A DNA stretch of 64,000 nucleotides from Gemmiger sp. An194 (GTDB taxonomy: Bacteria > Bacillota > Clostridia > Oscillospirales > Ruminococcaceae), in the NCBI RefSeq assembly GCF_002160145.1, contig NZ_NFKA01000006.1:62001-126000 (forward strand), in the 5' to 3' direction. How positions within the stretch are numbered: the first letter of the stretch is position 1; each line of letters opens with the position of its first letter. Position numbers and translations under genes: made by a program. The notes below the pieces were generated by a model. That model was not told where the DNA came from. It saw only the letters and a list, made by a program, of their open reading frames with translations, and made no database searches. Positions 1-64,000 of this stretch are shown piece by piece.

Positions 1-30
1 TTTTTTGTAATTTTATTGAATAATTCTATC

Positions 31-735
31 TCATTCTCCCAAAACCTGGCCGATGGGTTGCTGGATGCACAGGGTGGCCAGCTTGTCCGCCGGGGTGGGG
101 GTCATGTTGATGACCACCAGCTCTTTGCCGCCGTAATAGCGCAGAAGGCCCGCCGCCGGATACACCGCCAGACTGGTGCCGCCCACGATGAGCAGGTCCG
201 CCGCCTCCAGCGCGCGCACCGCCCGGGTCAGCACCTTCTGGTCCAGCGATTCCTCATAGAGCACCACATCCGGCTTCACGACGCCGCCGCACTCGCACCG
301 GGGAATGCCCTGGCTCTCGGCAATGAACTCCACCGGATAGAACTTGCCGCAGCGGGTGCAGTAGTTGCGCAGGGTGCTGCCGTGTAATTCCAGCACGTTC
401 TTGCTGCCCGCCGCCTGGTGCAGCCCGTCGATGTTCTGGGTGATCACCGCTTTCAGCTTGCCCTGGGCCTCCAGTCTGGCCAGCCGCAGATGGGCCGCGT
501 TGGGCTTTGCGTCCTTCACGATCAGCTTGGCCCGGTAAAACCGGTAGAACTCCTCGGGATCGGCTTCAAAAAAGCTGCGGCTGATGATCTGCTCCGGCGG
601 GTATTTCCACTGCTGGTTATACAGGCCGTCCACACTGCGGAAGTCCGGGATGCCGCTCTCGGTGCTCACCCCCGCGCCGCCGAAAAACACGATGTTATTG
701 CTCTTTGCGATCAATTCCTCCAAACGCTGGTCCAT
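31..735 (-). CDS. cobB: NAD-dependent protein deacylase, Sir2 family
   Basis: A 234-residue sirtuin that removes acyl groups from protein lysines using NAD+, in the cytoplasm. The NAD-binding GAGVSTESGIPDFR motif lies at about residues 20-33, QNID at 100-103 and the catalytic histidine in LELHGS at 118. Zinc ligands are visible as CTRC (126, 129) and CEC (147, 149). The start at 735 is preceded by AAGGAGTG at good spacing; a longer in-frame reading upstream lacks family similarity. It is divergent from nnrD across about 120 bp that contain overlapping TATAAT/TATACT -10-like sequences. Substrate (acetyl or other acyl) cannot be told from sequence. Confidence 0.93.
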   Translation of the reverse strand: MDQRLEELIAKSNNIVFFGGAGVSTESGIPDFRSVDGLYNQQWKYPPEQIISRSFFEADPEEFYRFYRAKLIVKDAKPNAAHLRLARLEAQGKLKAVITQNIDGLHQAAGSKNVLELHGSTLRNYCTRCGKFYPVEFIAESQGIPRCECGGVVKPDVVLYEESLDQKVLTRAVRALEAADLLIVGGTSLAVYPAAGLLRYYGGKELVVINMTPTPADKLATLCIQQPIGQVLGE

Positions 736-856
736 GGGGCCACACTCCTTTGCCTTGCATCTCTTTGCCGCCCGGGGGCGGTTGTAGTATAATAAAATCA
801 TACCACAAAACACTCCGCCCGGCCATGCCGCCGGGCGAAAAAGGGGAGGAACGGAT

Positions 857-1732
857 ATGGCAAAGGAGATCACGGCGAGCCTGGTGTTTGAGCATCTGCC
901 CGCCCGCAAGCCGGACAGCCACAAGGGCAGCTACGGCAAGCTGCTGTGCGTCTGCGGCTGCAATCAGTACCGGGGCGCGGCGGCGCTGGCGGTGGAGGGC
1001 GCGCTGCGCGCCGGGGCCGGGGTGCTGACTCTGGCGGCCATCGAGCCGGTGATCCAGGCGGTGGGCGCCCGCTGCCCGGAGGCGGTGTTCCTGCCCTGCC
1101 GCACCGGTGAGGACGGCGGCATCGACCCGGCGGAGGGCGAGCGGATTCTGCAGGCGGCCCGTGGCTCGGACGCGCTGCTCTTCGGGCCGGGTCTGGGCAA
1201 CACGGCGGGCACCGCGGCCCTTCTGGAGCAGCTGGGCGAGAGCGCGGGCTGCCCCCTGGTGCTTGACGCGGACGGCCTGAACGCCGCAGCTGCCATGCCC
1301 AGCTTGCCCCGCCCCGCCAACCTACCCCTCATCATCACCCCCCATCCCGGCGAGATGGCCCGCCTCTGCGGTGTGACCACGGCGGAAATCAACGCCAGCC
1401 GGGAGAGCGTGGCCGCGGGCTATGCCCGGGCCAACCGGTGCGTGGTGGTGCTGAAGGGACACCGGACCATCGTGGCCGGGCCCCAGGGCGAGGTCTTCTG
1501 CAACACCACCGGAAACCCGGGGCTTTCCCGGGGCGGCAGCGGCGACATTCTGGCGGGCATGACCACCGCCTTTCTGTGTCAGGGGCTGGACCCGCTGTAT
1601 GCGGCGGTGTGCGCGGTGTGGCTGCACGGTGCGGCCGCGGACCGGTGCGCCGCCCGGCTGGGCCAGTACGGCATGCTGCCCCACGACATTTTGTACGACC
1701 TGGGCACCATCTTTGCGAACAGCGGCCGTTAA
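857..1732 (+). CDS. nnrD: ADP-dependent (S)-NAD(P)H-hydrate dehydratase
   Basis: A 291-residue ribokinase-like enzyme that repairs hydrated NADH and NADPH by dehydration coupled to nucleotide hydrolysis. It matches the C-terminal (dehydratase) half of YjeF proteins: KGSYGKLL near residue 23, the nucleotide-binding TPHPGEMARL at 161-170 and the GNPG...GGSGD catalytic segment at about 219-230. The N-terminal epimerase domain of bifunctional Nnr proteins is absent, so the epimerase (nnrE) must be elsewhere. The ribosome-binding site is GGGGAGG shortly before the ATG. It lies back-to-back with the sirtuin, so both neighbours concern NAD chemistry, though co-regulation is only inferred. Confidence 0.93.
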   Translation: MAKEITASLVFEHLPARKPDSHKGSYGKLLCVCGCNQYRGAAALAVEGALRAGAGVLTLAAIEPVIQAVGARCPEAVFLPCRTGEDGGIDPAEGERILQAARGSDALLFGPGLGNTAGTAALLEQLGESAGCPLVLDADGLNAAAAMPSLPRPANLPLIITPHPGEMARLCGVTTAEINASRESVAAGYARANRCVVVLKGHRTIVAGPQGEVFCNTTGNPGLSRGGSGDILAGMTTAFLCQGLDPLYAAVCAVWLHGAAADRCAARLGQYGMLPHDILYDLGTIFANSGR

Positions 1733-1773
1733 CGGCCCGCCGATAAACTGCAGGCAAAAAAGGGGGGACCGCC

Positions 1774-2847
1774 ATGCAGAACATGAACGCCTACTACGAT
1801 TTTTCCGGCCAGAAGTTCGGCCACCCCTTAAGCCTGAGCATCAACGGCTTTGACCGGCAGGTGTTCAGCCAGCAGACCAGCCTGGAGCTTTCCTACGTGC
1901 TGGAGGGGCGGTATGAGGTGATCACCGAGGGCTTTTCCCGCATATTGGACCGCCACCAGCTGGCCCTCATCGCCCCCAGCGAGATCCACATGATCCGCAA
2001 GGCACCCGGCGCGGAAAACGCTGCGGCCAGCGTGATCCTCACGCTGCACATCGACTTCGAGCGGATGCCCGAGGCTCTGGTGGGCCAGGTGGAGGGGCTG
2101 TTCTCCACCCTGGTCTGCACCGAAGAGGAGAATGCCGCCCTGCTGGGCCGGGTGCGGCAGACTCTGGGTCGGCTGCTGCGGCTGCTCACCCAGCCGGAGC
2201 ACAGCCTGTTCCAATTGAATGCCCTGATGATGGAGCTGGCGGACCTGTGCGCCAGCGGAGCGCACCGGCCCATGGAGTCCATCCCGCTGCAGTCGCCCCT
2301 GCACGAAAGCTCCCGCCGGGCCATCCGGTTCATCAACCGGAACTTCCGGCGGGACATCCATCTGGAGGATGTGGCGAAGGAGCTTTCCTTCAGCGTGTCC
2401 TATACCTCCAAGCTGTTCACAAAGCACATCGGCCTGCCCTTTGTGAAGTATCTTTCCTATGTGCGGGTGCGGGCCTCGCTGGAGGCGCTGCTGGAAGGCA
2501 AGGAGAGCATCGAGGCCATCGCACTGGACTGCGGCATGGCCAGTGCCAAGGCCTATGCCGCCGCCTTCAAGGAGATGTACGGCATATTGCCCAGCGTCTA
2601 CCGCAAGCGCTTTTTGCAGAACCTGCGCTACAGCGAGACCGGCGCGGACCAGAAGATGCGGCTGGACGCGGCCCATCTGGCCCTGCTGGACCACCTGCTG
2701 CGCCAGCCGGACCAGATGATCTACCAGGCCCCCGGCCTTGCCATCCTGCGCCGGGGCGAGGCGGTGGTGTGCGAGAGCGAAGGCCCCGCCGCCCTCACCC
2801 AGCAGCAGGGCAAGCTGGTGGTGGAGTTCGGGCCGAAGCAGGATTAA
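1774..2847 (+). CDS. AraC family transcriptional regulator
   Basis: A 357-residue regulator. The N-terminal part (about 20-150) looks like a cupin-type ligand-binding domain. The double helix-turn-helix of AraC proteins spans about 178-275, with RAIRFINRNF opening it and AIALDCGMASAKAYAAAFKE as the second recognition region, ending in YGILPSVYRK. A C-terminal extension of about 80 residues follows the DNA-binding domain; usually the domain is terminal, so this tail is unusual and its role is unknown. It starts about 40 bp after nnrD and is followed by a strong terminator. Targets are unknown; the ene-reductase downstream is a candidate. Confidence 0.9.
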   Translation: MQNMNAYYDFSGQKFGHPLSLSINGFDRQVFSQQTSLELSYVLEGRYEVITEGFSRILDRHQLALIAPSEIHMIRKAPGAENAAASVILTLHIDFERMPEALVGQVEGLFSTLVCTEEENAALLGRVRQTLGRLLRLLTQPEHSLFQLNALMMELADLCASGAHRPMESIPLQSPLHESSRRAIRFINRNFRRDIHLEDVAKELSFSVSYTSKLFTKHIGLPFVKYLSYVRVRASLEALLEGKESIEAIALDCGMASAKAYAAAFKEMYGILPSVYRKRFLQNLRYSETGADQKMRLDAAHLALLDHLLRQPDQMIYQAPGLAILRRGEAVVCESEGPAALTQQQGKLVVEFGPKQD

Positions 2848-2880
2848 CCTCCATTTTCAACTTTTCTTCCCAGAACAAAT

Positions 2881-2924
2881 AATGCCGGTTTTGGCGTTTC
2901 AGCGCACTAAAACCGGCATTTTTT
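2881..2924 (+). terminator. Rho-independent terminator after the AraC gene
   Basis: A 12-bp perfect stem (AATGCCGGTTTT with AAAACCGGCATT) is followed by a run of six T. It separates the AraC gene from the downstream oxidoreductase. Confidence 0.85.
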
Positions 2925-3105
2925 GTCTTTTCCCGGCGTTTTTATGACCCAACCCGTCAAACTTCTAACAAAATCCCGCCGTTGATGGCAACCAGCGCCC
3001 GGGCTTTTGCCCGCCCGGCCGTGCTATAATGGGGCCAACGAAACGAAAGCACCCAACCGGCACGGCAGACCAGCGGCCCCGTGCCCCATACGAAGGAGTT
3101 TGGCT

Positions 3106-5052
3106 ATGAGCAAATACGAGCATCTGCTTTCGCCCATCAAGATCGGCGAGACCACCGTGAAAAACCGCATCTTCATGCCGCCCCTGTCCACCAATCTGGC
3201 GGATAAGGGCTACGTGACCGACGAGCTGGTGGAGCACTATAAGGCCCGCGCCAAGGGTGGCGTTGGTCTGTTCGTCACCGAGGTGGTGACCGTGGAGCCC
3301 ACCTACTGCTACCTGCCCGGCGACATGTGCATCTACGACGATTCCTTCATCCCCGGCTGGAAGAAGCTGGCCGACGGCGTACACGAGTACGGCGCGAAGA
3401 TCCTGCCCCAGCTGTTCCACCCGGCGCATGTGGCCTTCCCCCTGCCCGGCACCCCGCAGCTGATCGCCCCCTCCAACGTGGGCCCCTACTACGCCAAGGC
3501 TGCGCCCCGCGCCGTGACCAAGGAAGAGCTGAAGGTCATCATCCGCCAGTTCGGCGAGGCCGCCAAGCGCGCCCAGATCGCCGGTGCCGACGGTGTGGAG
3601 ATCCACGCGGCTCACGCCCACGGCCTGCTGGGCGGTTTCCTGTCTCCTCTCTATAACAAGCGCACCGATGAATACGGCGGCGACATCGACCACCGCCTGC
3701 GCCTGACGCTGGAGGTCATCGAGGAGGTCCGCCGGGTCTGCGGCAAGAATTTCATCATTGACGTGCGCATCTCCGGCAGCGAATACACCGACGGCGGCCT
3801 GAACCTGAACGACATGATCTACGTGGCCAAGCAGCTGGAAAAGGCCGGTGTGGACTTCCTGCATGTGTCCGGCGGCACCACCATCGCCCGGGGCAGCTCC
3901 ATCCCCGCCCCCGGCACCCCCATGGGCTCTCACGCCGCAACCGCCGCCGAGATCAAGAAGTACGTGTCCATCCCGGTGGCCACCGTGGGCCGCATCACCG
4001 AGCCCTGGATCGCCGAGGAGCTGATTGCCAACGGCAAGGCGGACATCTGCATGATCGGCCGCGCGAACCTGTGCGACCCCGAGTTCGCCAACAAGGTGGC
4101 CGCTGAGAAGGCCGACGACATCCGCCCCTGCATCGGCTGTCTGCGCTGTTTGAACGGCATCATGTTCGGCAAGCGGGTCGCCTGCACCGTGAACCCCTCC
4201 TTCGAGCTGGAAAACGAGGACACCCTGGCCCCCGCCGCTGAGAAGAAGAACGTGCTGGTGATCGGCAGCGGCCCCGCCGGCATGGAGGCCGCCTTCGTTG
4301 CCGCTAAGCGTGGCCACCATGTGGTGCTGTGCGAGAAGGAAGCCGAGCTGGGCGGTCTGATGCGCATCGCCGCGGTGCCCATCGCCAAGCAGGACCTGAC
4401 CCGTCTGATCCAGTACATGGCCCGCCGTCTGGAGGGCGCGGGCGTGGAGGTACGCCTGAACTGCGCCGTGGACCAGGCCATGCTGGAGGGCGAGTTCAAG
4501 GGCTATGAGGTGATCGCAGGCGCGGGCGCACAGCCCATTGTAATCCCTGCCTTCACCGGCTTCAAGCAGTGGATGACCGCCGACGATGTGCTGGCGGGCC
4601 GGGCCTTCCCCGGCCGCAAGATCGTTGTGATCGGCGGCGGCTCGGTGGGCTGCGAGACTGCCGACTACCTGGCCCCGCTGGTGAACGACCTGTACCCCCG
4701 CAACCGGGAGATCACCCTGCTGGAAATGGCTCCCGGCGTGATGGCCAGCGAGTCCGGCCCGGGCCGCAGCCTGCTGGTGCAGCGCATGATGGCCAAGGGC
4801 GTGCAGATGATCTGCGGCGCCAAGGTGGAGAAGGTGGACGAATCGAGCATCTGGTACACCAGGGACGGCCAGCAGCACTGCATCGCCGACGCGGACACGC
4901 TGGTTCTGGCCATGGGCTACAAGGCCGACCCGGCGCTGGAAGAGATGCTGAAGGCCGCCGGCGCAAGCTACCACCTGATCGGTGACGCCAACAAGGTTGG
5001 CACCATCAAGGACGCCATCGGCGCAGGCTACGAGACCGCCAAGGCCCTGTAA
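3106..5052 (+). CDS. NADH:flavin oxidoreductase / 2,4-dienoyl-CoA reductase family (ene-reductase)
   Basis: A 648-residue multidomain reductase. Residues 1 to about 335 form an old-yellow-enzyme TIM barrel (FMN), with HAAHAHGLLGGFLSPLYNKR characteristic of the active site. Cysteines at 342, 345, 348 and 360 (CIGCLRC then C after 11 residues) should bind a [4Fe-4S] cluster. A FAD/NAD(P) Rossmann region starts at VLVIGSGPAG near 384, with a second dinucleotide motif VVIGGGSVG near 508. This is the 2,4-dienoyl-CoA reductase/enoate reductase layout, used by anaerobes to reduce activated double bonds. The start has GAAGGAG upstream and follows a -10-like TATAAT at 3025-3030. The substrate (enoate, dienoyl-CoA, bile-acid-like or other) is not determinable. 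Confidence 0.92.
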   Translation: MSKYEHLLSPIKIGETTVKNRIFMPPLSTNLADKGYVTDELVEHYKARAKGGVGLFVTEVVTVEPTYCYLPGDMCIYDDSFIPGWKKLADGVHEYGAKILPQLFHPAHVAFPLPGTPQLIAPSNVGPYYAKAAPRAVTKEELKVIIRQFGEAAKRAQIAGADGVEIHAAHAHGLLGGFLSPLYNKRTDEYGGDIDHRLRLTLEVIEEVRRVCGKNFIIDVRISGSEYTDGGLNLNDMIYVAKQLEKAGVDFLHVSGGTTIARGSSIPAPGTPMGSHAATAAEIKKYVSIPVATVGRITEPWIAEELIANGKADICMIGRANLCDPEFANKVAAEKADDIRPCIGCLRCLNGIMFGKRVACTVNPSFELENEDTLAPAAEKKNVLVIGSGPAGMEAAFVAAKRGHHVVLCEKEAELGGLMRIAAVPIAKQDLTRLIQYMARRLEGAGVEVRLNCAVDQAMLEGEFKGYEVIAGAGAQPIVIPAFTGFKQWMTADDVLAGRAFPGRKIVVIGGGSVGCETADYLAPLVNDLYPRNREITLLEMAPGVMASESGPGRSLLVQRMMAKGVQMICGAKVEKVDESSIWYTRDGQQHCIADADTLVLAMGYKADPALEEMLKAAGASYHLIGDANKVGTIKDAIGAGYETAKAL

Positions 5053-5109
5053 TTCCCTGCCCCCGCGCGGAGCTTCCCCTTATCCGCGACCGCATTCCCC
5101 AAAATCCCA

Positions 5110-5167
5110 AAACAGAACGCCGCACCGCTCCATTCTTTCCCCTGGAGCGGCGCGGCGGTTCTGTTTA
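5110..5167. terminator. Bidirectional terminator between the oxidoreductase and MFS genes
   Basis: A long stem of about 20 bp (AACAGAACGCCGC... with its complement ending GGCGGTTCTGTT) lies between two convergent genes and has A/T runs on both sides. Confidence 0.8.
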
Positions 5168-6349
5168 TTATGTTCTTTTTCGAATCCCGGTCAGCACAAG
5201 CCCCGCCGCCACCAGCGAAAGCAATCCCAGCCCCAGCGCCGCCATGCCGCCGGAATAGCCGAAGCGGTCGCACAGCGCGCCCGCCAGCGGGCTCACCGGC
5301 AGCATGGCCAGACTATAAGCCATGCTCTGCACACTCACCAGCGTGGCACGCCGGTCGCTGGGAAAATCCCGGTTCAGCCGGGCGGTCATCTTCACCTCCA
5401 GCAGCCCGTCCCAGAAGGTGGCGGCGGCTCCGGCGGTCAGTGCCAGACCGAGCACCGGCGCGCCCGCCAGCGCCAGACTGCACCCGATGCCCGCCGCACA
5501 CACCACGGCCACCCGGCCGAAGCGCCCGCCCACACGGCTTGCCAGAGCGGACCCGGCCATACCCGCCAGCCCCATCACCGCCAGCGCCGGGCCCAGCAGG
5601 CCGCCGGGCAGGCCCAGCTCCATCAGGCGCTGCTGCAGCAGCTGGCCCCCAAAATAGGCGCAACAGCCGCAGGCGCCGTCCAGCAGCATCTTCTCCACCG
5701 CCGCCGGGTTGCAGCGCAAAAAGCTGCCGGTGTCCGCCACATGCCGCCGCAGCCGGGCCCGGAATTCCCGGAGCGCGGCCGATGCCTTCTGCCCGCAGGG
5801 CGGCTCGGTCAGCCCGAGGGCCAGCACAAGCCCCGTCAGAGCGGCGGCCAGGTCCGTCAGATAGGCCAGCCGCCAGCCCAGAGCCAGCGCCGCCCCGGCA
5901 CACACCGAACAACCCATGGCCGACGCGCGAAAAAGAACGCCCATTCGCCCGGCCACCCGTTCATAGTCCCCGGCGCGGTTTGCCTGCAGCAGGCTGTCGT
6001 AGGTGATGGCCTCCCGGGTGCCACTGATCAAATTATAGGAAAGCGCCGAAAGCCCCATGGCAAGGCAGACGCCCCCGATGCCCCGGCTGGCGATCATGGC
6101 AAGGCAGGCCAGCGCCCGCACGGCCATGCCCGCCGCCAGAGTGCGCTTGCGGCCAAACAGGTCCGCCGCCATGCCGCTGGGCACCTCGCAGAAAAAGCTG
6201 ACCAGATGAAAAAAGCCCTCGGCCAGACCGATCTGGGCCAGCGAAAAGCCCCGCCCGGCCAGCAGCACCACCCAGATCACCTGGGCAAGTCCGAATCCGC
6301 TCACCGCTTCGAGAAGATACAGTGCGCGGAGCTGATGTTTTATTTTCAT
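5168..6349 (-). CDS. MFS transporter
   Basis: A 393-residue protein made almost entirely of hydrophobic segments, consistent with about 12 membrane helices in the major facilitator superfamily. The motif GMAADLFGRKRTLAAG after the second helix is the MFS motif A (G-x-x-x-D-x-x-G-R-K/R). Such proteins export drugs or small metabolites using the proton gradient; the substrate is unknown. The start at 6349 is chosen because AAAGGA stands about 7 bp upstream and residues before it are not hydrophobic. It is convergent with the oxidoreductase. Confidence 0.88.
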   Translation of the reverse strand: MKIKHQLRALYLLEAVSGFGLAQVIWVVLLAGRGFSLAQIGLAEGFFHLVSFFCEVPSGMAADLFGRKRTLAAGMAVRALACLAMIASRGIGGVCLAMGLSALSYNLISGTREAITYDSLLQANRAGDYERVAGRMGVLFRASAMGCSVCAGAALALGWRLAYLTDLAAALTGLVLALGLTEPPCGQKASAALREFRARLRRHVADTGSFLRCNPAAVEKMLLDGACGCCAYFGGQLLQQRLMELGLPGGLLGPALAVMGLAGMAGSALASRVGGRFGRVAVVCAAGIGCSLALAGAPVLGLALTAGAAATFWDGLLEVKMTARLNRDFPSDRRATLVSVQSMAYSLAMLPVSPLAGALCDRFGYSGGMAALGLGLLSLVAAGLVLTGIRKRT

Positions 6350-6622
6350 ACCAAAAAATCCTTTCCGAAAACATGGGTTCACGCCCTGTTTCGGAAAGGA
6401 TGCATTGCACAAAAATCTTCCCGGGAAATCCCCGGAAACGTGACCTGTTCAGGCACGGCGGCAGCGTTCTGACCGAAAAAAGGGCGCACTTCGAGCCGGA
6501 ACTGCCATTTCGTTGCCTTTTTGTACACGAACCGTGCGCATTTTCCATCCCATGGCTGCGCCCTCCTTTCCGTTGTTTCTGCCCTCATCATACCATGGCC
6601 GCCCCACCCTATGCAAGCTGTT

Positions 6623-7489
6623 TCAGCTTTTGAAGTGGCGGAACACCCAGTACATGGCCGCGATGGTCACCAGCAGCGTCGCGCCCGCCAGTGCCACCTC
6701 CGGCCGGTTGGCCGGGTCGGTGTCGATCACCCGCGGCGTCCACAGCAGCACGAACAGCGCCACTGGCCAGCCGTAGTGAACCAGCTTCATCCAGCGGCTG
6801 CGGGCTTTGGGCACATCGCTTTCCAGCTGCTCCGGATGCAGGGCGGTGCAGCGCACAATGAGCAGAATCCCCGGCCCCATCCGCCGCCAGACCAGCTGCG
6901 CGGTATAGGGAATGCCGTCGATCTCGAATTCCGGGGCCATGCTCTCCCTGGTCACCACCAGATTCACCCCCTGCTGCTCGCCGTAGCGGCAGAGGGCCGC
7001 CGTCAACTCCGCCGGGTTTGTCACCGGGTCGTCCGGCGTGAAGGTGAACACCTTTTTTGCCTCGGCCCTTGCCACCTTTTTGTAGTCCCGGGTCCACTCC
7101 CCGAACAGACCCGCCCGGTTTTCCGGCGCGTCCATCCGGTTCAGCAGGCCGTCCAGAAATTCCTCGTCCGGCCGCGGGGCGCTTTGCAGCTCCCGGCAAA
7201 AGCGGATGGCCGCCTCCAGCTCCTTCTGCCGCCGCTCCAGCCGGAACTGCTGGGCCGTCGAGACCTGAGCCAGCGTGGTTTTTCCTTCCAGACAGGCCCC
7301 GATCTCCTCCAGCGGCACGTCCAGCATGCGCAGCGCCCGGATCAGCTTTAAATCCCGGATGTCCTGTTCCGAGTAGTCCCGGTAATCGTTGTCCGGGTTG
7401 CGGTGAGGATGGATGAGGCCCTGGTCCTCGTAAAAGCGCAGGTTCCGCCGGGAGATGCCGGTGGCCGCTTCGGTTTGCTTTGCGTTCAT
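6623..7489 (-). CDS. MerR family transcriptional regulator with membrane-anchored C-terminus
   Basis: A 288-residue protein. The N-terminus (about 1-75) is a MerR winged helix: AAGTGISRRNLRFYEDQGLI-like sequence and LKLIRALRMLDVPLEEI. A helical linker follows. The C-terminal 170 residues resemble a DUF2812-type or sensor region ending in two hydrophobic segments (about 230-250 and 262-282), which suggests that the regulator is tethered to the membrane. AGGAGG precedes the start at 7489. This fused regulator/membrane architecture recurs in Clostridia near transporters; its signal is unknown. Confidence 0.85.
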   Translation of the reverse strand: MNAKQTEAATGISRRNLRFYEDQGLIHPHRNPDNDYRDYSEQDIRDLKLIRALRMLDVPLEEIGACLEGKTTLAQVSTAQQFRLERRQKELEAAIRFCRELQSAPRPDEEFLDGLLNRMDAPENRAGLFGEWTRDYKKVARAEAKKVFTFTPDDPVTNPAELTAALCRYGEQQGVNLVVTRESMAPEFEIDGIPYTAQLVWRRMGPGILLIVRCTALHPEQLESDVPKARSRWMKLVHYGWPVALFVLLWTPRVIDTDPANRPEVALAGATLLVTIAAMYWVFRHFKS

Positions 7490-7585
7490 GGAATTCGCCT
7501 CCTGTTCTCTGTTCTGCACCCTCAGCATAAGGGATGCACCAGATGCCAGGTCAATGCTTTTTTGAAAATTCGCGCCGAAAAATGT

Positions 7586-7864
7586 TCACCGGCCCTGTTT
7601 CCAGATGCTGATGCCCCACAGCACAGCATTTTCCACGAACACCGCAAACGAGATCCACAGCCAGCGGCTGAACACAAAGAAGAAATCCGGCCGGGTGCGC
7701 ATCTCGCCCTCCCACACGCCGAACCACCGCTGCAGCAGGCTGTAATAGGGGATGCCGTCCTGCAATTCCGGCACCAGCGCCCCCAGACAGTTGATGCCCA
7801 GGTCCACCGTGACGAACAGCACTGCCACCAGTACCGCCAGCGAAAGGATTCGTGCCAACCTCAT
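7586..7864 (-). CDS. Small membrane protein of unknown function
   Basis: A 92-residue protein with hydrophobic segments at about 5-28 and 62-86 and a soluble loop between them. I recognise no family. AGGAAGAACGA precedes the ATG at 7864. It lies in line with the MerR-type gene and an ATPase gene on the same strand, but the 68-bp gap to the ATPase and over 90 bp to the regulator make an operon uncertain. Confidence 0.6.
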   Translation of the reverse strand: MRLARILSLAVLVAVLFVTVDLGINCLGALVPELQDGIPYYSLLQRWFGVWEGEMRTRPDFFFVFSRWLWISFAVFVENAVLWGISIWKQGR

Positions 7865-7932
7865 TCGTTCTTCCTCCTTTGGAGTCTTTTGTCCATTGTA
7901 GCACGCCGCCCGGCGCGGCGGCAATCCGGTTG

Positions 7933-8658
7933 TCATTCCTTCAAAAGCCGATTCAGCAGCGCCTGCCGGTTGTTGATAAACAGCTCGGTGACCCGGTAGC
8001 TTTCCGTCTCCTCGTATTCACACGGGTGAAGCCTGCCCTGGTCAAAGCAGTAGATCGCCGCGCCCGGAATCCCCAGCAGAATCGGGGAATGGGTGACGAT
8101 CAAAAACTGTGCGCCGTCCTTTGCACAGCGGTCGATCTGCATCAGAAGCGAAAGCTGCCGCTGCGGCGACAACGCAGCCTCCGGTTCGTCCAGCAGATAC
8201 AGCCCGTTCGCTCTCAGATTGTTCTGCGCCAGCGCCAGAAAGCTCTCCCCATGGGATTTTTCGTGGTATCCGGCGGAAGGGTGCAGCGCGTCCGCATAGC
8301 TTTCCTCCTGTGTTGCCACATTGTAAAAGCTTTCGGCCCGGAGAAAATATCCCCATTTTTCCCTGCGGTGCCCCTTCACCAGCCGAATCGCTTCCCACAG
8401 CTCCGAATGGGTATCCCGCGTGGAGAACCGATAGTTTTTGCTGCCGCCTTCCGGATTAAAGCCATGAGCCACTGCGATCGCCTCCAGCAGGGTGGACTTG
8501 CCGCTTCCGTTTTCCCCCACAAAGAAGGTGATGGGACGGTCCAGCTCCAGCCGCTCCAGCCCTTGAAACGCTTCTATTTCTCTCAGATAACTTCCGCGCC
8601 CGATTTTCTCCCAATCAAATAATACACTTTGTATAAATTGTTGATTCAATACACTCAC
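7933..8658 (-). CDS. AAA family ATPase (ABC/SMC-like)
   Basis: A 241-residue soluble ATPase. Walker A is [12 protein letters not shown] near residues 49-60, and Walker B is LYLLDEPEAALSPQRQ near 153-168, followed by FLIVTHSPILLG as the switch-histidine region. The overall form is that of the compact AAA ATPases related to RecF/SMC heads rather than of transporter ATPases; no membrane partner lies next to it. The function is unknown. Related single-gene ATPases are sometimes linked to defence or DNA maintenance, but nothing here supports that assignment. Confidence 0.85.
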   Translation of the reverse strand: MSVLNQQFIQSVLFDWEKIGRGSYLREIEAFQGLERLELDRPITFFVGENGSGKSTLLEAIAVAHGFNPEGGSKNYRFSTRDTHSELWEAIRLVKGHRREKWGYFLRAESFYNVATQEESYADALHPSAGYHEKSHGESFLALAQNNLRANGLYLLDEPEAALSPQRQLSLLMQIDRCAKDGAQFLIVTHSPILLGIPGAAIYCFDQGRLHPCEYEETESYRVTELFINNRQALLNRLLKE

Positions 8659-8769
8659 CCGCTTCCCCGGCTCGCTCTTTTTCGGTGTGCTTTGCCTTTA
8701 TTCTACCGCAAAAGGCGCTTGTCTTTCCACCATACTTGGGTACGGGCCGCCGCGCCTTTCCGCCACAAA

Positions 8770-8800
8770 AAAGCGGCGGGGTCATTCCCCGCCGCTTTGC
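8770..8800 (-). terminator. Terminator at the end of the XRE-membrane protein gene
   Basis: A 12-bp GC-rich stem (AAAGCGGCGGGG) with loop TCATT is followed, on the minus strand, by a T run. The stop codon of the gene at 8782 lies in the loop. Confidence 0.8.
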
Positions 8801-9927
8801 TTACTTTCCACAGTATCTGTGACGCCGCTTTTCTCCTTTTCCCGCAGCGTCAGCCCTGCCGCCAGCAGATAGACCGCCGCCAGTGCCGCCAGCGCCGCGA
8901 AGAGGGCGGGCGACGGCTGAATCAGCGGCAGATATCGTTCCGGGTTCAGGTCGGCATTCCACTCGAACAGCCTGCCGGTGGAAAGACTCTTCGCCCAGGT
9001 AATTCCATTCAGCTGCCGCAGCCACCAGACTCCGCCGCTCATGCCCAGGGTGAGCAGAGCCGCCAGCAGCTGCTGCCCCCGCCGCTTCAGCGCCAGGGCA
9101 TAGACCACGGCCAGCGCCGCCAGCAGCCCGGCGAAGAATTCCCCCTGCCGCTGCCAGAGCACCAGCGGCAGCTCCAGCCACAGATAGATGGCCCAGAACC
9201 CGGCCAGCAGCGCAAAACCCGGCAGCGGCAGCAGCGCCCGGCCCCGGGGCATGCGCCAGCCAAGGGTGAGCTTCTCCGGCGAACCGGCAAAAAACCGGCG
9301 GTGCAGCAGGCGCAGGGTAAGGGCGGTGGCCCCCAGCGCCAGCGCCGCCGAGAGCACCAGCGCCAGCCAGAAGCTCTCCAGTCTCGGCTCCTTCTGGGTC
9401 TGGAGCAGCAGCACCGCCGGGCCCAGCCGCACAAACATCCCGACCAGCAGCACGAGCTCCAGCGCAGCGGACCAGTTCACCGCCAGATTCATCCCGGCCG
9501 CGCCCAGCCAGAACCACCGGCTGTGGCGGGCGTAGTACCGCTGCAGATAGGCCCCGTAGCAAAGGCAGGCCAGATACACCGCATAGCACACCGCCAGCGG
9601 CGCGAAGGTGGCCAGCAGATAAAACAGCAGCCCGCCGCCCAGCGCGAAGGCAAAGGAGAGCAGCCCCTGCCAGTCCGCCCGGGTCAGCGCCCGCACCGGC
9701 TTTTCCTCATCCAGCAGATCGTCCGCCGTGACCCCCAGCGCCTTTGCCAGCGGCACCAGCAGCGGCAGGTCCGGGTAGCCCCCGCCCGACTCCCAGCGGG
9801 AGACGCTTTTGTTGCTCACCCCCAGCGCGTCCGCCAGCTGCTGCTGGGTCAGGTTCTTTTCCTTCCGGTAGCGTTTGAGCCGCTCGCTGAAGCCCTGCTC
9901 CATTCTGGTTTCCGTTCCGTCTTCCAT
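8782..9927 (-). CDS. XRE-type helix-turn-helix protein with multiple membrane segments
   Basis: A 381-residue protein. Residues about 13-67 are a Cro/C1-type helix-turn-helix (RLKRYRKEKNLTQQQLADAL, then VSNKSVSRWESGGGYPDLPLL). The remaining 300 residues hold about eight to nine hydrophobic helices. This combination of a DNA-binding head and a polytopic membrane tail is common in Clostridia, usually of unknown signal. The start at 9927 follows AAAGGAGGGGCC. It is a single gene with its own terminator. Confidence 0.85.
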   Translation of the reverse strand: MEDGTETRMEQGFSERLKRYRKEKNLTQQQLADALGVSNKSVSRWESGGGYPDLPLLVPLAKALGVTADDLLDEEKPVRALTRADWQGLLSFAFALGGGLLFYLLATFAPLAVCYAVYLACLCYGAYLQRYYARHSRWFWLGAAGMNLAVNWSAALELVLLVGMFVRLGPAVLLLQTQKEPRLESFWLALVLSAALALGATALTLRLLHRRFFAGSPEKLTLGWRMPRGRALLPLPGFALLAGFWAIYLWLELPLVLWQRQGEFFAGLLAALAVVYALALKRRGQQLLAALLTLGMSGGVWWLRQLNGITWAKSLSTGRLFEWNADLNPERYLPLIQPSPALFAALAALAAVYLLAAGLTLREKEKSGVTDTVESKQSGGE

Positions 9928-10036
9928 GCTCGGCCCCTCCTTTCGTTCCGGCTTCATTGTAGCAGGAATCCCCTCCCGCCGCCACCCCGCCGGGCGGGAA
10001 TCCGCTCCCGGAACGCGGGAATCGCCGGTTTTTTGC

Positions 10037-10073
10037 AAAAAAAGAGAGCGTCTTGCTGTGACGCTCTCTTTTC
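10037..10073 (-). terminator. Terminator after the GNAT gene
   Basis: A 13-bp stem (AAAAGAGAGCGTC / GACGCTCTCTTTT) with a 7-nt loop. Read on the minus strand it ends in seven T, just past the stop at 10083. Confidence 0.88.
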
Positions 10074-10082
10074 ATATTCCAG

Positions 10083-10577
10083 TCACCGCAGCTTCTGGTA
10101 GGCCAGACGCTCGCCGCCGTGGTGGCAGTCCACCACGCCCCGCAGCCCGAAGCCGCATTTTTCCAGCAGCCGCTGCATGGGCAGGTTGTCCCGGTGGGTG
10201 TCGATGCGCAGATTATCGCACCGCTGCCAGCACCAGTTCAGGCACCAGGCCGCCGCGCCCCTGCCACCGTAGGAGGCCACCCGATGCACGACCCAATAGG
10301 GCCGCTCCTCCTCCAGCCAGCTGCCGTCCCGGATGACAGCATAGTCCTCATCCGGCCCGGGGGCAAAATAGAAGGCCGCCAGCAGCGCCCCGTTCTCCCG
10401 GCAGAGCCAGGCCCCGCCGGACTGGATGTCCTCTGTGAGCTGGGCCTCGTCCGGGTAAACGGTGCCCCACTGGTCCGGGTTGCCCTGCTCGGCCATAAAC
10501 TGGCGGGCGTGGGCGTACAGGGCCATCATGGCGGGCAGGTCCGCCAGGGTGGCCCGTTCCATTACAAATTCGCTCAC
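10083..10577 (-). CDS. GNAT family N-acetyltransferase
   Basis: A 164-residue acetyltransferase. The acetyl-CoA binding region is VHRVASYGGRGAAAWCLNWC (about 105-124), and the C-terminal LRIDTHRDNLPMQRLLEKCGF is typical of small-molecule GNATs. The start is GTG at 10577, preceded by AAAGGAGGAGCC. Its GTG overlaps the TGA of the upstream membrane-protein gene by four bases (GTGA), so the two are probably translationally coupled. The substrate is unknown. Confidence 0.88.
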   Translation of the reverse strand: MSEFVMERATLADLPAMMALYAHARQFMAEQGNPDQWGTVYPDEAQLTEDIQSGGAWLCRENGALLAAFYFAPGPDEDYAVIRDGSWLEEERPYWVVHRVASYGGRGAAAWCLNWCWQRCDNLRIDTHRDNLPMQRLLEKCGFGLRGVVDCHHGGERLAYQKLR

Positions 10578-11005
10578 AGGCTCCTCCTTTGCTTTGCGGC
10601 AAAGCCCAGCAGATAGCCCGCACTGGTGAGTGCCAGGGTGAGCAGCGCCTGGGCGGGCAGATATGCCCCGCCCAGCAGCTCGGCCGAGGGGGTCAGCATC
10701 AGGCTCATGCAGGCGCCGTACATCTGGCTCAGGGCCCCCAGCACGCTCACCGAGGGCACAAAGCCGAACACCACATTGGCCACGCCCCACCACTGCAGCA
10801 GCCAGAAGCCGGGCCAAGGGCGCTTATCCTCCCGCGAGCACCAGTGGCCCAGTGCATACCACACCGCCACCAGCGCGGCGGACAACGCCGCCTGCAGCCC
10901 GATTATGACCCCGGTGCTGCTGGAGATCAGCACCACCAGATTCACCAGCACGATGCCTGCCACGGTGGGCAGAAAGGCCAGGATCAGCAGGTCCCGTTTT
11001 TTCAT
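10574..11005 (-). CDS. Small integral membrane protein of unknown function
   Basis: A 143-residue protein with four likely membrane helices (about 5-28, 34-53, 68-90 and 112-135). I recognise no family. AAGGAGGAACACGCCC precedes the ATG at 11005. It overlaps the acetyltransferase start by four bases, so they form a two-gene operon ended by the terminator at 10037-10073. Confidence 0.75.
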   Translation of the reverse strand: MKKRDLLILAFLPTVAGIVLVNLVVLISSSTGVIIGLQAALSAALVAVWYALGHWCSREDKRPWPGFWLLQWWGVANVVFGFVPSVSVLGALSQMYGACMSLMLTPSAELLGGAYLPAQALLTLALTSAGYLLGFAAKQRRSL

Positions 11006-11030
11006 GGGCGTGTTCCTCCTTGATAGCGCA

Positions 11031-11062
11031 AGCGGGCCTCCCGCAAAAACGAGAGGCCCGTT
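11031..11062 (-). terminator. Hairpin after rfbB (weak terminator)
   Basis: An eight-bp stem (CGGGCCTC/GAGGCCCG) lies just beyond the rfbB stop. It lacks a clean T run in the minus direction, so terminator activity is uncertain. Confidence 0.4.
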
Positions 11063-11073
11063 TTGAATGCCGT

Positions 11074-12132
11074 TTACTTGTTCTTGTACATCTCTTCGTA
11101 GTACTTCTGGTAGTTGCCGCTGGTCACGTTGTTCATCCACTCTTCGTTGGCCAGGTACCAGTCGATGGTCTTCACGATGCCCACCTCAAAGGTAGTCTCC
11201 GGGTACCAGCCCAGCTCCTCCTTGATCTTGGTGGGGTCGATGCCGTAGCGGCGGTCGTGGCCCAGACGGTCGGCCACATACTTGATCAGGCCCTCGTTGA
11301 TGCCCTCATCTTTCAGCCGGTCGTGCAGCTGGTTGATGATGGTCTTCACGATGAAGATGTTGGGGCGCTCGTTGTGGCCGCCCACGTTGTAGACCTCGCC
11401 GTCACGGCCGCCCTCGGCTACCATGTCGATGGCCTTGCAGTGGTCCTCCACATACAGCCAGTCGCGCACGTTCATGCCGTCGCCGTACACGGGCAGCTGC
11501 TTGTGGTTCTTCACGTTGTTGATCATCAGGGGGATCAGCTTCTCGGGGAACTGATAGGGGCCGTAGTTGTTGGAGCAGCGGGTGATGTTCACCGGCATGC
11601 CGTAGGTGTCGTGGAAGGCCATGACGAACATGTCAGCGCTGGCCTTGGAGGAGGAGTAGGGGCTGTGGGGGCACAGCGGGGTGGTCTCCATGAAGTAGCC
11701 CTCCTCGCCCAGGGAGCCGTACACCTCGTCGGTGGAAACCTGCAGGTACTTCTTGCCCTCGGCCCACTTGCCGTCCTTGTACCAGGCGTTCTTGGCGCAC
11801 TGCAGCAGGTTCACGGTGCCCAGCACGTTGGTCTCCACGAAGATCTCGGGGTTGGTGATGGAGCGGTCCACGTGGCTCTCGGCGGCGAAGTTGATCACGT
11901 AGTCAAAATCGTATTTCTCGAACAGGCCGTTCACCAGCTCCCGGTCGCAGATGTCGCCCTGCACGAAGATGTGGCGCTCGTCGCCCTCCACACCCTTCAG
12001 GTTCTCCAGGTTGCCCGCGTAGGTGAGCTTGTCCAGGTTTACCAACTGGATTTCCTTGTACTTATTCAACATGTAGTAAACAAAGTTGGAACCGATAAAG
12101 CCGGCGCAGCCGGTGATGAGATAGCGTTTCAT
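11074..12132 (-). CDS. rfbB: dTDP-glucose 4,6-dehydratase
   Basis: A 352-residue extended short-chain dehydrogenase that converts dTDP-glucose to dTDP-4-dehydro-6-deoxyglucose, the second step to dTDP-L-rhamnose. NAD-binding TGCAGFIGS is at about 7-15, STDEVYG at 133-139 and the catalytic YSSSK at 159-163. The length is typical. It is the last gene of the minus-strand block rfbA-rfbD-rfbB, about 48 bp after rfbD. Rhamnose made here would go to cell-wall polysaccharide; the upstream glycosyltransferase gene supports that. Confidence 0.96.
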   Translation of the reverse strand: MKRYLITGCAGFIGSNFVYYMLNKYKEIQLVNLDKLTYAGNLENLKGVEGDERHIFVQGDICDRELVNGLFEKYDFDYVINFAAESHVDRSITNPEIFVETNVLGTVNLLQCAKNAWYKDGKWAEGKKYLQVSTDEVYGSLGEEGYFMETTPLCPHSPYSSSKASADMFVMAFHDTYGMPVNITRCSNNYGPYQFPEKLIPLMINNVKNHKQLPVYGDGMNVRDWLYVEDHCKAIDMVAEGGRDGEVYNVGGHNERPNIFIVKTIINQLHDRLKDEGINEGLIKYVADRLGHDRRYGIDPTKIKEELGWYPETTFEVGIVKTIDWYLANEEWMNNVTSGNYQKYYEEMYKNK

Positions 12133-12180
12133 CTATTTATACTCCTTATTCAATGAATGAGACAATTCGTAAAAAAGCGG

Positions 12181-13077
12181 TCATTCGCCGTTCCAGTGGG
12201 CGAAGAAGTCGGCCAGGGCCACCTTCCAGTCGCGCATGTTGTTGCCCACAGTGCAGGCGAGCATGCGGTTTTCCAGCGCACTCCAGGCGGGGCGGTCAGC
12301 GGCGGCGGGGTGCTTGGCGGAATATTCCGCGCTGGTGCAGGGGGATACGGTGGCATCCACGCCGGACAGGCGGATGATCTCGGAAGCGAACTCATACCAG
12401 GAGCAGATGCCCTCGCCGGTGCAGTGGTAGACGCCGTAGTCGTGGCTCACGGCCAGCTGCAGCAGATGATGGGCCAGGTCCTCGGCGTTGGTGGGGTTGC
12501 CCAGCTGATCGCTGACCACCTCCAGCTTGCCGAACTTCTTGCCCGCGTTGACCATGGTCTTCACGAAGTTCTTGCCCGCGTAGCCGTAAAGCCAGGCGGT
12601 GCGCACGATGAAGTACCGGTGGCAGAAATTCTTCACATATTCCTCGCCCAGGGCCTTGGTCTTGCCGTAGACGCTCTTGGGGTCCACCCGCTCGCTCTCG
12701 TCCAGGGGCTTGTCGCCCTCGCCACGGAACACGTAGTCGGTGGACACATGGATGAGCCGGGCGTTGATGCGCTCGGCGGCCTGGGCCAGGTTGGAGGCGC
12801 CGATGGCGTTCACCTTGAAGGCACCTTCCGGATTGGTTTCGCAGCCGTCCACGTTGGTGAAGGCGGCGCAGCTGATGATGGTATCCGGCTGGTGGCGGCG
12901 CACAAAGGCGATGGTGGCGTCCCGGTCGGTGATGTCCAGCTCGTTCACATCGGTGGCGATGACGGTGGCGTTCTTCAGCCGCTCAGGCACAGGGCCCAGG
13001 GCGCTGCCGCCGTTTTTCAGCTGGCGCTGGATCTCGGTGCCCAGCTGACCGCTGGCGCCGGTGATGAGAATCTTCAT
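12181..13077 (-). CDS. rfbD: dTDP-4-dehydrorhamnose reductase
   Basis: A 298-residue reductase that performs the final NADPH-dependent step giving dTDP-L-rhamnose. The dinucleotide motif TGASGQLG lies at 6-13, the STDYVF segment near 112 and the catalytic YGKTK at 137-141. It starts 13 bp after rfbA, so the two are surely co-transcribed. The substrate is made by the epimerase RfbC, which is not encoded in this window. Confidence 0.95.
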   Translation of the reverse strand: MKILITGASGQLGTEIQRQLKNGGSALGPVPERLKNATVIATDVNELDITDRDATIAFVRRHQPDTIISCAAFTNVDGCETNPEGAFKVNAIGASNLAQAAERINARLIHVSTDYVFRGEGDKPLDESERVDPKSVYGKTKALGEEYVKNFCHRYFIVRTAWLYGYAGKNFVKTMVNAGKKFGKLEVVSDQLGNPTNAEDLAHHLLQLAVSHDYGVYHCTGEGICSWYEFASEIIRLSGVDATVSPCTSAEYSAKHPAAADRPAWSALENRMLACTVGNNMRDWKVALADFFAHWNGE

Positions 13078-13090
13078 GCAGGGGCCTCCC

Positions 13091-13978
13091 TTAGTATTTG
13101 ATCTTTGCGTCGGCCACGCGCTTCAGGTGTTCGCCGTAGGGGCTCTTGCCGTAGCGCTGGGCGCTTTCCAGCAGCTTCTCCTTGGTGATCCAGCCGTTCC
13201 TGTAGGCGATCTCCTCGGGGGCGCTGATCTTGATGCCCTGGCGCTTTTCCACCATACGCACGAAGTCGGCGGCTTCCACCAGGCTGTCCATCGTGCCGGT
13301 ATCCAGCCAGGCAAAGCCACGGCCCAGCAGCTGCACGTCCAGCTTGCTTTCCTCCAGATACATGGCGTTCAGGGTGGTGATCTCCAGTTCGCCCCGGGCG
13401 CTGGGCTTCACCTGCTTGGCCTGAGCGCTGACCCGGTTGTCGTAGAAGTACAGACCGGTGATGGCGTAGTTGGACTTGGGCTGCGCGGGTTTCTCCTCCA
13501 CGCTGATGACCCGGCCATTCTCATCGAATTCCACAATGCCGAACCGCTCGGGGTCGTTCACGTAGTAGCCGAACACGGTGGCGCGGCCGTTTTCCTCGGC
13601 GTTCTTCACGGCGGCCTTCAGGATGCGGGAGAAGCCGTTGCCGTAGAAGATGTTATCGCCCAGGATCATGGCGCAGCAATCGTCGCCGATGAACTCCTCA
13701 CCCAGCAGGAAGGCCTGAGCCAGGCCGTCCGGGCTGGGCTGGACCTTGTAGGACAGATGCACGCCGTACTGGCTGCCGTCACCCAGCAGGTTCTCGAAGC
13801 GGGGGGTATCCTCCGGGGTGGAGATGATCAGGATGTCCTGGATGCCGGCCAGCATCAGCGTGGACAGGGGGTAGTAGATCATGGGTTTGTCGTACACCGG
13901 CAGCAGCTGCTTGCTGGTGACCATGGTGAGCGGATACAGGCGAGTGCCCGCACCGCCGGCAAGGATAATACCTTTCAT
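13091..13978 (-). CDS. rfbA: Glucose-1-phosphate thymidylyltransferase
   Basis: A 295-residue nucleotidyltransferase that makes dTDP-glucose from dTTP and glucose-1-phosphate, the first step of the rhamnose route. The signature [11 protein letters not shown] is at about 8-18, with the following [17 protein letters not shown] diagnostic for the RmlA group. The length matches the family. It is the first gene of the rfbA-rfbD-rfbB block; upstream lies about 545 bp of repeat DNA, then the glycosyltransferase on the same strand. Confidence 0.96.
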
Positions 13979-14523
13979 TAGCGTTACGCTCCTTTTTTGC
14001 CCGGTGTTCGCCGGGGTATGATATAAAAAATTTGCGCAGCTTAATACAAAGCGGAGCTACAGCCGCTATCAACTTTTTTAGCGGACTCGACCGGTAGTCG
14101 GGTCCAATACGCAGTCGCGGATGCACCGGGCTTTCCTCAGCGACGACCGCTGACTGCCTTGGCGGACTCGACTTTTTTCCGGACTCGACCGGAAGTTATG
14201 TCTGATCCGCAAACCCACCGCACCGGGCTTTCCTCAGCAAATACCGCTGGCCCCCTTAGGGGTGCAGCCCATGAGCCGGGTGGAATTGAAATTTGTTTTT
14301 TCGTCAAGCACCGTTGCACGTTTTACCAATGCAACCCGGCCAACGGTCAAGCCCATTAAAAAGGCCGCTGGAGGTTTTCGCTGAGGAAAACCCGGTGCTT
14401 ATTATTTTGCCAGCCGGACTCAGCCAACGGTCGAGTCCGTTAAAAAGGCCGCTGGAGGTTTTCGCTGAGGAAAACCCGGTACTTATTATTTTGCCAGCCG
14501 GACTCAGCCAACGGTCGAGTCCG
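13979..14523. repeat. Block of structured repeats between rfbA and the glycosyltransferase
   Basis: No gene is visible in these 545 bp. The block contains two near-identical 84-bp units on the right (listed separately) and degenerate inverted copies on the left. The core ACCGGGTTTTCCTCAGC (minus strand) recurs on the plus strand, with one change, at about 14124 and 14221. CGGACTCGACCGG recurs near 14082 and 14180 in the opposite orientation to the copies near 14420 and 14504. Each unit can fold, since GGACTC pairs with GAGTCC and GGTTTTC with GAAAACC. Confidence 0.85.
14363..14446 (-). repeat. 84-bp repeat unit, copy 1
   Basis: An 84-bp unit directly repeated at 14447-14530, with a single difference noticed (GTGCTT versus GTACTT). 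It begins with GGCCGCTGGAGG on the plus strand and ends in CGAGTCCGTTAAAAA. Confidence 0.9.
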
Positions 14524-14530
14524 TTAAAAA
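14447..14530 (-). repeat. 84-bp repeat unit, copy 2 (overlaps the glycosyltransferase stop)
   Basis: The second copy of the 84-bp unit. Its CCGTTAAAAA end supplies the TAA stop of the glycosyltransferase gene at 14524-14526, so the repeat array abuts, and may have trimmed, that gene. Confidence 0.9.
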
Positions 14531-15291
14531 AATCGCCAGCCCCATTTGTTAAAGTAGCGGCCCATGCTCTTGAGCTGCTGCAAAAAGGGCTTCAGGCTCT
14601 TGTTGGGGGCCCGGTGCCAGGCGTGGTAGGCGGTGAACTGGGGCAGATAATACACAAATCCCTTCTGCCGGGCCTTCTGGGTGATGTCCGCGTCCTCCAC
14701 ATACATGAAGTAGCCCTCGTCAAACCCGCCGATGGCCTTGTACACACTGGTACGCATGCAGAAAAAGCTGCCGGTGCAGAACTCGATGGCCGTGGGCACG
14801 CTCAGGTCCTCGTCCAGCATGGCGTATCGGTCGCCGAATTTTTTCAGCCCCGGCACCCCCTGCCGCGCCGCAAGCCCCAGAATGTTGGGCTTGCGCTTGG
14901 GCAGAACCTGCACCCGCCCATCCGGGAAGAGCAGCTTCGGGGTGGCCATCACCACATCCGGGTGGCCGTCCAACCAGTCGCAGATGGCGGGCAACACGTT
15001 GTCATCAATGAAAATATCCGGGTTCAGCACAAAGTGATATTCACTGTCCAGCAGCGGAAGCACCTGATTGTGCCCCTTGCCGAAGCCCAGATTCTCCGGC
15101 AGCCGGATAACCTTCACGTTTTCAGGAAAGCCCTGCCGCTCCAGCGTTTCGCCGGTTCCGTCCGGGCTGGCGTTGTCCACCAGATAAACTGTCAGCGCAC
15201 AGTCCTTCGTGTATTTCAGCAGCGATTCCACCGCCCGGATCACCTCGTCGGCTCCGTTATAGCTCACGATGCAGGCGCTGATCTTCCTCAT
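14524..15291 (-). CDS. Glycosyltransferase family 2 (probable rhamnosyltransferase)
   Basis: A 255-residue GT-A fold enzyme. The N-terminus ISACIVSYNGADEV is typical of family 2, VDNASPDGT lies near 44 and the metal-binding region LNPDIFID near 93. GT2 enzymes of this form add rhamnose or similar sugars to polysaccharide, which fits the rfb genes downstream. The ATG at 15291 follows GGAGG with 8-bp spacing; an upstream TTG start is possible but less likely. The stop codon lies inside a repeat unit, so the natural C-terminus may have been altered. Confidence 0.88.
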   Translation of the reverse strand: MRKISACIVSYNGADEVIRAVESLLKYTKDCALTVYLVDNASPDGTGETLERQGFPENVKVIRLPENLGFGKGHNQVLPLLDSEYHFVLNPDIFIDDNVLPAICDWLDGHPDVVMATPKLLFPDGRVQVLPKRKPNILGLAARQGVPGLKKFGDRYAMLDEDLSVPTAIEFCTGSFFCMRTSVYKAIGGFDEGYFMYVEDADITQKARQKGFVYYLPQFTAYHAWHRAPNKSLKPFLQQLKSMGRYFNKWGWRFF

Positions 15292-15324
15292 TGGGGCATC
15301 CTCCAAGCGTAAATAGTCTATTTT

Positions 15325-15353
15325 AGTATAGCATTTTTTGCCCGCTTCTACAA
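15325..15353 (-). promoter_or_regulatory. Promoter of the glycosyltransferase/rfb cluster
   Basis: TTGTAG, 17-bp spacer, TATACT with an extended TGC before the -10. It lies about 34 bp upstream of the glycosyltransferase start. Confidence 0.65.
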
Positions 15354-15435
15354 GAAAAAACCGCTGTTCCGGCCTGTTTTACAGTCTTTTTGCTCCCTGC
15401 CGCCCTCTTTTTTTGCCTTTTTTGCCCGTTTCCCG

Positions 15436-15464
15436 TTGACAGAACCAAAAAACTTTACTAGAAT
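15436..15464 (+). promoter_or_regulatory. Sigma-70-type promoter of the ABC importer
   Basis: TTGACA, 17-bp spacer, TAGAAT. A leader of about 100 nt follows, with a small hairpin (AAGGCC-GGCAGC-GGCCTT) ending in T at 15471-15491. Confidence 0.8.
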
Positions 15465-15568
15465 AAAGCCAAGGCCGGCAGCGGCCTTTTTCCAGCACCT
15501 CTCACTTTACCGCTGCAATTCATTGTGGCGACAAAGTGAACTTCTTTTTTCACAGGGAGGAACCACAC

Positions 15569-16588
15569 ATGAAACTTCGCAAGACCATGGCAGGCGTTCT
15601 GGCCTGCGCCATGCTGGCCACGCTGGCCGGCTGCGGCTCCGGCGGCACCTCGTCCGCCGGTTCCACTGCTTCCGCCGCTTCCGCTGCCTCCGGCTCCGCC
15701 GAGGGCGCAACCTACCGGGTGGGCGTGTGCCAGCTGATGCAGCACCCCGCGCTGGACGCCGCCACCCAGGGCTTTCAGGATGCCCTCACCGAGGCCTTTG
15801 GCGACGCCGTCACCTGCGACGTGGAGAACGCCTCCGGCGATAACTCCAACTGCGTTACCATCATCAACAGCTTTGTGTCCTCGGATGTGGACCTGATCCT
15901 GGCCAACGCCACCACTCCGCTGCAGGCAGCCGCCGCAGCCACCGACAGCATTCCCGTCCTGGGCACCTCCATCACCGACTATGCCACTGCCCTGGATGTG
16001 ACCGACTGGACCGGCTCCTCCGGCCGGAACATCAGCGGCACCACCGACCTGGCCCCGCTGGACGGTCAGGCCGACATGATCAAGGAGCTGTTCCCGGATG
16101 CCAAGAACGTGGGCCTGCTCTACTGCTCGGCGGAGCCCAACTCCAAGTACCAGGTGAACGTGATCACCGAATACCTGACCGAGCTGGGCTACACCTGCAC
16201 CGAGTATTCCTTCTCGGACACCAACGACCTGTCCGCCGTGTGCACCAGTGCCTGCGCGGCCAGCGATGTGATCTACATTCCCACCGATAATACCGCCGCC
16301 AACAACACCGAGCTGATCGCCAACATCGCGGTGCCCGCCGGGGTGCCCATCGTGGCGGGCGAGCAGGGCATCTGCAGCGGCTGCGGCGTGGCGACCCTGT
16401 CCATCGACTACTACGAGCTGGGCCGCACCACCGGCGAGATGGCCGCCCAGATCCTCACCGGCGAAGCGGACATCACCACCATGGAGGTGCAGTCCGCCCC
16501 CACCTTCACCAAGATGTACAATGCAGCCCTCTGCGAGCAGCTGGGCGTGACCATTCCTGAGGGCTACACCGCCATCGAGGCGGAATGA
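15569..16588 (+). CDS. ABC transporter substrate-binding lipoprotein (TrpX-like)
   Basis: A 339-residue exported lipoprotein: positive N-terminus, hydrophobic stretch and lipobox LAGC with the acylated Cys at 22, then a Ser/Ala/Gly-rich linker. The mature part matches the ABC_sub_bind (PF04392) family, with ANATTPLQAA and GTSITDYATAL resembling tryptophan/tyrosine-type binding proteins. It captures the ligand outside the membrane for the permease and ATPase encoded next. GGGAGG precedes the ATG at 15569. An aromatic amino acid is the family expectation but is not shown here; no T-box was found in the leader. Confidence 0.9.
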   Translation: MKLRKTMAGVLACAMLATLAGCGSGGTSSAGSTASAASAASGSAEGATYRVGVCQLMQHPALDAATQGFQDALTEAFGDAVTCDVENASGDNSNCVTIINSFVSSDVDLILANATTPLQAAAAATDSIPVLGTSITDYATALDVTDWTGSSGRNISGTTDLAPLDGQADMIKELFPDAKNVGLLYCSAEPNSKYQVNVITEYLTELGYTCTEYSFSDTNDLSAVCTSACAASDVIYIPTDNTAANNTELIANIAVPAGVPIVAGEQGICSGCGVATLSIDYYELGRTTGEMAAQILTGEADITTMEVQSAPTFTKMYNAALCEQLGVTIPEGYTAIEAE

Positions 16589-16632
16589 TCCATCATACGC
16601 CGGGCACTTGCCGGCTTTAGGAGGAGCTTTTC

Positions 16633-17556
16633 GTGTTCATCACCACACTTCTGAACGCCCTGCCGGGCGTGGTCGCCCAGGGCCTGATCTGGAGCATCAT
16701 GGCCATCGGCGTTTACATTACCTATAAGATTCTGGACGTGGCCGACCTGACGGTGGACGGCACCATGTGCACCGGCGGCGCGGTGTTCATCATGCTGGTC
16801 ACCGGGGGCTGGAACCCCTGGGCCGCTCTGGTGGCCGCCTTCCTCTCCGGCATGGCGGCGGGCCTGGTCACCGGTCTTTTGCACACCGCCTGCGGCATCC
16901 CCGCCATTCTGGCCGGCATCCTCACCCAGCTGGCGCTGTATTCCGTGAACCTGCGCATCATGGGCCAGTCCAACCGGCCCATCAGCGTGGACAAATACCC
17001 CCTGCTGGTGAGCGCCCGCAACGTGCGGGAGGCAGCGCTCTCCAACCCCATTCTGGTCTGCGTGCTGTTCACCGCCGCCACCATCGGCGCGCTGTACTGG
17101 TTCTTCGGCACCGAGCAGGGCTGCGCGGTGCGTGCCACCGGCGCGAACCCCAACATGGCCCGCGCTCAGGGCATCAACACCAACTTCACCACCGTGCTGG
17201 GTCTGATGCTCTCCAACGGATTGGTGGCCCTGTCCGCCGCGCTGCTGGCCCAGTACCAGGGCTTTGCGGATGTGCAGAGCGGCCGCGGCGCCATCGTCAT
17301 CGGCCTGGCGGCGGTCATCATCGGCGAGGTGCTGTTCTCCAAGATCTTCCGCAACTTCGCTCTCAAACTGCTGGCCGTGGTGTTCGGCTCGCTGATCTAC
17401 TATCTGGTGTATCAGGTGGTCATTTTGCTGGGTCTCAAGAGCGACGACATGAAGCTCATCACCGCCCTGATCGTGGCGCTCTTCCTGGCCGTGCCCTACT
17501 GGAAGGGCCGGTACTTCGCAAAACGCACCGGGAAAGGAGCGGGCAGCCATGCTTGA
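16633..17556 (+). CDS. ABC transporter permease (TrpY-like)
   Basis: A 307-residue membrane protein with about eight to nine helices, of the branched-chain/simple-sugar-like permease type found with PF04392 binding proteins. ILDVADLTVDGTMCTGG near the N-terminus and ARAQGINTNFTTVLGLMLSNGLVALSAALLAQYQGFADV in the middle are typical. It starts with GTG after TAGGAGGAG. Its end overlaps the ATPase gene by eight bases, so translation is coupled. Confidence 0.9.
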   Translation: MFITTLLNALPGVVAQGLIWSIMAIGVYITYKILDVADLTVDGTMCTGGAVFIMLVTGGWNPWAALVAAFLSGMAAGLVTGLLHTACGIPAILAGILTQLALYSVNLRIMGQSNRPISVDKYPLLVSARNVREAALSNPILVCVLFTAATIGALYWFFGTEQGCAVRATGANPNMARAQGINTNFTTVLGLMLSNGLVALSAALLAQYQGFADVQSGRGAIVIGLAAVIIGEVLFSKIFRNFALKLLAVVFGSLIYYLVYQVVILLGLKSDDMKLITALIVALFLAVPYWKGRYFAKRTGKGAGSHA

Positions 17557-18343
17557 ACTGAAAAACATCTACAAAACCTTCAACCCGGGCACCGTGAACG
17601 AAAAGCGGGCGCTGCAGGGGCTGAACCTCTCGCTGGCCGACGGCGATTTCGTCACCGTGATCGGCGGCAACGGCGCGGGCAAATCCACCATGCTGAACAT
17701 CATCTCCGGTGCCTACGCGGTGGATGAGGGCAGCATCTCCATCGGCGGTGTGGATGTGACCAAGCTGCCGGAATACAAGCGCGCGCCCTACATCGGCCGG
17801 GTCTTTCAGGACCCCATGATGGGCACCGCCGCCACCATGCAGATCGAGGAGAACCTGGCCCTCGCCGCCCGGCGGGGCCAGCGCCGGGGCCTGCGCACCG
17901 GCATCAGCCGGGCCGAGCGGGAGCAGTACCGGGAGCTGCTTAAAATTCTGGACCTTGGCCTTGAGGACCGCCTCACCAGCAAGGTGGGCCTGCTCAGCGG
18001 CGGCCAGCGCCAGGCGCTGACCCTGCTGATGGCCACCCTGAAAAAGCCCCAGCTGCTGCTTCTGGACGAGCACACCGCCGCTCTGGACCCCAAGACCGCA
18101 GCCAAGGTGCTTTCGGCCACCGAACAGATCGTCCGGCGGGACAATCTGACCACCCTGATGATCACCCACAACATGCGCGACGCCATCGCCCACGGCAACC
18201 GATTGGTGATGCTGTACGACGGGCGCGTGGTGGTGGACGTGCGGGGCGAGGAGAAGCGCCGCCTGACCGTGGAGGACCTGCTGGAGAAATTCAACCAGGC
18301 CAGCGGCTCCACCGAGGCGGACGACAAGCTGCTGCTCTCCTGA
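17549..18343 (+). CDS. ABC transporter ATP-binding protein (TrpZ-like)
   Basis: A 264-residue ATPase that energises the importer formed with the two preceding proteins. Walker A is GGNGAGKST near 38-46, the signature is LLSGGQRQAL near 149 and Walker B is LLLLDEHTAALDP near 170. The eight-base overlap with the permease and the shared strand make the three genes one operon. A GC-rich terminator follows at about 18458-18511. Confidence 0.93.
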   Translation: MLELKNIYKTFNPGTVNEKRALQGLNLSLADGDFVTVIGGNGAGKSTMLNIISGAYAVDEGSISIGGVDVTKLPEYKRAPYIGRVFQDPMMGTAATMQIEENLALAARRGQRRGLRTGISRAEREQYRELLKILDLGLEDRLTSKVGLLSGGQRQALTLLMATLKKPQLLLLDEHTAALDPKTAAKVLSATEQIVRRDNLTTLMITHNMRDAIAHGNRLVMLYDGRVVVDVRGEEKRRLTVEDLLEKFNQASGSTEADDKLLLS

Positions 18344-18457
18344 CCGCTTCACTTCTTTCCTAACGCTTTCCCCTCCGATTGGCTGCCTTGGGGGCCGTTC
18401 CCGTTTTTGCGGGGCGGCCCTCAATGGCCAACCGGGGCCGAGGAAATATACCGAAAA

Positions 18458-18511
18458 GCGCCCCCGGCGCATCTCACCCCGAGCAGGTGGATGCCCCGGG
18501 GGCACTTTTTT
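18458..18511 (+). terminator. Terminator after the ABC importer operon
   Basis: A GC-rich hairpin (GCGCCCCCGG... with ...CCGGGGGC) ends in a run of six T. Confidence 0.75.
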
Positions 18512-18520
18512 GCGTTTCCC

Positions 18521-18549
18521 TTTACAATCCAAGTCTTCCATGCAATAAT
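18521..18549 (+). promoter_or_regulatory. Promoter of the ECF sigma factor operon
   Basis: TTTACA, 17-bp spacer, AATAAT, about 47 bp before the GTG start. This is a housekeeping-type match; no ECF-type autoregulated promoter was obvious. Confidence 0.5.
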
Positions 18550-18595
18550 AGGGCCAGTTGTTTTGTATTCTGTATGAGAAAGGGGGGCCTGCCCC

Positions 18596-19078
18596 GTGGA
18601 AACGGCCCAAATGCCTGCCTTCACCCCGGAAGCGGCGGTGGCGCAGTTTGGCGACACCGTGTTCCGGGCCGCCTTCGGTCTGGTAAAAAACCCGCAGGAC
18701 GCGGAGGACATTGCCCAGGAAGTATTTTTGAATCTGGTGCGTCACGCACCCCAGTTTGATTCCGCCGAGCACCAGAAGGCCTGGCTGCTGCGCTGCACCA
18801 TCAACCGGTGCAAGAGCCATTTCCGCAGCGCCTGGGTGCGCCGCAGCGCCCCGCTGGACGAGCACCTGTCCACCCCTTTCACCCCCGCAGAGAACACCGT
18901 GCTGGACGCGGTGGCCGCCCTGCCCATGAAATACCGGCAGGTGATCTATCTGCATTACATCGAGGGCTATTCCACCGCCGAGATCGCGGCGCTGCTGGAT
19001 TTAAAGCAGAACACCGTGCTCAGCCAGCTTTCCCGCGGGCGGGCCCTTCTGAAAGACACGCTGAAAGGAGAATTTTGA
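18596..19078 (+). CDS. RNA polymerase ECF sigma factor
   Basis: A 160-residue sigma-70 family protein. Region 2 is FRAAFGLVKNPQDAEDIAQE (about 24-43) with the DAED core, and region 4 is a helix-turn-helix, YSTAEIAALLDLKQNTVLSQ (about 124-143). The start is GTG at 18596 after GGGGGG; an ATG five codons later is possible. It is followed two bases after its stop by a gene for a membrane-anchored protein, the usual sigma/anti-sigma arrangement. Confidence 0.9.
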   Translation: METAQMPAFTPEAAVAQFGDTVFRAAFGLVKNPQDAEDIAQEVFLNLVRHAPQFDSAEHQKAWLLRCTINRCKSHFRSAWVRRSAPLDEHLSTPFTPAENTVLDAVAALPMKYRQVIYLHYIEGYSTAEIAALLDLKQNTVLSQLSRGRALLKDTLKGEF

Positions 19079-19080
19079 CC

Positions 19081-19710
19081 ATGCCCGACTCTCAGGATTA
19101 CAAAAGCGCCATGGACAAAGTGACCGCCGGCCAGCGCTGGAAGCAAGCCACCCTGGAAAAGATGCAGGCGGAGGCCGGGGCCCAAAAGGCTGCCCGCTCC
19201 CGCCGGACCATTCCCTTCCGCCGTGCCATTCCGCTGGCGGCGGCCGCCGCCGTCTGCCTGCTGGTGATCCCGGCCGCGGCCCGCAGCCTGACCCCCATCT
19301 CGGGCGGAGCCACCGCGGCGGACCAGGCCAGCCCCCGCGCTGCCACCCGCCAGATGCCGGAAAGCAGCGCCGCCGCAGACAATGGTGCCGTGCCCTTTGC
19401 GCTGGCCGCCGCACCGGAAGCCGCCATGGCCGAAGCCCCGCAGGATACCGCCGCCGCACCCGCCTACACCACCGTGGAGGCTCCTTCCCCCGAATCTGCT
19501 CTGCCCGCGCAGGCTCTGCCCGCCGGAGAGGCGGAGGGGCTGGACGCGGCGCTGGACCAGCTGGACCAGATCCTCGCCGCCGAGGGCGAGGGCCGCACCC
19601 GGTCGGATGTGCTGGCCGGCGGCCTTGTGGAGGGCGACTGCTTCGTCTTCGTGCTGGCAGGCGACAGCGAGACCAGCTACCGGCTGTATCAAATCCCCTG
19701 CGCCCAATAA
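19081..19710 (+). CDS. Membrane-anchored protein, probable anti-sigma partner
   Basis: A 209-residue protein with a basic N-terminal cytoplasmic segment, one membrane helix at about 56-73 (AIPLAAAAAVCLLVIPAAA) and a low-complexity Ala/Pro/Glu-rich outer part ending in a more ordered C-terminus. It starts two bases after the sigma factor stop. The position and topology suggest that it holds or releases the sigma factor; no known zinc-binding anti-sigma motif (HxxxCxxC) is visible, so the function is inferred from context. Confidence 0.72.
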   Translation: MPDSQDYKSAMDKVTAGQRWKQATLEKMQAEAGAQKAARSRRTIPFRRAIPLAAAAAVCLLVIPAAARSLTPISGGATAADQASPRAATRQMPESSAAADNGAVPFALAAAPEAAMAEAPQDTAAAPAYTTVEAPSPESALPAQALPAGEAEGLDAALDQLDQILAAEGEGRTRSDVLAGGLVEGDCFVFVLAGDSETSYRLYQIPCAQ

Positions 19711-19721
19711 AAATTAAAAAA

Positions 19722-19766
19722 GAAACCGCACCCTCGCTTGTGAGCCTGTTGTGGCCCAGCGGGGGT
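19722..19766 (+). terminator. Terminator after the sigma/anti-sigma operon
   Basis: A hairpin with GCACCC...GGGTGC arms and a large loop is followed by CTTTTTC. It lies between convergent genes. Confidence 0.6.
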
Positions 19767-19787
19767 GCGCTTTTTCTATATAAAGAT

Positions 19788-20519
19788 TCAAAGCCGGGCG
19801 GACCACTCCTCAAAGCGGGCCTGCCATTCCAGATATTCCTGCCGCACCTGGCCGTAGCGGCGCTCGCCCACCGGCACCCGCCGGCCGCTGCGCAGAATGA
19901 ACTCGTACCGGCGCAGCCGCTGCACCTGATGCAGATTTACCAGAAAGCCCCGCTGGGTGCGCAGAAAGGGCCGGCCTGCCAGCAGCGTCTCCAGCCGGGC
20001 CAGGCTCATGCGGCAGGGCAGCGGCGGGGTGTTGTCCACAAAATGGAATTCCACCGTATGACCGTCCAGCCGCAGGGATTCCACCCGCACCAGATTCACC
20101 TGGCATATCTCCCCGTCCACCGGCAGCTCCAGGGTGCAGGGAGCCAGCTGCTGGGTCAGCAGGTCCTCGAGACAGGGGCCCAGGCACTGGTCCAGTCGGT
20201 CCTTGCGCAGGTACCGGTAGACGCGCAGCTCGTAGCCCTCCGGCGCAAATTCACAGAAGGCCGACACCAGAATCACCGGCAGCTCCGGCCATCGGGCCCG
20301 CAGCCGCCGGGCCGCCTCCAGCCCGTTCATCCGGGGCATCTGCACATCCAAAAACACCGCATCGTAGCGGCAGGCCTCGCACTCTGCCAGCAGCCGCTCG
20401 GCCTCGGAAAAGCAATCCACCCGGCAGCCGCTCTTCTGCCAGGGAGCGAAGCTGCGCAGCATCCGGGCCAGCTGCCGCCGGTAAAAGAAGTCATCATCGC
20501 ACACCGCAAACCGGTACAT
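19788..20519 (-). CDS. LytTR family response regulator
   Basis: A 243-residue two-domain protein. The receiver domain shows CDDD at 7-10 and the phosphoacceptor Asp58 in VFLDVQMPRMNG. The C-terminal half (about 135-240) is a LytTR DNA-binding domain, with LRTQRGFLVNLHQVQRL typical. The expected conserved Lys region is YLRKDRL. No histidine kinase gene adjoins it, so the partner sits elsewhere. GGAGGAAGG precedes the ATG. Confidence 0.9.
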   Translation of the reverse strand: MYRFAVCDDDFFYRRQLARMLRSFAPWQKSGCRVDCFSEAERLLAECEACRYDAVFLDVQMPRMNGLEAARRLRARWPELPVILVSAFCEFAPEGYELRVYRYLRKDRLDQCLGPCLEDLLTQQLAPCTLELPVDGEICQVNLVRVESLRLDGHTVEFHFVDNTPPLPCRMSLARLETLLAGRPFLRTQRGFLVNLHQVQRLRRYEFILRSGRRVPVGERRYGQVRQEYLEWQARFEEWSARL

Positions 20520-20614
20520 CCTTCCTCCGCCCCCTTTCCTTTATTATAAAAGCCCAGGCACCCGCGCGGAGGACGAACTTTCCTTCGTGTTTCTTCGGGG
20601 TTTTCCGACAAAAG

Positions 20615-20659
20615 CAAAAAAGCGGCCGGGGCCTCCTGTTCGGGGGTTCCGGCCGCTTT
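20615..20659 (-). terminator. Terminator after the molybdenum hydroxylase operon
   Basis: An 11-bp stem (AAAGCGGCCGG/CCGGCCGCTTT) with a T run on the minus strand lies just past the stop at 20674. Confidence 0.82.
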
Positions 20660-20673
20660 GTATCGTTCCGGAT

Positions 20674-22956
20674 TTATTCGGCCTTATTCCGCAGTGCCAT
20701 GACCACGTCCTCCGGCTTTACCGGCAGAGTGTGGAAGGCAACGCCGGTGGCATTCTGGATCGCGCCCAGAATCGCCGGAGCGGGGGTGTTGATGACCAGC
20801 TCGCCGATGCTCTTGGCGCCGAAGGGGCCGCTGGGCTCGTAGCTGGACTCAAACTCCACCCGGATGGCGCCCGCCTCCAGGCGGGTGGGAATCCGGTACT
20901 GCAGGAAGGAGTCGTTCATCATCCGGCCTGCCTTGGTGTACTGGATATCCTCATACAGGGCCATGCCGATGCCCTGCACGATGCCGCCCTCGGTCTGCAC
21001 CCGGGCCAGGTTCTTGTTCACCACGGTGCCGCAGTCCACGGCGGCCACGTAGTCCATCAGCTGAATCTTGCCGGTCTCGGGGTCCAGGTCGATCTCGGCC
21101 ATGCCCACCATCATGGGCGGGGGCGATACGGGGGAAGAATGGCTCTCGCAGGCGGAGATGCACCGGGCGTGGCCCTCAAAGCTGGCGTAGCCAATGGCAG
21201 ACAGGCTCACTTCCCTGTCGGTGCCGGGCACGAAGACCCGCCCCCCGTCGAACTCGGCGGTGTCGGCGGGCACATCCAGCATCTTCGCGCCCTGGGCCAG
21301 AATCTTCTCCCGCAGCTGGGCGCAGGCCTTCACCACGGCCATGCCGGTCACGTAGGTGGTGGAGGAGGCGTAGGAGCCGCAGTCGTAGGGGCTCTGGTCG
21401 GTGTCCACGCCGCGCACCGAGATGTTCTCCATGGGGCAGTCCAGGCAGTCGGCGGCCATCTGGGTGAGGATGGTGTCACAGCCGGTGCCCATATCGGTGC
21501 AGCCCACCAGCAGGGTGTAGAAGCCGTCGTCGTTCAGGCGGATCTCCACGCTGCCGATGTCCACGCCGGAGATGCCGCTGCCCTGCATGGCCATGGCCAC
21601 GCCCACGGCACGGATGTGGCCGTTTTCCAGCACCCGGCGGGGGGCCTTGTTGTCCCAGTCCATCATCTTCTTGGCGGTCTCCATGCACTTGTCCAGAGTG
21701 CAGCTGGTGCAGTCCTCACCATAGTACATGGCGAACTTCTGGCCCAGACGGACCATGTTCTTTTCCCGGATGGCGCAGGGGTCCATGCCCAGCTGGGCGG
21801 CCAACTCGTTCACGGTGCTCTCCACCGCGAAGATGCCCTGGGTCGCGCCGTAGCCGCGGTAGGCACCCGCGCCCATGGTGTTGGAGTAAACAACCTCGCT
21901 GCTGAAGCGGGCAGCCTTCAGGCTGCCGTACAGGGAGATGGACTTGGTGCCCACCAGACCCACGGTGGTGGGGCCGTGCTCGCCGTAAGCGCCCGCGTTG
22001 GACAGCGCCTTCACATCCATCGCCCGGATGGTGCCGTCCTCATCCGCGCCGATGCGCACGGTGACGCGCATCTGGTGGCGGGGGGAGCCGTTTGCCTGGC
22101 TCTCCTGACGGGTGAAACACAGGCAGGCGGGGCGGCCGGTCTTCATGGTAACAAAAGCGGGGTACACCTCGCTCACGGCGCTCTGCTTGGCGCCGAAGCC
22201 GCCGCCGATGCGGGGCTTGATGACCCGAATGTTGGCCTTGCTCATCTCCAGCGCGTTGGACAAAATGCGCCGCACATGGAAGGGCACCTGGGTGGAGGAG
22301 ACCAGCGTGAGCCGGCCGTACTCGTCCAGATAGCTGAAGGTAACAAACGGCTCCATCATGGCCTGGTTGTTGGCCTTGGTGTAGAAGGTCCGCTCGATGA
22401 CCACCGGGCAGGTGGCCAGCTCGGCCTCCACGTCGCCGTTTTCCATGCAGTCGGTGCTGCACAGGTTGCGCTTGTTGTCCGCGCCCACGGGGCACAGGGC
22501 CTTGAAGTCCTCTTCAGGATGCACCAGAATCGGGTTGTCCTTGGCCTGGGTGAAGTCCAGCAGGGGCTCCAGCACCTGATATTTTACTTTAATGAGGCCC
22601 ACGGCCTTGGCGGCGGCAGCCTCGGTCTCGGCGGCCACCAGAGCCACCGGGTCGCCCACGCAGCGCAGGCGGCGGTCCAGGATCAGCCGGTCGTAGGGGC
22701 TGGGCTCCGGGTAGGTCTGGCCCGCGGTGGTGAAGCGGCTCTGGGGTACATCTTTATAGGTAAAGACGGCCACAACGCCGGGCACTTTCAGGGCGGCGGC
22801 GGTGTCGATCTCCTCGATCAGCGCGTGGGCGTGGGGGCTGCGCAGCATCTTCACCATCAGGGTGTTGGCGGGGACCATGTCGCCGGTGTAGACCGGCTTG
22901 CCGGTCACAAGGCTCATGGCGTCCACCTTGCGGATGGCCTGATTCACGTATTTCAT
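20674..22956 (-). CDS. Xanthine dehydrogenase family, molybdopterin-binding catalytic subunit
   Basis: A 760-residue large subunit of a molybdenum hydroxylase (xanthine dehydrogenase/CO dehydrogenase-like). The N-terminal a/b hammerhead runs to about 115; the Moco-binding domains follow, with IGGGFGAKQ and GAYRGYGATQG typical. The catalytic glutamate lies in FGAKSIGELV near the C-terminus. It overlaps the 2Fe-2S subunit by four bases (ATGA). The substrate (purine, nicotinate, another heterocycle or, in gut bacteria, a selenium-dependent purine) cannot be set from sequence. No cofactor-insertion or Moco-synthesis genes lie in the window. Confidence 0.92.
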   Translation of the reverse strand: MKYVNQAIRKVDAMSLVTGKPVYTGDMVPANTLMVKMLRSPHAHALIEEIDTAAALKVPGVVAVFTYKDVPQSRFTTAGQTYPEPSPYDRLILDRRLRCVGDPVALVAAETEAAAAKAVGLIKVKYQVLEPLLDFTQAKDNPILVHPEEDFKALCPVGADNKRNLCSTDCMENGDVEAELATCPVVIERTFYTKANNQAMMEPFVTFSYLDEYGRLTLVSSTQVPFHVRRILSNALEMSKANIRVIKPRIGGGFGAKQSAVSEVYPAFVTMKTGRPACLCFTRQESQANGSPRHQMRVTVRIGADEDGTIRAMDVKALSNAGAYGEHGPTTVGLVGTKSISLYGSLKAARFSSEVVYSNTMGAGAYRGYGATQGIFAVESTVNELAAQLGMDPCAIREKNMVRLGQKFAMYYGEDCTSCTLDKCMETAKKMMDWDNKAPRRVLENGHIRAVGVAMAMQGSGISGVDIGSVEIRLNDDGFYTLLVGCTDMGTGCDTILTQMAADCLDCPMENISVRGVDTDQSPYDCGSYASSTTYVTGMAVVKACAQLREKILAQGAKMLDVPADTAEFDGGRVFVPGTDREVSLSAIGYASFEGHARCISACESHSSPVSPPPMMVGMAEIDLDPETGKIQLMDYVAAVDCGTVVNKNLARVQTEGGIVQGIGMALYEDIQYTKAGRMMNDSFLQYRIPTRLEAGAIRVEFESSYEPSGPFGAKSIGELVINTPAPAILGAIQNATGVAFHTLPVKPEDVVMALRNKAE

Positions 22957-23420
22957 TCTGCTTTGCCCTCCTTTGCGGCCAGCCAGGCGCGAATGGCCCG
23001 CAGCTGGCTCTGGTAGCCGGTGCAGCGGCAGAGGTTGCCCTCCAGATACTCCCGGATCTCCTCGTCGGTGGCGTCAGCGCCCAGCTCTTTGCCCATGGCC
23101 AGCACGCTCATAATGAAGCCGGGGCTGCAGAAGCCGCACTGCTCGCCGCCCTGGTCTGCCAGAAAGCCGCCGAACTCCTCGGCCTCCTTCTGCAGGCCCT
23201 CCAGGGTGGTCACGGTGTGGCCGTCTGCCTGGCCGGCCAGCACGCTGCAGGACAGCACCGGCTTGCCGTCCATGTGGACGGTGCACAGGCCGCAGCCGGA
23301 GGTCTCGCAGCCGCACTTCACGGATTTGCAGCCCGCGTCCCGCAGAAAATGCAGCAGCTGGGTGTCCGGCGCGGTTTCGGCGGTATAGGGTCTGCCGTTC
23401 AATTGAATGGTCACCTGCAT
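22953..23420 (-). CDS. Molybdenum hydroxylase, 2Fe-2S subunit
   Basis: A 155-residue electron-transfer subunit with two [2Fe-2S] clusters. The plant-ferredoxin-type cluster uses Cys38, 43, 46 and 58; the second uses CGFC (95, 98) and CRC (131, 133). It carries electrons from the Moco site to the FAD subunit. AGGAGGGC precedes the ATG. It sits in the middle of the three-gene operon, with a four-base overlap to the catalytic subunit and three bases after the FAD subunit. Confidence 0.95.
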   Translation of the reverse strand: MQVTIQLNGRPYTAETAPDTQLLHFLRDAGCKSVKCGCETSGCGLCTVHMDGKPVLSCSVLAGQADGHTVTTLEGLQKEAEEFGGFLADQGGEQCGFCSPGFIMSVLAMGKELGADATDEEIREYLEGNLCRCTGYQSQLRAIRAWLAAKEGKAE

Positions 23421-23423
23421 GGA

Positions 23424-24203
23424 TCAGCCCTCCTGTAAGGCCGCAAGGCAGCGGCCGGTCAAAACGTTTGCCAGATGGCGGCGATATTCCTCACTGCCGC
23501 GCATGTTGCCCGCAAAGGTCAGCTGGCTCTGCATGGCAGCCTGGAAGGCCTCCAGCGCGGCCTTGTCCGCCGAAAGAGCCAGAGGCGCGTTCACCACTTC
23601 GGCCCGGGCGGGACGTGCGCCCACCACCATGCGGACCTGGCCGTCCTTCTCGGAGGCGGCAACCGCCAGCACCGGCAGATCGGTCTCGGCGTTGCGCATG
23701 GTCCGGTAAACCGGGCGGCGGCCGTTCTTCTTCACGTGAATGCGCACCAGAATGTCCCGGTCAGCGGGCAGCTTGGCGTACTGCTCCAGCGGCATGCGGC
23801 CGGCCTTGAACAGCTCCACCTCGCAGTCCAGCGCCAGCAGGGCGCAGAGCAGGTCGGAGAAGCCGAACCGGGCCGCGATGCTGCCGCCCAGGGTGGCGCA
23901 GTTGCGGAACTGCACGCCCACGATGTGGCGGGTCATCTCCTTGAACAGGCCCCCGAAGGCCCCGTTCAGCGCCTCGCTGGTCTCCAGCTGGCGCAGGGTG
24001 ACCATGGCCCCCAGCGAAAACTCGCCTTCGGTCTCTTCAATGGTATCCAGCCCCAGTCCGCTCAGGTCCACAAGGGTACCCACCCGGCGGCGGGTCAGGC
24101 GCAGCCAGCAGCCCCCGGCCAGCAGGGTGGTGCTGCGCTTCTGGTTCAGCTGCCAGGCCTCTTCCAGCGTGGCGGCCTTCACATATTGCTGTGCGGTAAA
24201 CAT
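23424..24203 (-). CDS. Molybdenum hydroxylase, FAD-binding subunit
   Basis: A 259-residue FAD-binding PCMH-type subunit that passes electrons to NAD+ or another acceptor. LLAGGCWLRL near 29 matches the FAD pyrophosphate loop, and FRNCATLGGSIAARFGFSDL (about 98-117) matches the second FAD-contact motif. It is the first gene of the operon. The repeat at 24268-24447 ends 64 bp upstream of its start, so that element may have supplied or changed the promoter. Confidence 0.92.
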   Translation of the reverse strand: MFTAQQYVKAATLEEAWQLNQKRSTTLLAGGCWLRLTRRRVGTLVDLSGLGLDTIEETEGEFSLGAMVTLRQLETSEALNGAFGGLFKEMTRHIVGVQFRNCATLGGSIAARFGFSDLLCALLALDCEVELFKAGRMPLEQYAKLPADRDILVRIHVKKNGRRPVYRTMRNAETDLPVLAVAASEKDGQVRMVVGARPARAEVVNAPLALSADKAALEAFQAAMQSQLTFAGNMRGSEEYRRHLANVLTGRCLAALQEG

Positions 24204-24267
24204 GCCTCACAGTCTCCTTTCCGTTTTCTCCGGAGCAAGGCCCCGGTCAAGGGCATTCGTTCTCATC

Positions 24268-24447
24268 TTAAGGCAATACCGCATAATTCCAGGTGGTGGA
24301 GCACGCCAGAAAATTTTTCGTGATATGAACCAAAAAGCGCAGCCAATCCTTGGTGGATTGACGAGCATTTTTGGAAAATAGCACGGAAAATTTTGGCGGG
24401 ATACGCCGCCTGAGCCGTTAGGCGTGAATTATGAGGTGCTGCCTTAA
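24268..24447. mobile_element. MITE-like repeat, copy 1 (about 180 bp)
   Basis: A non-coding element with terminal inverted repeats of about 22 bp: TTAAGGCAATACCGCATAAT at the left end, against the complement of ATTATGAGGTGCTGCCTTAA at the right end, with three mismatches over 22. A homologous copy in the opposite orientation lies at 54544-54718. It has no transposase. It sits between the tRNA operon and the molybdenum hydroxylase operon. Confidence 0.85.
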
Positions 24448-24493
24448 TTTTAGCAAAGCGGCAGGGCCTTGTCGAGAGAAAAGCCCCCACGCG

Positions 24494-24533
24494 CACAAAA
24501 AAAGACCCGCCTTAGTGTGTAAGACAGGTCTTT
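24494..24533 (-). terminator. Terminator of the tRNA operon
   Basis: A perfect 14-bp stem allowing G-U (AAAGACCTGTCTTA with TAAGGCGGGTCTTT), loop CACAC, followed by a T run on the minus strand, immediately after the tRNA-Phe gene. Confidence 0.92.
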
Positions 24534-24534
24534 G

Positions 24535-24610
24535 TGGTGCCTCCGATCGGAATCGAACCAATGACACGGGGATTTTCAGTCCCCTGCTCTACCAACTGAG
24601 CTACAGAGGC
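24535..24610 (-). tRNA. tRNA-Phe (GAA)
   Basis: A 76-nt gene with encoded CCA. The acceptor stem GCCTCTG/CGGAGGC, the GAA anticodon in the ACTGAAAAT loop and the GGTTCGATTCC T arm are visible. It is the last of four tRNAs in one transcript. Confidence 0.96.
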
Positions 24611-24616
24611 GTTTTT

Positions 24617-24692
24617 TGGTGGAAGTTACAGGGCTCGAACCTGTGACCCTCTGCTTGTAAGGCAGATGCTCTCCCAGCTGAGCTAAACTTCC
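24617..24692 (-). tRNA. tRNA-Val (TAC)
   Basis: A 76-nt gene with encoded CCA. The acceptor GGAAGTT/AACTTCC, the anticodon loop CTTACAA and the T arm GGTTCGAGCC are visible. Third in the operon. Confidence 0.96.
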
Positions 24693-24703
24693 AGACAAAA
24701 AAA

Positions 24704-24779
24704 TGGAGCGGCTTACGAGGCTCGAACTCGCTACCTCCACCTTGGCAAGGTGGCGCTCTACCAGATGAGCTAAAGCCGC
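24704..24779 (-). tRNA. tRNA-Gly (GCC)
   Basis: A 76-nt gene with encoded CCA. The acceptor GCGGCTT/AAGCCGC, the anticodon loop TTGCCAA and the T arm AGTTCGAGCC are visible. Second in the operon. Confidence 0.96.
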
Positions 24780-24787
24780 TTATATAA

Positions 24788-24863
24788 TGGTCGGAGTGGC
24801 GGGATTCGAACCCACGGCATCCTGCTCCCAAAGCAGGCGCGCTACCAGCTGCGCTACACCCCG
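24788..24863 (-). tRNA. tRNA-Pro (TGG)
   Basis: A 76-nt gene with encoded CCA. The acceptor CGGGGTG/CACTCCG, the anticodon loop TTTGGGA and the T arm GGTTCGAATCC are visible. First in the operon. Confidence 0.96.
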
Positions 24864-24899
24864 TTGTGTTCAGGGCCCCTGTTCGTTGGGTGCTTGATT

Positions 24900-24928
24900 A
24901 GTATACTCAATTTTAGGCCAGGTGTCAA
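24900..24928 (-). promoter_or_regulatory. tRNA operon promoter
   Basis: A perfect TTGACA, 17-bp spacer and TATACT, about 37 bp upstream of tRNA-Pro: the near-consensus form expected for stable RNA. Confidence 0.92.
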
Positions 24929-24943
24929 CACCTTTTTGAAAAA

Positions 24944-24981
24944 AATTTAAAAAAATTTGCGGGGCATAAAAACCCCGCAAA
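24944..24981 (-). terminator. Terminator after the DUF1622 gene
   Basis: A nine-bp stem (TTTGCGGGG/CCCCGCAAA) is followed on the minus strand by a long T-rich tract, just past the stop at 24987. Confidence 0.85.
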
Positions 24982-24986
24982 AACAC

Positions 24987-25328
24987 TTATTCGTGGTGCT
25001 CCAGCTTGGCCTCCACCTCGGCCTCCTCGTTCTTGATCTCCCAGTGGATCAGGAAGGTCAGCGCGGCCCGCAGCACGATGATCGCGCCCACGATCAGAAT
25101 CTCGCTCATCTGGCGCACCACCACGGTACGCAGGATCTCGCTGCCCAGCTTGAACTCCAGGCCCATGGCCATGCCCTTGGCCAGCTTGAGCCGGGTCAGG
25201 GGGTCCCGGCGCAGATAGTTCCAGATGCCCCGGATGCCGGCGGCGATCAGCACCGCCACGCCCATGAACTCAAACAGCAGGATGGCGCCCTCCACGATCA
25301 GGTGCAGCACGTCGTTCAACAGTTCCAT
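24987..25328 (-). CDS. DUF1622 family membrane protein
   Basis: A 113-residue protein with two or three membrane helices (about 10-32 and 78-95). The segment LRRDPLTRLKLAKGMAMGLEFKLGSEILRT is characteristic of DUF1622, where a basic amphipathic stretch follows the first helix. The function is unknown. AGGAGAGAACACA precedes the ATG. It is 15 bp downstream of the DUF523 gene on the same strand. Confidence 0.85.
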   Translation of the reverse strand: MELLNDVLHLIVEGAILLFEFMGVAVLIAAGIRGIWNYLRRDPLTRLKLAKGMAMGLEFKLGSEILRTVVVRQMSEILIVGAIIVLRAALTFLIHWEIKNEEAEVEAKLEHHE

Positions 25329-25343
25329 TGTGTTCTCTCCTTT

Positions 25344-25805
25344 TTACTCGCTGGGGCGGCGTTGCGCCCACTGGTCCAGCCGGTCCAGCGTTTCCTCGCT
25401 GAACACCGGCAGGCCATTTTTCAAAAGCAGGTCGGCGGCCACCCCGTTGCCCGGCACCAGCGTACCGGTAAAGCTGCCGTCGTAAATCGTTTCGCACCCA
25501 CAGGAGGGGCTGCGGGCCTTGAGCACCGCCGCCTGGCATCCGGTGAGCCGGGCAAGGGCCAGCGCCTCGGCCGCGCCCTTTTCGTACTGGGCGGTCACAT
25601 CCTGCCCGTCCCGGTTCATCACCCGGCTGCCCTGCCGCTCGGCGGGGGTGCGGGGGGTGGGCAGACCGCCGTAGATCTCCGGGCAGACCGGCACCGGGGT
25701 ACAGTCATGGCTTTTGAGCCAGTCCACAAGGGGCCCGTTCTGTTTTGCGGCCCCGTCATACCGGCAGGCGCAGCCCAACAGGCACGCCGACACCAGCAGC
25801 TTCAT
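25344..25805 (-). CDS. DUF523 domain-containing protein
   Basis: A 153-residue protein of the DUF523 family: the N-terminal LLVSACLLGCACRYDG with its conserved cysteines, CPEIYGGLPTPR near 43 and LKARSPSCGC near 97 are the family marks. The cysteine set suggests a metal or sulfur role, but the function is unproven. I chose the ATG at 25805 because the family begins there; an in-frame ATG ten codons earlier is possible, since the ribosome-binding site at 25805 (GTGGAG) is close to the start. Confidence 0.85.
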   Translation of the reverse strand: MKLLVSACLLGCACRYDGAAKQNGPLVDWLKSHDCTPVPVCPEIYGGLPTPRTPAERQGSRVMNRDGQDVTAQYEKGAAEALALARLTGCQAAVLKARSPSCGCETIYDGSFTGTLVPGNGVAADLLLKNGLPVFSEETLDRLDQWAQRRPSE

Positions 25806-25990
25806 CTTCTCCACCCCGCGTTTCGCTTCGGGCATGAACGCCCTGCTTTCTGACTATAACTATACCATATGGAATTGCCCGGCGAAAAGAGGTTCTATGA
25901 CTTTGTTACAGAGTTTTACCTATTTTCGTGCTAGGATAAGAGTGAAGAAACCAATCGAATGTATCCCGAACCTTGAAGGAGGTCGTTTTT

Positions 25991-26311
25991 ATGGCAATGT
26001 TTTCTGTTACCACCCAGGATTTTGAAAAAACCGTCATCGAATCTGCTGCCCCGGTGCTGGTGGAGTTCACCGCCCCCTGGTGCGGCTACTGCCGCCGCCT
26101 GGCCCCGGTGCTGCAGCGCATGAGCGCCGACGAGGGCATGCTGCCCATCGCCGCCGTGAACATCGACGAGGAGCCCGCGCTGGCCGAGCGTTTTAAAGTA
26201 GATACCATCCCCACCCTGCTGGTGTTCCGGGGCGGCAGCCATGGCCCGGCTCTGGTGGCCCCTTCCACCGCCGCTCAGATCAAGGAGTGGCTGGCCGGTC
26301 AGGAGGTGTGA
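25991..26311 (+). CDS. trxA: Thioredoxin
   Basis: A 106-residue thioredoxin that reduces protein disulfides in the cytoplasm. The active site is WCGYC at 30-34, with Tyr in place of the usual Pro between the cysteines, which should alter redox potential. The cis-Pro segment VDTIPTLLVF is present. AGGAGG precedes the ATG at 25991. It is followed within three bases by thioredoxin reductase, so the two form a complete system. Confidence 0.95.
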   Translation: MAMFSVTTQDFEKTVIESAAPVLVEFTAPWCGYCRRLAPVLQRMSADEGMLPIAAVNIDEEPALAERFKVDTIPTLLVFRGGSHGPALVAPSTAAQIKEWLAGQEV

Positions 26312-26314
26312 GCC

Positions 26315-27241
26315 ATGATGAAAAAACTGTGGGACGTGGTGATCGTGGGCGGCGGCCCCGCCGGATATTCCGCCGCGCTGTACGCGGTGCGGGCGGGCTA
26401 TTCCACCCTGGTTGTGGAGATGCTCAGCCCCGGCGGCCAGATGGCCACCACCAACGCCATTGAAAACTACCCCGGCTTCGTGGAGAGCGTGGACGGCTTT
26501 GAGCTGGCCATGACCATGCAGCAGCAGGCGGAGAAATTCGGCAGCGAGACCTTGTATGCTCAGGTGACCGCGGTGCAGCTGGAAGGGGCCGAAAAGCACC
26601 TGACCACCACCGAGGGCGAGCTGCGGGCGAAGGCTGTGATCTTCGCCACCGGCGCGGACCCCCGCCCCCTGGGCCTAGCCGGGGAGGACGTCCTGCGCGG
26701 CCGGGGCGTGGCCTACTGCGCCACCTGCGACGGCGGCTTCTACCGGGGCAAGACCGTGGCGGTGGCCGGCGGCGGCAACTCTGCCGCTGAAGACGCGCTC
26801 ACCCTTTCCAAGCTCTGCAAAAAGGTGTACCTCATCCACCGGCGCGATACCCTCAGCGCAACCCGCAGCTATTTAAAGCCGCTGGAGAAGGCCGAGAACA
26901 TCGAATTTCTGTGGAACAAGCAGGTCACCGGCTTTGAGGTGGACGGCACCCTCACCGGCCTGACCCTCACCGACACCAAAACCGGCGAGGAGAGCCCGCT
27001 GCCGGTGGACGGCCTGTTCGTGGCCATCGGCCGCCAGCCCAACACCTGGCTGGTAAAGGACCAGCTGGAGCTGGACCGCCAGGGCTACATTGTGGCGGAC
27101 GAGAGCTGCCGCACCAGCCAGCCGGGCGTGTTCGCCATCGGCGATGTGCGCACCAAGCCCCTGCGCCAGGTGGTCACCGCGGTGGCCGACGGCGCCACCG
27201 CCAGCAAATACCTGGAGGAGTACCTGAACGGGCTGGACTGA
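26315..27241 (+). CDS. trxB: Thioredoxin reductase
   Basis: A 308-residue low-molecular-weight flavoprotein disulfide reductase. The FAD-binding GGGPAGYSAALYAVRAGY starts at residue 12, the redox-active CATC is at 135-138, the NAD(P) motif GGGNSAAEDAL follows near 156 and GVFAIGDVR closes the FAD site. It uses NADPH to reduce TrxA encoded immediately upstream. AGGAGG overlaps the end of trxA. Confidence 0.96.
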   Translation: MMKKLWDVVIVGGGPAGYSAALYAVRAGYSTLVVEMLSPGGQMATTNAIENYPGFVESVDGFELAMTMQQQAEKFGSETLYAQVTAVQLEGAEKHLTTTEGELRAKAVIFATGADPRPLGLAGEDVLRGRGVAYCATCDGGFYRGKTVAVAGGGNSAAEDALTLSKLCKKVYLIHRRDTLSATRSYLKPLEKAENIEFLWNKQVTGFEVDGTLTGLTLTDTKTGEESPLPVDGLFVAIGRQPNTWLVKDQLELDRQGYIVADESCRTSQPGVFAIGDVRTKPLRQVVTAVADGATASKYLEEYLNGLD

Positions 27242-27351
27242 TTGATTCCTTGTTTGACTCTGAACCTTTTGCTTTTTTCTTTTTCGGTTTTCCACACCGC
27301 GGGCGCTGCCCGGTGGAAAATCCGCGAAATTTCCTTCTTCTTTTCCCAAAT

Positions 27352-27404
27352 AAAAGGCAAGGGCCGTTCCCGAAGATTCGGGAACGGCCCTTGCCTTATT
27401 TTCA
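27352..27404. terminator. Bidirectional terminator after trxB
   Basis: A stem of more than 20 bp (AAGGCAAGGGCCGTTCCCGA with its complement) and A/T runs on both sides lie between convergent trxB and the Coat F gene. Confidence 0.92.
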
Positions 27405-27857
27405 GCAATACAGACCGTTGGCGGTCATGTAGTCGGCGATCTCCTTGCCGTGCTGCTGCTCTTGCTGCTGGATGGCGGTCAGCGCGCTGCGGGCCGCCGG
27501 GTCGGAAAATTCAAACACCGCGGTGTTGTACACCCCGGAAACGAACTTCTCGGTGGCCAGCACATCCGCCAGCAGGTAGGCATCGCTCTTCTTCTCGGCC
27601 CGGCTCACCTGCGCACGCTGGGGCTCGGGCTTTTTGGCGTTCTGGCTCTGGCCCGGCTTCAACGTGGGGGTCTCGCCCGCCAGCATGCTTGTCACGGTAT
27701 CGTAGTGGTTCTGCTCGGCCTTCTCCAGCCGGGCGAACATCTGCCGGAGCGCCGGGTCACAGGCAGCCTCGGCAGCCTTGTGGTACTTCTCGGCGCAGGT
27801 CTTTTCCTCGTTTTGCAGGTCCTTCAAAAGGCTCTGCTCCTTTTTGGTCAGGTTCAT
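27402..27857 (-). CDS. Coat F domain protein (spore coat/ferritin-like)
   Basis: A 151-residue, mostly helical protein of the CotF family: LTKKEQSLLKDLQNEEKTCAEKY at the start and LLADVLATEKFVSGVYNTAVFEF in the second half. These proteins coat spores in Bacillus, but homologues occur in many Clostridia, including poor sporulators, with unknown roles. It lies 82 bp downstream of rpoN on the same strand and ends in the shared terminator. Confidence 0.85.
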   Translation of the reverse strand: MNLTKKEQSLLKDLQNEEKTCAEKYHKAAEAACDPALRQMFARLEKAEQNHYDTVTSMLAGETPTLKPGQSQNAKKPEPQRAQVSRAEKKSDAYLLADVLATEKFVSGVYNTAVFEFSDPAARSALTAIQQQEQQHGKEIADYMTANGLYC

Positions 27858-27939
27858 GGCGCATCTCTCCTTTTCTGAACGGCCCGATGTTCCGGGCTTC
27901 TGGCATCAGTATGCCGCAGAAAAGGGGGAATTATGCGCC

Positions 27940-29349
27940 TTACTCCACCCGCCGCCGGGCCGACGAGCTGGGGATGCCCAGCTCCTCCCGGTATTTGGCC
28001 ACGGTGCGCCGGGCCACCGGCAGGTTCACCGCCTCCAGCGCCGCCCGCAGCGCCTCGTCGGACAGGGGCTTCGCCGGGTCCTCCGCCTGCACAAAGCGCA
28101 GCAGCTGGCGCTTGATGCTCTCGCTGCTCACCTGACCGCCCTCCACCGACACACCGGCGGAGAAAAAGCGTTTCAGCGGCAGGCTCTTGCCCTCGAACTG
28201 CAGGGTCTTGCCCTGCACCGCACGGCTCACGGTGGAAAGGCTCAGCCCCAGGCTCCGGGCCATCTGGGTCAGGGTCATAGGCTTGAGCGGCCCGCCCCGC
28301 AAAAAGAAGTCCTGCTGGTCCTGGGCCAGCTGGCGCAGCAGCCGCACCAGGGTGCTTTCCCGCTCGGCCACCGCCCGCAGCAGCTGCTGGGCCTTGGCGC
28401 GCCGGTCCTTTAAATAACTCTTGGCCTCGGGGGAGCCGCTTTGCTGCAGTAAGCTGCAGTTCTGTTCGTTCAATTGCAGCCGGGGAGCCAGCCGCCGTTC
28501 CAGCTCAATGACCACCTGGCCGTTCTCCCGGCGGAACACCGCCTCCGGGATCTGATAGGCCAGCGGTCCCGCACCGTAGCCCCCGGCCGGGCGGGGGTTC
28601 AGCGCCCGCACCGCCTTTGCCGCCGCCTGCGCCTGGGCCGGGGTGCACTCCAGCAGCCGGGCGATGGCGGTCATGTTGTTTTTGGCCAGCAGCTCCAGCC
28701 CCTGGCGCACCAGCCGCACTGTATGCTCGTTGAAATCCTTTGTCTGGGCCAGCTGCAGCACCAGACACTCGGGCAGAGTGCGCGCCGCCACGCCCGCGGG
28801 CTGCAGGCTCTGCAATACATACAGCGCCTGCTCCATCTCAAACACGCTCACGCTCCGGTCAGCGGCCAGGTCCTCCAGCGAGAACTCCAGAAAGCCGTTT
28901 TCATTCAGGCATTCCGCCAGATAATCCGCCAGGCGGCGCAGCTCGTCGGACAGGCGGGGCAGGTGCAGCAGCTGCTCGTGCAGCGCCTGGGCCAGGCTCT
29001 CGCCCCGGTCCGCCGGGTCGGCCAGCGTGGCCATCCGGTCCCATTCGCCGTCGCCGCCCCGGCTCCATTCGCCCAGACCCTCTCCGGCGGGCAGGTCCCA
29101 CACCGCGGCGCTCTCGCTGCCGGTGGCCTCCCACCGGTCCGCCTCGCCGCCGTTCTCCTCGGCGGTGGGCTCCGCCGGGTCCGGCAGATATACCTCTTCC
29201 GGAAGCTCCAGCTCCAGCAGCGGATTCTCCAGCGCCTTCTCCTGCAAAAACTCCTGCAGCTCCAGCACCGGCATCTGCAAAATCTCCAGCGACTGCCGCT
29301 GGCTCTGGCTCAAAACCTGTTTTTGTTCCTGACGCTGCACCAGCTCCAT
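27940..29349 (-). CDS. rpoN: RNA polymerase sigma-54 factor
   Basis: A 469-residue sigma-54. Region I is the Gln/Leu-rich LSQSQRQSLEILQMPVLELQ near residue 14, which contacts enhancer-binding activators. Core-binding sequence follows, and the C-terminal RpoN box is ARRTVAKYREELGIPSS near 448-464, which reads the -24 element. An acidic insert of about 70 residues (45-115) follows region I. It has its own promoter in the gap from the upstream PTS-type gene. No enhancer-binding activator is encoded in the window. Confidence 0.95.
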   Translation of the reverse strand: MELVQRQEQKQVLSQSQRQSLEILQMPVLELQEFLQEKALENPLLELELPEEVYLPDPAEPTAEENGGEADRWEATGSESAAVWDLPAGEGLGEWSRGGDGEWDRMATLADPADRGESLAQALHEQLLHLPRLSDELRRLADYLAECLNENGFLEFSLEDLAADRSVSVFEMEQALYVLQSLQPAGVAARTLPECLVLQLAQTKDFNEHTVRLVRQGLELLAKNNMTAIARLLECTPAQAQAAAKAVRALNPRPAGGYGAGPLAYQIPEAVFRRENGQVVIELERRLAPRLQLNEQNCSLLQQSGSPEAKSYLKDRRAKAQQLLRAVAERESTLVRLLRQLAQDQQDFFLRGGPLKPMTLTQMARSLGLSLSTVSRAVQGKTLQFEGKSLPLKRFFSAGVSVEGGQVSSESIKRQLLRFVQAEDPAKPLSDEALRAALEAVNLPVARRTVAKYREELGIPSSSARRRVE

Positions 29350-29382
29350 GTTGCTCCGCTCCTTTGCAATATTTCTTCCTTT

Positions 29383-29411
29383 ATTATATCGGTTCCCGGG
29401 CGGCGGAGCAA
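29383..29411 (-). promoter_or_regulatory. Promoter of rpoN
   Basis: TTGCTC, 17-bp spacer, TATAAT, in the 73-bp gap upstream of rpoN. Confidence 0.6.
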
Positions 29412-29422
29412 CCGAAGGCGGC

Positions 29423-30481
29423 TCAGCTCAGCTTCAGATCTCCTTCCCGAATCCAGCCCATGCGGCGGAAGAGCTGACCGATGGCCCAGCACAGCACCGC
29501 AGGCAGCACAAAGGAGATGAGGATCAGCCCCAGCCAGTCAAAGGCGGTGATAGCCGCCTTGGCACCGCTGGCCACATCGTTGACCCAGCCGGTGTACACG
29601 CCGATCTGGCCCACCAGACCGCAGGTGCCCATGCCGGAGGACACGGCGGCGCCGTTCATCTCCAGCCGGAACACGCAGGTGGCCAGCGGGCCGGTGATGG
29701 CGCTGGTGAGGATGGGCGGCAGCCAGATGCGGGGGTTCTTCACGATGTTGCCCATCTGCAGCATGGAGGTGCCGATGCCCTGGCTGACCAGGCCGCCCCA
29801 GCCGTTTTCCTTAAAGGACATCACCGCAAAGCCCACCATGTTGGCGCAGCAGCCGGCCACCGCCGCGCCGCCCGCCAGCCCGGTGAGGGACAGCGCCGCG
29901 CAGATGGCCGCCGAGGAGATGGGCAAAGTGAGGGCGATGCCGATCACCACCGACACCACAATGCCCATGAGCAGGGGCTGCAGCTCGGTGGCCCACATGA
30001 TGAGCTGACCCACCGAGCTGGCCGCCGCGCCGATGGCCGGTGCAATGGCGGCGGAGAGGGCCACGCCCACCAGAATGGTCACCAGCGGAGTGACCAGCAG
30101 GTCCACCTTGGTCTCCTTGGAGACCGCCTTGCCGCACTCGGCGGCGATGATGGCGATGATGAGCACCGCCAGCGGGCCGCCCGCACCGCCCAGGCCGTTG
30201 GCCGCGTTGCCCACGGCGATCAGCGAAAACAGCACCAGCGGCGGGCACTGCAGCGCGTAGCCGATGGCCGCCGCCATGGCCGGGCCGCTCATGGCACTGG
30301 CGTAGCCGCCGATGGTGCTCAGCAGCTCCACGCCCAGCTGCTTGCCCAGCGTGTCCAGAATGGTGCCGATGAGCAGCGAACAGAACAGGCCCTGTGCCAT
30401 GGCGCCCAGGGCATCCACCCCGTAGCGCCGGGCCGAGATCACAATGTTTTTTCGTTTCAGAAATTCCGCCACTTGATTCAC
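29423..30481 (-). CDS. PTS transporter subunit IIC-like membrane protein
   Basis: A 352-residue polytopic protein with about ten hydrophobic segments, rich in Gly and Ala, matching the PTS_EIIC_2 family: VDALGAMAQGLFCSLLIGTIL near the start and FRLEMNGAAVSSGMGTCGLVGQIGVY near 262. No IIA, IIB or HPr gene lies nearby, so it may be a stand-alone transporter rather than a sugar phosphotransferase. The start is GTG after GGGAGGAAGAAAATC. It is upstream of rpoN on the same strand. Confidence 0.82.
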   Translation of the reverse strand: MNQVAEFLKRKNIVISARRYGVDALGAMAQGLFCSLLIGTILDTLGKQLGVELLSTIGGYASAMSGPAMAAAIGYALQCPPLVLFSLIAVGNAANGLGGAGGPLAVLIIAIIAAECGKAVSKETKVDLLVTPLVTILVGVALSAAIAPAIGAAASSVGQLIMWATELQPLLMGIVVSVVIGIALTLPISSAAICAALSLTGLAGGAAVAGCCANMVGFAVMSFKENGWGGLVSQGIGTSMLQMGNIVKNPRIWLPPILTSAITGPLATCVFRLEMNGAAVSSGMGTCGLVGQIGVYTGWVNDVASGAKAAITAFDWLGLILISFVLPAVLCWAIGQLFRRMGWIREGDLKLS

Positions 30482-30535
30482 GATTTTCTTCCTCCCTCTG
30501 TGCGGCTCCGGCAGGTCCAGGCCGCATTTTCGTTT

Positions 30536-30564
30536 ATTTTATAACAACTTGTCGGGAATGGCAA
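30536..30564 (-). promoter_or_regulatory. Promoter of the PTS IIC-like gene
   Basis: TTGCCA, 17-bp spacer, TAAAAT, about 55 bp before the GTG. This is a sigma-70-type match and not a sigma-54 site. Confidence 0.6.
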
Positions 30565-30610
30565 GAGGGTCCCGCCGGGCCTGGCCTAACAAAGGTTTTA
30601 CCTGCATTTT

Positions 30611-30640
30611 TTGCTTTCTTTGCAGAAAACGCGGTATAAT
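30611..30640 (+). promoter_or_regulatory. Promoter of the HD-domain gene
   Basis: TTGCTT, 18-bp spacer, TATAAT, about 48 bp upstream of the ATG at 30689. Confidence 0.65.
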
Positions 30641-30688
30641 AAAATGGATTCTCTGATTCATCGAAATCCATTGGGAGGATTTTATTTT

Positions 30689-31348
30689 ATGATCATCACC
30701 CCGCATCACATCAAGGAAAACAAACAGATTCAAACCTACATCCGCCGGGCGGACGACACCCTCGCCGCCATGGGCTATACCGAGCACAGCACCGCCCACG
30801 TGGCCCGTGTGGCCCATTTTGCCGAAAAGATCCTGACCCATCTGGGCTATTCCCAGCGCACCTGCCAGCTGGCCTGGATCGCCGGCTATATGCACGACAT
30901 CGGCAACGTGATCAACCGGATCGACCACGCCCAGTCCGGCGCGGTGATGGCCTTCCGCATTCTGGACAATCTGGGCATGGAGGCGGACGAGATCGCCACG
31001 GTATGCTCGGCCATCGGCAACCACGATGAGGCCACCGCCTACCCGGTGAACCCGGTGGCAGCGGCGCTGATCCTGGCCGACAAGACCGATGTGCGCCGCA
31101 GCCGGGTGCGCACCAAGGACCCGGCCCAGTTCGACATCCACGACCGGGTGAACTACGCGGTGGAAAAGGCCTCCACCACCCTCACCGACGACGGCGCGGT
31201 GCTGCTGGAGCTGACCATCGACACCGCCATCTCGCCGGTGATCGACTACTTCGAGATTTTTATGGACCGGATGCTGCTCTGCCGTAAGGCGGCGGACAAG
31301 CTGGGCCTTAGCTTCCGGCTGGTGGTGAACGGCCAGACCATCCTGTGA
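30689..31348 (+). CDS. HD domain-containing phosphohydrolase
   Basis: A 219-residue metal-dependent phosphohydrolase-like protein. HSTAHVARVAHFAEKIL near 31 supplies the first histidine and GYMHDIGNVINRIDHAQSG near 72 the HD doublet; NHDEAT near 112 continues the fold. No GYP motif is present, so it is a plain HD protein, possibly acting on nucleotides. GGGAGG precedes the ATG. It is a single gene bounded by its own promoter and terminator. Confidence 0.88.
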   Translation: MIITPHHIKENKQIQTYIRRADDTLAAMGYTEHSTAHVARVAHFAEKILTHLGYSQRTCQLAWIAGYMHDIGNVINRIDHAQSGAVMAFRILDNLGMEADEIATVCSAIGNHDEATAYPVNPVAAALILADKTDVRRSRVRTKDPAQFDIHDRVNYAVEKASTTLTDDGAVLLELTIDTAISPVIDYFEIFMDRMLLCRKAADKLGLSFRLVVNGQTIL

Positions 31349-31370
31349 GCCGCCTCTGAATCCAAAAACA

Positions 31371-31432
31371 AATCGCCCGCCCGGCATATTCTCTTTTCAG
31401 AGAATGCCGGACGGGCGATTCTTCTTTTTTGT
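31371..31432 (+). terminator. Terminator after the HD gene
   Basis: A stem of about 20 bp (AATCGCCCGCCCGGCAT... with ATGCCGGACGGGCGATT) is followed by a T run. Confidence 0.9.
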
Positions 31433-31444
31433 TTTTTGGGCAGC

Positions 31445-31810
31445 TCAGCCCTCGCCGTAGACGGCGTGGATGGCCTCCACCGCGTTGGTGTAGGCCTCGG
31501 TCACTCCGGCCATGGCCTGCCGGGCCCCTTCCAGGTCCCCGGCCCGCAGCTGGCCCAGCTGGGCGGTGGAGCGCTCAAACAGAATATTCAGCGACAGGTT
31601 GCCGCTGGTCCCCTTCAGGGAATGGGCGGCAGCGGCGGCGGCTTCGGTGTCGCCCGCGGCCAGCGCTGTTTGCAAAGCACTCAGGGTCTCATCCTGCAAA
31701 AAGCGCTTCAAAAAGCGCTCCAGCAGGGCCTCGCTGCCCATGAAACGGCCCAGGGCGCCGTTCACATCTACGCCGCCCTGCTCCAGAATTGCCTGGCTCT
31801 GTGGGTTCAT
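31445..31810 (-). CDS. Hpt domain phosphotransfer protein
   Basis: A 121-residue four-helix protein with the histidine phosphotransfer motif AHSLKGTSGNLS, the phosphorylated residue being His63. It would pass phosphate to or from a receiver domain. It starts one base after the stop of the HD-GYP response regulator upstream, the obvious partner. No hybrid kinase is encoded nearby. Confidence 0.9.
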   Translation of the reverse strand: MNPQSQAILEQGGVDVNGALGRFMGSEALLERFLKRFLQDETLSALQTALAAGDTEAAAAAAHSLKGTSGNLSLNILFERSTAQLGQLRAGDLEGARQAMAGVTEAYTNAVEAIHAVYGEG

Positions 31811-31811
31811 C

Positions 31812-32912
31812 TCAGCCTTCCTCCTTCGTTTCATACAGTGCACGGATCTGGGGATGCACCTGCCGGAAGCATTCCAGCAGCCGGGGCGAGAACGTGCCGC
31901 ACTCCCCGTTCAGAATCATCTCCAGTGCCTTTTCGTGGGAAAAGGCCGCCTTGTACACCCGGGGGCTGACCAGTGCATCGTACACATCCGCCAGCGACAC
32001 GATCTGCGCACCCACCGAGATCTCATCCCCCACAAGGCCGTGGGGATAGCCCCGGCCGTCCCACCGCTCGTGGTGGTGGAGCGCAATATCGATGGCATAT
32101 TCGTAGGCGCTGTGGTCCCGCATCTGGGGGATATTCTCCAGCAGCTTTGCGCCCTGGATCGTGTGGGTCTTCATCACCTCAAACTCCTCGGCCGTGAGGC
32201 GGCCGGGCTTGTTCAGGATGGCATCCGGGATGGCGATCTTGCCCACATCGTGCATCACCGCCGCCAGGGCGATGTCCTCCACGGTCTGCTGGCTCATCCC
32301 CGCACCCATCTCGGTGTGGGTGAGCAGCTCCCGGGTGATGTGCTGCAGCCGGCGCACATGATCGCCGGACTCGCCGCTGCGGAACTCGATGGCCGCCGCC
32401 AGCGAGGCGATCATGCCGTGGCCCAGCTCGATGATCCGGCCCGCCTGGGCCAGCAGCTCATCCTTCTGGCGCTCCACCACGCTGCCCAACCGCCGCCGGG
32501 CGCGGAACAATTCCACCACGCTGCCCACCCGGCGCTGCACCAGATAGGGCACCACCGGCTTGCCGATCACGTCCATCACGCCCAGGGCATAGGCTTCCTT
32601 CATCATCTCGTCGCCGGTCTCGGCGGTGATCATAAACACCGGCACCTGCTCGGTAAGGCCGCGGGCATGCAGCTCACGCAGCACCTCCAGCCCGTTCATT
32701 TCGGGCATCATCACATCCAGCAGCACGGCGCACAGCCGCCCCGGGTCCGCCAGAATGGCCTCCAGCCCCTGACGGCCGTTTTCCGCCTGCTCGATGCGGT
32801 ACTGCCCGGCAAATATATTCTCCAGAATCGCCCGGTTCAGCTCGTCATCGTCCACGATGAGAAGGGTCTCCGGCGCTGCGGGATCTGTCTGCGTCATAGT
32901 CGACGGGAACAC
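31812..32912 (-). CDS. Response regulator with HD-GYP phosphodiesterase domain
   Basis: A 366-residue protein. The receiver domain has VDDDE at about 20-24 and phosphoacceptor Asp66 in LLDVMMPEMNG. After a helical linker come the HD motif VMHDVGKIAIPDAIL and the GYP motif HHERWDGRGYPHGL, so it should hydrolyse cyclic di-GMP or a related dinucleotide when signalled. The start is taken as GTG at 32912, about 9 bp after AAAGGAA; an ATG five codons later is the alternative. It forms an operon with the Hpt gene. Confidence 0.92.
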   Translation of the reverse strand: MFPSTMTQTDPAAPETLLIVDDDELNRAILENIFAGQYRIEQAENGRQGLEAILADPGRLCAVLLDVMMPEMNGLEVLRELHARGLTEQVPVFMITAETGDEMMKEAYALGVMDVIGKPVVPYLVQRRVGSVVELFRARRRLGSVVERQKDELLAQAGRIIELGHGMIASLAAAIEFRSGESGDHVRRLQHITRELLTHTEMGAGMSQQTVEDIALAAVMHDVGKIAIPDAILNKPGRLTAEEFEVMKTHTIQGAKLLENIPQMRDHSAYEYAIDIALHHHERWDGRGYPHGLVGDEISVGAQIVSLADVYDALVSPRVYKAAFSHEKALEMILNGECGTFSPRLLECFRQVHPQIRALYETKEEG

Positions 32913-33073
32913 AGGGTTCACTTCCTTTCTGTTCTGCAGAGTTTCTGCAAAAAACAGGGCGCAGGGCAAAGCCCCACGCCCTATGTTAACTATTATAGTA
33001 TGCGTTACCCGATCCCGTCAAATCAAATCTTTGTAACCCTTGCAAAATTCGTTCAAAAAACGATTTCAGCGGA

Positions 33074-36000
33074 TCATTCCGGGGCCTTCATGCTTTCCAC
33101 CATGCTGATTCGGCGCAGCTTTCGGTGCATCACCAGATTCACCAGCGCGCTGAACACAAGGGTGAGCAGGGCGCTGAACACGTAGCTCAGCGGCTTGATG
33201 GTGCGGCCGAACATCACCGCGTCCACCTCCACCGAGTGGATCACGAACATGTGCAAAAAGATGCCCAGCACCAGCCCCGCCAGCGTACCGATGACCGACA
33301 GCGCCACCGACTCCCGGTACACGTAGGCGGAGACCTCGCTGTCGTAGAAGCCCAGCACCTTGATGGTGGCGATCTCCTTGGTGCGCTCGGTGATGTTGAT
33401 GTTGGTCAGGTTGTACAGCACCACGAAGGCCAGCACACCAGCGGAAACGATGAGCACCACCACGATGATGTCGATCTTCTGCATCATGCCGCTGAAGGTG
33501 CTCTTCAGGTCGCTGATCTGGTTCACGCCTGCCACGCCCTCGGTCTTGAGCAGGGTGCTGTTCAGCGCGGCCCGGCCCTCGTCGGAATCATCCGCCGCGT
33601 GGCCCAGCACCAGATCGAACTCCGGCGCAGCGCCGAAGCCGGACTCGTAGGTCTCGGCGCTCATGTACACGTAGTTCTCCACGTAATTTTCCACGATGCC
33701 GTCCACCCGGAAGGTGCCGGTGCGGCCATCCTTGTTTTCCAGGGTCACGGTGTCGCCCACCGACAGATTCGCCCGCTCGCTCATCTTCTCGGTGATGACC
33801 ACGCCGGTCTCCGAGAAGGCCACCGCATCGCCGCTCACCCGCTCGTGCAGGTCCACGAAGCTGCCGATTCGGCTGCTCTCCTGAGGAACAAACAGATAGG
33901 TCTCGAAGGTGATGTCGTCGAATTCGTTCTCGCTCTGCTCCTGGTGCACCAGGGTCCAGTCGGTCACCAGCGAGGAATCGCCCAGCACCTCTTCCAGCTC
34001 GCTGCCCTCAAATTCCTCCGGGTCCCGCACGCTCACGGTGAAGTCGTAGGTAAACACCTTGCCGAACTGCTTGTTCACGATGTCGCTGATGGAATCGTGC
34101 AGGCCGAAGCCGGTCACCAGCAGAGCGGTGCAGCCCGCGATGCCCACCACCGTCATAAAGAACCGCTTTTTGTAGCGGAACAGGTTGCGGGCGGTGACCT
34201 TGTGGGTGAACTTCATCCGCTTCCACACCGGCCGTACCCGCTCCAGCAGGATGCGCTTGCCCGCCTTGGGGGCCTTGGGCAGCATCAGGGTGGCGGGGGC
34301 CTCCATCAGGGTAGCCCAGCAGGCATTCAGAGTAGCCGCCAAGGTGCACAGGATGGCCGCCCCCGAGGCAATGGCCGCATAGGGAACATTAAACAGACGG
34401 TATATCTTCGGTAGAGTATACATCATGGAGTAGGCATTCCAGATAACGGTGGGGAACAGATTGAAGCCCACCAGCAAACCGAACACGCAGCCCGCCACGG
34501 TGGCGGTCATGGCGTAGATCACATACTTTGCCATGATGGATTTTTTGCTGTAGCCCAGCGCCTTCATGGTGCCGATCTGCAGCCGCTCCTCCTCCACCAT
34601 GCGGGTCATGGTGGTCAGGGCCACCAGCGCCGCCACCAGGAAGAAGAACACCGGGAATACCCGGGCGATGGCCTCCACCTTCTGCACGTTGGATTTCAGC
34701 GAGGCGAAACTCACGTTCTCATCCCGGGTGAGCAGGTACCATTCCGGCTCCTCCAGTTCGTCGATCTCCTTCCGGGCGTCGTCCAGCTGCTGCTTTGCGT
34801 CCGCCAGCTGCTCTTCGGCGCTCTTTTTCTGCTCGGCGTATTCCGCCTCGCCCTCGCTCAGCTGCTGCTTGGCGTCCTCCAGTTGGGCGGTGCCGTCCTC
34901 CAGCTCAGCCTTGGCGGAATCCAGCTTCTCCTGGGCCAGCTCCAGCTCCAGCTGGGCAAGCCCCGGGGCCATGCTCAGAGCGCTCTCGCCCTGGGCGATC
35001 TGCTTTTCGCCCTCGGTGATCTGTTTTTTGGCCTCCTCCAGCTTAGCCTTGGCGGCTTCCAGCTGCTTTTCGCCCTCGGTGATCTTGGGCTCGTTCTCCG
35101 CGATCTGGGCCTTGGCGGTATCCAGCTGAGCCTGGGTCTCATTCACAGCCTGCTGGCCCTGGGCCAGCGCGCTGTTGGCCTCGTCCAGCAACGCCTGGGC
35201 CGCGTCCGCCTGGGTGCGGGCGGCCTCGGCCTGACTGGTCGCCAGATCCAGCGCCTGCTGGGCGCTGTCCAGCCCGGTCTGGGCGGTCTGGACCCGGGCC
35301 TGGGCCTGGGTGCGGGCAGCCAGCAGCGGGGCGGCCTCGTCCGGCTTCTGCGCGGCCCATTCCTCTTCGGTCAGCTCGCCCCGGGCCGCGTCGATGGCCG
35401 CCTGGGCGTTGGTCAATTCGGTGTTGGCCGCGTCCAACTCGGCGGCGGCCGCGTCCCGTTTGGTCTGGGCCTCGGCGCGGGCGGCCTCCAGCTGGTCGGC
35501 CAGCTGCCGGGCACTCTCCACCGTGGGCTTCAGCTCATCCACCCGAGCCTGCAGCTTGGGCAGGGCCTCCTGGGCCTGGGTCAGACTGGGTTCCAGCAGC
35601 TGGACCAGCTGTTTCGCCTGCTCCAGCTGCTGCTTTGCGTCTGCCAGCTCCTGGCTCTTCTGCTCCACCTGAGCCACGCCGGCCTCATATTCGGCCTTTG
35701 CGTCGATCAGCTTGGCCTGTGCGTCCGCCAGCTGCTGCTGCTGGGCGGTCAGGGTGCCGGGCAGACTTTCCTTATTGGCATCCAGCTCGGCCTGACCGTC
35801 CTCGATCTCCTTCTGGGCATCTTCCAGCTTTTTCTCATTTTGCTCGATCTCGCTGCGGCCGTCCTCCAGCTCCTCCTCCGCGTCCGCTAGCTTCTCTTCG
35901 GCTTCGGCCTTGGCGTCCTCATATTCGGCGGTGGCGTCGGCCAGCGCCTCTTCGGCTTCGGTCTTCACCTGCTCATAGCGGATGCGGCTGCGCTCGCCGC

Positions 36001-36763
36001 TGATGTCCTCCAGCTTCTGGGCAGTCAGGTCCACATAGTCGGTGTAGGCGTCGGTGAGGCTGTCGTAGGCCTTGGCGCCCTCCACCTGCACATAGATGTC
36101 GGTCCACACATCCAGCGCGAAGTTCTGCTCGCCGGTGTAGAGCACCACATCCACGGTGCCGTCGCCCACGCTGGCGCTCTCCCGCTCGATGGAGAAATAG
36201 GCGCTGGTGCTCACCACGCCCACCACCTTCAGCTCACTGCGGGTGAAGGTGTCCTCCCAGTCCTCGTTATCCGGCGAGATGGTCAGGGTGTCGCCCACCG
36301 AAAAGCCCATGGCCTGGTAGTCGGAGCCCTGCTCCACCACGCACTCGTCCTCCTTCACCGGCAGGCGGCCCTCCACCACCTCCATCCGGTTCAGGTAGCC
36401 CTGGGGCTCCTTTTCCTCGATCTGGTCCAGCGGTACGCTCTGGATGCGGGCCACCAGCCCGTCGCCGGAGGGGGTGTTCACGATGGCATCCGCCGAGTAG
36501 GCGGGCATCACCTGCTCCACCCCGTCAATGGCGCGCACCGCCTCCACATCCTCGTCGGTCAGGCCCAGGGTGCCCACGATGCGCAGGTCGAACAGGTCGG
36601 TCTCGTCGAAAAAGCGGTCGGCGGAATAGCGCATGTCCGGCGTGGTGGCCAGCAGACCGGCCAGAAAGCCCACGCCCAGAGCCACAATCGCAAAAATGGC
36701 CAGAAACCGGCTCAGGCTCTGGCGGATGGTGCGCACCACCGTTTTGCGGTATGTACGTTTCAT
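33074..36763 (-). CDS. FtsX-like ABC permease with long coiled-coil extracellular region
   Basis: A 1229-residue membrane protein. A first helix lies at about 17-38, followed by a MacB-type periplasmic-like domain to about 255. A very long heptad-rich coiled coil (Ala/Gln/Glu/Lys, about 265-680) follows, then three helices of a first FtsX domain (about 700-840), a second extracellular domain, and a second FtsX domain near 1100-1220. The ATPase gene is three bases upstream. Type VII ABC proteins of this form do mechanical work at the envelope rather than transport; here the coiled coil may reach a cell-wall hydrolase or surface partner. Confidence 0.9.
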   Translation of the reverse strand: MKRTYRKTVVRTIRQSLSRFLAIFAIVALGVGFLAGLLATTPDMRYSADRFFDETDLFDLRIVGTLGLTDEDVEAVRAIDGVEQVMPAYSADAIVNTPSGDGLVARIQSVPLDQIEEKEPQGYLNRMEVVEGRLPVKEDECVVEQGSDYQAMGFSVGDTLTISPDNEDWEDTFTRSELKVVGVVSTSAYFSIERESASVGDGTVDVVLYTGEQNFALDVWTDIYVQVEGAKAYDSLTDAYTDYVDLTAQKLEDISGERSRIRYEQVKTEAEEALADATAEYEDAKAEAEEKLADAEEELEDGRSEIEQNEKKLEDAQKEIEDGQAELDANKESLPGTLTAQQQQLADAQAKLIDAKAEYEAGVAQVEQKSQELADAKQQLEQAKQLVQLLEPSLTQAQEALPKLQARVDELKPTVESARQLADQLEAARAEAQTKRDAAAAELDAANTELTNAQAAIDAARGELTEEEWAAQKPDEAAPLLAARTQAQARVQTAQTGLDSAQQALDLATSQAEAARTQADAAQALLDEANSALAQGQQAVNETQAQLDTAKAQIAENEPKITEGEKQLEAAKAKLEEAKKQITEGEKQIAQGESALSMAPGLAQLELELAQEKLDSAKAELEDGTAQLEDAKQQLSEGEAEYAEQKKSAEEQLADAKQQLDDARKEIDELEEPEWYLLTRDENVSFASLKSNVQKVEAIARVFPVFFFLVAALVALTTMTRMVEEERLQIGTMKALGYSKKSIMAKYVIYAMTATVAGCVFGLLVGFNLFPTVIWNAYSMMYTLPKIYRLFNVPYAAIASGAAILCTLAATLNACWATLMEAPATLMLPKAPKAGKRILLERVRPVWKRMKFTHKVTARNLFRYKKRFFMTVVGIAGCTALLVTGFGLHDSISDIVNKQFGKVFTYDFTVSVRDPEEFEGSELEEVLGDSSLVTDWTLVHQEQSENEFDDITFETYLFVPQESSRIGSFVDLHERVSGDAVAFSETGVVITEKMSERANLSVGDTVTLENKDGRTGTFRVDGIVENYVENYVYMSAETYESGFGAAPEFDLVLGHAADDSDEGRAALNSTLLKTEGVAGVNQISDLKSTFSGMMQKIDIIVVVLIVSAGVLAFVVLYNLTNINITERTKEIATIKVLGFYDSEVSAYVYRESVALSVIGTLAGLVLGIFLHMFVIHSVEVDAVMFGRTIKPLSYVFSALLTLVFSALVNLVMHRKLRRISMVESMKAPE

Positions 36764-36766
36764 TTT

Positions 36767-37474
36767 TTACCACTCGATCCTTTCCACGGGGGTGGGGTTC
36801 TCGTTCACCTCCACACCGGCCACCTGGCCGTTGCGGATGTGGATCACCCGGTCCGCCATGGCGGTGAGGGCGGAGTTGTGGGTGATCACGATGACGGTGC
36901 GTCCGGTCTGGCGGCAGGTGTTCTGCAGCAGGGCCAGCACCTGCTTGCCGGTCTTGTAGTCCAGCGCGCCGGTGGGCTCGTCACACAAAAGGATCTTGGG
37001 GTTTTTGGCCAGCGCCCGGGCGATGGACACCCGCTGCTGCTCGCCGCCGGAAAGCTGGGCCGGGAAGTTGTCCATCCGGTGCTCCAGCCCCACCTGGCGC
37101 AGGGTCTGCTCGGCGGGCAGCGGCTCCTTGCTGATCTCGCCCGCCAGCTCCACATTCTCCAGCGCGGTCAGGTTCTGCACCAGATTGTAAAACTGGAACA
37201 CGAAGCCCACATCGTAGCGGCGGTAGCGGGTGAGCTGCTTCTGATTGTAGGCGCTCACCTCCTGGCCGTCCAGAAAGATGTGGCCCTCGTCGCAGCCGTC
37301 CATGCCGCCCAGCATGTTCAGAACGGTGGTCTTGCCCGCGCCGGAAGGCCCCACGATCACGCAGAATTCGCCCTTGTCGATGAAAAACGAGACGTGATCC
37401 GCCGCCGCGATGCGGTTTTCACCCATCTGGTAATATTTGCACACGTTATCGAATTCCACAAAATGCCGTTCCAT
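36767..37474 (-). CDS. ABC transporter ATP-binding protein (MacB/LolD type)
   Basis: A 235-residue ATPase. Walker A is GPSGAGKTT near 42, the signature [15 protein letters not shown] near 146 and Walker [13 protein letters not shown] near 166; PTGALD is characteristic of ATPases that partner FtsX-like permeases. It starts after AAAGGAGCGACGCA and ends three bases before the permease gene. Together they form one mechanotransmission-type ABC system. Confidence 0.94.
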
Positions 37475-37516
37475 TGCGTCGCTCCTTTGGGGGAATGGCT
37501 CCCCTGTGATACCTTT

Positions 37517-37545
37517 ATTATAAACAAAGTTTTTGGGCCACACAA
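37517..37545 (-). promoter_or_regulatory. Promoter of the FtsX-type ABC operon
   Basis: TTGTGT, 17-bp spacer, TATAAT, about 40 bp upstream of the ATPase start. Confidence 0.65.
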
Positions 37546-37610
37546 CCAACAATCCTGATACAATCCGTGAATTTTTTAAGAAATCCGCCCAAAATTCTTC
37601 CGGTTCGGGC

Positions 37611-37643
37611 GCAAAAAAGGCCCCCGCCGTTCCCGACGGAGGC
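37611..37643 (-). terminator. Terminator after the BTAD regulator gene
   Basis: A GC-rich hairpin (GCCTCCG...CGGCGGGGGC) ends in six T on the minus strand. Confidence 0.8.
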
Positions 37644-37648
37644 TAAAA

Positions 37649-38842
37649 TTATTCGCCGTGGATCTGGGGCATCGGGCCGCCGAAATCGAAGGTGAGCTCC
37701 AGCCGGCCGTTCACCGGCCGCCAGCCCGCCCGCAGGCGGTGCTCCACCGCCCCGGTGTGGGCAGGGTCGGTCAGCATCAGCAGGGCCAGATACTGGTCGT
37801 GGCCGTAGCGGCAGCACACATCGCCCCGGCGCAGCGTCTGGCTGAGCAGAAAGCGCAGCTCCTGGTCCGCCCCGGCGCTGGCCGCGCCGAGCTGCCCGCC
37901 CGCGCCCGCCAGCAGCAGCACCGTCACCTGACCGGTGCGGACCGCCTGCCGCCGTGCCATGGCATACAGCATGGGCAGCTGGTCGTACTCGCAGAAATAG
38001 GGGCCCGGAGGGGCGTTCTTTTCGTGACCCTCCAGCTTCTGGCGGATGCGCAGCATCTCCTCCCTGCCCCGGCTTTCGCCCTCGGTGGCCCACTGATGAA
38101 TGGCCCGCAGCCGGGCCGGCGGGGCCTGCCCCTGCCGCTCCATGAGCATCTCGGCCAACAGGGGGTACTGGCTGCGCACCGCCGCCTTCATGTTCAGCTC
38201 CTGCATGGCCGCAAACCGCACGATCTGCAGCTCCATATCGTCCGGGAAGAGCAGCAGCGCCTCGGCACACACCGCCAGCGCCCGGCGCGCATCCGAGCGC
38301 TCCCGGTCCTCCAGCAGCAGCGCCGCCGCCCGCCGGGCAGCGGCCAGCCAGCCGTCCCGGATCAAAGCCGCCTGCCCGGCCACCCAGGGCCGGTCCGCCA
38401 GCTGGGGCAGAAAATCCCCGCAGCAGATGCCGTCCAGCTCCTCCCAGGCCGCCAGAGCCAGGGCTTTGTCCGGTTGGTTCACCGCCTGCTCGGCCAGCCG
38501 TCCCGCCTGCCACAGGTCCACCTCCAGCGAAAGGTCCGGCGCAAGGCGGTACTGCTTGTCCTCCACAGTAACCAGCTCCCGCTCCACGCCCCGCTGCTCC
38601 AGCAGACGGCGCAGCGAGTAGGCGGCGTTTTTCAGCGCACCCGCCGGGTTGTGGCTCTCCTCCTCAGTCCAGAGCAGACCGGCCAGCGCCTCATTGGAAA
38701 GAGGTGCGCGGCCGTTCAGCGCCAGCAGGGCCAGCATCTCCAGATTTTTGTTGATCCGCTCGCCCCGGCGCACCAGAAGCTGACCGTCCAGCCAGACGGC
38801 CAACCCGCCAAAGGTCTCCACCCGCATGCTGTGCTGCTCCAT
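37649..38842 (-). CDS. BTAD-type transcriptional regulator with GGDEF-like C-terminus
   Basis: A 397-residue protein. Residues about 5-100 look like the OmpR-type winged helix of SARP regulators (MLALLALNGRAPLSNEALAGLLW), followed by a bacterial transcriptional activation (BTAD) helical-repeat domain to about 255. The C-terminal 120 residues resemble a GGDEF domain: RRGDVCCRYGHDQYLALL aligns with the RxGGDEF active-site strand, but GGDEF is changed to GHDQY, so cyclase activity is unlikely. Targets are unknown. It faces the same way as the neighbouring ABC operon. Confidence 0.82.
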   Translation of the reverse strand: MEQHSMRVETFGGLAVWLDGQLLVRRGERINKNLEMLALLALNGRAPLSNEALAGLLWTEEESHNPAGALKNAAYSLRRLLEQRGVERELVTVEDKQYRLAPDLSLEVDLWQAGRLAEQAVNQPDKALALAAWEELDGICCGDFLPQLADRPWVAGQAALIRDGWLAAARRAAALLLEDRERSDARRALAVCAEALLLFPDDMELQIVRFAAMQELNMKAAVRSQYPLLAEMLMERQGQAPPARLRAIHQWATEGESRGREEMLRIRQKLEGHEKNAPPGPYFCEYDQLPMLYAMARRQAVRTGQVTVLLLAGAGGQLGAASAGADQELRFLLSQTLRRGDVCCRYGHDQYLALLMLTDPAHTGAVEHRLRAGWRPVNGRLELTFDFGGPMPQIHGE

Positions 38843-38939
38843 GCTCCGCTCCTTCCGCGCCGCCCCCGAGGGGCTTTGGCTCTGTTGTTTTTTCCCATTA
38901 TACCGGCTTTGCGGCGTTTTGTATAGCCGCTTTGCATGA

Positions 38940-38972
38940 TGAAACGGCCCGGAGAAACCTCCGGGCCGTTTG
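38940..38972 (-). terminator. Hairpin terminator after the PadR operon
   Basis: A 13-bp stem (AAACGGCCCGGAG/CTCCGGGCCGTTT) lies beyond the DUF4097 stop at 38982. The T run is weak. Confidence 0.65.
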
Positions 38973-38981
38973 CTTGTTTGT

Positions 38982-39854
38982 TTACAGGGTATCGTCCGCC
39001 CTTACCGCAGCCTTACCGGTGTTCACCTCCAGGTCGAAGAAGGGGCGCAGATCCTCGTTTTCCACCACCCGCTTGTACAGGGAGGAGGAAACGTCCCCGA
39101 ACAGCTCCACCTGGCCCATGTTGCACTCCATGGCGTAGCCGTACTGCTCCGGCTGGGGGGTGCGCAGGGTCACACTGCCCGCGTTCACCTCGATCTTTGC
39201 CTCGCCGTTCACGGTGCCGCTCACATCCACGCTGCCCGCGTCGGCGCTCAGGTCCATGGAATCGGCCTGCACCCGGCGCAGCTGCACGCTACCCGCCTGC
39301 ACATCCACTTCCAGATCGCCGCAGGCCAGCTCCTCGCCGGTGATACTCCCGGCGCTGCACTCCAGCTCCACCGCGTCGTACCAGGCATCCCGGGGCAGCA
39401 CCACCTCCACCACGTCGCCGTCGCCATGATTGCGGCTGTGGTTGTGGTCCGAGTGCACGGTCAGGGTCCAGACGCCGTTTTCCCGGCTGCTGTCCACCAG
39501 AACATCGTCACAGCTGCCGGTGTTCAGCGCAAAATCATCGCCCAGAGTCAGCTCCAGGCGGCCCACCTCCACGGTGAAGTCCAGCCGCTGCACATCGCCG
39601 GTCTGGTGGGGGACCTGCCAGTCCCCCGAACCCGCCAGAGAAAGCGACGGGTCATCCACCGCCACCGAGGCGTCTGTGCTGCGGCCCCAGTGCCAATCCC
39701 AGCCCCACATGGGCTTTGTGCCGGAAATCAGATTGTTGCGGCTGAAGGCATCGCTCCACACGCCGCCGGTGATCATGCCCAGCACACACAGCAGGATGCC
39801 GGGGATCAGCATGGCCAGCGCCGCCATAAAGCAGTATTTGATCACACGTTTCAT
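38982..39854 (-). CDS. DUF4097 family beta-strand repeat protein
   Basis: A 290-residue protein with one N-terminal membrane helix (about 8-30), then repetitive beta strands, e.g. LDFTVEVGRLELTLGD, LELECSAGSITGEEL-like and VDVQAGSVQLRRV, typical of the DUF4097 adhesin-like fold. The function is unknown; these proteins usually occur downstream of PadR and DUF1700 genes, as here. It overlaps the DUF1700 gene by four bases (ATGA). Confidence 0.88.
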   Translation of the reverse strand: MKRVIKYCFMAALAMLIPGILLCVLGMITGGVWSDAFSRNNLISGTKPMWGWDWHWGRSTDASVAVDDPSLSLAGSGDWQVPHQTGDVQRLDFTVEVGRLELTLGDDFALNTGSCDDVLVDSSRENGVWTLTVHSDHNHSRNHGDGDVVEVVLPRDAWYDAVELECSAGSITGEELACGDLEVDVQAGSVQLRRVQADSMDLSADAGSVDVSGTVNGEAKIEVNAGSVTLRTPQPEQYGYAMECNMGQVELFGDVSSSLYKRVVENEDLRPFFDLEVNTGKAAVRADDTL

Positions 39855-40540
39855 TGCTCATTCCCCCTCGCTTTGTTCTGTGCCAGCCTTTCTTTGGCCC
39901 AGTGCCAGCCCCGCACGGCCATGCGCCAGAGCCAGACCAGCAGCCAGAGCAGCGCCAGACCGATGCCCAGCACCAGAAAGCCCAGGGCAATGTCCAGCAC
40001 GCCCAGGCCCGCCACCAGCAGGGCGGTGCCCACGCCGGTCCAGAGGGTCAGGAAGCCCTTGACCACCACCACAATGCCCGCAATCACCATTGCAACTCCG
40101 CTGAAGGCCAGCGTAGCCCCGGTGATGGCCACCGCCGCCAGGATGCCCAACACGGTGCCCAGCACGCTCAGCCACAGGGGCGACAGGATCAGCGCCGCCG
40201 CCACGACCACCACCCAGAACAGGGTGCGGTTGTCGGATTTCGGGGCCGCGCCCGGGTACTGGGGCGGATTCGCATATTGGGCCGCGCCCGCCGCGGCACC
40301 TGCCGCCTGCCCGGCGCCCTGCGTCTGGTAGCGGGGCGGGATGCGGCTGCCCGGCACGTTGGCCTTGATGATGGCGGCCACCTTTTCCGGGCTGCCCAAT
40401 TCGGCCAGCACCGCCTGCTCCTGCTCGGGGCCCGCCTCGTCAAAATATTCCTCGTAGTAGCGCAGGGCCTCTTCCCGTTCCTCCTGGGTCACATCCGCCA
40501 GAAGGCGGTTCAGCCGCTGCAAAAATTCCTGTTTCGTCAT
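39851..40540 (-). CDS. DUF1700 family membrane protein
   Basis: A 229-residue protein. The N-terminal 60 residues (LNRLLADVTQEEREEALRYY, then FDEAG and LGSPEKVAAIIKAN) are the DUF1700 cytoplasmic signature. A Gly/Ala/Pro-rich linker follows, then three or four membrane helices. It overlaps its neighbours on both sides by four bases, so the PadR-DUF1700-DUF4097 genes are translationally coupled. It probably acts in the same envelope-stress response, but the mechanism is unknown. Confidence 0.88.
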   Translation of the reverse strand: MTKQEFLQRLNRLLADVTQEEREEALRYYEEYFDEAGPEQEQAVLAELGSPEKVAAIIKANVPGSRIPPRYQTQGAGQAAGAAAGAAQYANPPQYPGAAPKSDNRTLFWVVVVAAALILSPLWLSVLGTVLGILAAVAITGATLAFSGVAMVIAGIVVVVKGFLTLWTGVGTALLVAGLGVLDIALGFLVLGIGLALLWLLVWLWRMAVRGWHWAKERLAQNKARGNEQ

Positions 40541-40857
40541 TGGTCGTCTTCCCCCTCCAGCAGCATGGAATCGATCTGCTTTTTGTACTCGGTCCACTCG
40601 GCCCGGTATTGCTCCAGCGCCTGGGCCCCCGCCTGGGTGAGCCGGTAATACCGGCGGTTACGCCCGGCAAACGCCTGGTCATAGGTTTCCAGGTACCCTT
40701 CCTTCTGCAGGCGGCGGAGCACCGGGTACAAGGTGCTCTCGCTCACCGTCATGATCCGGCGCACATCCTGGGTGATCCGGTACCCGTAGGTGGGTTCCTT
40801 TGCCGCCGTGCTCAGCACCAGCGCATCCATCAGCGCCGCTCCGTTGTTGAACGCCAC
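40537..40857 (-). CDS. PadR family transcriptional regulator
   Basis: A 106-residue winged-helix repressor: LVLSTAAKEPTYGYRITQDV and ESTLYPVLRRLQKEGYLETY are the PadR recognition helix and wing, with a short C-terminal helix for dimerisation. The start is GTG after GGGAGG. The upstream promoter is covered by palindromes (listed), suggesting autorepression of the whole operon. Confidence 0.93.
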   Translation of the reverse strand: MAFNNGAALMDALVLSTAAKEPTYGYRITQDVRRIMTVSESTLYPVLRRLQKEGYLETYDQAFAGRNRRYYRLTQAGAQALEQYRAEWTEYKKQIDSMLLEGEDDQ

Positions 40858-40884
40858 GCCGTCGCCTCCCTTTCTGTTTCTAAC

Positions 40885-40907
40885 AATATTATATTTCGTA
40901 TAATATT
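40885..40907. promoter_or_regulatory. Palindromic operator over the PadR promoter
   Basis: Perfect nine-bp arms AATATTATA and TATAATATT with a five-base loop lie over the spacer and -10 region of the PadR promoter. A second related half (TATAATATTA) lies at about 40917-40926. The position suits binding by the PadR protein. Confidence 0.7.
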
Positions 40908-40916
40908 AAATGTCAA
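40888..40916 (-). promoter_or_regulatory. Promoter of the PadR-DUF1700-DUF4097 operon
   Basis: TTGACA, 17-bp spacer, TATAAT: full consensus, about 31 bp upstream of the GTG. Confidence 0.9.
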
Positions 40917-40933
40917 TATAATATTATGCGAAC

Positions 40934-40970
40934 AAAAAAGAACAGCCCCGGGGGTTCCCGGAGCTGTTCT
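40934..40970 (-). terminator. Terminator after the gtrA-type gene
   Basis: A 13-bp stem (GAACAGCCCCGGG with CCCGGAGCTGTTC, one mismatch) is followed by six T on the minus strand. Confidence 0.88.
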
Positions 40971-40976
40971 TGTGCG

Positions 40977-41426
40977 TCAGCTGTTTTGTCCCTTTTTGAA
41001 GATGATGAGCTTGGAGAAAATATAGTTGAACAGGATGACCAGCACCTGATCCACCAGCTTCACCGCCAGGAACCAGAGCCCCTGCCAGCCTTCCGGCACC
41101 AGGGCCATGCCGATCAGGTCCACGCCGATCCACATGATGGCCACATCCATCACCAGGGTGCCCAGACGGCAGCCGATGAAGGAGGCGAACTCCCGCATCG
41201 CGTCCATTCCCCTGCTGTGGCTGCGGAAGACCCAGATGCGGTTGGTACAGTAGGCGAACAGGATGCAAATCACGTTGTCCAGCAGGGTGTTCCAGGTGGT
41301 GGGCATGCCCATCCAGCGGAACACCAGTGCCAGCACGATGTTCAGCAGCGTGGCCAGCCCGCCGAAGAACAGGTAGGCCAGCTGCTCGTAATATTTCTCG
41401 ATCAGCCCTTTCAGCTTTTCGATCAT
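40977..41426 (-). CDS. GtrA family membrane protein
   Basis: A 149-residue protein with four membrane helices. LFFGGLATLLNIVLALVFRW is the family start, and CTNRIWVFRS is the conserved GtrA segment between helices two and three. Such proteins help flip lipid-linked sugars for polysaccharide or teichoic-acid decoration. It overlaps the cyclophilin gene by four bases (ATGA), though the functional link is unclear. Confidence 0.9.
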   Translation of the reverse strand: MIEKLKGLIEKYYEQLAYLFFGGLATLLNIVLALVFRWMGMPTTWNTLLDNVICILFAYCTNRIWVFRSHSRGMDAMREFASFIGCRLGTLVMDVAIMWIGVDLIGMALVPEGWQGLWFLAVKLVDQVLVILFNYIFSKLIIFKKGQNS

Positions 41427-41899
41427 CCCTCGATGACCTCCACGGTCTTCATCACAACGGGGGTCACGGGGCGGTCCTGGAAGCCGGTGGGAGTGTTGGC
41501 GATCTCGTCCACCACGTCCATACCATTGACCACGCGGCCGAAGGCAGCGTAGCCGCCGTCCAGATGAGGAGCGTCCTCATGCATGATGAAGAACTGGCTG
41601 CCGGCGGAGTTGGGGTCCATGGCGCGGGCCATGCTGATCACGCCGCGCTCGTGCTTGATGGGGTTCTTCCAGCCGTTGCGGGCGAACTCACCCTTGATGT
41701 GCCAGCCGGGGCCGCCCATGCCGGTGCCGTCCGGGCAGCCGCCCTGGATCATAAAGCCGGGGATGATGCGGTGGAAGGTCAGGCCGTTGTAGAAACCCTC
41801 GTTCACCAGCTTGAGGAAGTTCTCCACGGTGATGGGTGCGGCCTGAGCGTCCAGCTCCAGGTCGATGGTCTTGCCGTTTTCCATGGTGATGCGTACCAT
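41423..41899 (-). CDS. Cyclophilin-type peptidyl-prolyl isomerase
   Basis: A 158-residue cytoplasmic cyclophilin that speeds proline isomerisation. LTFHRIIPGFMIQGG (about 45-59) and the MARAMDPNSAGSQFFI core (about 90-105) are diagnostic. GGAGAGATT precedes the ATG. It is the first gene of a pair with the GtrA gene. Confidence 0.95.
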   Translation of the reverse strand: MVRITMENGKTIDLELDAQAAPITVENFLKLVNEGFYNGLTFHRIIPGFMIQGGCPDGTGMGGPGWHIKGEFARNGWKNPIKHERGVISMARAMDPNSAGSQFFIMHEDAPHLDGGYAAFGRVVNGMDVVDEIANTPTGFQDRPVTPVVMKTVEVIEG

Positions 41900-41963
41900 A
41901 GTAAAATCTCTCCATTCTTTGTTTTTTCACAGAGCGCCCGCAGTGGACGCCCGTACACAGAAG

Positions 41964-42005
41964 AAAGGCGGCCCGGCGCACAGCCGCACGCCGGGCCGCC
42001 CTTTT
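41964..42005 (-). terminator. Terminator after the cytidylate-kinase-like gene
   Basis: A GC-rich stem of about 14 bp (AAAGGCGGCCCGGCG/CGCCGGGCCGCCCTTT) lies in the leader between the kinase-like and cyclophilin genes. Confidence 0.7.
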
Positions 42006-42130
42006 CGGTTATTATAGCATAATGCGAAGCGTTATGGTATAATTCGCCATCTTTTCCGGTTGCCCCGTAAGGGGCGAGGAAAAGGGCATTAAAATCCCGT
42101 ATAATAGCCGCTCTGCGGCTATTATAGCAT
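42006..42130 (-). promoter_or_regulatory. Spacer with two extended -10 promoter sequences
   Basis: TGCTATAAT occurs twice on the minus strand (near 42011-42019 and 42121-42129), each an extended -10. A small hairpin, AATAGCCGC/GCGGCTATT, lies beside the second. The one nearer the cyclophilin gene is the likelier promoter; no good -35 is seen. Confidence 0.4.
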
Positions 42131-42158
42131 ATTTTGCCCACCGGGCACAGGGGGAAAA

Positions 42159-42755
42159 TCAGCCCTCCAGCTGGGCGGCTTCCTCAATGAGCTTTGCGCA
42201 GGCGTCGATGCCCAGGGCCGCGTTCAGGCACAGGTCGTAATACTGGGCCTCGCCCCAGCGGTTCTGGGTGTAGTAATTGTAGTAGGAGGCGCGGCGCTTA
42301 TCCTCCTTCTGGATGCTTAGCTCCATGATCCGGTCCTCGGTGCCGGGGGCGAAGTCCCCCGCCGCCAGGGCGAACTTTTTGCGGAAGTCCATGGTGGCAT
42401 GCAAAAAGACCTTGAGCACATCCGGGCGGTCCCGCAGCACGTAGTCGGCGCAGCGGCCCACGATCACGCAGGGGCCCTTTTCCGCCAGCTGAGAAACGAT
42501 GTGGGACTGGATGATGTAGACCTGATCGTTCAGCGGCAGATCGCCGCCCATGGTGTACAGGCTGTACAGCAGGCTGGCGGAGTGGCGCTTTTCCACCGCC
42601 GCGATGGACTCCTCGGAAAGGCCGCTCTCCTTTGCGGCCATGGTGATGAGCTCCTTGTCGTAGAACGGGATGTTCAGATCCTGTGCTACCTTGCGGGCGA
42701 TGTCCAGACCGCCGGTGCAGTGCTCACGGCTGATGGTGATGATGTTGCGCTTCAT
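42159..42755 (-). CDS. Cytidylate kinase-like family protein
   Basis: A 198-residue protein with ITISREHCTGGLDIARKVAQ at the start, the variant P-loop of the cytidylate-kinase-like (PF13189) family, and DKELI near 35. GRCADYVL near 108 and the Arg-rich DKRRASYYNYYT near 155 are also family features. It resembles nucleotide kinases but the substrate of this family is not established; it is distinct from essential CMP kinase. Confidence 0.88.
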   Translation of the reverse strand: MKRNIITISREHCTGGLDIARKVAQDLNIPFYDKELITMAAKESGLSEESIAAVEKRHSASLLYSLYTMGGDLPLNDQVYIIQSHIVSQLAEKGPCVIVGRCADYVLRDRPDVLKVFLHATMDFRKKFALAAGDFAPGTEDRIMELSIQKEDKRRASYYNYYTQNRWGEAQYYDLCLNAALGIDACAKLIEEAAQLEG

Positions 42756-42851
42756 ACAATTGACCCCCTTTATGGCGGTGCTTCCGCCTTGTGGTTTTTA
42801 TCGCGCACAGCACGCCGGGATGCGCGCCGGTGCGTTTGGAACAATGACCGG

Positions 42852-44192
42852 TCAGCTGCCGGTGTGCACCTCGCCCACCAGACCGCCGCCGCTGGAATCG
42901 ATGGCGTATACGGTCAGCCGGCCCGCCTGGCTGAGCAGCTCGGGCGGCAGGCGCACCGCGCCCTCTCCGGTGCGGCTCAGGTAATGGAAGGCCTTATGGG
43001 CGGTGGTGGCGTGGGCCACGCCGTCCGGCACGGTGCAGGCCAGGGTGCCCTCAAAATCCTCCGGCAGGGGCATATCCTCGCCCTCGGCGCTCTGGAACAG
43101 ATAGCAGCCCAGCTGCTCCAGCGCCCGCAGCCCCACCCGGCGGCGGATGGGATGGCCCGCATCCTCGCCGGGGTGCTTGCCGGTGATGATCACCGCCTCG
43201 CCGCTGTAGGCCGCCCAGAACTCCTTGGCCGGGTAGCGTGCCTCCGCTTCCCGGTCGGTGGGGGCCAGGCTGTCGTTCACCAGCACGTATATCTGGCCGT
43301 TTTCCTCCTCAAAGCCCCGCAGGGCCATGCACTGGTCCGCCCCGGTGGCAAAGGCCCCGGGCAGCAGCGGAAGGCCCAGACGGGCGGCATCCTCGCTGTT
43401 GGCCGCGTAGTGCATGCGCAGACCGATGGAATGCCCTGCCTTCACCTGCTGCCACACCGAAGCCGGGTCCAGATAGGCCCGGTAGGCCTGGTAGCCGTAG
43501 CCGCCGGCCAGAGCAGTCATGAAGGCGTAGTTGAAGCAGTCGCCCAGTGCGTAATCCCGCATGCCCCAGCCCAGCTCCTCGGGCAGGGCATCCTGGCCCC
43601 AGCGGTTAATCATGGAGGCCAGGGTCACCGCGGCGCTCATGCTCCCCGCAAACACCGGGTCCCGCAGCTGCTGGCTGTAGGCGGGCAGGCGCAGCAGACG
43701 GCCGTAGGGCTCCGCCTCCTCCCAGTGCCAGTCCACCGGCCGCACGCTGGCGGCCAGCAGCCGCACCAGCGGGGTGAGCTGCTCATCGTTGGTATAAAGG
43801 TAGATCCGCAGCTGGGCAAGGCTGGCCCGCCCCGCCGGGACATGGATGGTGTCTCCGCTCACATAGGCGGGCTTTGCCGCCTCCTGATGCAGGCTCTCGC
43901 GCCGGATGTAGGGGCTCCATTTGCCCAGGGTCAGCCAGCCGGTCCACTCGCCGTCCACCAGTACCCGGGCCTGGGCCTCCACCACCGTGCCCTTGGGCGT
44001 CTCGGCGTTCCAGCTCACGGTCAGCTGGCGGAAGGCCGGGAAGCGAATCTCCGGCGAGGTGAAGCAGCCGTACAGCACATACCGCCCGCCGGTCTGCTCC
44101 AGACAGACGGCGTTTTCGGTCAGGGCCACGTTGTCCAGCCCGCCCTTGGTGAAGGCATCGGTGCCGCTCATCAGATACAGGTTTTTCAGCAT
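42852..44192 (-). CDS. Peptidase C39-like protein lacking catalytic residues
   Basis: A 446-residue protein. The N-terminal 160 residues look like a beta-sandwich (surface-binding type). Residues about 165-350 follow the plan of the C39-like (peptidase_C39_2) family: LPAYSQQLRDPVFAGSMSAA aligns with the active-site region, where a Cys is expected but Met is found. The later GADQCMALRGFEEENGQIYV aligns with the strand where the catalytic His is normally found. It is therefore probably a non-catalytic member. No signal peptide is visible. It stands alone between a cytidylate-kinase-like and a DUF1266 gene. Confidence 0.68.
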   Translation of the reverse strand: MLKNLYLMSGTDAFTKGGLDNVALTENAVCLEQTGGRYVLYGCFTSPEIRFPAFRQLTVSWNAETPKGTVVEAQARVLVDGEWTGWLTLGKWSPYIRRESLHQEAAKPAYVSGDTIHVPAGRASLAQLRIYLYTNDEQLTPLVRLLAASVRPVDWHWEEAEPYGRLLRLPAYSQQLRDPVFAGSMSAAVTLASMINRWGQDALPEELGWGMRDYALGDCFNYAFMTALAGGYGYQAYRAYLDPASVWQQVKAGHSIGLRMHYAANSEDAARLGLPLLPGAFATGADQCMALRGFEEENGQIYVLVNDSLAPTDREAEARYPAKEFWAAYSGEAVIITGKHPGEDAGHPIRRRVGLRALEQLGCYLFQSAEGEDMPLPEDFEGTLACTVPDGVAHATTAHKAFHYLSRTGEGAVRLPPELLSQAGRLTVYAIDSSGGGLVGEVHTGS

Positions 44193-44344
44193 AGAGCCAA
44201 TCCTTTCCGGTCATGGGGGCGCTTGTTTCGTGCGCCCCGCGTTCTACTTTTATCCTATCCTTTCAAAGGCGTTCTGTCAAGCAAAACGCCGGTTTACGCC
44301 CGCTCCTTTGTATAATTTGCACGGTATTTCCCCCGCTATGCCCA

Positions 44345-44382
44345 CAAAAATGCCCGGCCACCGGAAATCGGGGCCGGGCATG
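44345..44382 (-). terminator. Terminator after the DUF1266-DUF2185 gene
   Basis: A ten-bp stem (ATGCCCGGCC/GGCCGGGCAT) is followed by TTTTTG on the minus strand. Confidence 0.82.
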
Positions 44383-44389
44383 GGCAAAC

Positions 44390-45514
44390 TCAGCGCTCTT
44401 CCTGCTGCCAGCCGTCTCCGGCGCGCCGGAAGGCGGCGGGCGCGGGGGTGTTCAGCAGCTCCAGAATGGAGTCATCGTAGTTGCAGATGGTGTTCAGATG
44501 ATAAAACTCAAAGTGGGCGGCATCCGCCATGTAGTCGGGGCTCTCGTCCCCCGCGAAGATGCGCCAGCCGCTGTCCGGTGCATTTGGGTCCAGCGGCGCT
44601 TCCCGGTAGAGGTAGCCCACCGGCATCCCGTCCACGGTGATCCGGTCGCTGGCGATGCAGGCCACCTTGTCGCCGCCCTCGTAGCCGGTGAGCAGCTGCC
44701 GCATCTGGCCGGGGGCCAGCTTATACTGCTTGGGCGGGCGCTTGTACCAGGCCGCCGCCTGCCAGGGGCCGGTGAGCAGCTGCTCCAGCACCCGGCAGTT
44801 CAGCTCCACGTACCGGCGCATCTCCTCCTTGTCCACCTTGCCCTCCTCGGCCATCTGGCCCCGGAACATGTCGTAGCAGGCGCCGCACAGGTAGCCCGCC
44901 GCGTATTCCAGGAAGCTGTCGTACCGGTCCGAAGCCGCAGAGGCCAGCGGCCGGGCCTTCTTCCAGAACTCCTCCTCGGTGATGATGCCCGCCGCCAATG
45001 CCGCGCGCCACATTCCCAGCCGCTCGGCACAGTCAAAGGCAAAAAAGCCCTTGCGCCCGGCGATGGGAGCCAGCAGCTCGGCAAAGTCTTTGCAGGCGGT
45101 AAAGAGGAATTTTCCCCGCTCGTCCAGCGCATTCACATCAAAGCAGGGGCGGCCCTTCCAGAAACTGCGGAACTGGGTGTAGTCGTTCTGGGTGTTGTAT
45201 TCCGCTTCGGCAAAGGCCGCAAGGCCCTCTGCGTCGTCCGCACCGTAGAGCTTGCGGCAGTGCTCCCGCACCGCGGCGGCGTCGCCGCCGTCCCGGCCGC
45301 AGAGGAACAGACGGTCCGCGCCCATGGCCCCGGGGATGCCCGGCACCTTGCGCAGAGCCGCCGGGCCGGTGAGCAGCAGCGCGAACCGGTCCGGCTCGCA
45401 GGGAGCGGCTTCGCCCTGCCCCTGAGCCTTCATCCGGTCCAGAAATTCCAGCAGCGCCCCGGCCAGGTCGTAGGTGTCCCGGCGCAGGGGCCGTTTGTGA
45501 TTGAATACGTTCAT
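44390..45514 (-). CDS. DUF1266 and DUF2185 domain protein
   Basis: A 374-residue cytoplasmic protein. About residues 125-235 resemble DUF1266 (FDCAERLGMWRAALAAGIITEE, then SFLEYAAGYLCGACYDM). The C-terminal 90 residues match DUF2185, the Imm33-type immunity fold: GYLYREAP, SGWRIFAGDESPDY and HLNTICNYDDSILELL. Both domains occur in bacterial toxin-immunity settings, but no toxin gene lies nearby. AAAGGAGAAGGTAC precedes the ATG. The domain calls rest on remembered family patterns. Confidence 0.7.
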   Translation of the reverse strand: MNVFNHKRPLRRDTYDLAGALLEFLDRMKAQGQGEAAPCEPDRFALLLTGPAALRKVPGIPGAMGADRLFLCGRDGGDAAAVREHCRKLYGADDAEGLAAFAEAEYNTQNDYTQFRSFWKGRPCFDVNALDERGKFLFTACKDFAELLAPIAGRKGFFAFDCAERLGMWRAALAAGIITEEEFWKKARPLASAASDRYDSFLEYAAGYLCGACYDMFRGQMAEEGKVDKEEMRRYVELNCRVLEQLLTGPWQAAAWYKRPPKQYKLAPGQMRQLLTGYEGGDKVACIASDRITVDGMPVGYLYREAPLDPNAPDSGWRIFAGDESPDYMADAAHFEFYHLNTICNYDDSILELLNTPAPAAFRRAGDGWQQEER

Positions 45515-45541
45515 GTACCTTCTCCTTTTTTATGATACCGT

Positions 45542-46897
45542 TCAGGCCCGGTATTTTGTCTTCCATTTGCCGCTGACAAACCGCCCCACAAAGAAGGCGC
45601 TGCGGCAGACCCAGTCGATGACCATGGCGATCCACACGCCCACGGCCCCCATGCCGAAGCCGATGCCCAGCACGTAGCTGAAGCCCAGCCGCCAGATCAT
45701 CATGCTGGCGATGCTCACCACCATGGTAAAGCGCACATCGTTGGCGGCGCGCAGGGCGTTGGGCAGCACAAAGGACACCGGCCACAGCACGATGCCGCAG
45801 GCGCAGTGGATGAGCACCAGCATCCAGGCGATCTGGTAGGTTTCGGCCGAGATGTTGTAAAGCCCCAGCAGAAGCGGCATGCCCAGAATCACCAGCAGGT
45901 TGAGGGTGCCGTCCACCACATAGGTCAGGCCCACCAGCTTTTTGGTGTAGCCGATGGCGGCCTTCTGATCCTGTGCGCCGATGCACTGGCCCACCACCGT
46001 GATGAGTCCCAGGCCGATGGCCTGGCCCGGGATGCAGCCGATGCTGTCCAGATTGTTGGCCACCGCGTTGGCGGAGATCTGCGCCGTGCCGAACACCGAG
46101 ATGATGCTCACCACCAGCACCCGGCCCAGCTGGAACAGGCTGTTCTCGAAGGCGGAGGGGATACCGATGTTCAGAATCCGCAGCGCCAGCCCCTTTTTCA
46201 GCCGCAGGCACTGGGCGGGGCGCACATGCACCCGGTTCATGGGGTTGGAGGCCCGCCACAGAATCAACCCGGCGGCCAGGGCACGGCTCACCAGCGAGGG
46301 CAGGGCCACACCGGCCACACCCAGCCCCAGGCCGAACACACAGATGGCGTTGCCCGCCACGTTCACCACGTTCATCAGGATGCTCACCTGCATGCTGATC
46401 TTGCTGTTGCCCATGCTTCGGAACAGGGCCGCACCCGCGTTGTACAGGGCAATGAAGGGGTAGGATGCCGCCGAAATGCGCAGATATAAGAGCGCCGCAT
46501 CCATCACCTCCGGCTCGATCTGCCCGAACAGAAGGCGCAGCAGCGGCCGGGTAAAGGCCAGGGCCACCACCATGAAGCCCACGCCCGCCAGCGCTGCCAG
46601 ATGAAACAGCTGGCCCGCGCTGTTTTTCGCGCTGGGCACATCCCGCGCGCCCAGATACTGGCTGATGACCACCGCACCGCCGGTGGCCAGCGCCGCAAAA
46701 ATATTGATGATGAGCACGTTCAGCATATCCACCAGCGATACGCCGGAGATCGCCGCCTCGCCCACGTAGGACACCATCATTGTGTCCGCCATGCCCACCG
46801 TTACCGCCAGAAACTGCTCCACCACCAGCGGAGCCAGCAGCCGGGCCAGATCCCGCCGGGTAAACTGCACGCGCATTTCGCCTGCCGTTTTTTCCAC
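45542..46897 (-). CDS. MATE family efflux transporter
   Basis: A 451-residue membrane protein with 12 helices in two related halves. [22 protein letters not shown] at the N-terminus and [20 protein letters not shown] in the second half are typical MATE segments. It exports cationic drugs or metabolites using a sodium or proton gradient. The start is taken as GTG at 46897; an ATG eight codons in is possible because neither site has a strong ribosome-binding site. Confidence 0.9.
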
Positions 46898-47044
46898 TTA
46901 ACACACTTCCTCACACCCGTTTTTTTCACCGGTTTCTTTCTTGCCTCATTCATTTTAGGCCCGGCGGCGGCCAAATGCAAGGGTGCCCGGCAGACAAAGA
47001 AAAGCGGCGGGTGAAACTTTCTTTTTTATTTTACACAAAACCTA

Positions 47045-47072
47045 TTGTTTTTTGCCCTCTGTTTGCTATACT
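47045..47072 (+). promoter_or_regulatory. Promoter of the flavin reductase-rubredoxin gene
   Basis: TTGTTT, 16-bp spacer, TGC-extended TATACT, about 70 bp upstream of the ATG. Confidence 0.55.
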
Positions 47073-47142
47073 GATAATATATCCTAAATACACCCCCATA
47101 ACGGTGCGCGGCCGCTGCCGCGCGGCAAAGGAGAGCATAAAA

Positions 47143-48084
47143 ATGGATGTTCGTTTCTTTTTCAGCATGTCTTACGGCGTTTACATCGTGACCAGCATGA
47201 ACGGCGAAACTCCGGTGGGCTGCACCGCCAACAGCGCCATGCAAATTACCGCCGAGCCCGCCACCATCGCGGTGAGCATCAACCACGACAACCTGACCCA
47301 TAAGGCCATTTCCGAAAGCGGCATGTTCGCGCTGAATGTGCTCAGCGAGGCCAGCGACCCGGGCCTGATCGGCGGCTTCGGCTTCCGTTCCAGCCGCGAC
47401 GTGGACAAGTTCGCCGGTGTGGCCTGGCACTACGAGCAGGGTCTGCCCGTTCTGGAGGACACCATGGGCTGGGGCCTGTGCAAGGTAATCGACAAGATGG
47501 AGACCGAGACCCACACCGTGTTCCTGGGCAAGGTGATCGATACCGGCGTGTTCGCCCAGACCGCCCCCGCCATGACCTACGAGTACTACCACAAGGTCAT
47601 CAAGGGCTCCAGCCCCAAGACCGCCCCCACCTACGTGGCTCCCGAAGCGGTGGCCGAGCTGCCGGTCACCAAGACCCAGTGGGTCTGCACCGTCTGCGGC
47701 TACATCTACGAGGGCGACCAGCTGCCTGCCGGCTTCACCTGCCCGCTGTGCGGCGTGGGCCCCGAGTTCTTTGAGAAGAAGAGCGTGGAAGTGCCTGCCG
47801 ACGAGGTCAAGCCCGCTTCCGCCTCCGGCACCAAGTGGGTGTGCACCGTCTGCGGTTATGTCTACGAGGGCGACGAGCTGCCCGAGGGCTACACCTGCCC
47901 GCTCTGCGGCGTGGGTGCCGAGTTCTTTGAAAAGCAGGCCGCTCCCGCTGCGGACACCGACGAAAACACCGAGTGGGTGTGCTCGGTCTGCGGTTACGTG
48001 TACGAAGGCGCCAAGCTGCCCGAGGGCTACACCTGCCCCCTGTGCGGCGTGGGTGTGGACCAGTTCGAGAAGCGCAGCAAGTAA
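47143..48084 (+). CDS. Flavin reductase with three C-terminal rubredoxin-like domains
   Basis: A 313-residue electron-transfer protein. Residues 1-165 are a flavin-reductase-like (FMN-binding) domain: [20 protein letters not shown] and [12 protein letters not shown]. Three tandem rubredoxin-like domains follow, with cysteines at 182/185/200/203, 234/237/252/255 and 280/283/298/301. The gap between CxxC pairs is only 14 residues, as in rubrerythrin tails, not the longer gap of stand-alone rubredoxin. Related high-molecular-weight rubredoxin (Hrb) feeds flavodiiron proteins to remove O2 or NO. Three domains are more than the usual one. AAAGGAGAG precedes the ATG. Confidence 0.93.
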
Positions 48085-48096
48085 CTCCGTTTTTTC

Positions 48097-48132
48097 AAAG
48101 GCGGTCCGGCGCATTGCCGGGCCGCCTTTTTT
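48097..48132 (+). terminator. Terminator after the flavin reductase-rubredoxin gene
   Basis: A 14-bp stem (AAAGGCGGTCCGGC/GCCGGGCCGCCTTT) is followed by a T run. It lies just outside the left end of the foreign island. Confidence 0.92.
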
Positions 48133-48146
48133 GCGTTCAAACCAAT

Positions 48147-48188
48147 GGAAAAAGCCCCGGCGAAATTGCTGGGTGTACGTAAGACAGT
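48147..48188 (+). repeat. Left inverted repeat of the island
   Basis: It begins GGAAAAAGCCCCGGCG (identical over 16 bp to the right end), then a variable stretch, then GGGTGTACGTAAGACAGT, against GGGTGTCCGTAAAACAGT at the right, with a one-base length difference between. Confidence 0.8.
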
Positions 48189-48369
48189 ATTGCGCTAAGA
48201 TTGACGAAGCGGCACGAAACCGCATGGAGCTGATCGTGCCGGAGTTGGCGAAGCGAAACGGCGTGACCGAGAAACTGAAAGCCGACACCAAATGGAATGG
48301 GCACGGCAGATGAACGCTTGCAAGGCACAGGCAGGGGAAATTGTGAAAATCGAATTGATTTATGATTGA
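48171..48369 (+). pseudogene. tnpV remnant (frameshifted, 5' truncated)
   Basis: The reading frame giving KIDEAARNRMELIVPELAKR then GVTEKLKADT matches the C-terminal half of TnpV, a small protein encoded by Tn4451-type and related clostridial elements. A shift of one or two bases near 48290 moves to the frame MEWARQMNACKAQAGEIVKI then ELIYD and a stop at 48369, completing the TnpV C-terminus. The N-terminal half is missing at the left end of the island. It marks the DNA as former integrative-element sequence. Confidence 0.75.
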
Positions 48370-48375
48370 GCGAGG

Positions 48376-48408
48376 AAGTCCGGGCAGAAAACTGTTCGGA
48401 CTTTTCTC
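48376..48408 (+). terminator. Terminator after the tnpV remnant
   Basis: Stem AAGTCCG..CAG / CTG..CGGACTT with loop AAAA, followed by TTTTC. Confidence 0.75.
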
Positions 48409-48508
48409 ATATAGTCCCAAATGACGGTAGAATTGTTCACAGGTTTTATGGTGTAATTTGAATATGAAAATTGAGCAACAAATCGGAAGTTGCAGAGGAA
48501 AATGTACT

Positions 48509-48739
48509 ATGAAATGTCCATATTGCCAAGAAGAAATGCAGCTGGGCTATATCCCTAACGGGGGACAGCCTGTGCAATGGATTCCGAACGGAGAAAGACC
48601 ATCGGTTCTCTCTTTTTCAATTGCAGAACAGGGAGTTCCCCTAATCAATCAGTTCAAACCGTTAAAAGCGAATGGATATAAAGCGGAAGCGTATTATTGT
48701 TCAAATTGTAAGGTAATCATTGCACCGACAAAAAACTGA
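48509..48739 (+). CDS. Small zinc-ribbon protein (DUF6487/PF20097-like)
   Basis: A 76-residue protein with two cysteine pairs: CPYC at the N-terminus and CSNC near residue 65, spaced as a zinc ribbon, with the hydrophobic core GYIPNGGQPVQWIPNGERPS between. It resembles the DUF6487 family of unknown function. GAGGAA precedes the ATG at 48509. Its AT-rich codons match the island. Confidence 0.75.
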   Translation: MKCPYCQEEMQLGYIPNGGQPVQWIPNGERPSVLSFSIAEQGVPLINQFKPLKANGYKAEAYYCSNCKVIIAPTKN

Positions 48740-48751
48740 TTACGGAATGTC

Positions 48752-48773
48752 AACTTCCAGTTTGGAGAATTGA
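48752..48773 (+). repeat. Direct repeat flanking the radical SAM operon, left copy
   Basis: AACTTCCAGTTTGGAGAATT then GA; the right copy at 50886-50907 differs at two of 22 positions. In one frame both read NFQFGEL. Confidence 0.75.
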
Positions 48774-48808
48774 AAAAACGGAATTTACCTATTAAGACAT
48801 ATAAACTC

Positions 48809-48864
48809 TTGACAATAAAGCTCCTATATAGTACGTTTATAACAAACTACTATATAGGAGCTTT
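48809..48864 (+). promoter_or_regulatory. Long palindrome at the MarR promoter/ribosome-binding site
   Basis: Perfect 17-bp arms (48817-48833 AAAGCTCCTATATAGTA; 48848-48864 its complement) enclose a 14-base centre with GTTTATAAC. TTGACA stands just upstream at 48809-48814. The right arm contains TATAGGAG, the ribosome-binding site of the MarR gene, so the palindrome could be a MarR operator in DNA, an RNA hairpin hiding the ribosome-binding site, or both. Confidence 0.8.
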
Positions 48865-48867
48865 TGT

Positions 48868-49305
48868 ATGGAAATGAATGGAGGATTTCTTGTCACCAAA
48901 ATAAAACAGCTTGGAGACCGGATTTTCGAGAAGATTCTCAGTGAAAAGAATATTGATGCGTTTAATGGAGCCCAGGGACGTATTCTTTATGTGCTGTGGC
49001 AGGAGGATGGTATCTCAATCAGGTCACTCTCGACTAAATGCGGATTAGCGATAACATCTCTTACTACGATGCTGGAAAGAATGGAAAATCAAGGGCTGAT
49101 AAGCCGTGTTCAGTCTGAAACGGACAAAAGGAAAACACTCCTGTTTCTGACTGAGAAAGCACATGCCTTAAAGGGCGAGTACGATTCTGTATCTGATGAG
49201 ATGGGCAGTATTTACTACAAAGGTTTTTCAGAGGATGAAATTGCCCGGTTTGAGGAATGCCTCGACCGCATCAGAAAGAATCTTGAGGAGTGGCAGAAGT
49301 CATGA
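48868..49305 (+). CDS. MarR family regulator of the radical SAM mobile pair
   Basis: A 145-residue winged-helix protein: ARGIYVL-type core replaced by GRILYVLWQEDGISIRSLST, recognition helix GLAITSLTTMLERMENQGLI, and wing RVQSETDKRKTLLFLTEKA. It is first in a three-gene operon; its stop overlaps the start of the first radical SAM gene (ATGA). The palindrome over its ribosome-binding site suggests autoregulation. MarR members linked to radical SAM mobile pairs are a recognised set. Confidence 0.92.
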   Translation: MEMNGGFLVTKIKQLGDRIFEKILSEKNIDAFNGAQGRILYVLWQEDGISIRSLSTKCGLAITSLTTMLERMENQGLISRVQSETDKRKTLLFLTEKAHALKGEYDSVSDEMGSIYYKGFSEDEIARFEECLDRIRKNLEEWQKS

Positions 49306-49991
49306 GTATTGGTATCAAAGATCAGATTCAGAACATGAATATCGTCATCGGTTGCGCAGTGGGGTGTACATATTGCTATGCCCGCAACAATGTGAAACGC
49401 TGGCATATGATTGATGACTTCGCTGACCCTGAATTCTTTCCGGGTAAGCTCAAGATGATGGAAAAGAAACGTCCGCAGAACTTTCTTCTTACCGGGATGA
49501 GCGATCTCTCCGGATGGAAGCCGGAATGGAGAGACGAGGTATTTGCAAAGATCTGTGAAAATCCACAGCATCAGTTCCTGTTCCTTACCAAGCGACCTGA
49601 TTTGCTGGATTTTGATACCGATCTGGAAAACGCATGGTTTGGCGTTACGGTGACGAGGAAAGCAGAACTGTGGCGTATCGACGCCCTTCGGAAAAACGTC
49701 AGAGCAAAACACTACCATGTTACCTTTGAGCCGTTATTCGACGATCCCGGTACAGTTGACCTTTCCGGAATCAACTGGATCGTTGTCGGCACTATGACCG
49801 GGGCTCAGAGCAGGAAGATTCATACGGAGCCGGAATGGGCATGGTCTCTGACGGATCAGGCGCACGCACTCGGCATTCCGGTGTTTATGAAGGAAGACCT
49901 TGTCCCTATCATAGGGGATGAAAATATGATTCAGGAAATGCCGGAGGAATTCAATAAAGTGTTAGAGGTACAGAAATCATGGCAGAAGTAA
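49302..49991 (+). CDS. Radical SAM mobile pair protein A
   Basis: A 229-residue protein with an early CxxxCxxC cluster motif at Cys18, 22 and 25 (GCAVGCTYCYARNNV), which binds the [4Fe-4S] cluster that cleaves S-adenosylmethionine. FLLTGMSDLSGWKPEW, FLFLTKRPDLL, WFGVTVT, HVTFEPLFDD and WIVVGTMTGAQSR match the DUF5131/phage Gp37-like radical SAM set. It overlaps the MarR gene by four bases and the second radical SAM gene by 13. Substrate and reaction are unknown. Confidence 0.9.
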   Translation: MSIGIKDQIQNMNIVIGCAVGCTYCYARNNVKRWHMIDDFADPEFFPGKLKMMEKKRPQNFLLTGMSDLSGWKPEWRDEVFAKICENPQHQFLFLTKRPDLLDFDTDLENAWFGVTVTRKAELWRIDALRKNVRAKHYHVTFEPLFDDPGTVDLSGINWIVVGTMTGAQSRKIHTEPEWAWSLTDQAHALGIPVFMKEDLVPIIGDENMIQEMPEEFNKVLEVQKSWQK

Positions 49992-50887
49992 TCGATGGAA
50001 TCCTCATTCGTGAGGTGGAAACAAAGAACATCATGACCAAGTCCAGTCTGCCGGTAGGCGGGTACTCGGTTAATCCCTATGTGGGCTGTACACATGCCTG
50101 CAAGTATTGCTATGCTTCTTTTATGAAGCGTTTTACCGGACACACGGAGGAATGGGGCACTTTCCTTGATGTGAAGCATTGGCCGGAAATTAAAAATCCG
50201 AAGAAATATGCCGGACAGCGTGTGGTCATCGGTTCTGTGACGGATGGATACAATCCACAGGAAGAGCAATTCGGGAATACCAGAAAACTTCTGGAGCAGT
50301 TGATCGGCAGTGACGCAGATATTCTGATCTGCACAAAGTCGGATCTTGTGGTACGGGATATTGATCTGTTGAAGAAGCTTGGACGTGTAACCGTTTCATG
50401 GTCGATCAACACACTGGATGAAAATTTCAAGAACGATATGGATTCTGCTTCGAGCATTGAGCACCGTATCGCTGCTATGAAGCAGGTATATAAGGCAGGT
50501 ATCCGTACAGTCTGTTTCGTATCCCCGGTATTCCCCGGTATCACGGATTTTGAAGCGATCTTTGAGCGGGTAAAGGATCAGTGCGATCTGTTCTGGCTCG
50601 AAAATCTCAATCTTCGAGGCGGTTTCAAAAAGACAATTATGGATTATATCGCCGGAAAATATCCTGATCTTGTACCGCTTTACGATGAGATCTATAACAA
50701 GCATAACCGCAGCTACTTTGAAGCACTTGAAGTAAAAGCTGAGGAAATGGCTAAGAAGTATGATTGTGCCTTTGTGGATAATGAAATGCCTTATGGCAGA
50801 GTCCCGCAGGGACATCCGGTGATTGTAGATTATTTCTATCATGAGGAAATCCGTGGGACAGAGAATACCGGAAAAAGAAATTGCTAA
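49979..50887 (+). CDS. Radical SAM mobile pair protein B
   Basis: A 302-residue radical SAM protein related to the SplB/spore photoproduct lyase group. The cluster motif is Cys37, 41 and 44 (GCTHACKYCYASFMKRF), an unusually early CxxxCxxC after YSVNPYVG. GSVTDGYNPQEEQ and VSWSINTLDENF continue the TIM barrel, and CFVSPVFPGITDF the later strands. It overlaps protein A by 13 bases, so the two are made together and probably act together. In SPL-like proteins the target is damaged DNA; a similar target here is only a guess. Confidence 0.9.
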   Translation: MAEVIDGILIREVETKNIMTKSSLPVGGYSVNPYVGCTHACKYCYASFMKRFTGHTEEWGTFLDVKHWPEIKNPKKYAGQRVVIGSVTDGYNPQEEQFGNTRKLLEQLIGSDADILICTKSDLVVRDIDLLKKLGRVTVSWSINTLDENFKNDMDSASSIEHRIAAMKQVYKAGIRTVCFVSPVFPGITDFEAIFERVKDQCDLFWLENLNLRGGFKKTIMDYIAGKYPDLVPLYDEIYNKHNRSYFEALEVKAEEMAKKYDCAFVDNEMPYGRVPQGHPVIVDYFYHEEIRGTENTGKRNC

Positions 50888-50907
50888 CTTCCAGTTTGGC
50901 GAACTGA
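50886..50907 (+). repeat. Direct repeat flanking the radical SAM operon, right copy
   Basis: AACTTCCAGTTTGGCGAACT then GA, 2134 bp to the right of its partner at 48752-48773. It overlaps the stop of radical SAM protein B by two bases. Confidence 0.75.
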
Positions 50908-51190
50908 TAAAAACCCTTTAGGAACTAAAGGGCGCACTTCTATACTCTCCTAACGGGAGTATCGTGCGTCCTGCGGAGCTTTATTCTCCGTCAGCAGGAG
51001 AATACTGCATGACCGAGAATGTTGCGTCACTTCGTTCCGTCAAGGTGCCTACGCCCCCTTGCGCTGCTAAAGCGGCTACCCCCTGTGGGCTTGCCGTCCG
51101 CAAACGGTTTTGACAAACCGTTTGCCGCCAGCAAGTTTGAAGATTAGACATAAACAAATCCTCCGCATGGTCTAAGCCATACGGAGGATT
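50888..51190. other. Dyad-rich non-coding end of the island
   Basis: No gene is visible. Perfect or near-perfect hairpins follow one another: CCCTTTAG/CTAAAGGG near 50914; an imperfect stem with ACTC/GAGT and GCGCAC/GTGCGT arms near 50932-50970; GCAAACGGTTT-TGAC-AAACCGTTTGC at 51100-51125; and AATCCTCCGCATGG/CCATACGGAGGATT (one mismatch) at 51157-51190. The run of structured DNA resembles the ends or transfer-origin regions of clostridial integrative elements. The last hairpin may terminate transcription. Confidence 0.6.
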
Positions 51191-51232
51191 AACTGTTTTA
51201 CGGACACCCGTCTATCCGCCGGGGCTTTTTCC
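51191..51232 (-). repeat. Right inverted repeat of the island
   Basis: Read on the minus strand from 51232 it begins GGAAAAAGCCCCGGCG and continues to GGGTGTCCGTAAAACAGT, mirroring the left end at 48147. Confidence 0.8.
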
Positions 51233-51266
51233 GTGCTGTGTGTATATGCAAAGAAAACGAAAAGAT

Positions 51267-51920
51267 TTAGTTGTCGACCAGCTGGCCGCTCACGATGTAG
51301 ACCACCCACTCCGCCAGGTTGGTGGAATGGTCGCTCATGCGCTCCAGGTACTTGGCGATCATCAGCTGATCCACCCGCTGACGCACCTCTTCCGGGTGCT
51401 GCTGCATCCGGGTGCACAGCTCCTCGCCCACCTGCAGGAAGTAATCGTCCTGCAGATCGTCCTGCCCGATCACGGCGCGGGCCTTCTCCTCGCTCAGCTC
51501 CACGAAGGCATTCACGGTGTCCTTCACCATGGTCTTCATCAGGCAGAACATCTTCTCCATGGGAGCGGGCAGCTCCACGGCGGGCTTGGCCGCCAGCTGG
51601 ATGATGTACTCGGAGATATCGCTGCAATGGTCGGCGATGCGCTCCAGATCCGAGATCATGCGCATGATGGAGGCAATGCGCCGCCAGTCACCGGCCACCG
51701 GGGTCTGGGTGAGCACCAGCTCCAGGCAGGCTTTTTCAATGTTGCGTTCCATCTGGTCGATGGTTTCGTCGCCGTCAATGATGGCCTGAGCGGTCTTCAT
51801 GTCCAGCTTCTGCAGGGCCTTCCAGGTCTGGTCAATGGAAGTCTCGATGGTCAGGCCCATCTGCTTCACTGCGTCGTACAGCGCCTGCAGGTCGTTGTTG
51901 TAATTGATGCGTGTCATCAT
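51267..51920 (-). CDS. phoU: Phosphate signalling complex protein PhoU
   Basis: A 217-residue all-helical protein with two PhoU repeats. The metal-binding motifs are ERIADHCSDISEY (first half) and ERMSDHSTNLAEW (second half). It restrains the Pst transporter and phosphate signalling when phosphate is ample. GGGAGGA precedes the start at 51920; an adjacent ATG follows at once. It is the last gene of the pst operon, 17 bp after pstB. The right end of the foreign island lies about 35 bp beyond its stop. Confidence 0.95.
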   Translation of the reverse strand: MMTRINYNNDLQALYDAVKQMGLTIETSIDQTWKALQKLDMKTAQAIIDGDETIDQMERNIEKACLELVLTQTPVAGDWRRIASIMRMISDLERIADHCSDISEYIIQLAAKPAVELPAPMEKMFCLMKTMVKDTVNAFVELSEEKARAVIGQDDLQDDYFLQVGEELCTRMQQHPEEVRQRVDQLMIAKYLERMSDHSTNLAEWVVYIVSGQLVDN

Positions 51921-51937
51921 AGTATCAGATTCCTCCC

Positions 51938-52699
51938 TTAGCCGAACCGTCCGGTGATGTATTCTTCCGTCTTGGGGTTCTTGGGATTGGCGAACAGCTC
52001 CCTGGTGGGGCCGTACTCGATCAGAGAGCCCAGCAGGAAGAATGCGGTCTGGTCGGAAATACGGGCGGCCTGCTGCATGTTGTGGGTAACAATGACCACC
52101 GTGTAGTCCTTCTTCAGCTCGTCCATCAGGTCCTCGATGCGCAGGGTGCTGCCCGGGTCCAGAGCACTGGTGGGTTCGTCCATCAGCAGCACATCCGGCT
52201 GCACCGCCAGCGCGCGGGCGATGCACAGGCGCTGCTGCTGGCCGCCGGAAAGACCCAGCGCGCTCTTCTTCAGCCGGTCCTTCACCTCATCCCAGATGGC
52301 GGCGCCGCGCAGGCTCTTCTCCACCAGCTCATCCAGCTCCTTCTTGCTGTGGTTGCCGTGCAGGCGGGGGCCGTAGGCCACGTTGTCGTAGATGCTCATG
52401 GGAAACGGATTGGGCTTCTGGAACACCATGCCGATGCGGCGGCGCAGGTCGGTCACGTCCACATCCTTGTCCAGGATGTTCTTGCCGTGGAACAGAGCCT
52501 CGCCGGTGATGCGCACATTGGGCACCAGGTCATTCATCCGGTTCAGGGTCTTTAAGAAGGTGGACTTGCCGCAGCCGGAGGGACCGATCAGGGCGGTGAT
52601 CTTCTTTTCGGGGATGGCGATGTTGATGCCCTTCAGCGCCTCGGTCTCGCCGTAATACAGATGCAGGTCCTTTGCCTGCAGGATCGCATTTTCGCTCAT
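51938..52699 (-). CDS. pstB: Phosphate ABC transporter ATP-binding protein
   Basis: A 253-residue ATPase energising the Pst importer. Walker [10 protein letters not shown] near 40, signature [19 protein letters not shown] near 147 and Walker [14 protein letters not shown] are all present. The PstB-specific [21 protein letters not shown] is clear. It lies between pstA (13 bp away) and phoU in the operon. Confidence 0.97.
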
Positions 52700-52712
52700 G
52701 TTGGCTGCTCCT

Positions 52713-53564
52713 TTACTTCTTCTGCTTCATTTTAATCTGTACCAGACGGGTGGCCATGTTGATCAGGAATACCAGGATCAGCAGGATGGCCGCAATGGCG
52801 AAGGCCACCTCGAACTCGCCGCGCTCGGCGGCGTACATGTACAGCGCGACGGACAGGGTGCCGCCACCCCGGGTGTAGGCATCAAAAATGTTGGAGGCGA
52901 TGATGGTGGCGCTGCCCGCGGTGAACAGCAGGGCGGCGCTTTCGCCCACGATACGGCCCACCGCCAGGATGCAGCCGGTGATGATGCCGCTGATGGAGGA
53001 GGGCAGCACGATGGTGCGGATCATGTACCACCGGGTGGCCCCCAGGCCCAGCGCGCCCTCCCGGTAACCGGCGGGCACGGTCTTCAGGCTCTCCTGGGTG
53101 GTGCGGATGATGGTGGGCAGGATCATAATGACCAGGGTCAGGCTGCCGGACAAAAGGCTCGAGCCGAAGCCCAGCATCTGCACGAAGACCAGCATGCCCA
53201 CCAGGCCGTAGATGATACTGGGGATACCGGCCAGGGTCTCGGTGGTGAACTCCACCACCTTGATGAAGGTCTTGCTGGTGGCGTACTCGGTCAGGTAGAC
53301 CGCCGCGCCCACGCCCAGAGGCAGGGCGATGATCAGGGTCAGCACAATGATGTAAAGGGTGTTGAGCAGGTTCGGCAGGATGCCGATGGTGTCCTTAATG
53401 ACACTGGGTTTGGTGGAGAGCAGCTGCCAGGTGATGTTGGGGATGCCCCGCACAAAGATGTAGCCCAGCAGAGCCACCAGAACGGCCACGGTCAGGAAGG
53501 CACTGCCGTAAACCAGCACCTTCAGCACGTTCGCCTTTGCTTTACGCTTTGCAGAATGGCTCAC
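52713..53564 (-). CDS. pstA: Phosphate ABC transporter permease PstA
   Basis: A 283-residue inner-membrane permease with six helices. [19 protein letters not shown] and the EAA-loop sequence [21 protein letters not shown] are typical. The start is GTG at 53564 after GGGGGGAG, overlapping the pstC stop by four bases (GTGA). It forms the channel with PstC. Confidence 0.95.
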
Positions 53565-54433
53565 TGTTTCTCCCCCCGTTTCAAAAAGGTATTGAGCAGC
53601 CAGTTGATGAGCATGATGAACACGAACAGAACCAGGCCGATGCTGAACAGGGCCTGCTTCTGCAGGCTGCCGTCCGCCGCGTAGCTCATCTCGCTGGCCA
53701 CGGCGGTGGTCAGGAAACGTACGCTCTTGAACAGGCCGGGCATGTTGGCCACGTTGCCGGCCACCATCATCACGGCCATGGCCTCGCCCACGGCACGGCC
53801 CGCGCCCAGCACGATGCCGGCCACGATGCCGCTGCGGGCAGCGGGCACGCTCACCTTGAACACGGTCTCAATCCAGGTGGCGCCCAGGCCCAGGCTGGCC
53901 TCCTCATACTCGGGCGGAACGGCCCGCAGGGCGGTCTCGCTCACCGAGATGATGTTGGGCAGAACCATGATGGCCAGCACCAGAATGGCGCTGAGCAGGC
54001 AGCTGCCGCTCTTCAGCTCCAAGGCCTTCATCACAGCGGGCACCAGTACGATCATGCCGATCAGGCCGTAGACCACGCTGGGGATGCCGGCCAGCAGCTC
54101 CACCGCAGGCCGCACCAGAGCGGCCAGCTTGGGAGGTGCCAGCTTTGCCAGGAACACGGCGGTGAGCACGCCCACCGGCACGCCGATGATCAGCGCGCCC
54201 ACCATGCCCCACACACTGGTCAGGATGAAGGGCAGGATACCGAACTGGGGCTCGGACGCGGTGGATTTCCAAACGGTGCCCAGCAGAAAGTCCACCGGGC
54301 CGATCTTGATGATGGCGGGCAGGCCGGCCCACACCATGTAGATGGTGATGAGCGCCACCGCCGCGATGGAGACCATGCCGCAGATAAAGAACACTGCGTT
54401 CATGATCCGCTCAATGCTCTGTTTCAGTTTCAT
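53561..54433 (-). CDS. pstC: Phosphate ABC transporter permease PstC
   Basis: A 290-residue permease with six helices; AGIPSVVYGLIGMIVLVPAV and EEASLGLGATWIETVFKVSVP are the matching channel and EAA segments. AGAGGAAAAGCGC precedes the ATG at 54433. It is separated from pstS by 348 bp holding a MITE-like repeat, so its transcript may come from read-through or a separate start. Confidence 0.95.
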   Translation of the reverse strand: MKLKQSIERIMNAVFFICGMVSIAAVALITIYMVWAGLPAIIKIGPVDFLLGTVWKSTASEPQFGILPFILTSVWGMVGALIIGVPVGVLTAVFLAKLAPPKLAALVRPAVELLAGIPSVVYGLIGMIVLVPAVMKALELKSGSCLLSAILVLAIMVLPNIISVSETALRAVPPEYEEASLGLGATWIETVFKVSVPAARSGIVAGIVLGAGRAVGEAMAVMMVAGNVANMPGLFKSVRFLTTAVASEMSYAADGSLQKQALFSIGLVLFVFIMLINWLLNTFLKRGEKQ

Positions 54434-54543
54434 AGCGCTTTTCCTCTTCGTTACTCGCTTTACACACACTGCGGTTTTTCCGCAAAAAAGCCGCCGGAAT
54501 CTGCGTGGATACGTATTTTCCGGCGGCGGGTTGCCTAACTCTT

Positions 54544-54718
54544 GGGCACCACCGCACAATTCACGCCTTGCGGCTCAGGTGGCGCATCACCCCAAGATTT
54601 TCCGCCAGGTTTTCCAAAAATGCTCGTCAATCCAGCCAAGGATTGTCTGCGCTTTTTGGTTCACCTTGCAAAAAATTTTCTGGCGCGCTCCACCACCTGG
54701 AATCATGCGGTGCTGCCC
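54544..54718. mobile_element. MITE-like repeat, copy 2, between pstS and pstC
   Basis: About 175 bp, homologous to 24268-24447 but inverted. The terminal repeats are GGGCACCACCGCACAATTC and the complement of GAATCATGCGGTGCTGCCC (two or three mismatches). Internal blocks such as TTTCCAAAAATGCTCGTCAA and GCGCTTTTTGGTTCA match the other copy. There is no other feature in the 348-bp pstS-pstC gap. Confidence 0.85.
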
Positions 54719-54781
54719 CTACTTCATTTCGCCGGCATGCCGACCTTTGAGGGTGTCAGGCGAAGGCATATAGCCTTCTTG

Positions 54782-55672
54782 TTAAACCATGGGTACCGCG
54801 CCGGCGGCAGCGATCAGCTCAGCGGCTTCCTCGCTCAGAGCGAAGTCGTAGAAGGCCTGAGCCTGAGCGCTCAGCTCCTCGCCCTCCTTGGTGGCGAACA
54901 CGAAGGGGCGCTGGATCTTGTAGCTGCCGTCCTTGACGGTCTCCTCGCTGGCGGCAACGCCGTCCACGGTGACCATCTTCACGTTGTCGTCAACGCTGGC
55001 CAGAGAAACGTAGCCGAAGGCGTTGGGGTTAGCGGCAACACCGGCCAGAACGGCGCCGGTGCTGGTCAGCTCCTGCTCGTAAGCGCACTTGTCTTCCACG
55101 CCAACGATGCTCTCGAAGCCGTCGCGGGTACCGGAACCAGCCTCACGGCCGATCAGGACCACGGGGGCGTCAGGGCCGCCCACCTCGCTCCAGTTGGTGA
55201 TCTCGCCGGTAGCGAGCCCCGCGATCTGCTCCAGGCTCAGGTCCGTGGCGGTGTTCTCGGTGTTTACCACGATGGCGATGCCGTCCAGGGCGAAGGTGGT
55301 CTCCTTCAGGCCCTTGGAGATCTCCTCTTCCTTCAGAGCGCGGCTGGACAGGCCGATGTCCAGGGTGCCGTCGGCGGCACCGGTCACGCCGGCGCTGCTG
55401 CCGGTGGGATCATAAGTAACGTCCACGCCGGGGTTGGCTTCCATGAAAGCCTCGCTCAGAGCGCCGATCACCTTCTCCACGCTGGTGGAGCCGCCGGTGG
55501 CTACCGCGCCGCTCAGGTCGGCGGTGGTCTCTTCGGCAGTGCCGGCGGTGGTGGAACCCGCGGTGGAACCGGTGGTGCTGGTGGTGGCGGTGCTCTCAGA
55601 GCCGCCGCAGGCTACCAGACCGGCAGCCATAACACATGCAATAGCCATTGCCATAAAACGCTTCATTTTCAT
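54782..55672 (-). CDS. pstS: Phosphate-binding lipoprotein PstS
   Basis: A 296-residue exported lipoprotein: signal segment MAIACVMAAGLVACGG with the lipid Cys near 24, then a Thr/Ser/Gly-rich linker. Phosphate-contact segments GSTSVEKVIGAL, YDPTGSSAGVTGAADG and GREAGSGTRDGF are the PstS pattern. It captures phosphate for PstCAB. GGGAG precedes the ATG at 55672. It heads the operon. Confidence 0.95.
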   Translation of the reverse strand: MKMKRFMAMAIACVMAAGLVACGGSESTATTSTTGSTAGSTTAGTAEETTADLSGAVATGGSTSVEKVIGALSEAFMEANPGVDVTYDPTGSSAGVTGAADGTLDIGLSSRALKEEEISKGLKETTFALDGIAIVVNTENTATDLSLEQIAGLATGEITNWSEVGGPDAPVVLIGREAGSGTRDGFESIVGVEDKCAYEQELTSTGAVLAGVAANPNAFGYVSLASVDDNVKMVTVDGVAASEETVKDGSYKIQRPFVFATKEGEELSAQAQAFYDFALSEEAAELIAAAGAVPMV

Positions 55673-56148
55673 TTTTCTCTTACTCCCTCTTCGTCTCAAT
55701 TCATTCCAATGAATTTCTTCCGCTCTCCCCGCTCCTGTGGGGGCGGAGTTTCGGTCTCGCTTGCGCTTCGCTTTCCCGCGAAACTGGTATCATTATACCG
55801 CCCGGTTTGCAAAATCCGCCCGCATGGTTCGGTTAGGCTTTTGTTAAACTGCCCAATCTTTTTGTAAAGAAATTTTACAAAACCACGAACCCTCGCCCTT
55901 TCGGCCCGGCGCAATGTTAAGTTTATGTTTGTGAGAAATTTCACCACCCCGCAACCCGGCATTCCGGCCAACACCGGCGGCTTTCCTTATTTATATAGGC
56001 AGCCGGCGGATTCGCTCTGCCAAATCACCCTTTTAAAGTAAAAAAGTCTTGACGAAAGCACCAAACAGGTTCTATAATGGTCACATTATAAAAGCCAATC
56101 ACAGGCGGCGGCGCATATCCACCGGCCGCAAAAGGGAGGACCTGTTTC
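55673..56148. promoter_or_regulatory. Divergent pstS/ilvE regulatory region
   Basis: No gene is visible in 476 bp. On the minus strand TATAAT lies at 55792-55797, a candidate -10 for pstS without a good -35, as is usual for activator-dependent phosphate genes. TTAACA- and TTTACA-like words occur on the minus strand near 55842-55847, 55863-55868 and 55915-55920, roughly in step with PhoP/PhoB-type boxes, but the match is weak. The ilvE promoter is listed separately. Confidence 0.5.
56049..56078 (+). promoter_or_regulatory. Promoter of ilvE
   Basis: TTGACG, 18-bp spacer, TATAAT, about 70 bp upstream of the start. Confidence 0.85.
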
Positions 56149-57216
56149 ATGTTGGAGATCAAAGTAACCCAAACCACCACACCCAAGGCAAAGCCCGATG
56201 AGAACAATCTGGGCTTCGGCACCCATTACACCGACCATATGTTCCGCATGGACTACACCGAGGGCCAGGGCTGGCATTCCGCCCGCATCGAGCCCTATCA
56301 GCCCATCTCGCTGGACCCTGCCGCCATGGTCTTCCACTATGCCCAGGAGAGCTTTGAGGGCATGAAGGCCTACCGCACCGCCGAGGGCCAGGTGCAGCTG
56401 TTCCGCCCGGAGAAGAACGCCGAGCGTTTGCAGAGTACCCACGAGCGTCTGTGCATCCCCACCATCCCGGTGGAGGACTTCGTGCAGGCGGTGAAGGCTC
56501 TGGTGGATGTGGACCGTGACTGGGTACCCAGCGCTCCCGGCACCAGCCTGTATCTGCGCCCCTTCACCATTGCCACCGAGCCTCACCTGGGCGTAAAGCC
56601 CAGCGAGACCTATGCCTTCATCATCATCGCCTCTCCCTCCGGCGCCTACTACGCCGAGGGCCTGGACCCGGTGAAGATCTACGTGGAGGATGAGTATGTG
56701 CGCGCCACGCCCGGCGGCACCGGCTTCATCAAGTGCGGCGGCAACTACGCGGCCAGCCTGGCGGGCCAGATGAAGGCCCACGACCTGGGCTACAGCCAGG
56801 TGCTCTGGCTGGACGGCGTGGAGCGCAAGTACGTGGAGGAAGTGGGCAGCATGAACTGCTTCTTCAAGATCGACGGCGTCATCCGCACCGCCCCCACCGT
56901 GGGCACCGTGCTGCCCGGCATCACCCGCATGAGCTGCATCGAGCTGCTGCGTGACTGGGGCTACACCGTGGACTGCGACAGCCGCCTGTCCATCCAGGAG
57001 GTCATGGACGCCGCCCATGCCGGCAAGCTGGAAGAGGTGTTCGGCACCGGCACCGCCGCGGTGGTCAGCCCGGTGGGCAAGCTGTACTACGAGGGCGACG
57101 AGGTGACCGTGAACGACGGCAACATCGGTCAGGTGACCCAGCGCCTGTACGACACCCTCACCGGCATCCAGTGGGGCGTTCTGCCCGACGAAAAGGGCTG
57201 GATCGTGAAGGTCTGA
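56149..57216 (+). CDS. ilvE: Branched-chain amino acid aminotransferase
   Basis: A 355-residue fold-type IV PLP enzyme that interconverts branched-chain amino acids and 2-oxo acids with glutamate. FHYAQESFEGMKAYR and LYLRPFTIATEPHLGV are the bacterial long-form BCAT pattern. The PLP lysine lies in GGTGFIKCGGNYAASL near residue 195, with EVGSMNCFF following. AGGGAGG precedes the ATG. A single gene with its own promoter and terminator. Confidence 0.95.
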   Translation: MLEIKVTQTTTPKAKPDENNLGFGTHYTDHMFRMDYTEGQGWHSARIEPYQPISLDPAAMVFHYAQESFEGMKAYRTAEGQVQLFRPEKNAERLQSTHERLCIPTIPVEDFVQAVKALVDVDRDWVPSAPGTSLYLRPFTIATEPHLGVKPSETYAFIIIASPSGAYYAEGLDPVKIYVEDEYVRATPGGTGFIKCGGNYAASLAGQMKAHDLGYSQVLWLDGVERKYVEEVGSMNCFFKIDGVIRTAPTVGTVLPGITRMSCIELLRDWGYTVDCDSRLSIQEVMDAAHAGKLEEVFGTGTAAVVSPVGKLYYEGDEVTVNDGNIGQVTQRLYDTLTGIQWGVLPDEKGWIVKV

Positions 57217-57239
57217 TTGCTTCTTTTTCAACACAAAGC

Positions 57240-57275
57240 AAAAAGGCATCGGGAATTTTCCCGATGCCTTTTTTG
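57240..57275. terminator. Bidirectional terminator after ilvE
   Basis: A 15-bp stem (AAAAAGGCATCGGGA/TCCCGATGCCTTTTT) lies between convergent ilvE and the amino-acid transporter ATPase gene. Confidence 0.92.
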
Positions 57276-57299
57276 CTTGTTTTGTTTTCTGTTTGAGGC

Positions 57300-58049
57300 T
57301 CAGCCCTGCCGGAAGCGGGCCAGGAACTCGGCGGTGCGCTCACTTTTCGGCTGCTCGAACAGCTGGGCCGGTTCGCCCTCCTCGCAGATCACGCCGTCGG
57401 CCATGAACACCACATGGTTGCTCACGTCCCGGGCGAAGGCCATCTCGTGGGTGACCACGATCATGGTCATGCCCTCAGCGGCCAGCTTCTGCATTACGTT
57501 CAGCACCTCGCCCACCATCTCCGGGTCCAGGGCGCTGGTGGGCTCGTCGAAGAGCAGCAGCTCCGGCTCCATGGCAAGGGCGCGGGCGATGGCCACACGC
57601 TGCTGCTGGCCGCCGGAAAGCTGGCTGGGCTTGGCGTTCACATATTCGGCCATGCCCACCTTTTCCAGGTAGAACAGAGCCTTCTGCTCCGCCTCGGCCT
57701 TGCTGCGCTTGAGCGCCTTGCGCTGGCCCAGCATGCAGTTCTCCAGCACGGTCAGGTTGGAGAACAGGTTGAAGGACTGGAACACCATGCCCACCTTGGT
57801 GCGGTAGGCGGGGATGTTGGCGCTCTCGCCAATGTTCTGCCCGTGGAACAGAATCTCGCCGCCGGAGGGAGTCTCCAGCAGGTTCAAACAGCGCAGCAGC
57901 GTGGACTTGCCGCTGCCGGAGGGGCCGATGATGGTGGTCACATCGCCCTTGCGTACGGTGAAGTTGATGTCCCGCAGGATCTCCCGCGGGCCGAAGGATT
58001 TATTCAGGTGGCGCACCTCTACGATAGCGCCGGTTTCGGTGGTATTCAT
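57300..58049 (-). CDS. Amino-acid ABC transporter ATP-binding protein
   Basis: A 249-residue ATPase of the polar amino acid (GlnQ/HisP) family. Walker [10 protein letters not shown] near 40, [20 protein letters not shown] as signature and [19 protein letters not shown] as Walker [18 protein letters not shown] is family-specific. It is 19 bp after the fused binding-protein/permease gene. A lysine riboswitch controls the operon, so lysine is the predicted substrate. Confidence 0.95.
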
Positions 58050-58068
58050 CTTGCTCGTCCCCCTTTTC

Positions 58069-59709
58069 TCACAGGTCCAGGTTGCCGGTGCGCGGCTTGC
58101 CGTGCTCCACATAGGGAGGGGCGTTCAGGCCGCCGGTCTGCTTCACCAGCGCATAGCTGGATTCGCCGTCCATCCGCTTTTCCACCCAGCGCAGAATGGC
58201 CGAGCAGACCAGGGTCATCCCCAGATAGATGGCCATCTCGATCACTGCCGAGGGGAAGTAGGCATAGGTCGCGCCCACCACGCCCTTGTGGATGCTGAAC
58301 AGCTCGGCCACGCCGATGATGAACAGCACGGAAGTATCCTTGATGTTGATGATCAGGTTGTTGCCGATCTGGGGCATGATGTTGCGCAGCGCCTGGGGCA
58401 GAATGATGCTGGTCATGGTCTGCACGTGGGTCAGGCCGATGGCCTTGGCGCCCTCAGTCTGGCCCACCGGGATGGACAGGATGCCGCCGCGCACCGACTC
58501 AGCCATGTAAGCGCCGGTGTTCACCGACACGATCACCAGAGCGGCGGTCCACATATCCAGGTTCCAGCCGAACAGGAAGGCCGCGCCGTAGAAAATGAGC
58601 ACCGCCTGCAGGATCATGGGGGTGCCGCGGAAAACCTCCACATACACCCGCAGCACGGCGCGGGCCGCGCCCAGCAGAATCTTCTTGCCCATGCCGTCCC
58701 GCTTTTCCACCGGGATGGTCTGCACGATGCCGCAGCCAAGGCCGATCACACAGCCGATGGCGGTGCAGATCACCGCGATCACCACGGTGATGCCCGCGCC
58801 CTTCAGGTAGCTGGTGCCGTAGTTCTGCAAAAGATACCCGATCTGGGCGAAGAAGCCCTCGGGGAGACCGTCGCTCAGGGGCTGGATGGCGATGGCCTCA
58901 TCCATCATGGCGTTGTAGTCGTCCTCGGTCATGGTGTTCAGTACGCCGTTGATGGCATCCTTCAATTCGGTGTTGCCCTTCTGCACCGAGATGCCGATGT
59001 TCACATCCTCGCTGGAGACCACGAAGTTGTCCTCGCTGTCGTTGAAGTCCAGCAGCACAAAGTCGCTGTAGGCATTCAGAGCCGCCTTGGCGGTGGGGAT
59101 GTCGGTGACCACCAGATTTGCCCGGCCGGTCTCCAGCGCCATCAGCATGGCGGGGGCGGATTCCTGGGGGGTAAGGATGGTGGCGTCCGGAATCTGGGGC
59201 AGACAGCCATCGTACCAAATGGTGCCCAGCTGACTGGTGGCGGTGGCGCCCGCCAGCTCGCTCAGGCCCTGGGCCTGGGCATAAGGGCTGTCGACCCGGG
59301 TCAGGCCCACGATGGATGCGTAGAAATAGGGGGCGGTGAAATCCACCGACTCCAGCCGTTCACTGGTGATGGACTGGCCCGCAATTACACAGTCCACGGT
59401 GCCGCTCTGCACGGCGGGCACCAGGGAATCCCAGTCCAGCCGCACGATCTCCAGCTCCATGCCCAGCGCCTCGGCGATCTTTTTGGCCATCATCACATCA
59501 TAGCCGTTGGCGTAGTCGGCGCTGTCCTTGATGGGCACCGCGCCGTTGGAAGAATCCGGCTGGGTCCAGTTGTAGGGGGCGTAGGCACATTCCATGGCCA
59601 CGGTCAGGGTGTTGTCGTCCAGCACGCTGCCCTCGGCCGAAACGGCCAGACCGCCGGGAAGGGCGGCAAACAGCAGCAGCGCCAGCACAAGGCTTGCGAT
59701 CTTTTTCAT
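58069..59709 (-). CDS. Amino-acid ABC transporter, fused binding protein and permease
   Basis: A 546-residue fusion. Residues 1-25 are a signal peptide ([22 protein letters not shown]). About 30-275 form a type 3 binding protein ([12 protein letters not shown], then [20 protein letters not shown] and FTAPYF). About 290-515 form the permease, with [17 protein letters not shown] and the EAA loop [20 protein letters not shown]. The fusion tethers the receptor to the channel. The lysine riboswitch upstream predicts lysine uptake. Confidence 0.94.
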
Positions 59710-59750
59710 TGTGTTTTTCCTCCTTTTGCTTTACCGCTGCCCGCCACGCA

Positions 59751-59788
59751 AAAAAACGGGGCTGCTTTCCTTTCGAAAAGCAGCCCCG
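59751..59788 (-). terminator. Attenuator terminator of the lysine riboswitch
   Basis: A 12-bp stem (CGGGGCTGCTTT/AAAGCAGCCCCG) followed by seven T, between the aptamer and the first gene: the expression platform of a switch that is off when lysine is high. Confidence 0.88.
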
Positions 59789-59867
59789 CGGAAGTCTCTG
59801 TGCGCACCGCGAAGGAACGCGGCACGTTGCAGGCAGCCCCGGCCGGGCCGCCCCTTCGGTTTCCCTT

Positions 59868-60036
59868 GGATAGCGCTTCACGAAAAAACTTCGTGACAGT
59901 CCGGCGGATCTTCTCCGCCAGCCCAGGCAAGCGCACCCCAGACCGGGTTCGCTTCCTTCGGCGGTGTTTCCTTTCGGTGCGGCGGGGGTCTGCCCCGAAT
60001 GCCGCGCGCTACTCTTAAACACCGCGCCTCTATCAC
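59868..60036 (-). ncRNA. Lysine riboswitch (L box) aptamer
   Basis: On the minus strand the aptamer opens GATAGAGGCGCG, with TTAAGAGTA next, then GAAAGGAAACACCGCCGAAG, TGGGCTGGCGG, GGACTGTCACGAAG and the closing GCGCTATCC, which pairs with the opening GATAG to form P1. These are the conserved blocks of the L box in order. It controls the amino-acid transporter downstream through the terminator at 59751-59788. Confidence 0.92.
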
Positions 60037-60057
60037 AGCGATATGAATTTAGTTGCC

Positions 60058-60086
60058 ATATTACTCTATTTTCCACAGCTTGTCAA
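60058..60086 (-). promoter_or_regulatory. Promoter of the lysine riboswitch/transporter operon
   Basis: TTGACA, 17-bp spacer, TAATAT, ending about 20 bp before the aptamer. Confidence 0.9.
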
Positions 60087-60129
60087 GCCGCTGTGGAAAA
60101 TTTGGTCTTTTTTGTAATCAAATCCGGCT

Positions 60130-61173
60130 TTAAACGGTCTCGATGTAGGCGTTCAGCAGATGGAAGGTGGCCATCATGCCCTTCACGTGGCTGCGCTCGT
60201 AGCCGTGGGAGGCGTACACGCCCGCTCCGATCAGGCCGTGGCGCAGATCCGCGCCCGCCCGCAGAGTGGCTTCCACATCCGAGCCGTAGTGGGGGTACAC
60301 ATCCACCGCGTAGTCCACACCGGCGGCCTTGGCCGCTGCCACCAGACCGCTCACCACATCGTAGTGGTAGGGACCGCCGCTGTCCTTGGCGCAGATGGAC
60401 ACCTGATGCTCCTTGCAGGCCAGGCCCTCGCCCACGCAGCCCATGTCCACGCTGATGGCCTCGCCCACGCCTTCTGGCACCGAGGCGGAGCCGCCGTGGC
60501 CCACCTCCTCAAACACGGTGATGTGCTGCCACACCGCCCGCCGGGTGGTCTTGCCGCTCTCCTTCAGGGCACGGGCATAGCCCAGCAGGATGGCCACGCT
60601 CAGCTTGTCGTCCAGAAAACGGCTCTTGATGTAGCCGCTCTCGGTAACGGTGGTGCGGGGGTCAAAGCAGACGATGTCGCCGTTTTCGATGCCCAGTGCG
60701 TGGACCTCGGCCTCGGAGAAGACCATCTCGTCCAGCAGAACCTCCATGGTATCCCAGCTGCGCTCGGTCTTGGAGTAGTCGCCGTTCACATGCACCGAGG
60801 CATCGGTGAGCTGGCACACGCCGGTGTAGACCTTTCCGTCCCGGGTGTAGATGCGCACGTTCTCGGCCTCGGCGTTGTTGGGGTTCATGCCGCCCAGAGC
60901 GGTAAGCCGCAGCCGGCCGTTGGCCTTCACGCCGCACACCATGCCGCCCAGAGTGTCCAGATGAGCCTCCTGCAGGATGCCGTCGCCGGGCATGGAACCG
61001 TCGCCCGCGCTCAGCTGCACCAGCACGCCGCCCTTGCGGGTGACCTGGGGCTCATAGCCCAGGGCCTTGTATTCCTTCACCAGATAATCCACCGCGTTTT
61101 TGGTAAAACCGCTGGGGCTGTCGATGGCCAGCACCGCTTTTACCTGCTGCAACATATATTCCTGATCGTTCAT
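60130..61173 (-). CDS. M42 family metallopeptidase
   Basis: A 347-residue dizinc aminopeptidase-like protein. The metal ligands are suggested by QEAHLDTLGG (His near 70), SRFLDDKLSVAIL (Asp near 187) and FEEVGHGG (catalytic Glu-Glu near 220), with YPHYGSDVEA and the late GYERSH. The common EEVGLRG is EEVGHGG here. M42 enzymes usually form tetrahedral shells that trim peptides. Related members include glucanases by annotation only. It is downstream of nadE on the same strand with a 25-bp gap. Confidence 0.9.
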   Translation of the reverse strand: MNDQEYMLQQVKAVLAIDSPSGFTKNAVDYLVKEYKALGYEPQVTRKGGVLVQLSAGDGSMPGDGILQEAHLDTLGGMVCGVKANGRLRLTALGGMNPNNAEAENVRIYTRDGKVYTGVCQLTDASVHVNGDYSKTERSWDTMEVLLDEMVFSEAEVHALGIENGDIVCFDPRTTVTESGYIKSRFLDDKLSVAILLGYARALKESGKTTRRAVWQHITVFEEVGHGGSASVPEGVGEAISVDMGCVGEGLACKEHQVSICAKDSGGPYHYDVVSGLVAAAKAAGVDYAVDVYPHYGSDVEATLRAGADLRHGLIGAGVYASHGYERSHVKGMMATFHLLNAYIETV

Positions 61174-61197
61174 CTTGTTTTCCCTCCCGATAATCAG

Positions 61198-63120
61198 TTA
61201 CAAAGTATTTTCCAGCTCCTCCACCTGAGCCAGCCAGAGGGCGGCACAGGCGTCGCTGGGCATCCGCCAGTCGCCCCGGGGCGACAGGGTCACGGTGCCC
61301 ACCTTGGGGCCGTCCGGCAGGCAGCTGCGCTTGAACTGCTGGGCGAAGAAGCGCCGGTAGAAGTTACGCAGCCACTGCACCAGCACCGCATCCTCATAGA
61401 CCCCGGCAAAGGCCCGCTGGGCCAGCCAGAAGATCTTTTTGGGCGCAAAGCCCCAGCGGATGGCGTAGTACAAAAAGAAGTCATGCAGCTCGTAGGGGCC
61501 CACGATGGCCTCGGTCTGCTGGGCGATCTCGCCGTTCTCCTTGGCGGGCAGCAGCTCGGGGCTGACCGGGGTGTCCAGAATGTCCTGCAGCACCTCCCGC
61601 AGGGCGGGCTCGCTGTTGGCGGCCACGGTGGCCACGATATGCCGCACCAGCGTCTTGGGCACCGAGCCGTTCACGCCGTACATGCTCATGTGGTCGCCGT
61701 TGTAGGTGGCCCAGCCCAAGGCCAGCTCGCTCAGGTCGCCGGTGCCGATCACCAAGCCGCCCATCCGGTTGGCCAGGTTCATCAGCACCAGGGTGCGCAC
61801 CCGGGCCTGGGTGTTTTCATAGGTCACATCCAGCACCGACTCGTCGTGGCCGATGTCCGCAAAGTTGCTGCGCACCGTGTCCGCAATGTTCACCTGACGC
61901 AGGCTCACGCCCAGCGCCTCGCACAGCTTTTCCGCGTTGGACTTGGTGCGCTGGGTGGTGCCGAAGCAGGGCATGGTCACCGCGATCACGTCCTTGAGGG
62001 GCTTGTCCATCAGGCGGAAGGCCCGGGTCACCACCAGCAGCGCCAGGGTGCTGTCCAGACCGCCGGAAATGCCGATCACCGCGGTGGCGGCGTGGGTGTG
62101 CTCCATCCGCTTGCGCAGGCCCTGGGCCTGCATCTCCAGAATAGCCTCGCAGCGGCGCATACGCTCGCTCTCGCCCGCGGGCACAAAGGGAGCCGGGTCC
62201 ACCGGGCGCACCGGCTGCCAGTCGGCGCAGGCCTCCGCCAGCTGCACGGTGGTGTAGCCCTCGTCGTTCACCGCCGCAAAGCTGGTGTTTTTCAGCCGCT
62301 CGCCCGCCAGCTTCTCCAGGTCCACCTCGCTGGCGATCATGCCGCTGCCGAACAGCTCGGTCTGGGCCAGAATGGCTCCATTCTCGCAGATCAGGTCATG
62401 CCCGGCGAACACCAGGTCGGTGGTGGATTCGCCCCGGCCCGCGTCCGCGTACAGATAGCCGCACAGCAGCCGGGCGGACTGGCCCGCGATCAGCTGACGG
62501 CGGTATTCCGCCTTGCCCACCACCTCGTCGCTGGCGGACAGATTCAGAATCAAAGTCGCCCCGGCCATGGCGTGGCCCACGCTGGGGGGCAGCGGCGCCC
62601 ACACGTCCTCGCAGATCTCCACCGCGATTTTAAAGCAGTCCGCCTTGGGGTGGCAGAACAGAAGCTTTGTGCCGAACAGCACGGTCTGGCCCAGAAGCTG
62701 CAGCGTGAAGGTCCCGGCGGGGGCGGCGGTGAAGCGGCGGCCCTCGTAGAACTCATTGTAGCTGGGCAGATGGGTCTTGGGCACAAGGCCCAGCAGCCGC
62801 CCGCTCTGGCAGACGGCGGCGCAGTTGTACAGCTTGCCCCGCACCGCCAGCGGCAGGCCCGCCACGAACACCACCGAGGTGTGTGCGGTGGCCTTCAGCA
62901 CCGTGTCCAGCGCGTCCAGCGCGCCCTGCTGCAGCACCGGCTGGAAAAACAGATCCTCACAGGTGTAGCCGGTGAGGCCCAGCTCCGGCAGGCACAGCAC
63001 CTCCACTCCCTGCCCGGCGGCCTCCTCCACCGCCCGGATGGTCTGGGCGGCATTGTAGGCGCAGTCCGCCACCCGGATGTCCGGCGTGGCACAGGCGGTT
63101 TTGACAAACCCGTATCGCAT
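61198..63120 (-). CDS. nadE: NAD+ synthase, glutamine-hydrolysing
   Basis: A 640-residue two-domain enzyme that amidates nicotinic acid adenine dinucleotide. The N-terminal nitrilase-type glutaminase has Glu in [15 protein letters not shown], Lys in [13 protein letters not shown] and the nucleophile Cys in [11 protein letters not shown]. The synthetase domain has the PP-loop [14 protein letters not shown] near 355. Ammonia passes between the sites. The window also encodes a sirtuin and NADHX dehydratase, so three NAD-related genes lie in it, though far apart. Confidence 0.96.
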
Positions 63121-63164
63121 GGTGTGATCCTCTCCTCATCCCATTGTTTTAAAAATTCTTTTGT

Positions 63165-63236
63165 AAGTATAGCACATTTCGGCCCGGTTTTGAATGCGCC
63201 CGCCTCTGGCCTTTTGGGCAAATCTGTGCTATACTT
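63165..63236. promoter_or_regulatory. Mirror-image divergent promoters of nadE and the YbaK gene
   Basis: A perfect 12-bp inverted repeat (AAGTATAGCACA at 63165-63176 and TGTGCTATACTT at 63225-63236) holds the -10 element TATACT of each divergent gene. The arms are 48 bp apart. -35 elements are weak. Confidence 0.6.
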
Positions 63237-63280
63237 TATTTCACTATCTCACAAAAGCAAGCAAAAGGAGCGATGGCACA

Positions 63281-63760
63281 ATGTCGATGCAAGCGGCCAG
63301 GGACTACCTGGCGAAATTCGGTCTGGAGGGACGCATCCGGGAATTTTCGGTATCCAGCGCCACGGTGGAGCTGGCGGCGGTGGCCGTGGGCTGCGAGCCC
63401 GCCCGCATCGCCAAGAGTCTTTCCTTTCTGGTGGAGGACAAGCCCATTCTGATTCTGGCAGCGGGGGATGCCAAGGTGGACAACCCCCGCTACAAGGCCC
63501 GATTCGGCACCAAGGCAAAGATGATCCCCGCCGACCAGGTGGAGGCGCTCATCGGCCACGGGGTGGGCGGGGTCTGCCCCTTCGGCACAAAGCCCGGCGT
63601 GACGGTGTATCTGGACGAATCCCTGCGCCGGTTTGATGTGGTCTACCCGGCGGCGGGCACCGCGGCCAGCGCGGTGGAACTGAACCTGGCCGAGCTGGAA
63701 CAGACCAGCGGCGCCTCCGGCTGGGTGGATGTGTGCAAGGGCTGGCGGCCAGAGGAATAA
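63281..63760 (+). CDS. YbaK/EbsC family aminoacyl-tRNA deacylase
   Basis: A 159-residue protein of the YbaK fold, which clears mischarged tRNA such as Cys-tRNA-Pro. AKSLSFLVEDKPILILAAGD (the catalytic Lys region), ADQVEALIGHGVGGVCPFG and VYLDESLRRFD are typical. GGAG lies ten bases before the ATG at 63281. It is divergent from nadE and ends at a terminator. Confidence 0.92.
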   Translation: MSMQAARDYLAKFGLEGRIREFSVSSATVELAAVAVGCEPARIAKSLSFLVEDKPILILAAGDAKVDNPRYKARFGTKAKMIPADQVEALIGHGVGGVCPFGTKPGVTVYLDESLRRFDVVYPAAGTAASAVELNLAELEQTSGASGWVDVCKGWRPEE

Positions 63761-63769
63761 CGCCAAAAC

Positions 63770-63801
63770 AAAAAGGCTGCCCGGGCGGGCAGCCTTTTTT
63801 C
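63770..63801. terminator. Bidirectional terminator after the YbaK gene
   Basis: Stem AAAAAGGCTGCCC/GGGCAGCCTTTTT with a short loop, between convergent genes. Confidence 0.9.
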
Positions 63802-63811
63802 GTATACAAAA

Positions 63812-63997
63812 TCAGCCGGCGGTGAAGTAGCCCTTTTCGCAGAGCACCTCCAAAAAGAAGTTCACCGCTTCATCGTCGAACAGGTCGGCGTAGTCGTTTT
63901 TGGACGCCACCGCCTCCGGCGACAGGTCCAAACGGCCCTTGGCGGCCAGCCGGTCAAAGGCCTCGCTCACCGCGCCCCGGCGTGCCTGCTCGGCCAT
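63812..63997 (-). CDS. Hypothetical protein, possibly truncated by the window end
   Basis: 61 residues are visible, with an acidic, helical look (ASKNDYADLFDDEAVNFFLEV). The ATG at 63997 is three bases from the window edge and has no visible ribosome-binding site, so the frame may continue upstream and these residues may be the C-terminus of a longer protein. I recognise no family. Confidence 0.5.
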   Translation of the reverse strand: MAEQARRGAVSEAFDRLAAKGRLDLSPEAVASKNDYADLFDDEAVNFFLEVLCEKGYFTAG

Positions 63998-64000
63998 GGC

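Follow-up and report, generated by a model that had tools for sequence, protein, structure and literature searches.

The window examined in the present study is a 64,000-nt stretch of DNA that contains a rhamnose cluster, in which a family 2 glycosyltransferase gene is followed on the same strand by rfbA. The region between these genes is occupied by repeat units that face each other. The features of this region are as follows:

13091-13978, minus strand: rfbA, glucose-1-phosphate thymidylyltransferase (TIGR01207)
14075-14163, plus strand: degenerate unit 5' of rfbA, its own T-run left end included
14164-14262, plus strand: second degenerate unit, after a truncated unit start and a fresh T-run
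14321-14362, minus strand: partial, diverged unit (42 nt, 74% identical), the last of the minus-strand array
14363-14446, minus strand: glycosyltransferase-side unit 2, one base different from unit 1
14447-14530, minus strand: glycosyltransferase-side unit 1, whose T-run/AAC left end contains the stop codon of the gene (TAA, 14524-14526)
14524-15306, minus strand: family 2 glycosyltransferase (PF00535), its final codons rewritten by the array

The minus-strand array runs from 14530 to 14321 (two 84-bp units and the partial unit) opposite a plus-strand array from 14083 to 14259 (two degenerate units). An initial annotation of this DNA had claimed a tandem pair of 84-bp units with one difference, and this pair was read directly off the sequence at 14363-14446 and 14447-14530. 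The two degenerate inverse copies that it had placed between the glycosyltransferase and rfbA were recovered with the family profile and scored 72.3 bits (14083-14161) and 59.7 bits (14181-14259); with the same profile, the units of the minus strand mapped to 14357-14438 and 14441-14522. The search for the unit elsewhere in the same genome that had been proposed yielded 18 matches at E <= 0.001 besides the window, several of which are the two strands of one place. Given these further copies in the same genome, the repeats of the window are real and not due to chance.

The array belongs to a dispersed family, of which the window's genome has 10 arrays and five species of a single genus, which we take to be Fournierella in GTDB, together have 44, distributed over 13 loci. 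A sequence-only profile was applied to seven genomes of the genus (G000, the window's genome, to G006), and hits were retained at E <= 0.01. Six of the seven genomes had hits: 24 in the window's genome, 22 in G001, 23 in G002, 27 in G004 (Fournierella massiliensis), 9 in G006, and a single weak partial hit in G005 (88% complete). No hit was obtained in G003 (84% complete). The 39 stretches searched with the profile contained 106 hits in 45 groups, which became 105 hits in 44 arrays when one weak, isolated hit (L119, 16.9 bits) was dropped.

The units are 81-86 bp long and arranged head-to-tail (42 units from five species, 37 of which were used in the unit alignment). The information content of 80 full units revealed two conserved blocks, B1 (GGACYCGACCG) and B2 (GCACCGG.TTTYCTCAGC), a variable middle, and the end CTGCC.TTT. 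The left end of an array is mostly a T-run, after which GGACYCGACCG begins. A T-run of at least four within the 12 nt that precede the first unit was present in 39 of the 44 arrays, as against 4.4% of the 12-mers of the same DNA, arrays that share a locus not being independent in this count. A T-run of four was absent at lepA (four arrays) and dnaA (one array). By eye, T-runs also occur at junctions within older units, and the right ends of arrays break off at varying positions of the unit.

Matches were confined to the genus in the wider searches. A family-wide search of 197 genomes from 125 genera, the filters of which lose some weak matches, identified three genomes, all of the same genus, and none of the 194 genomes of 124 other genera. 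A DNA search of 61 genomes matched seven, again all of this genus; the matches of G003 and G005 were to the region upstream of rfbA and not to units. Among named genomes, the two-block pattern was found in 15 stretches, 13 of which are in Gemmiger sp. An50, Gemmiger sp. An87, F. massiliensis DSM 100451, and an uncultured Oscillospiraceae bin; the window's genome represents a further species of the genus besides these. The other two stretches are in one acidobacterial bin and one Rhodospirillaceae bin, and we take them for chance matches. No stretch with the two-block pattern was found in viral contigs, and plasmids gave no match to the repeat. The single phage record that matched, MT838046 (MT838046.1, L037), is filed as 'Bacteriophage sp.' and marked unverified. 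The contig is probably bacterial rather than phage DNA, since the start of rfbA (56 of 57 residues) lies on it and, as judged by eye, so does the end of a comparable glycosyltransferase; no unit was visible between these two gene ends. No account of the repeat family was found among the papers listed, in a literature short of most subscription journals.

The arrays occupy borders of genes. For 28 of the 44, the distance between the array start and the stop codon of a same-strand gene is 2-28 nt, and the loci concerned are lepA, fhs, nrdD, asnS, V-ATPase subunit D, a mannosyltransferase-like gene, cysS, dnaA, and the glycosyltransferase of the window. The remaining 16 stand upstream and antisense of remB (5), rfbA (5), and one unassigned gene of G004 (1), or near birA (5), where they follow a strong terminator-like hairpin (recognized by eye). 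Gene families were checked on one representative each, birA being checked only in the genome of the window. What adjoins the left end of an array is the 3' end of a gene, a 5' region, or a terminator-like hairpin, and the orientation to transcription varies, being sense at gene 3' ends and antisense before remB, rfbA, and the G004 gene. Only two of the 13 loci lie in the rhamnose cluster; 11 are outside it.

The glycosyltransferase of the window illustrates what such an insertion may do to a gene. The protein ends in ...KWGW[RK]LGC in all six relatives of the genus, whereas that of the window ends in ...KWGWRFF and reads into the T-run of the array. The claim that the array supplies the stop codon of this gene was thus confirmed: the relatives end in ...LGC*, and the window's ...FF* terminates at the TAA within the left end of the array. 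Because the glycosyltransferase ends of the relatives have no T-run, the T-run came with the inserted DNA. Among the seven genomes of the genus, only that of the window has an array at this 3' end, which provides an example of a repeat rewriting the C-terminus of a protein. A second gene end altered at an array is that of nrdD in F. massiliensis (G004, L121), which reads ...CGLS instead of ...CGCE.

A comparison of filled and empty sites indicated the history of the family. Nine loci are filled in every one of the close species G000, G001, G002, and G004, and no locus is filled in just two or three of these four. The weak members of the nine are V-ATPase D of G001, a single degenerate unit of 27.1 bits, and remB of G004 (39.8 bits), the latter being missing from our tabulation of full units. 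G006 is filled at four of the nine (asnS, rfbA, remB, and the terminator) as well as at dnaA, whereas neither fhs nor the V-ATPase D/mannosyltransferase pair has an array in this genome. Empty versions were seen at the four of the nine shared loci that were looked up in the outgroups, all in assemblies in which the locus is present: the lepA and nrdD sites are empty in G003, G005, and G006, the asnS site in G003 (asnS was not found in G005), and the rfbA-side site in G003 and G005. Species differ in how many full units they have at a given locus (2, 6, 2, and 1 at nrdD; 1, 1, 1, 2, and 3 at asnS). Arrays private to one species are those at the glycosyltransferase of the window, at cysS and one more locus in G004, and at dnaA in G006. 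Based on the shared filled loci and the empty sites, arrays probably entered some loci in the ancestor of the unit-bearing species and other loci later. By eye, no terminal inverted repeat or target duplication, the marks of a MITE, was apparent between filled sites and empty sites; the latter are diverged and may hide a short duplication. In G001 and G002 (L099 and L111), a G+C-rich insert of approximately 200 bp, near-identical by eye, lies between two units 5' of rfbA.

The same comparison bears on the facing layout of the window. Since the rfbA-side site is also filled in G001, G002, G004, and G006, the plus-strand units are the older ones; judged from these sites, the facing arrays are two separate insertions and not a single designed structure. 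In four species, a second facing pair separates V-ATPase D from the mannosyltransferase-like gene. The large structure that had been anticipated for this region was reproduced, with a predicted fold of z -10.3 for the window stretch and none of 100 shuffles as good; the fold lies this far beyond shuffles because the two groups of units are mutually inverted. For a single unit, the predicted fold is barely beyond shuffles (z -1.6 on one strand and -1.8 on the other). Two hairpins per unit, as annotated, were predicted in the full unit of the window; however, this pairing is not conserved across the family. RNAalifold gave 0 pairs on the 37 aligned units, and covariation in three helices named by hand was not above shuffles. 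We rejected a terminator in every unit, with two terminator-like sites in 13900-14620 (one inside a unit) versus 1.2 expected.

Resemblances to known RNAs were not convincing. The units of the window and of L092, L093, L094, and L098 gave no gathering-level match in Rfam, and overlaps in the window stretch, L091, L103, L107, and L118 were at the level of chance only (E up to 5). An RNase P origin of the GAGGAAAGYCCGG stretch was considered in eight comparisons (the consensus and three units, both strands) with the genome's own RNase P RNA. The best score of 25 was equalled by 2 of 200 shuffles, and a score of 23, which no shuffle equalled, was obtained for the consensus read on the opposite strand to that of the resemblance; we regard this origin as unconvincing. 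The GGTCGAGTCC of the unit, which we presume to resemble a tRNA T-arm, had no Rfam match.

The blocks of the unit are better kept than its other parts. In 70 reciprocal-best pairs of units from the same locus, B1 differed by 5.3%, B2 by 8.4%, the middle parts by 27.9 and 22.0%, and the end block by 13.7%, whereas the reference, fourfold sites of six flanking genes, differed by 16.1%. This comparison covered 83 units of at least 40 bits at the nine shared loci only (23 of the 106 hits, under 40 bits, were left out), and reciprocal-best pairing selects the most similar pairs, which favors well-kept units. When first units were paired by position regardless of score (66 pairs), B1 differed by 7.6%, B2 by 12.0%, the middles by 34.1 and 34.7%, the end block by 27.9%, and the flanking downstream DNA by 15.0%. 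The contrast is weaker in the positional pairs: B1 is still clearly below the neutral level and B2 only slightly. These values suggest, but do not prove, constraint on the blocks because the turnover of units from a common source may likewise keep them alike.

Taken from these comparisons, the family looks like an old mobile repeat and not a switch for sugar-coat genes. We consider it somewhat probable (approximately 55%) that the array is a member of a clade-specific interspersed repeat family that has spread as a non-autonomous mobile unit. The dispersed copies, the species-private arrays, the varying number of units, and the replaced last codons of the window's glycosyltransferase are consistent with this reading. 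Mobility is proposed because the same loci are empty or filled among relatives, and we infer movement itself from this presence and absence. We propose that the units would move via a putative enzyme acting in trans on B1 and B2, that insertions would be tolerated mainly where the coding sequence is spared and a stop codon is left or supplied, and that arrays may then lengthen or shorten by unequal recombination among tandem units. The lower divergence of the blocks relative to silent sites hints that old copies may also be useful to the host. Among the Y1 transposase and reverse transcriptase matches examined in the seven genomes, no mobilizing gene was tied to the units.

The best-known short interspersed repeats of bacteria are those of Proteobacteria, streptococci, and mycobacteria. 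Among them, the MIRUs of mycobacteria, a different phylum from the genus of the window, are tandem units of 40-100 bp at gene borders in variable number. The present family is similar: its 81-86 bp units stand in tandem at the borders of genes, with 28 of 44 arrays next to a stop codon, and their number differs among species. It differs from MIRUs, whose unit carries a small ORF coupled to the start codon of the following gene, in that the units have no constant reading frame (81-86 bp, n=42, not restricted to multiples of three) and the fixed end lies at stops and not at the following start. MIRUs are regarded as mobile. They are described as inserting at start codons (PMC12548453), whereas the arrays described here are mostly at stop codons, with others in antisense 5' regions. 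The BOX elements of Streptococcus pneumoniae are intergenic, consist of a variable number of tandem modules, and are described as having extensive secondary structure (PMC3049150). The intergenic position and the tandem modules in varying number are shared, whereas the extensive secondary structure contrasts with the absence of a conserved fold in our family. Judged by layout and not by sequence, boxA- or boxC-like end modules are also absent, the arrays being one unit repeated plus a partial unit. REP sequences need a hairpin and a guide tetranucleotide, and their enzymes bind subterminal hairpins (PMC6006769). Our family resembles REP, BIME, and REPIN in being dispersed and intergenic, and single-strand transposition is conceivable; however, it has no palindromic hairpin per copy (neither RNAalifold pairs in 37 units nor covariation in three helices), and no Y1 transposase gene is flanked by copies as in REP/BIME with RAYT. 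It also differs from CRISPR, where identical repeats alternate with unique spacers: inspected by eye, the variable middle is a part of every unit and occurs repeatedly within an array. The layout is nearest to MIRU and BOX and also to REP/BIME, and it agrees in full with none of them. We call the repeat a new family of an already known kind, short interspersed repeats. Its confinement to a single gut genus, at core genes and with both empty and filled sites, means that the spread and persistence of repeats may be studied in cultured commensals.

The main rival to a mobile repeat is a retained host function, which we regard as possible but rather doubtful. The blocks would then be recognized by a putative protein that binds DNA or RNA and acts in termination, mRNA stability, or nucleoid folding, and the arrays would be retained for this purpose. 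The nine loci filled in all four close species, with none in just two or three, are in line with such retention, as is the lower divergence of the blocks than of fourfold sites. However, the orientation of the arrays to transcription is not constant, pairing is not conserved, G003 has no units and G005 one weak partial hit, and G006 lacks units at lepA and nrdD and arrays at fhs and the V-ATPase D/mannosyltransferase pair.

The T-runs call for a reading of their own. A SINE-like retroposon or another element with a fixed T-run (A-tail), copied by an enzyme, may prefer gene ends, rewrite stops, and build tandem arrays; we regard this broad proposal as unlikely. In its narrower form, a SINE-like retroposon, the reverse-strand unit would have a terminal A-tail (...CGGTCGAGTCCGYTAAAAAA) that connects it to the target, with the far end variably cut, and a fixed tail at the target with a variably cut far end is the pattern of target-primed reverse transcription. 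The 39 T-runs at 44 left ends and those at junctions inside older units (by eye), the arrival of the window's T-run with the insert, as judged from the six relatives, and right ends that stop at differing unit positions (by eye) speak for this form. It is slightly less probable than the broad proposal. Head-to-tail arrays are atypical of retroposons, and no target duplication was seen. Reverse transcriptase matches occurred in four of the seven genomes, the unit-bearing G006 not being among them, and a link to these genes was not supported.

We assign a similarly low likelihood to a REP/BIME-like element that is moved as single-stranded DNA by an IS200-type or RAYT (Y1) transposase. In the genus, IS200-type elements stand directly after T-runs behind terminator-like hairpins in all four readable left flanks (by eye), which resemble the left flanks of units, and matches to IS200-type (Y1) transposases were obtained in all seven genomes (fragments only in G005). 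However, the unit has no conserved hairpin, and its consensus contains no GTAG-type guide by eye. A link to IS200-type elements was not supported: Y1 transposase genes and unit hits never lie on the same contig, and in G003 the transposase occurs without any unit. Examples of the IS200-type left flanks, with boundaries set by eye, are TTGTTAAC, TTTTAAC, and TTTGTAT (L085 in G001, L086 in G002, L083 in G003, and L087 in G006).

The initial annotation had suggested that polysaccharide genes may be swapped by recombination at the array. The glycosyltransferase of the window shares 248 of 260 residues with that of G001, 250 of 260 with G002, and 253 of 260 with G004 (95-97%); the values for G006 (227/274), G003 (221/265), and G005 (209/269) are from longer alignments that take in the reading frame upstream of the gene. 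The identity of rfbA is 274-285 of 295 residues, and 96-97% in G001, G002, and G004. The conserved gene pair and these identities disfavor swapping between species at the array. Although the array lies within a rhamnose cluster and its units are repeated across the genome, an exchange site is very improbable, since at the species level the same glycosyltransferase and rfbA adjoin in all seven genomes, with or without units, and all but two of the 13 loci lie elsewhere. Elsewhere in the window, a lysine riboswitch is present at 59863-60040 and a cluster of four tRNA genes at 24538-24863, both on the minus strand.
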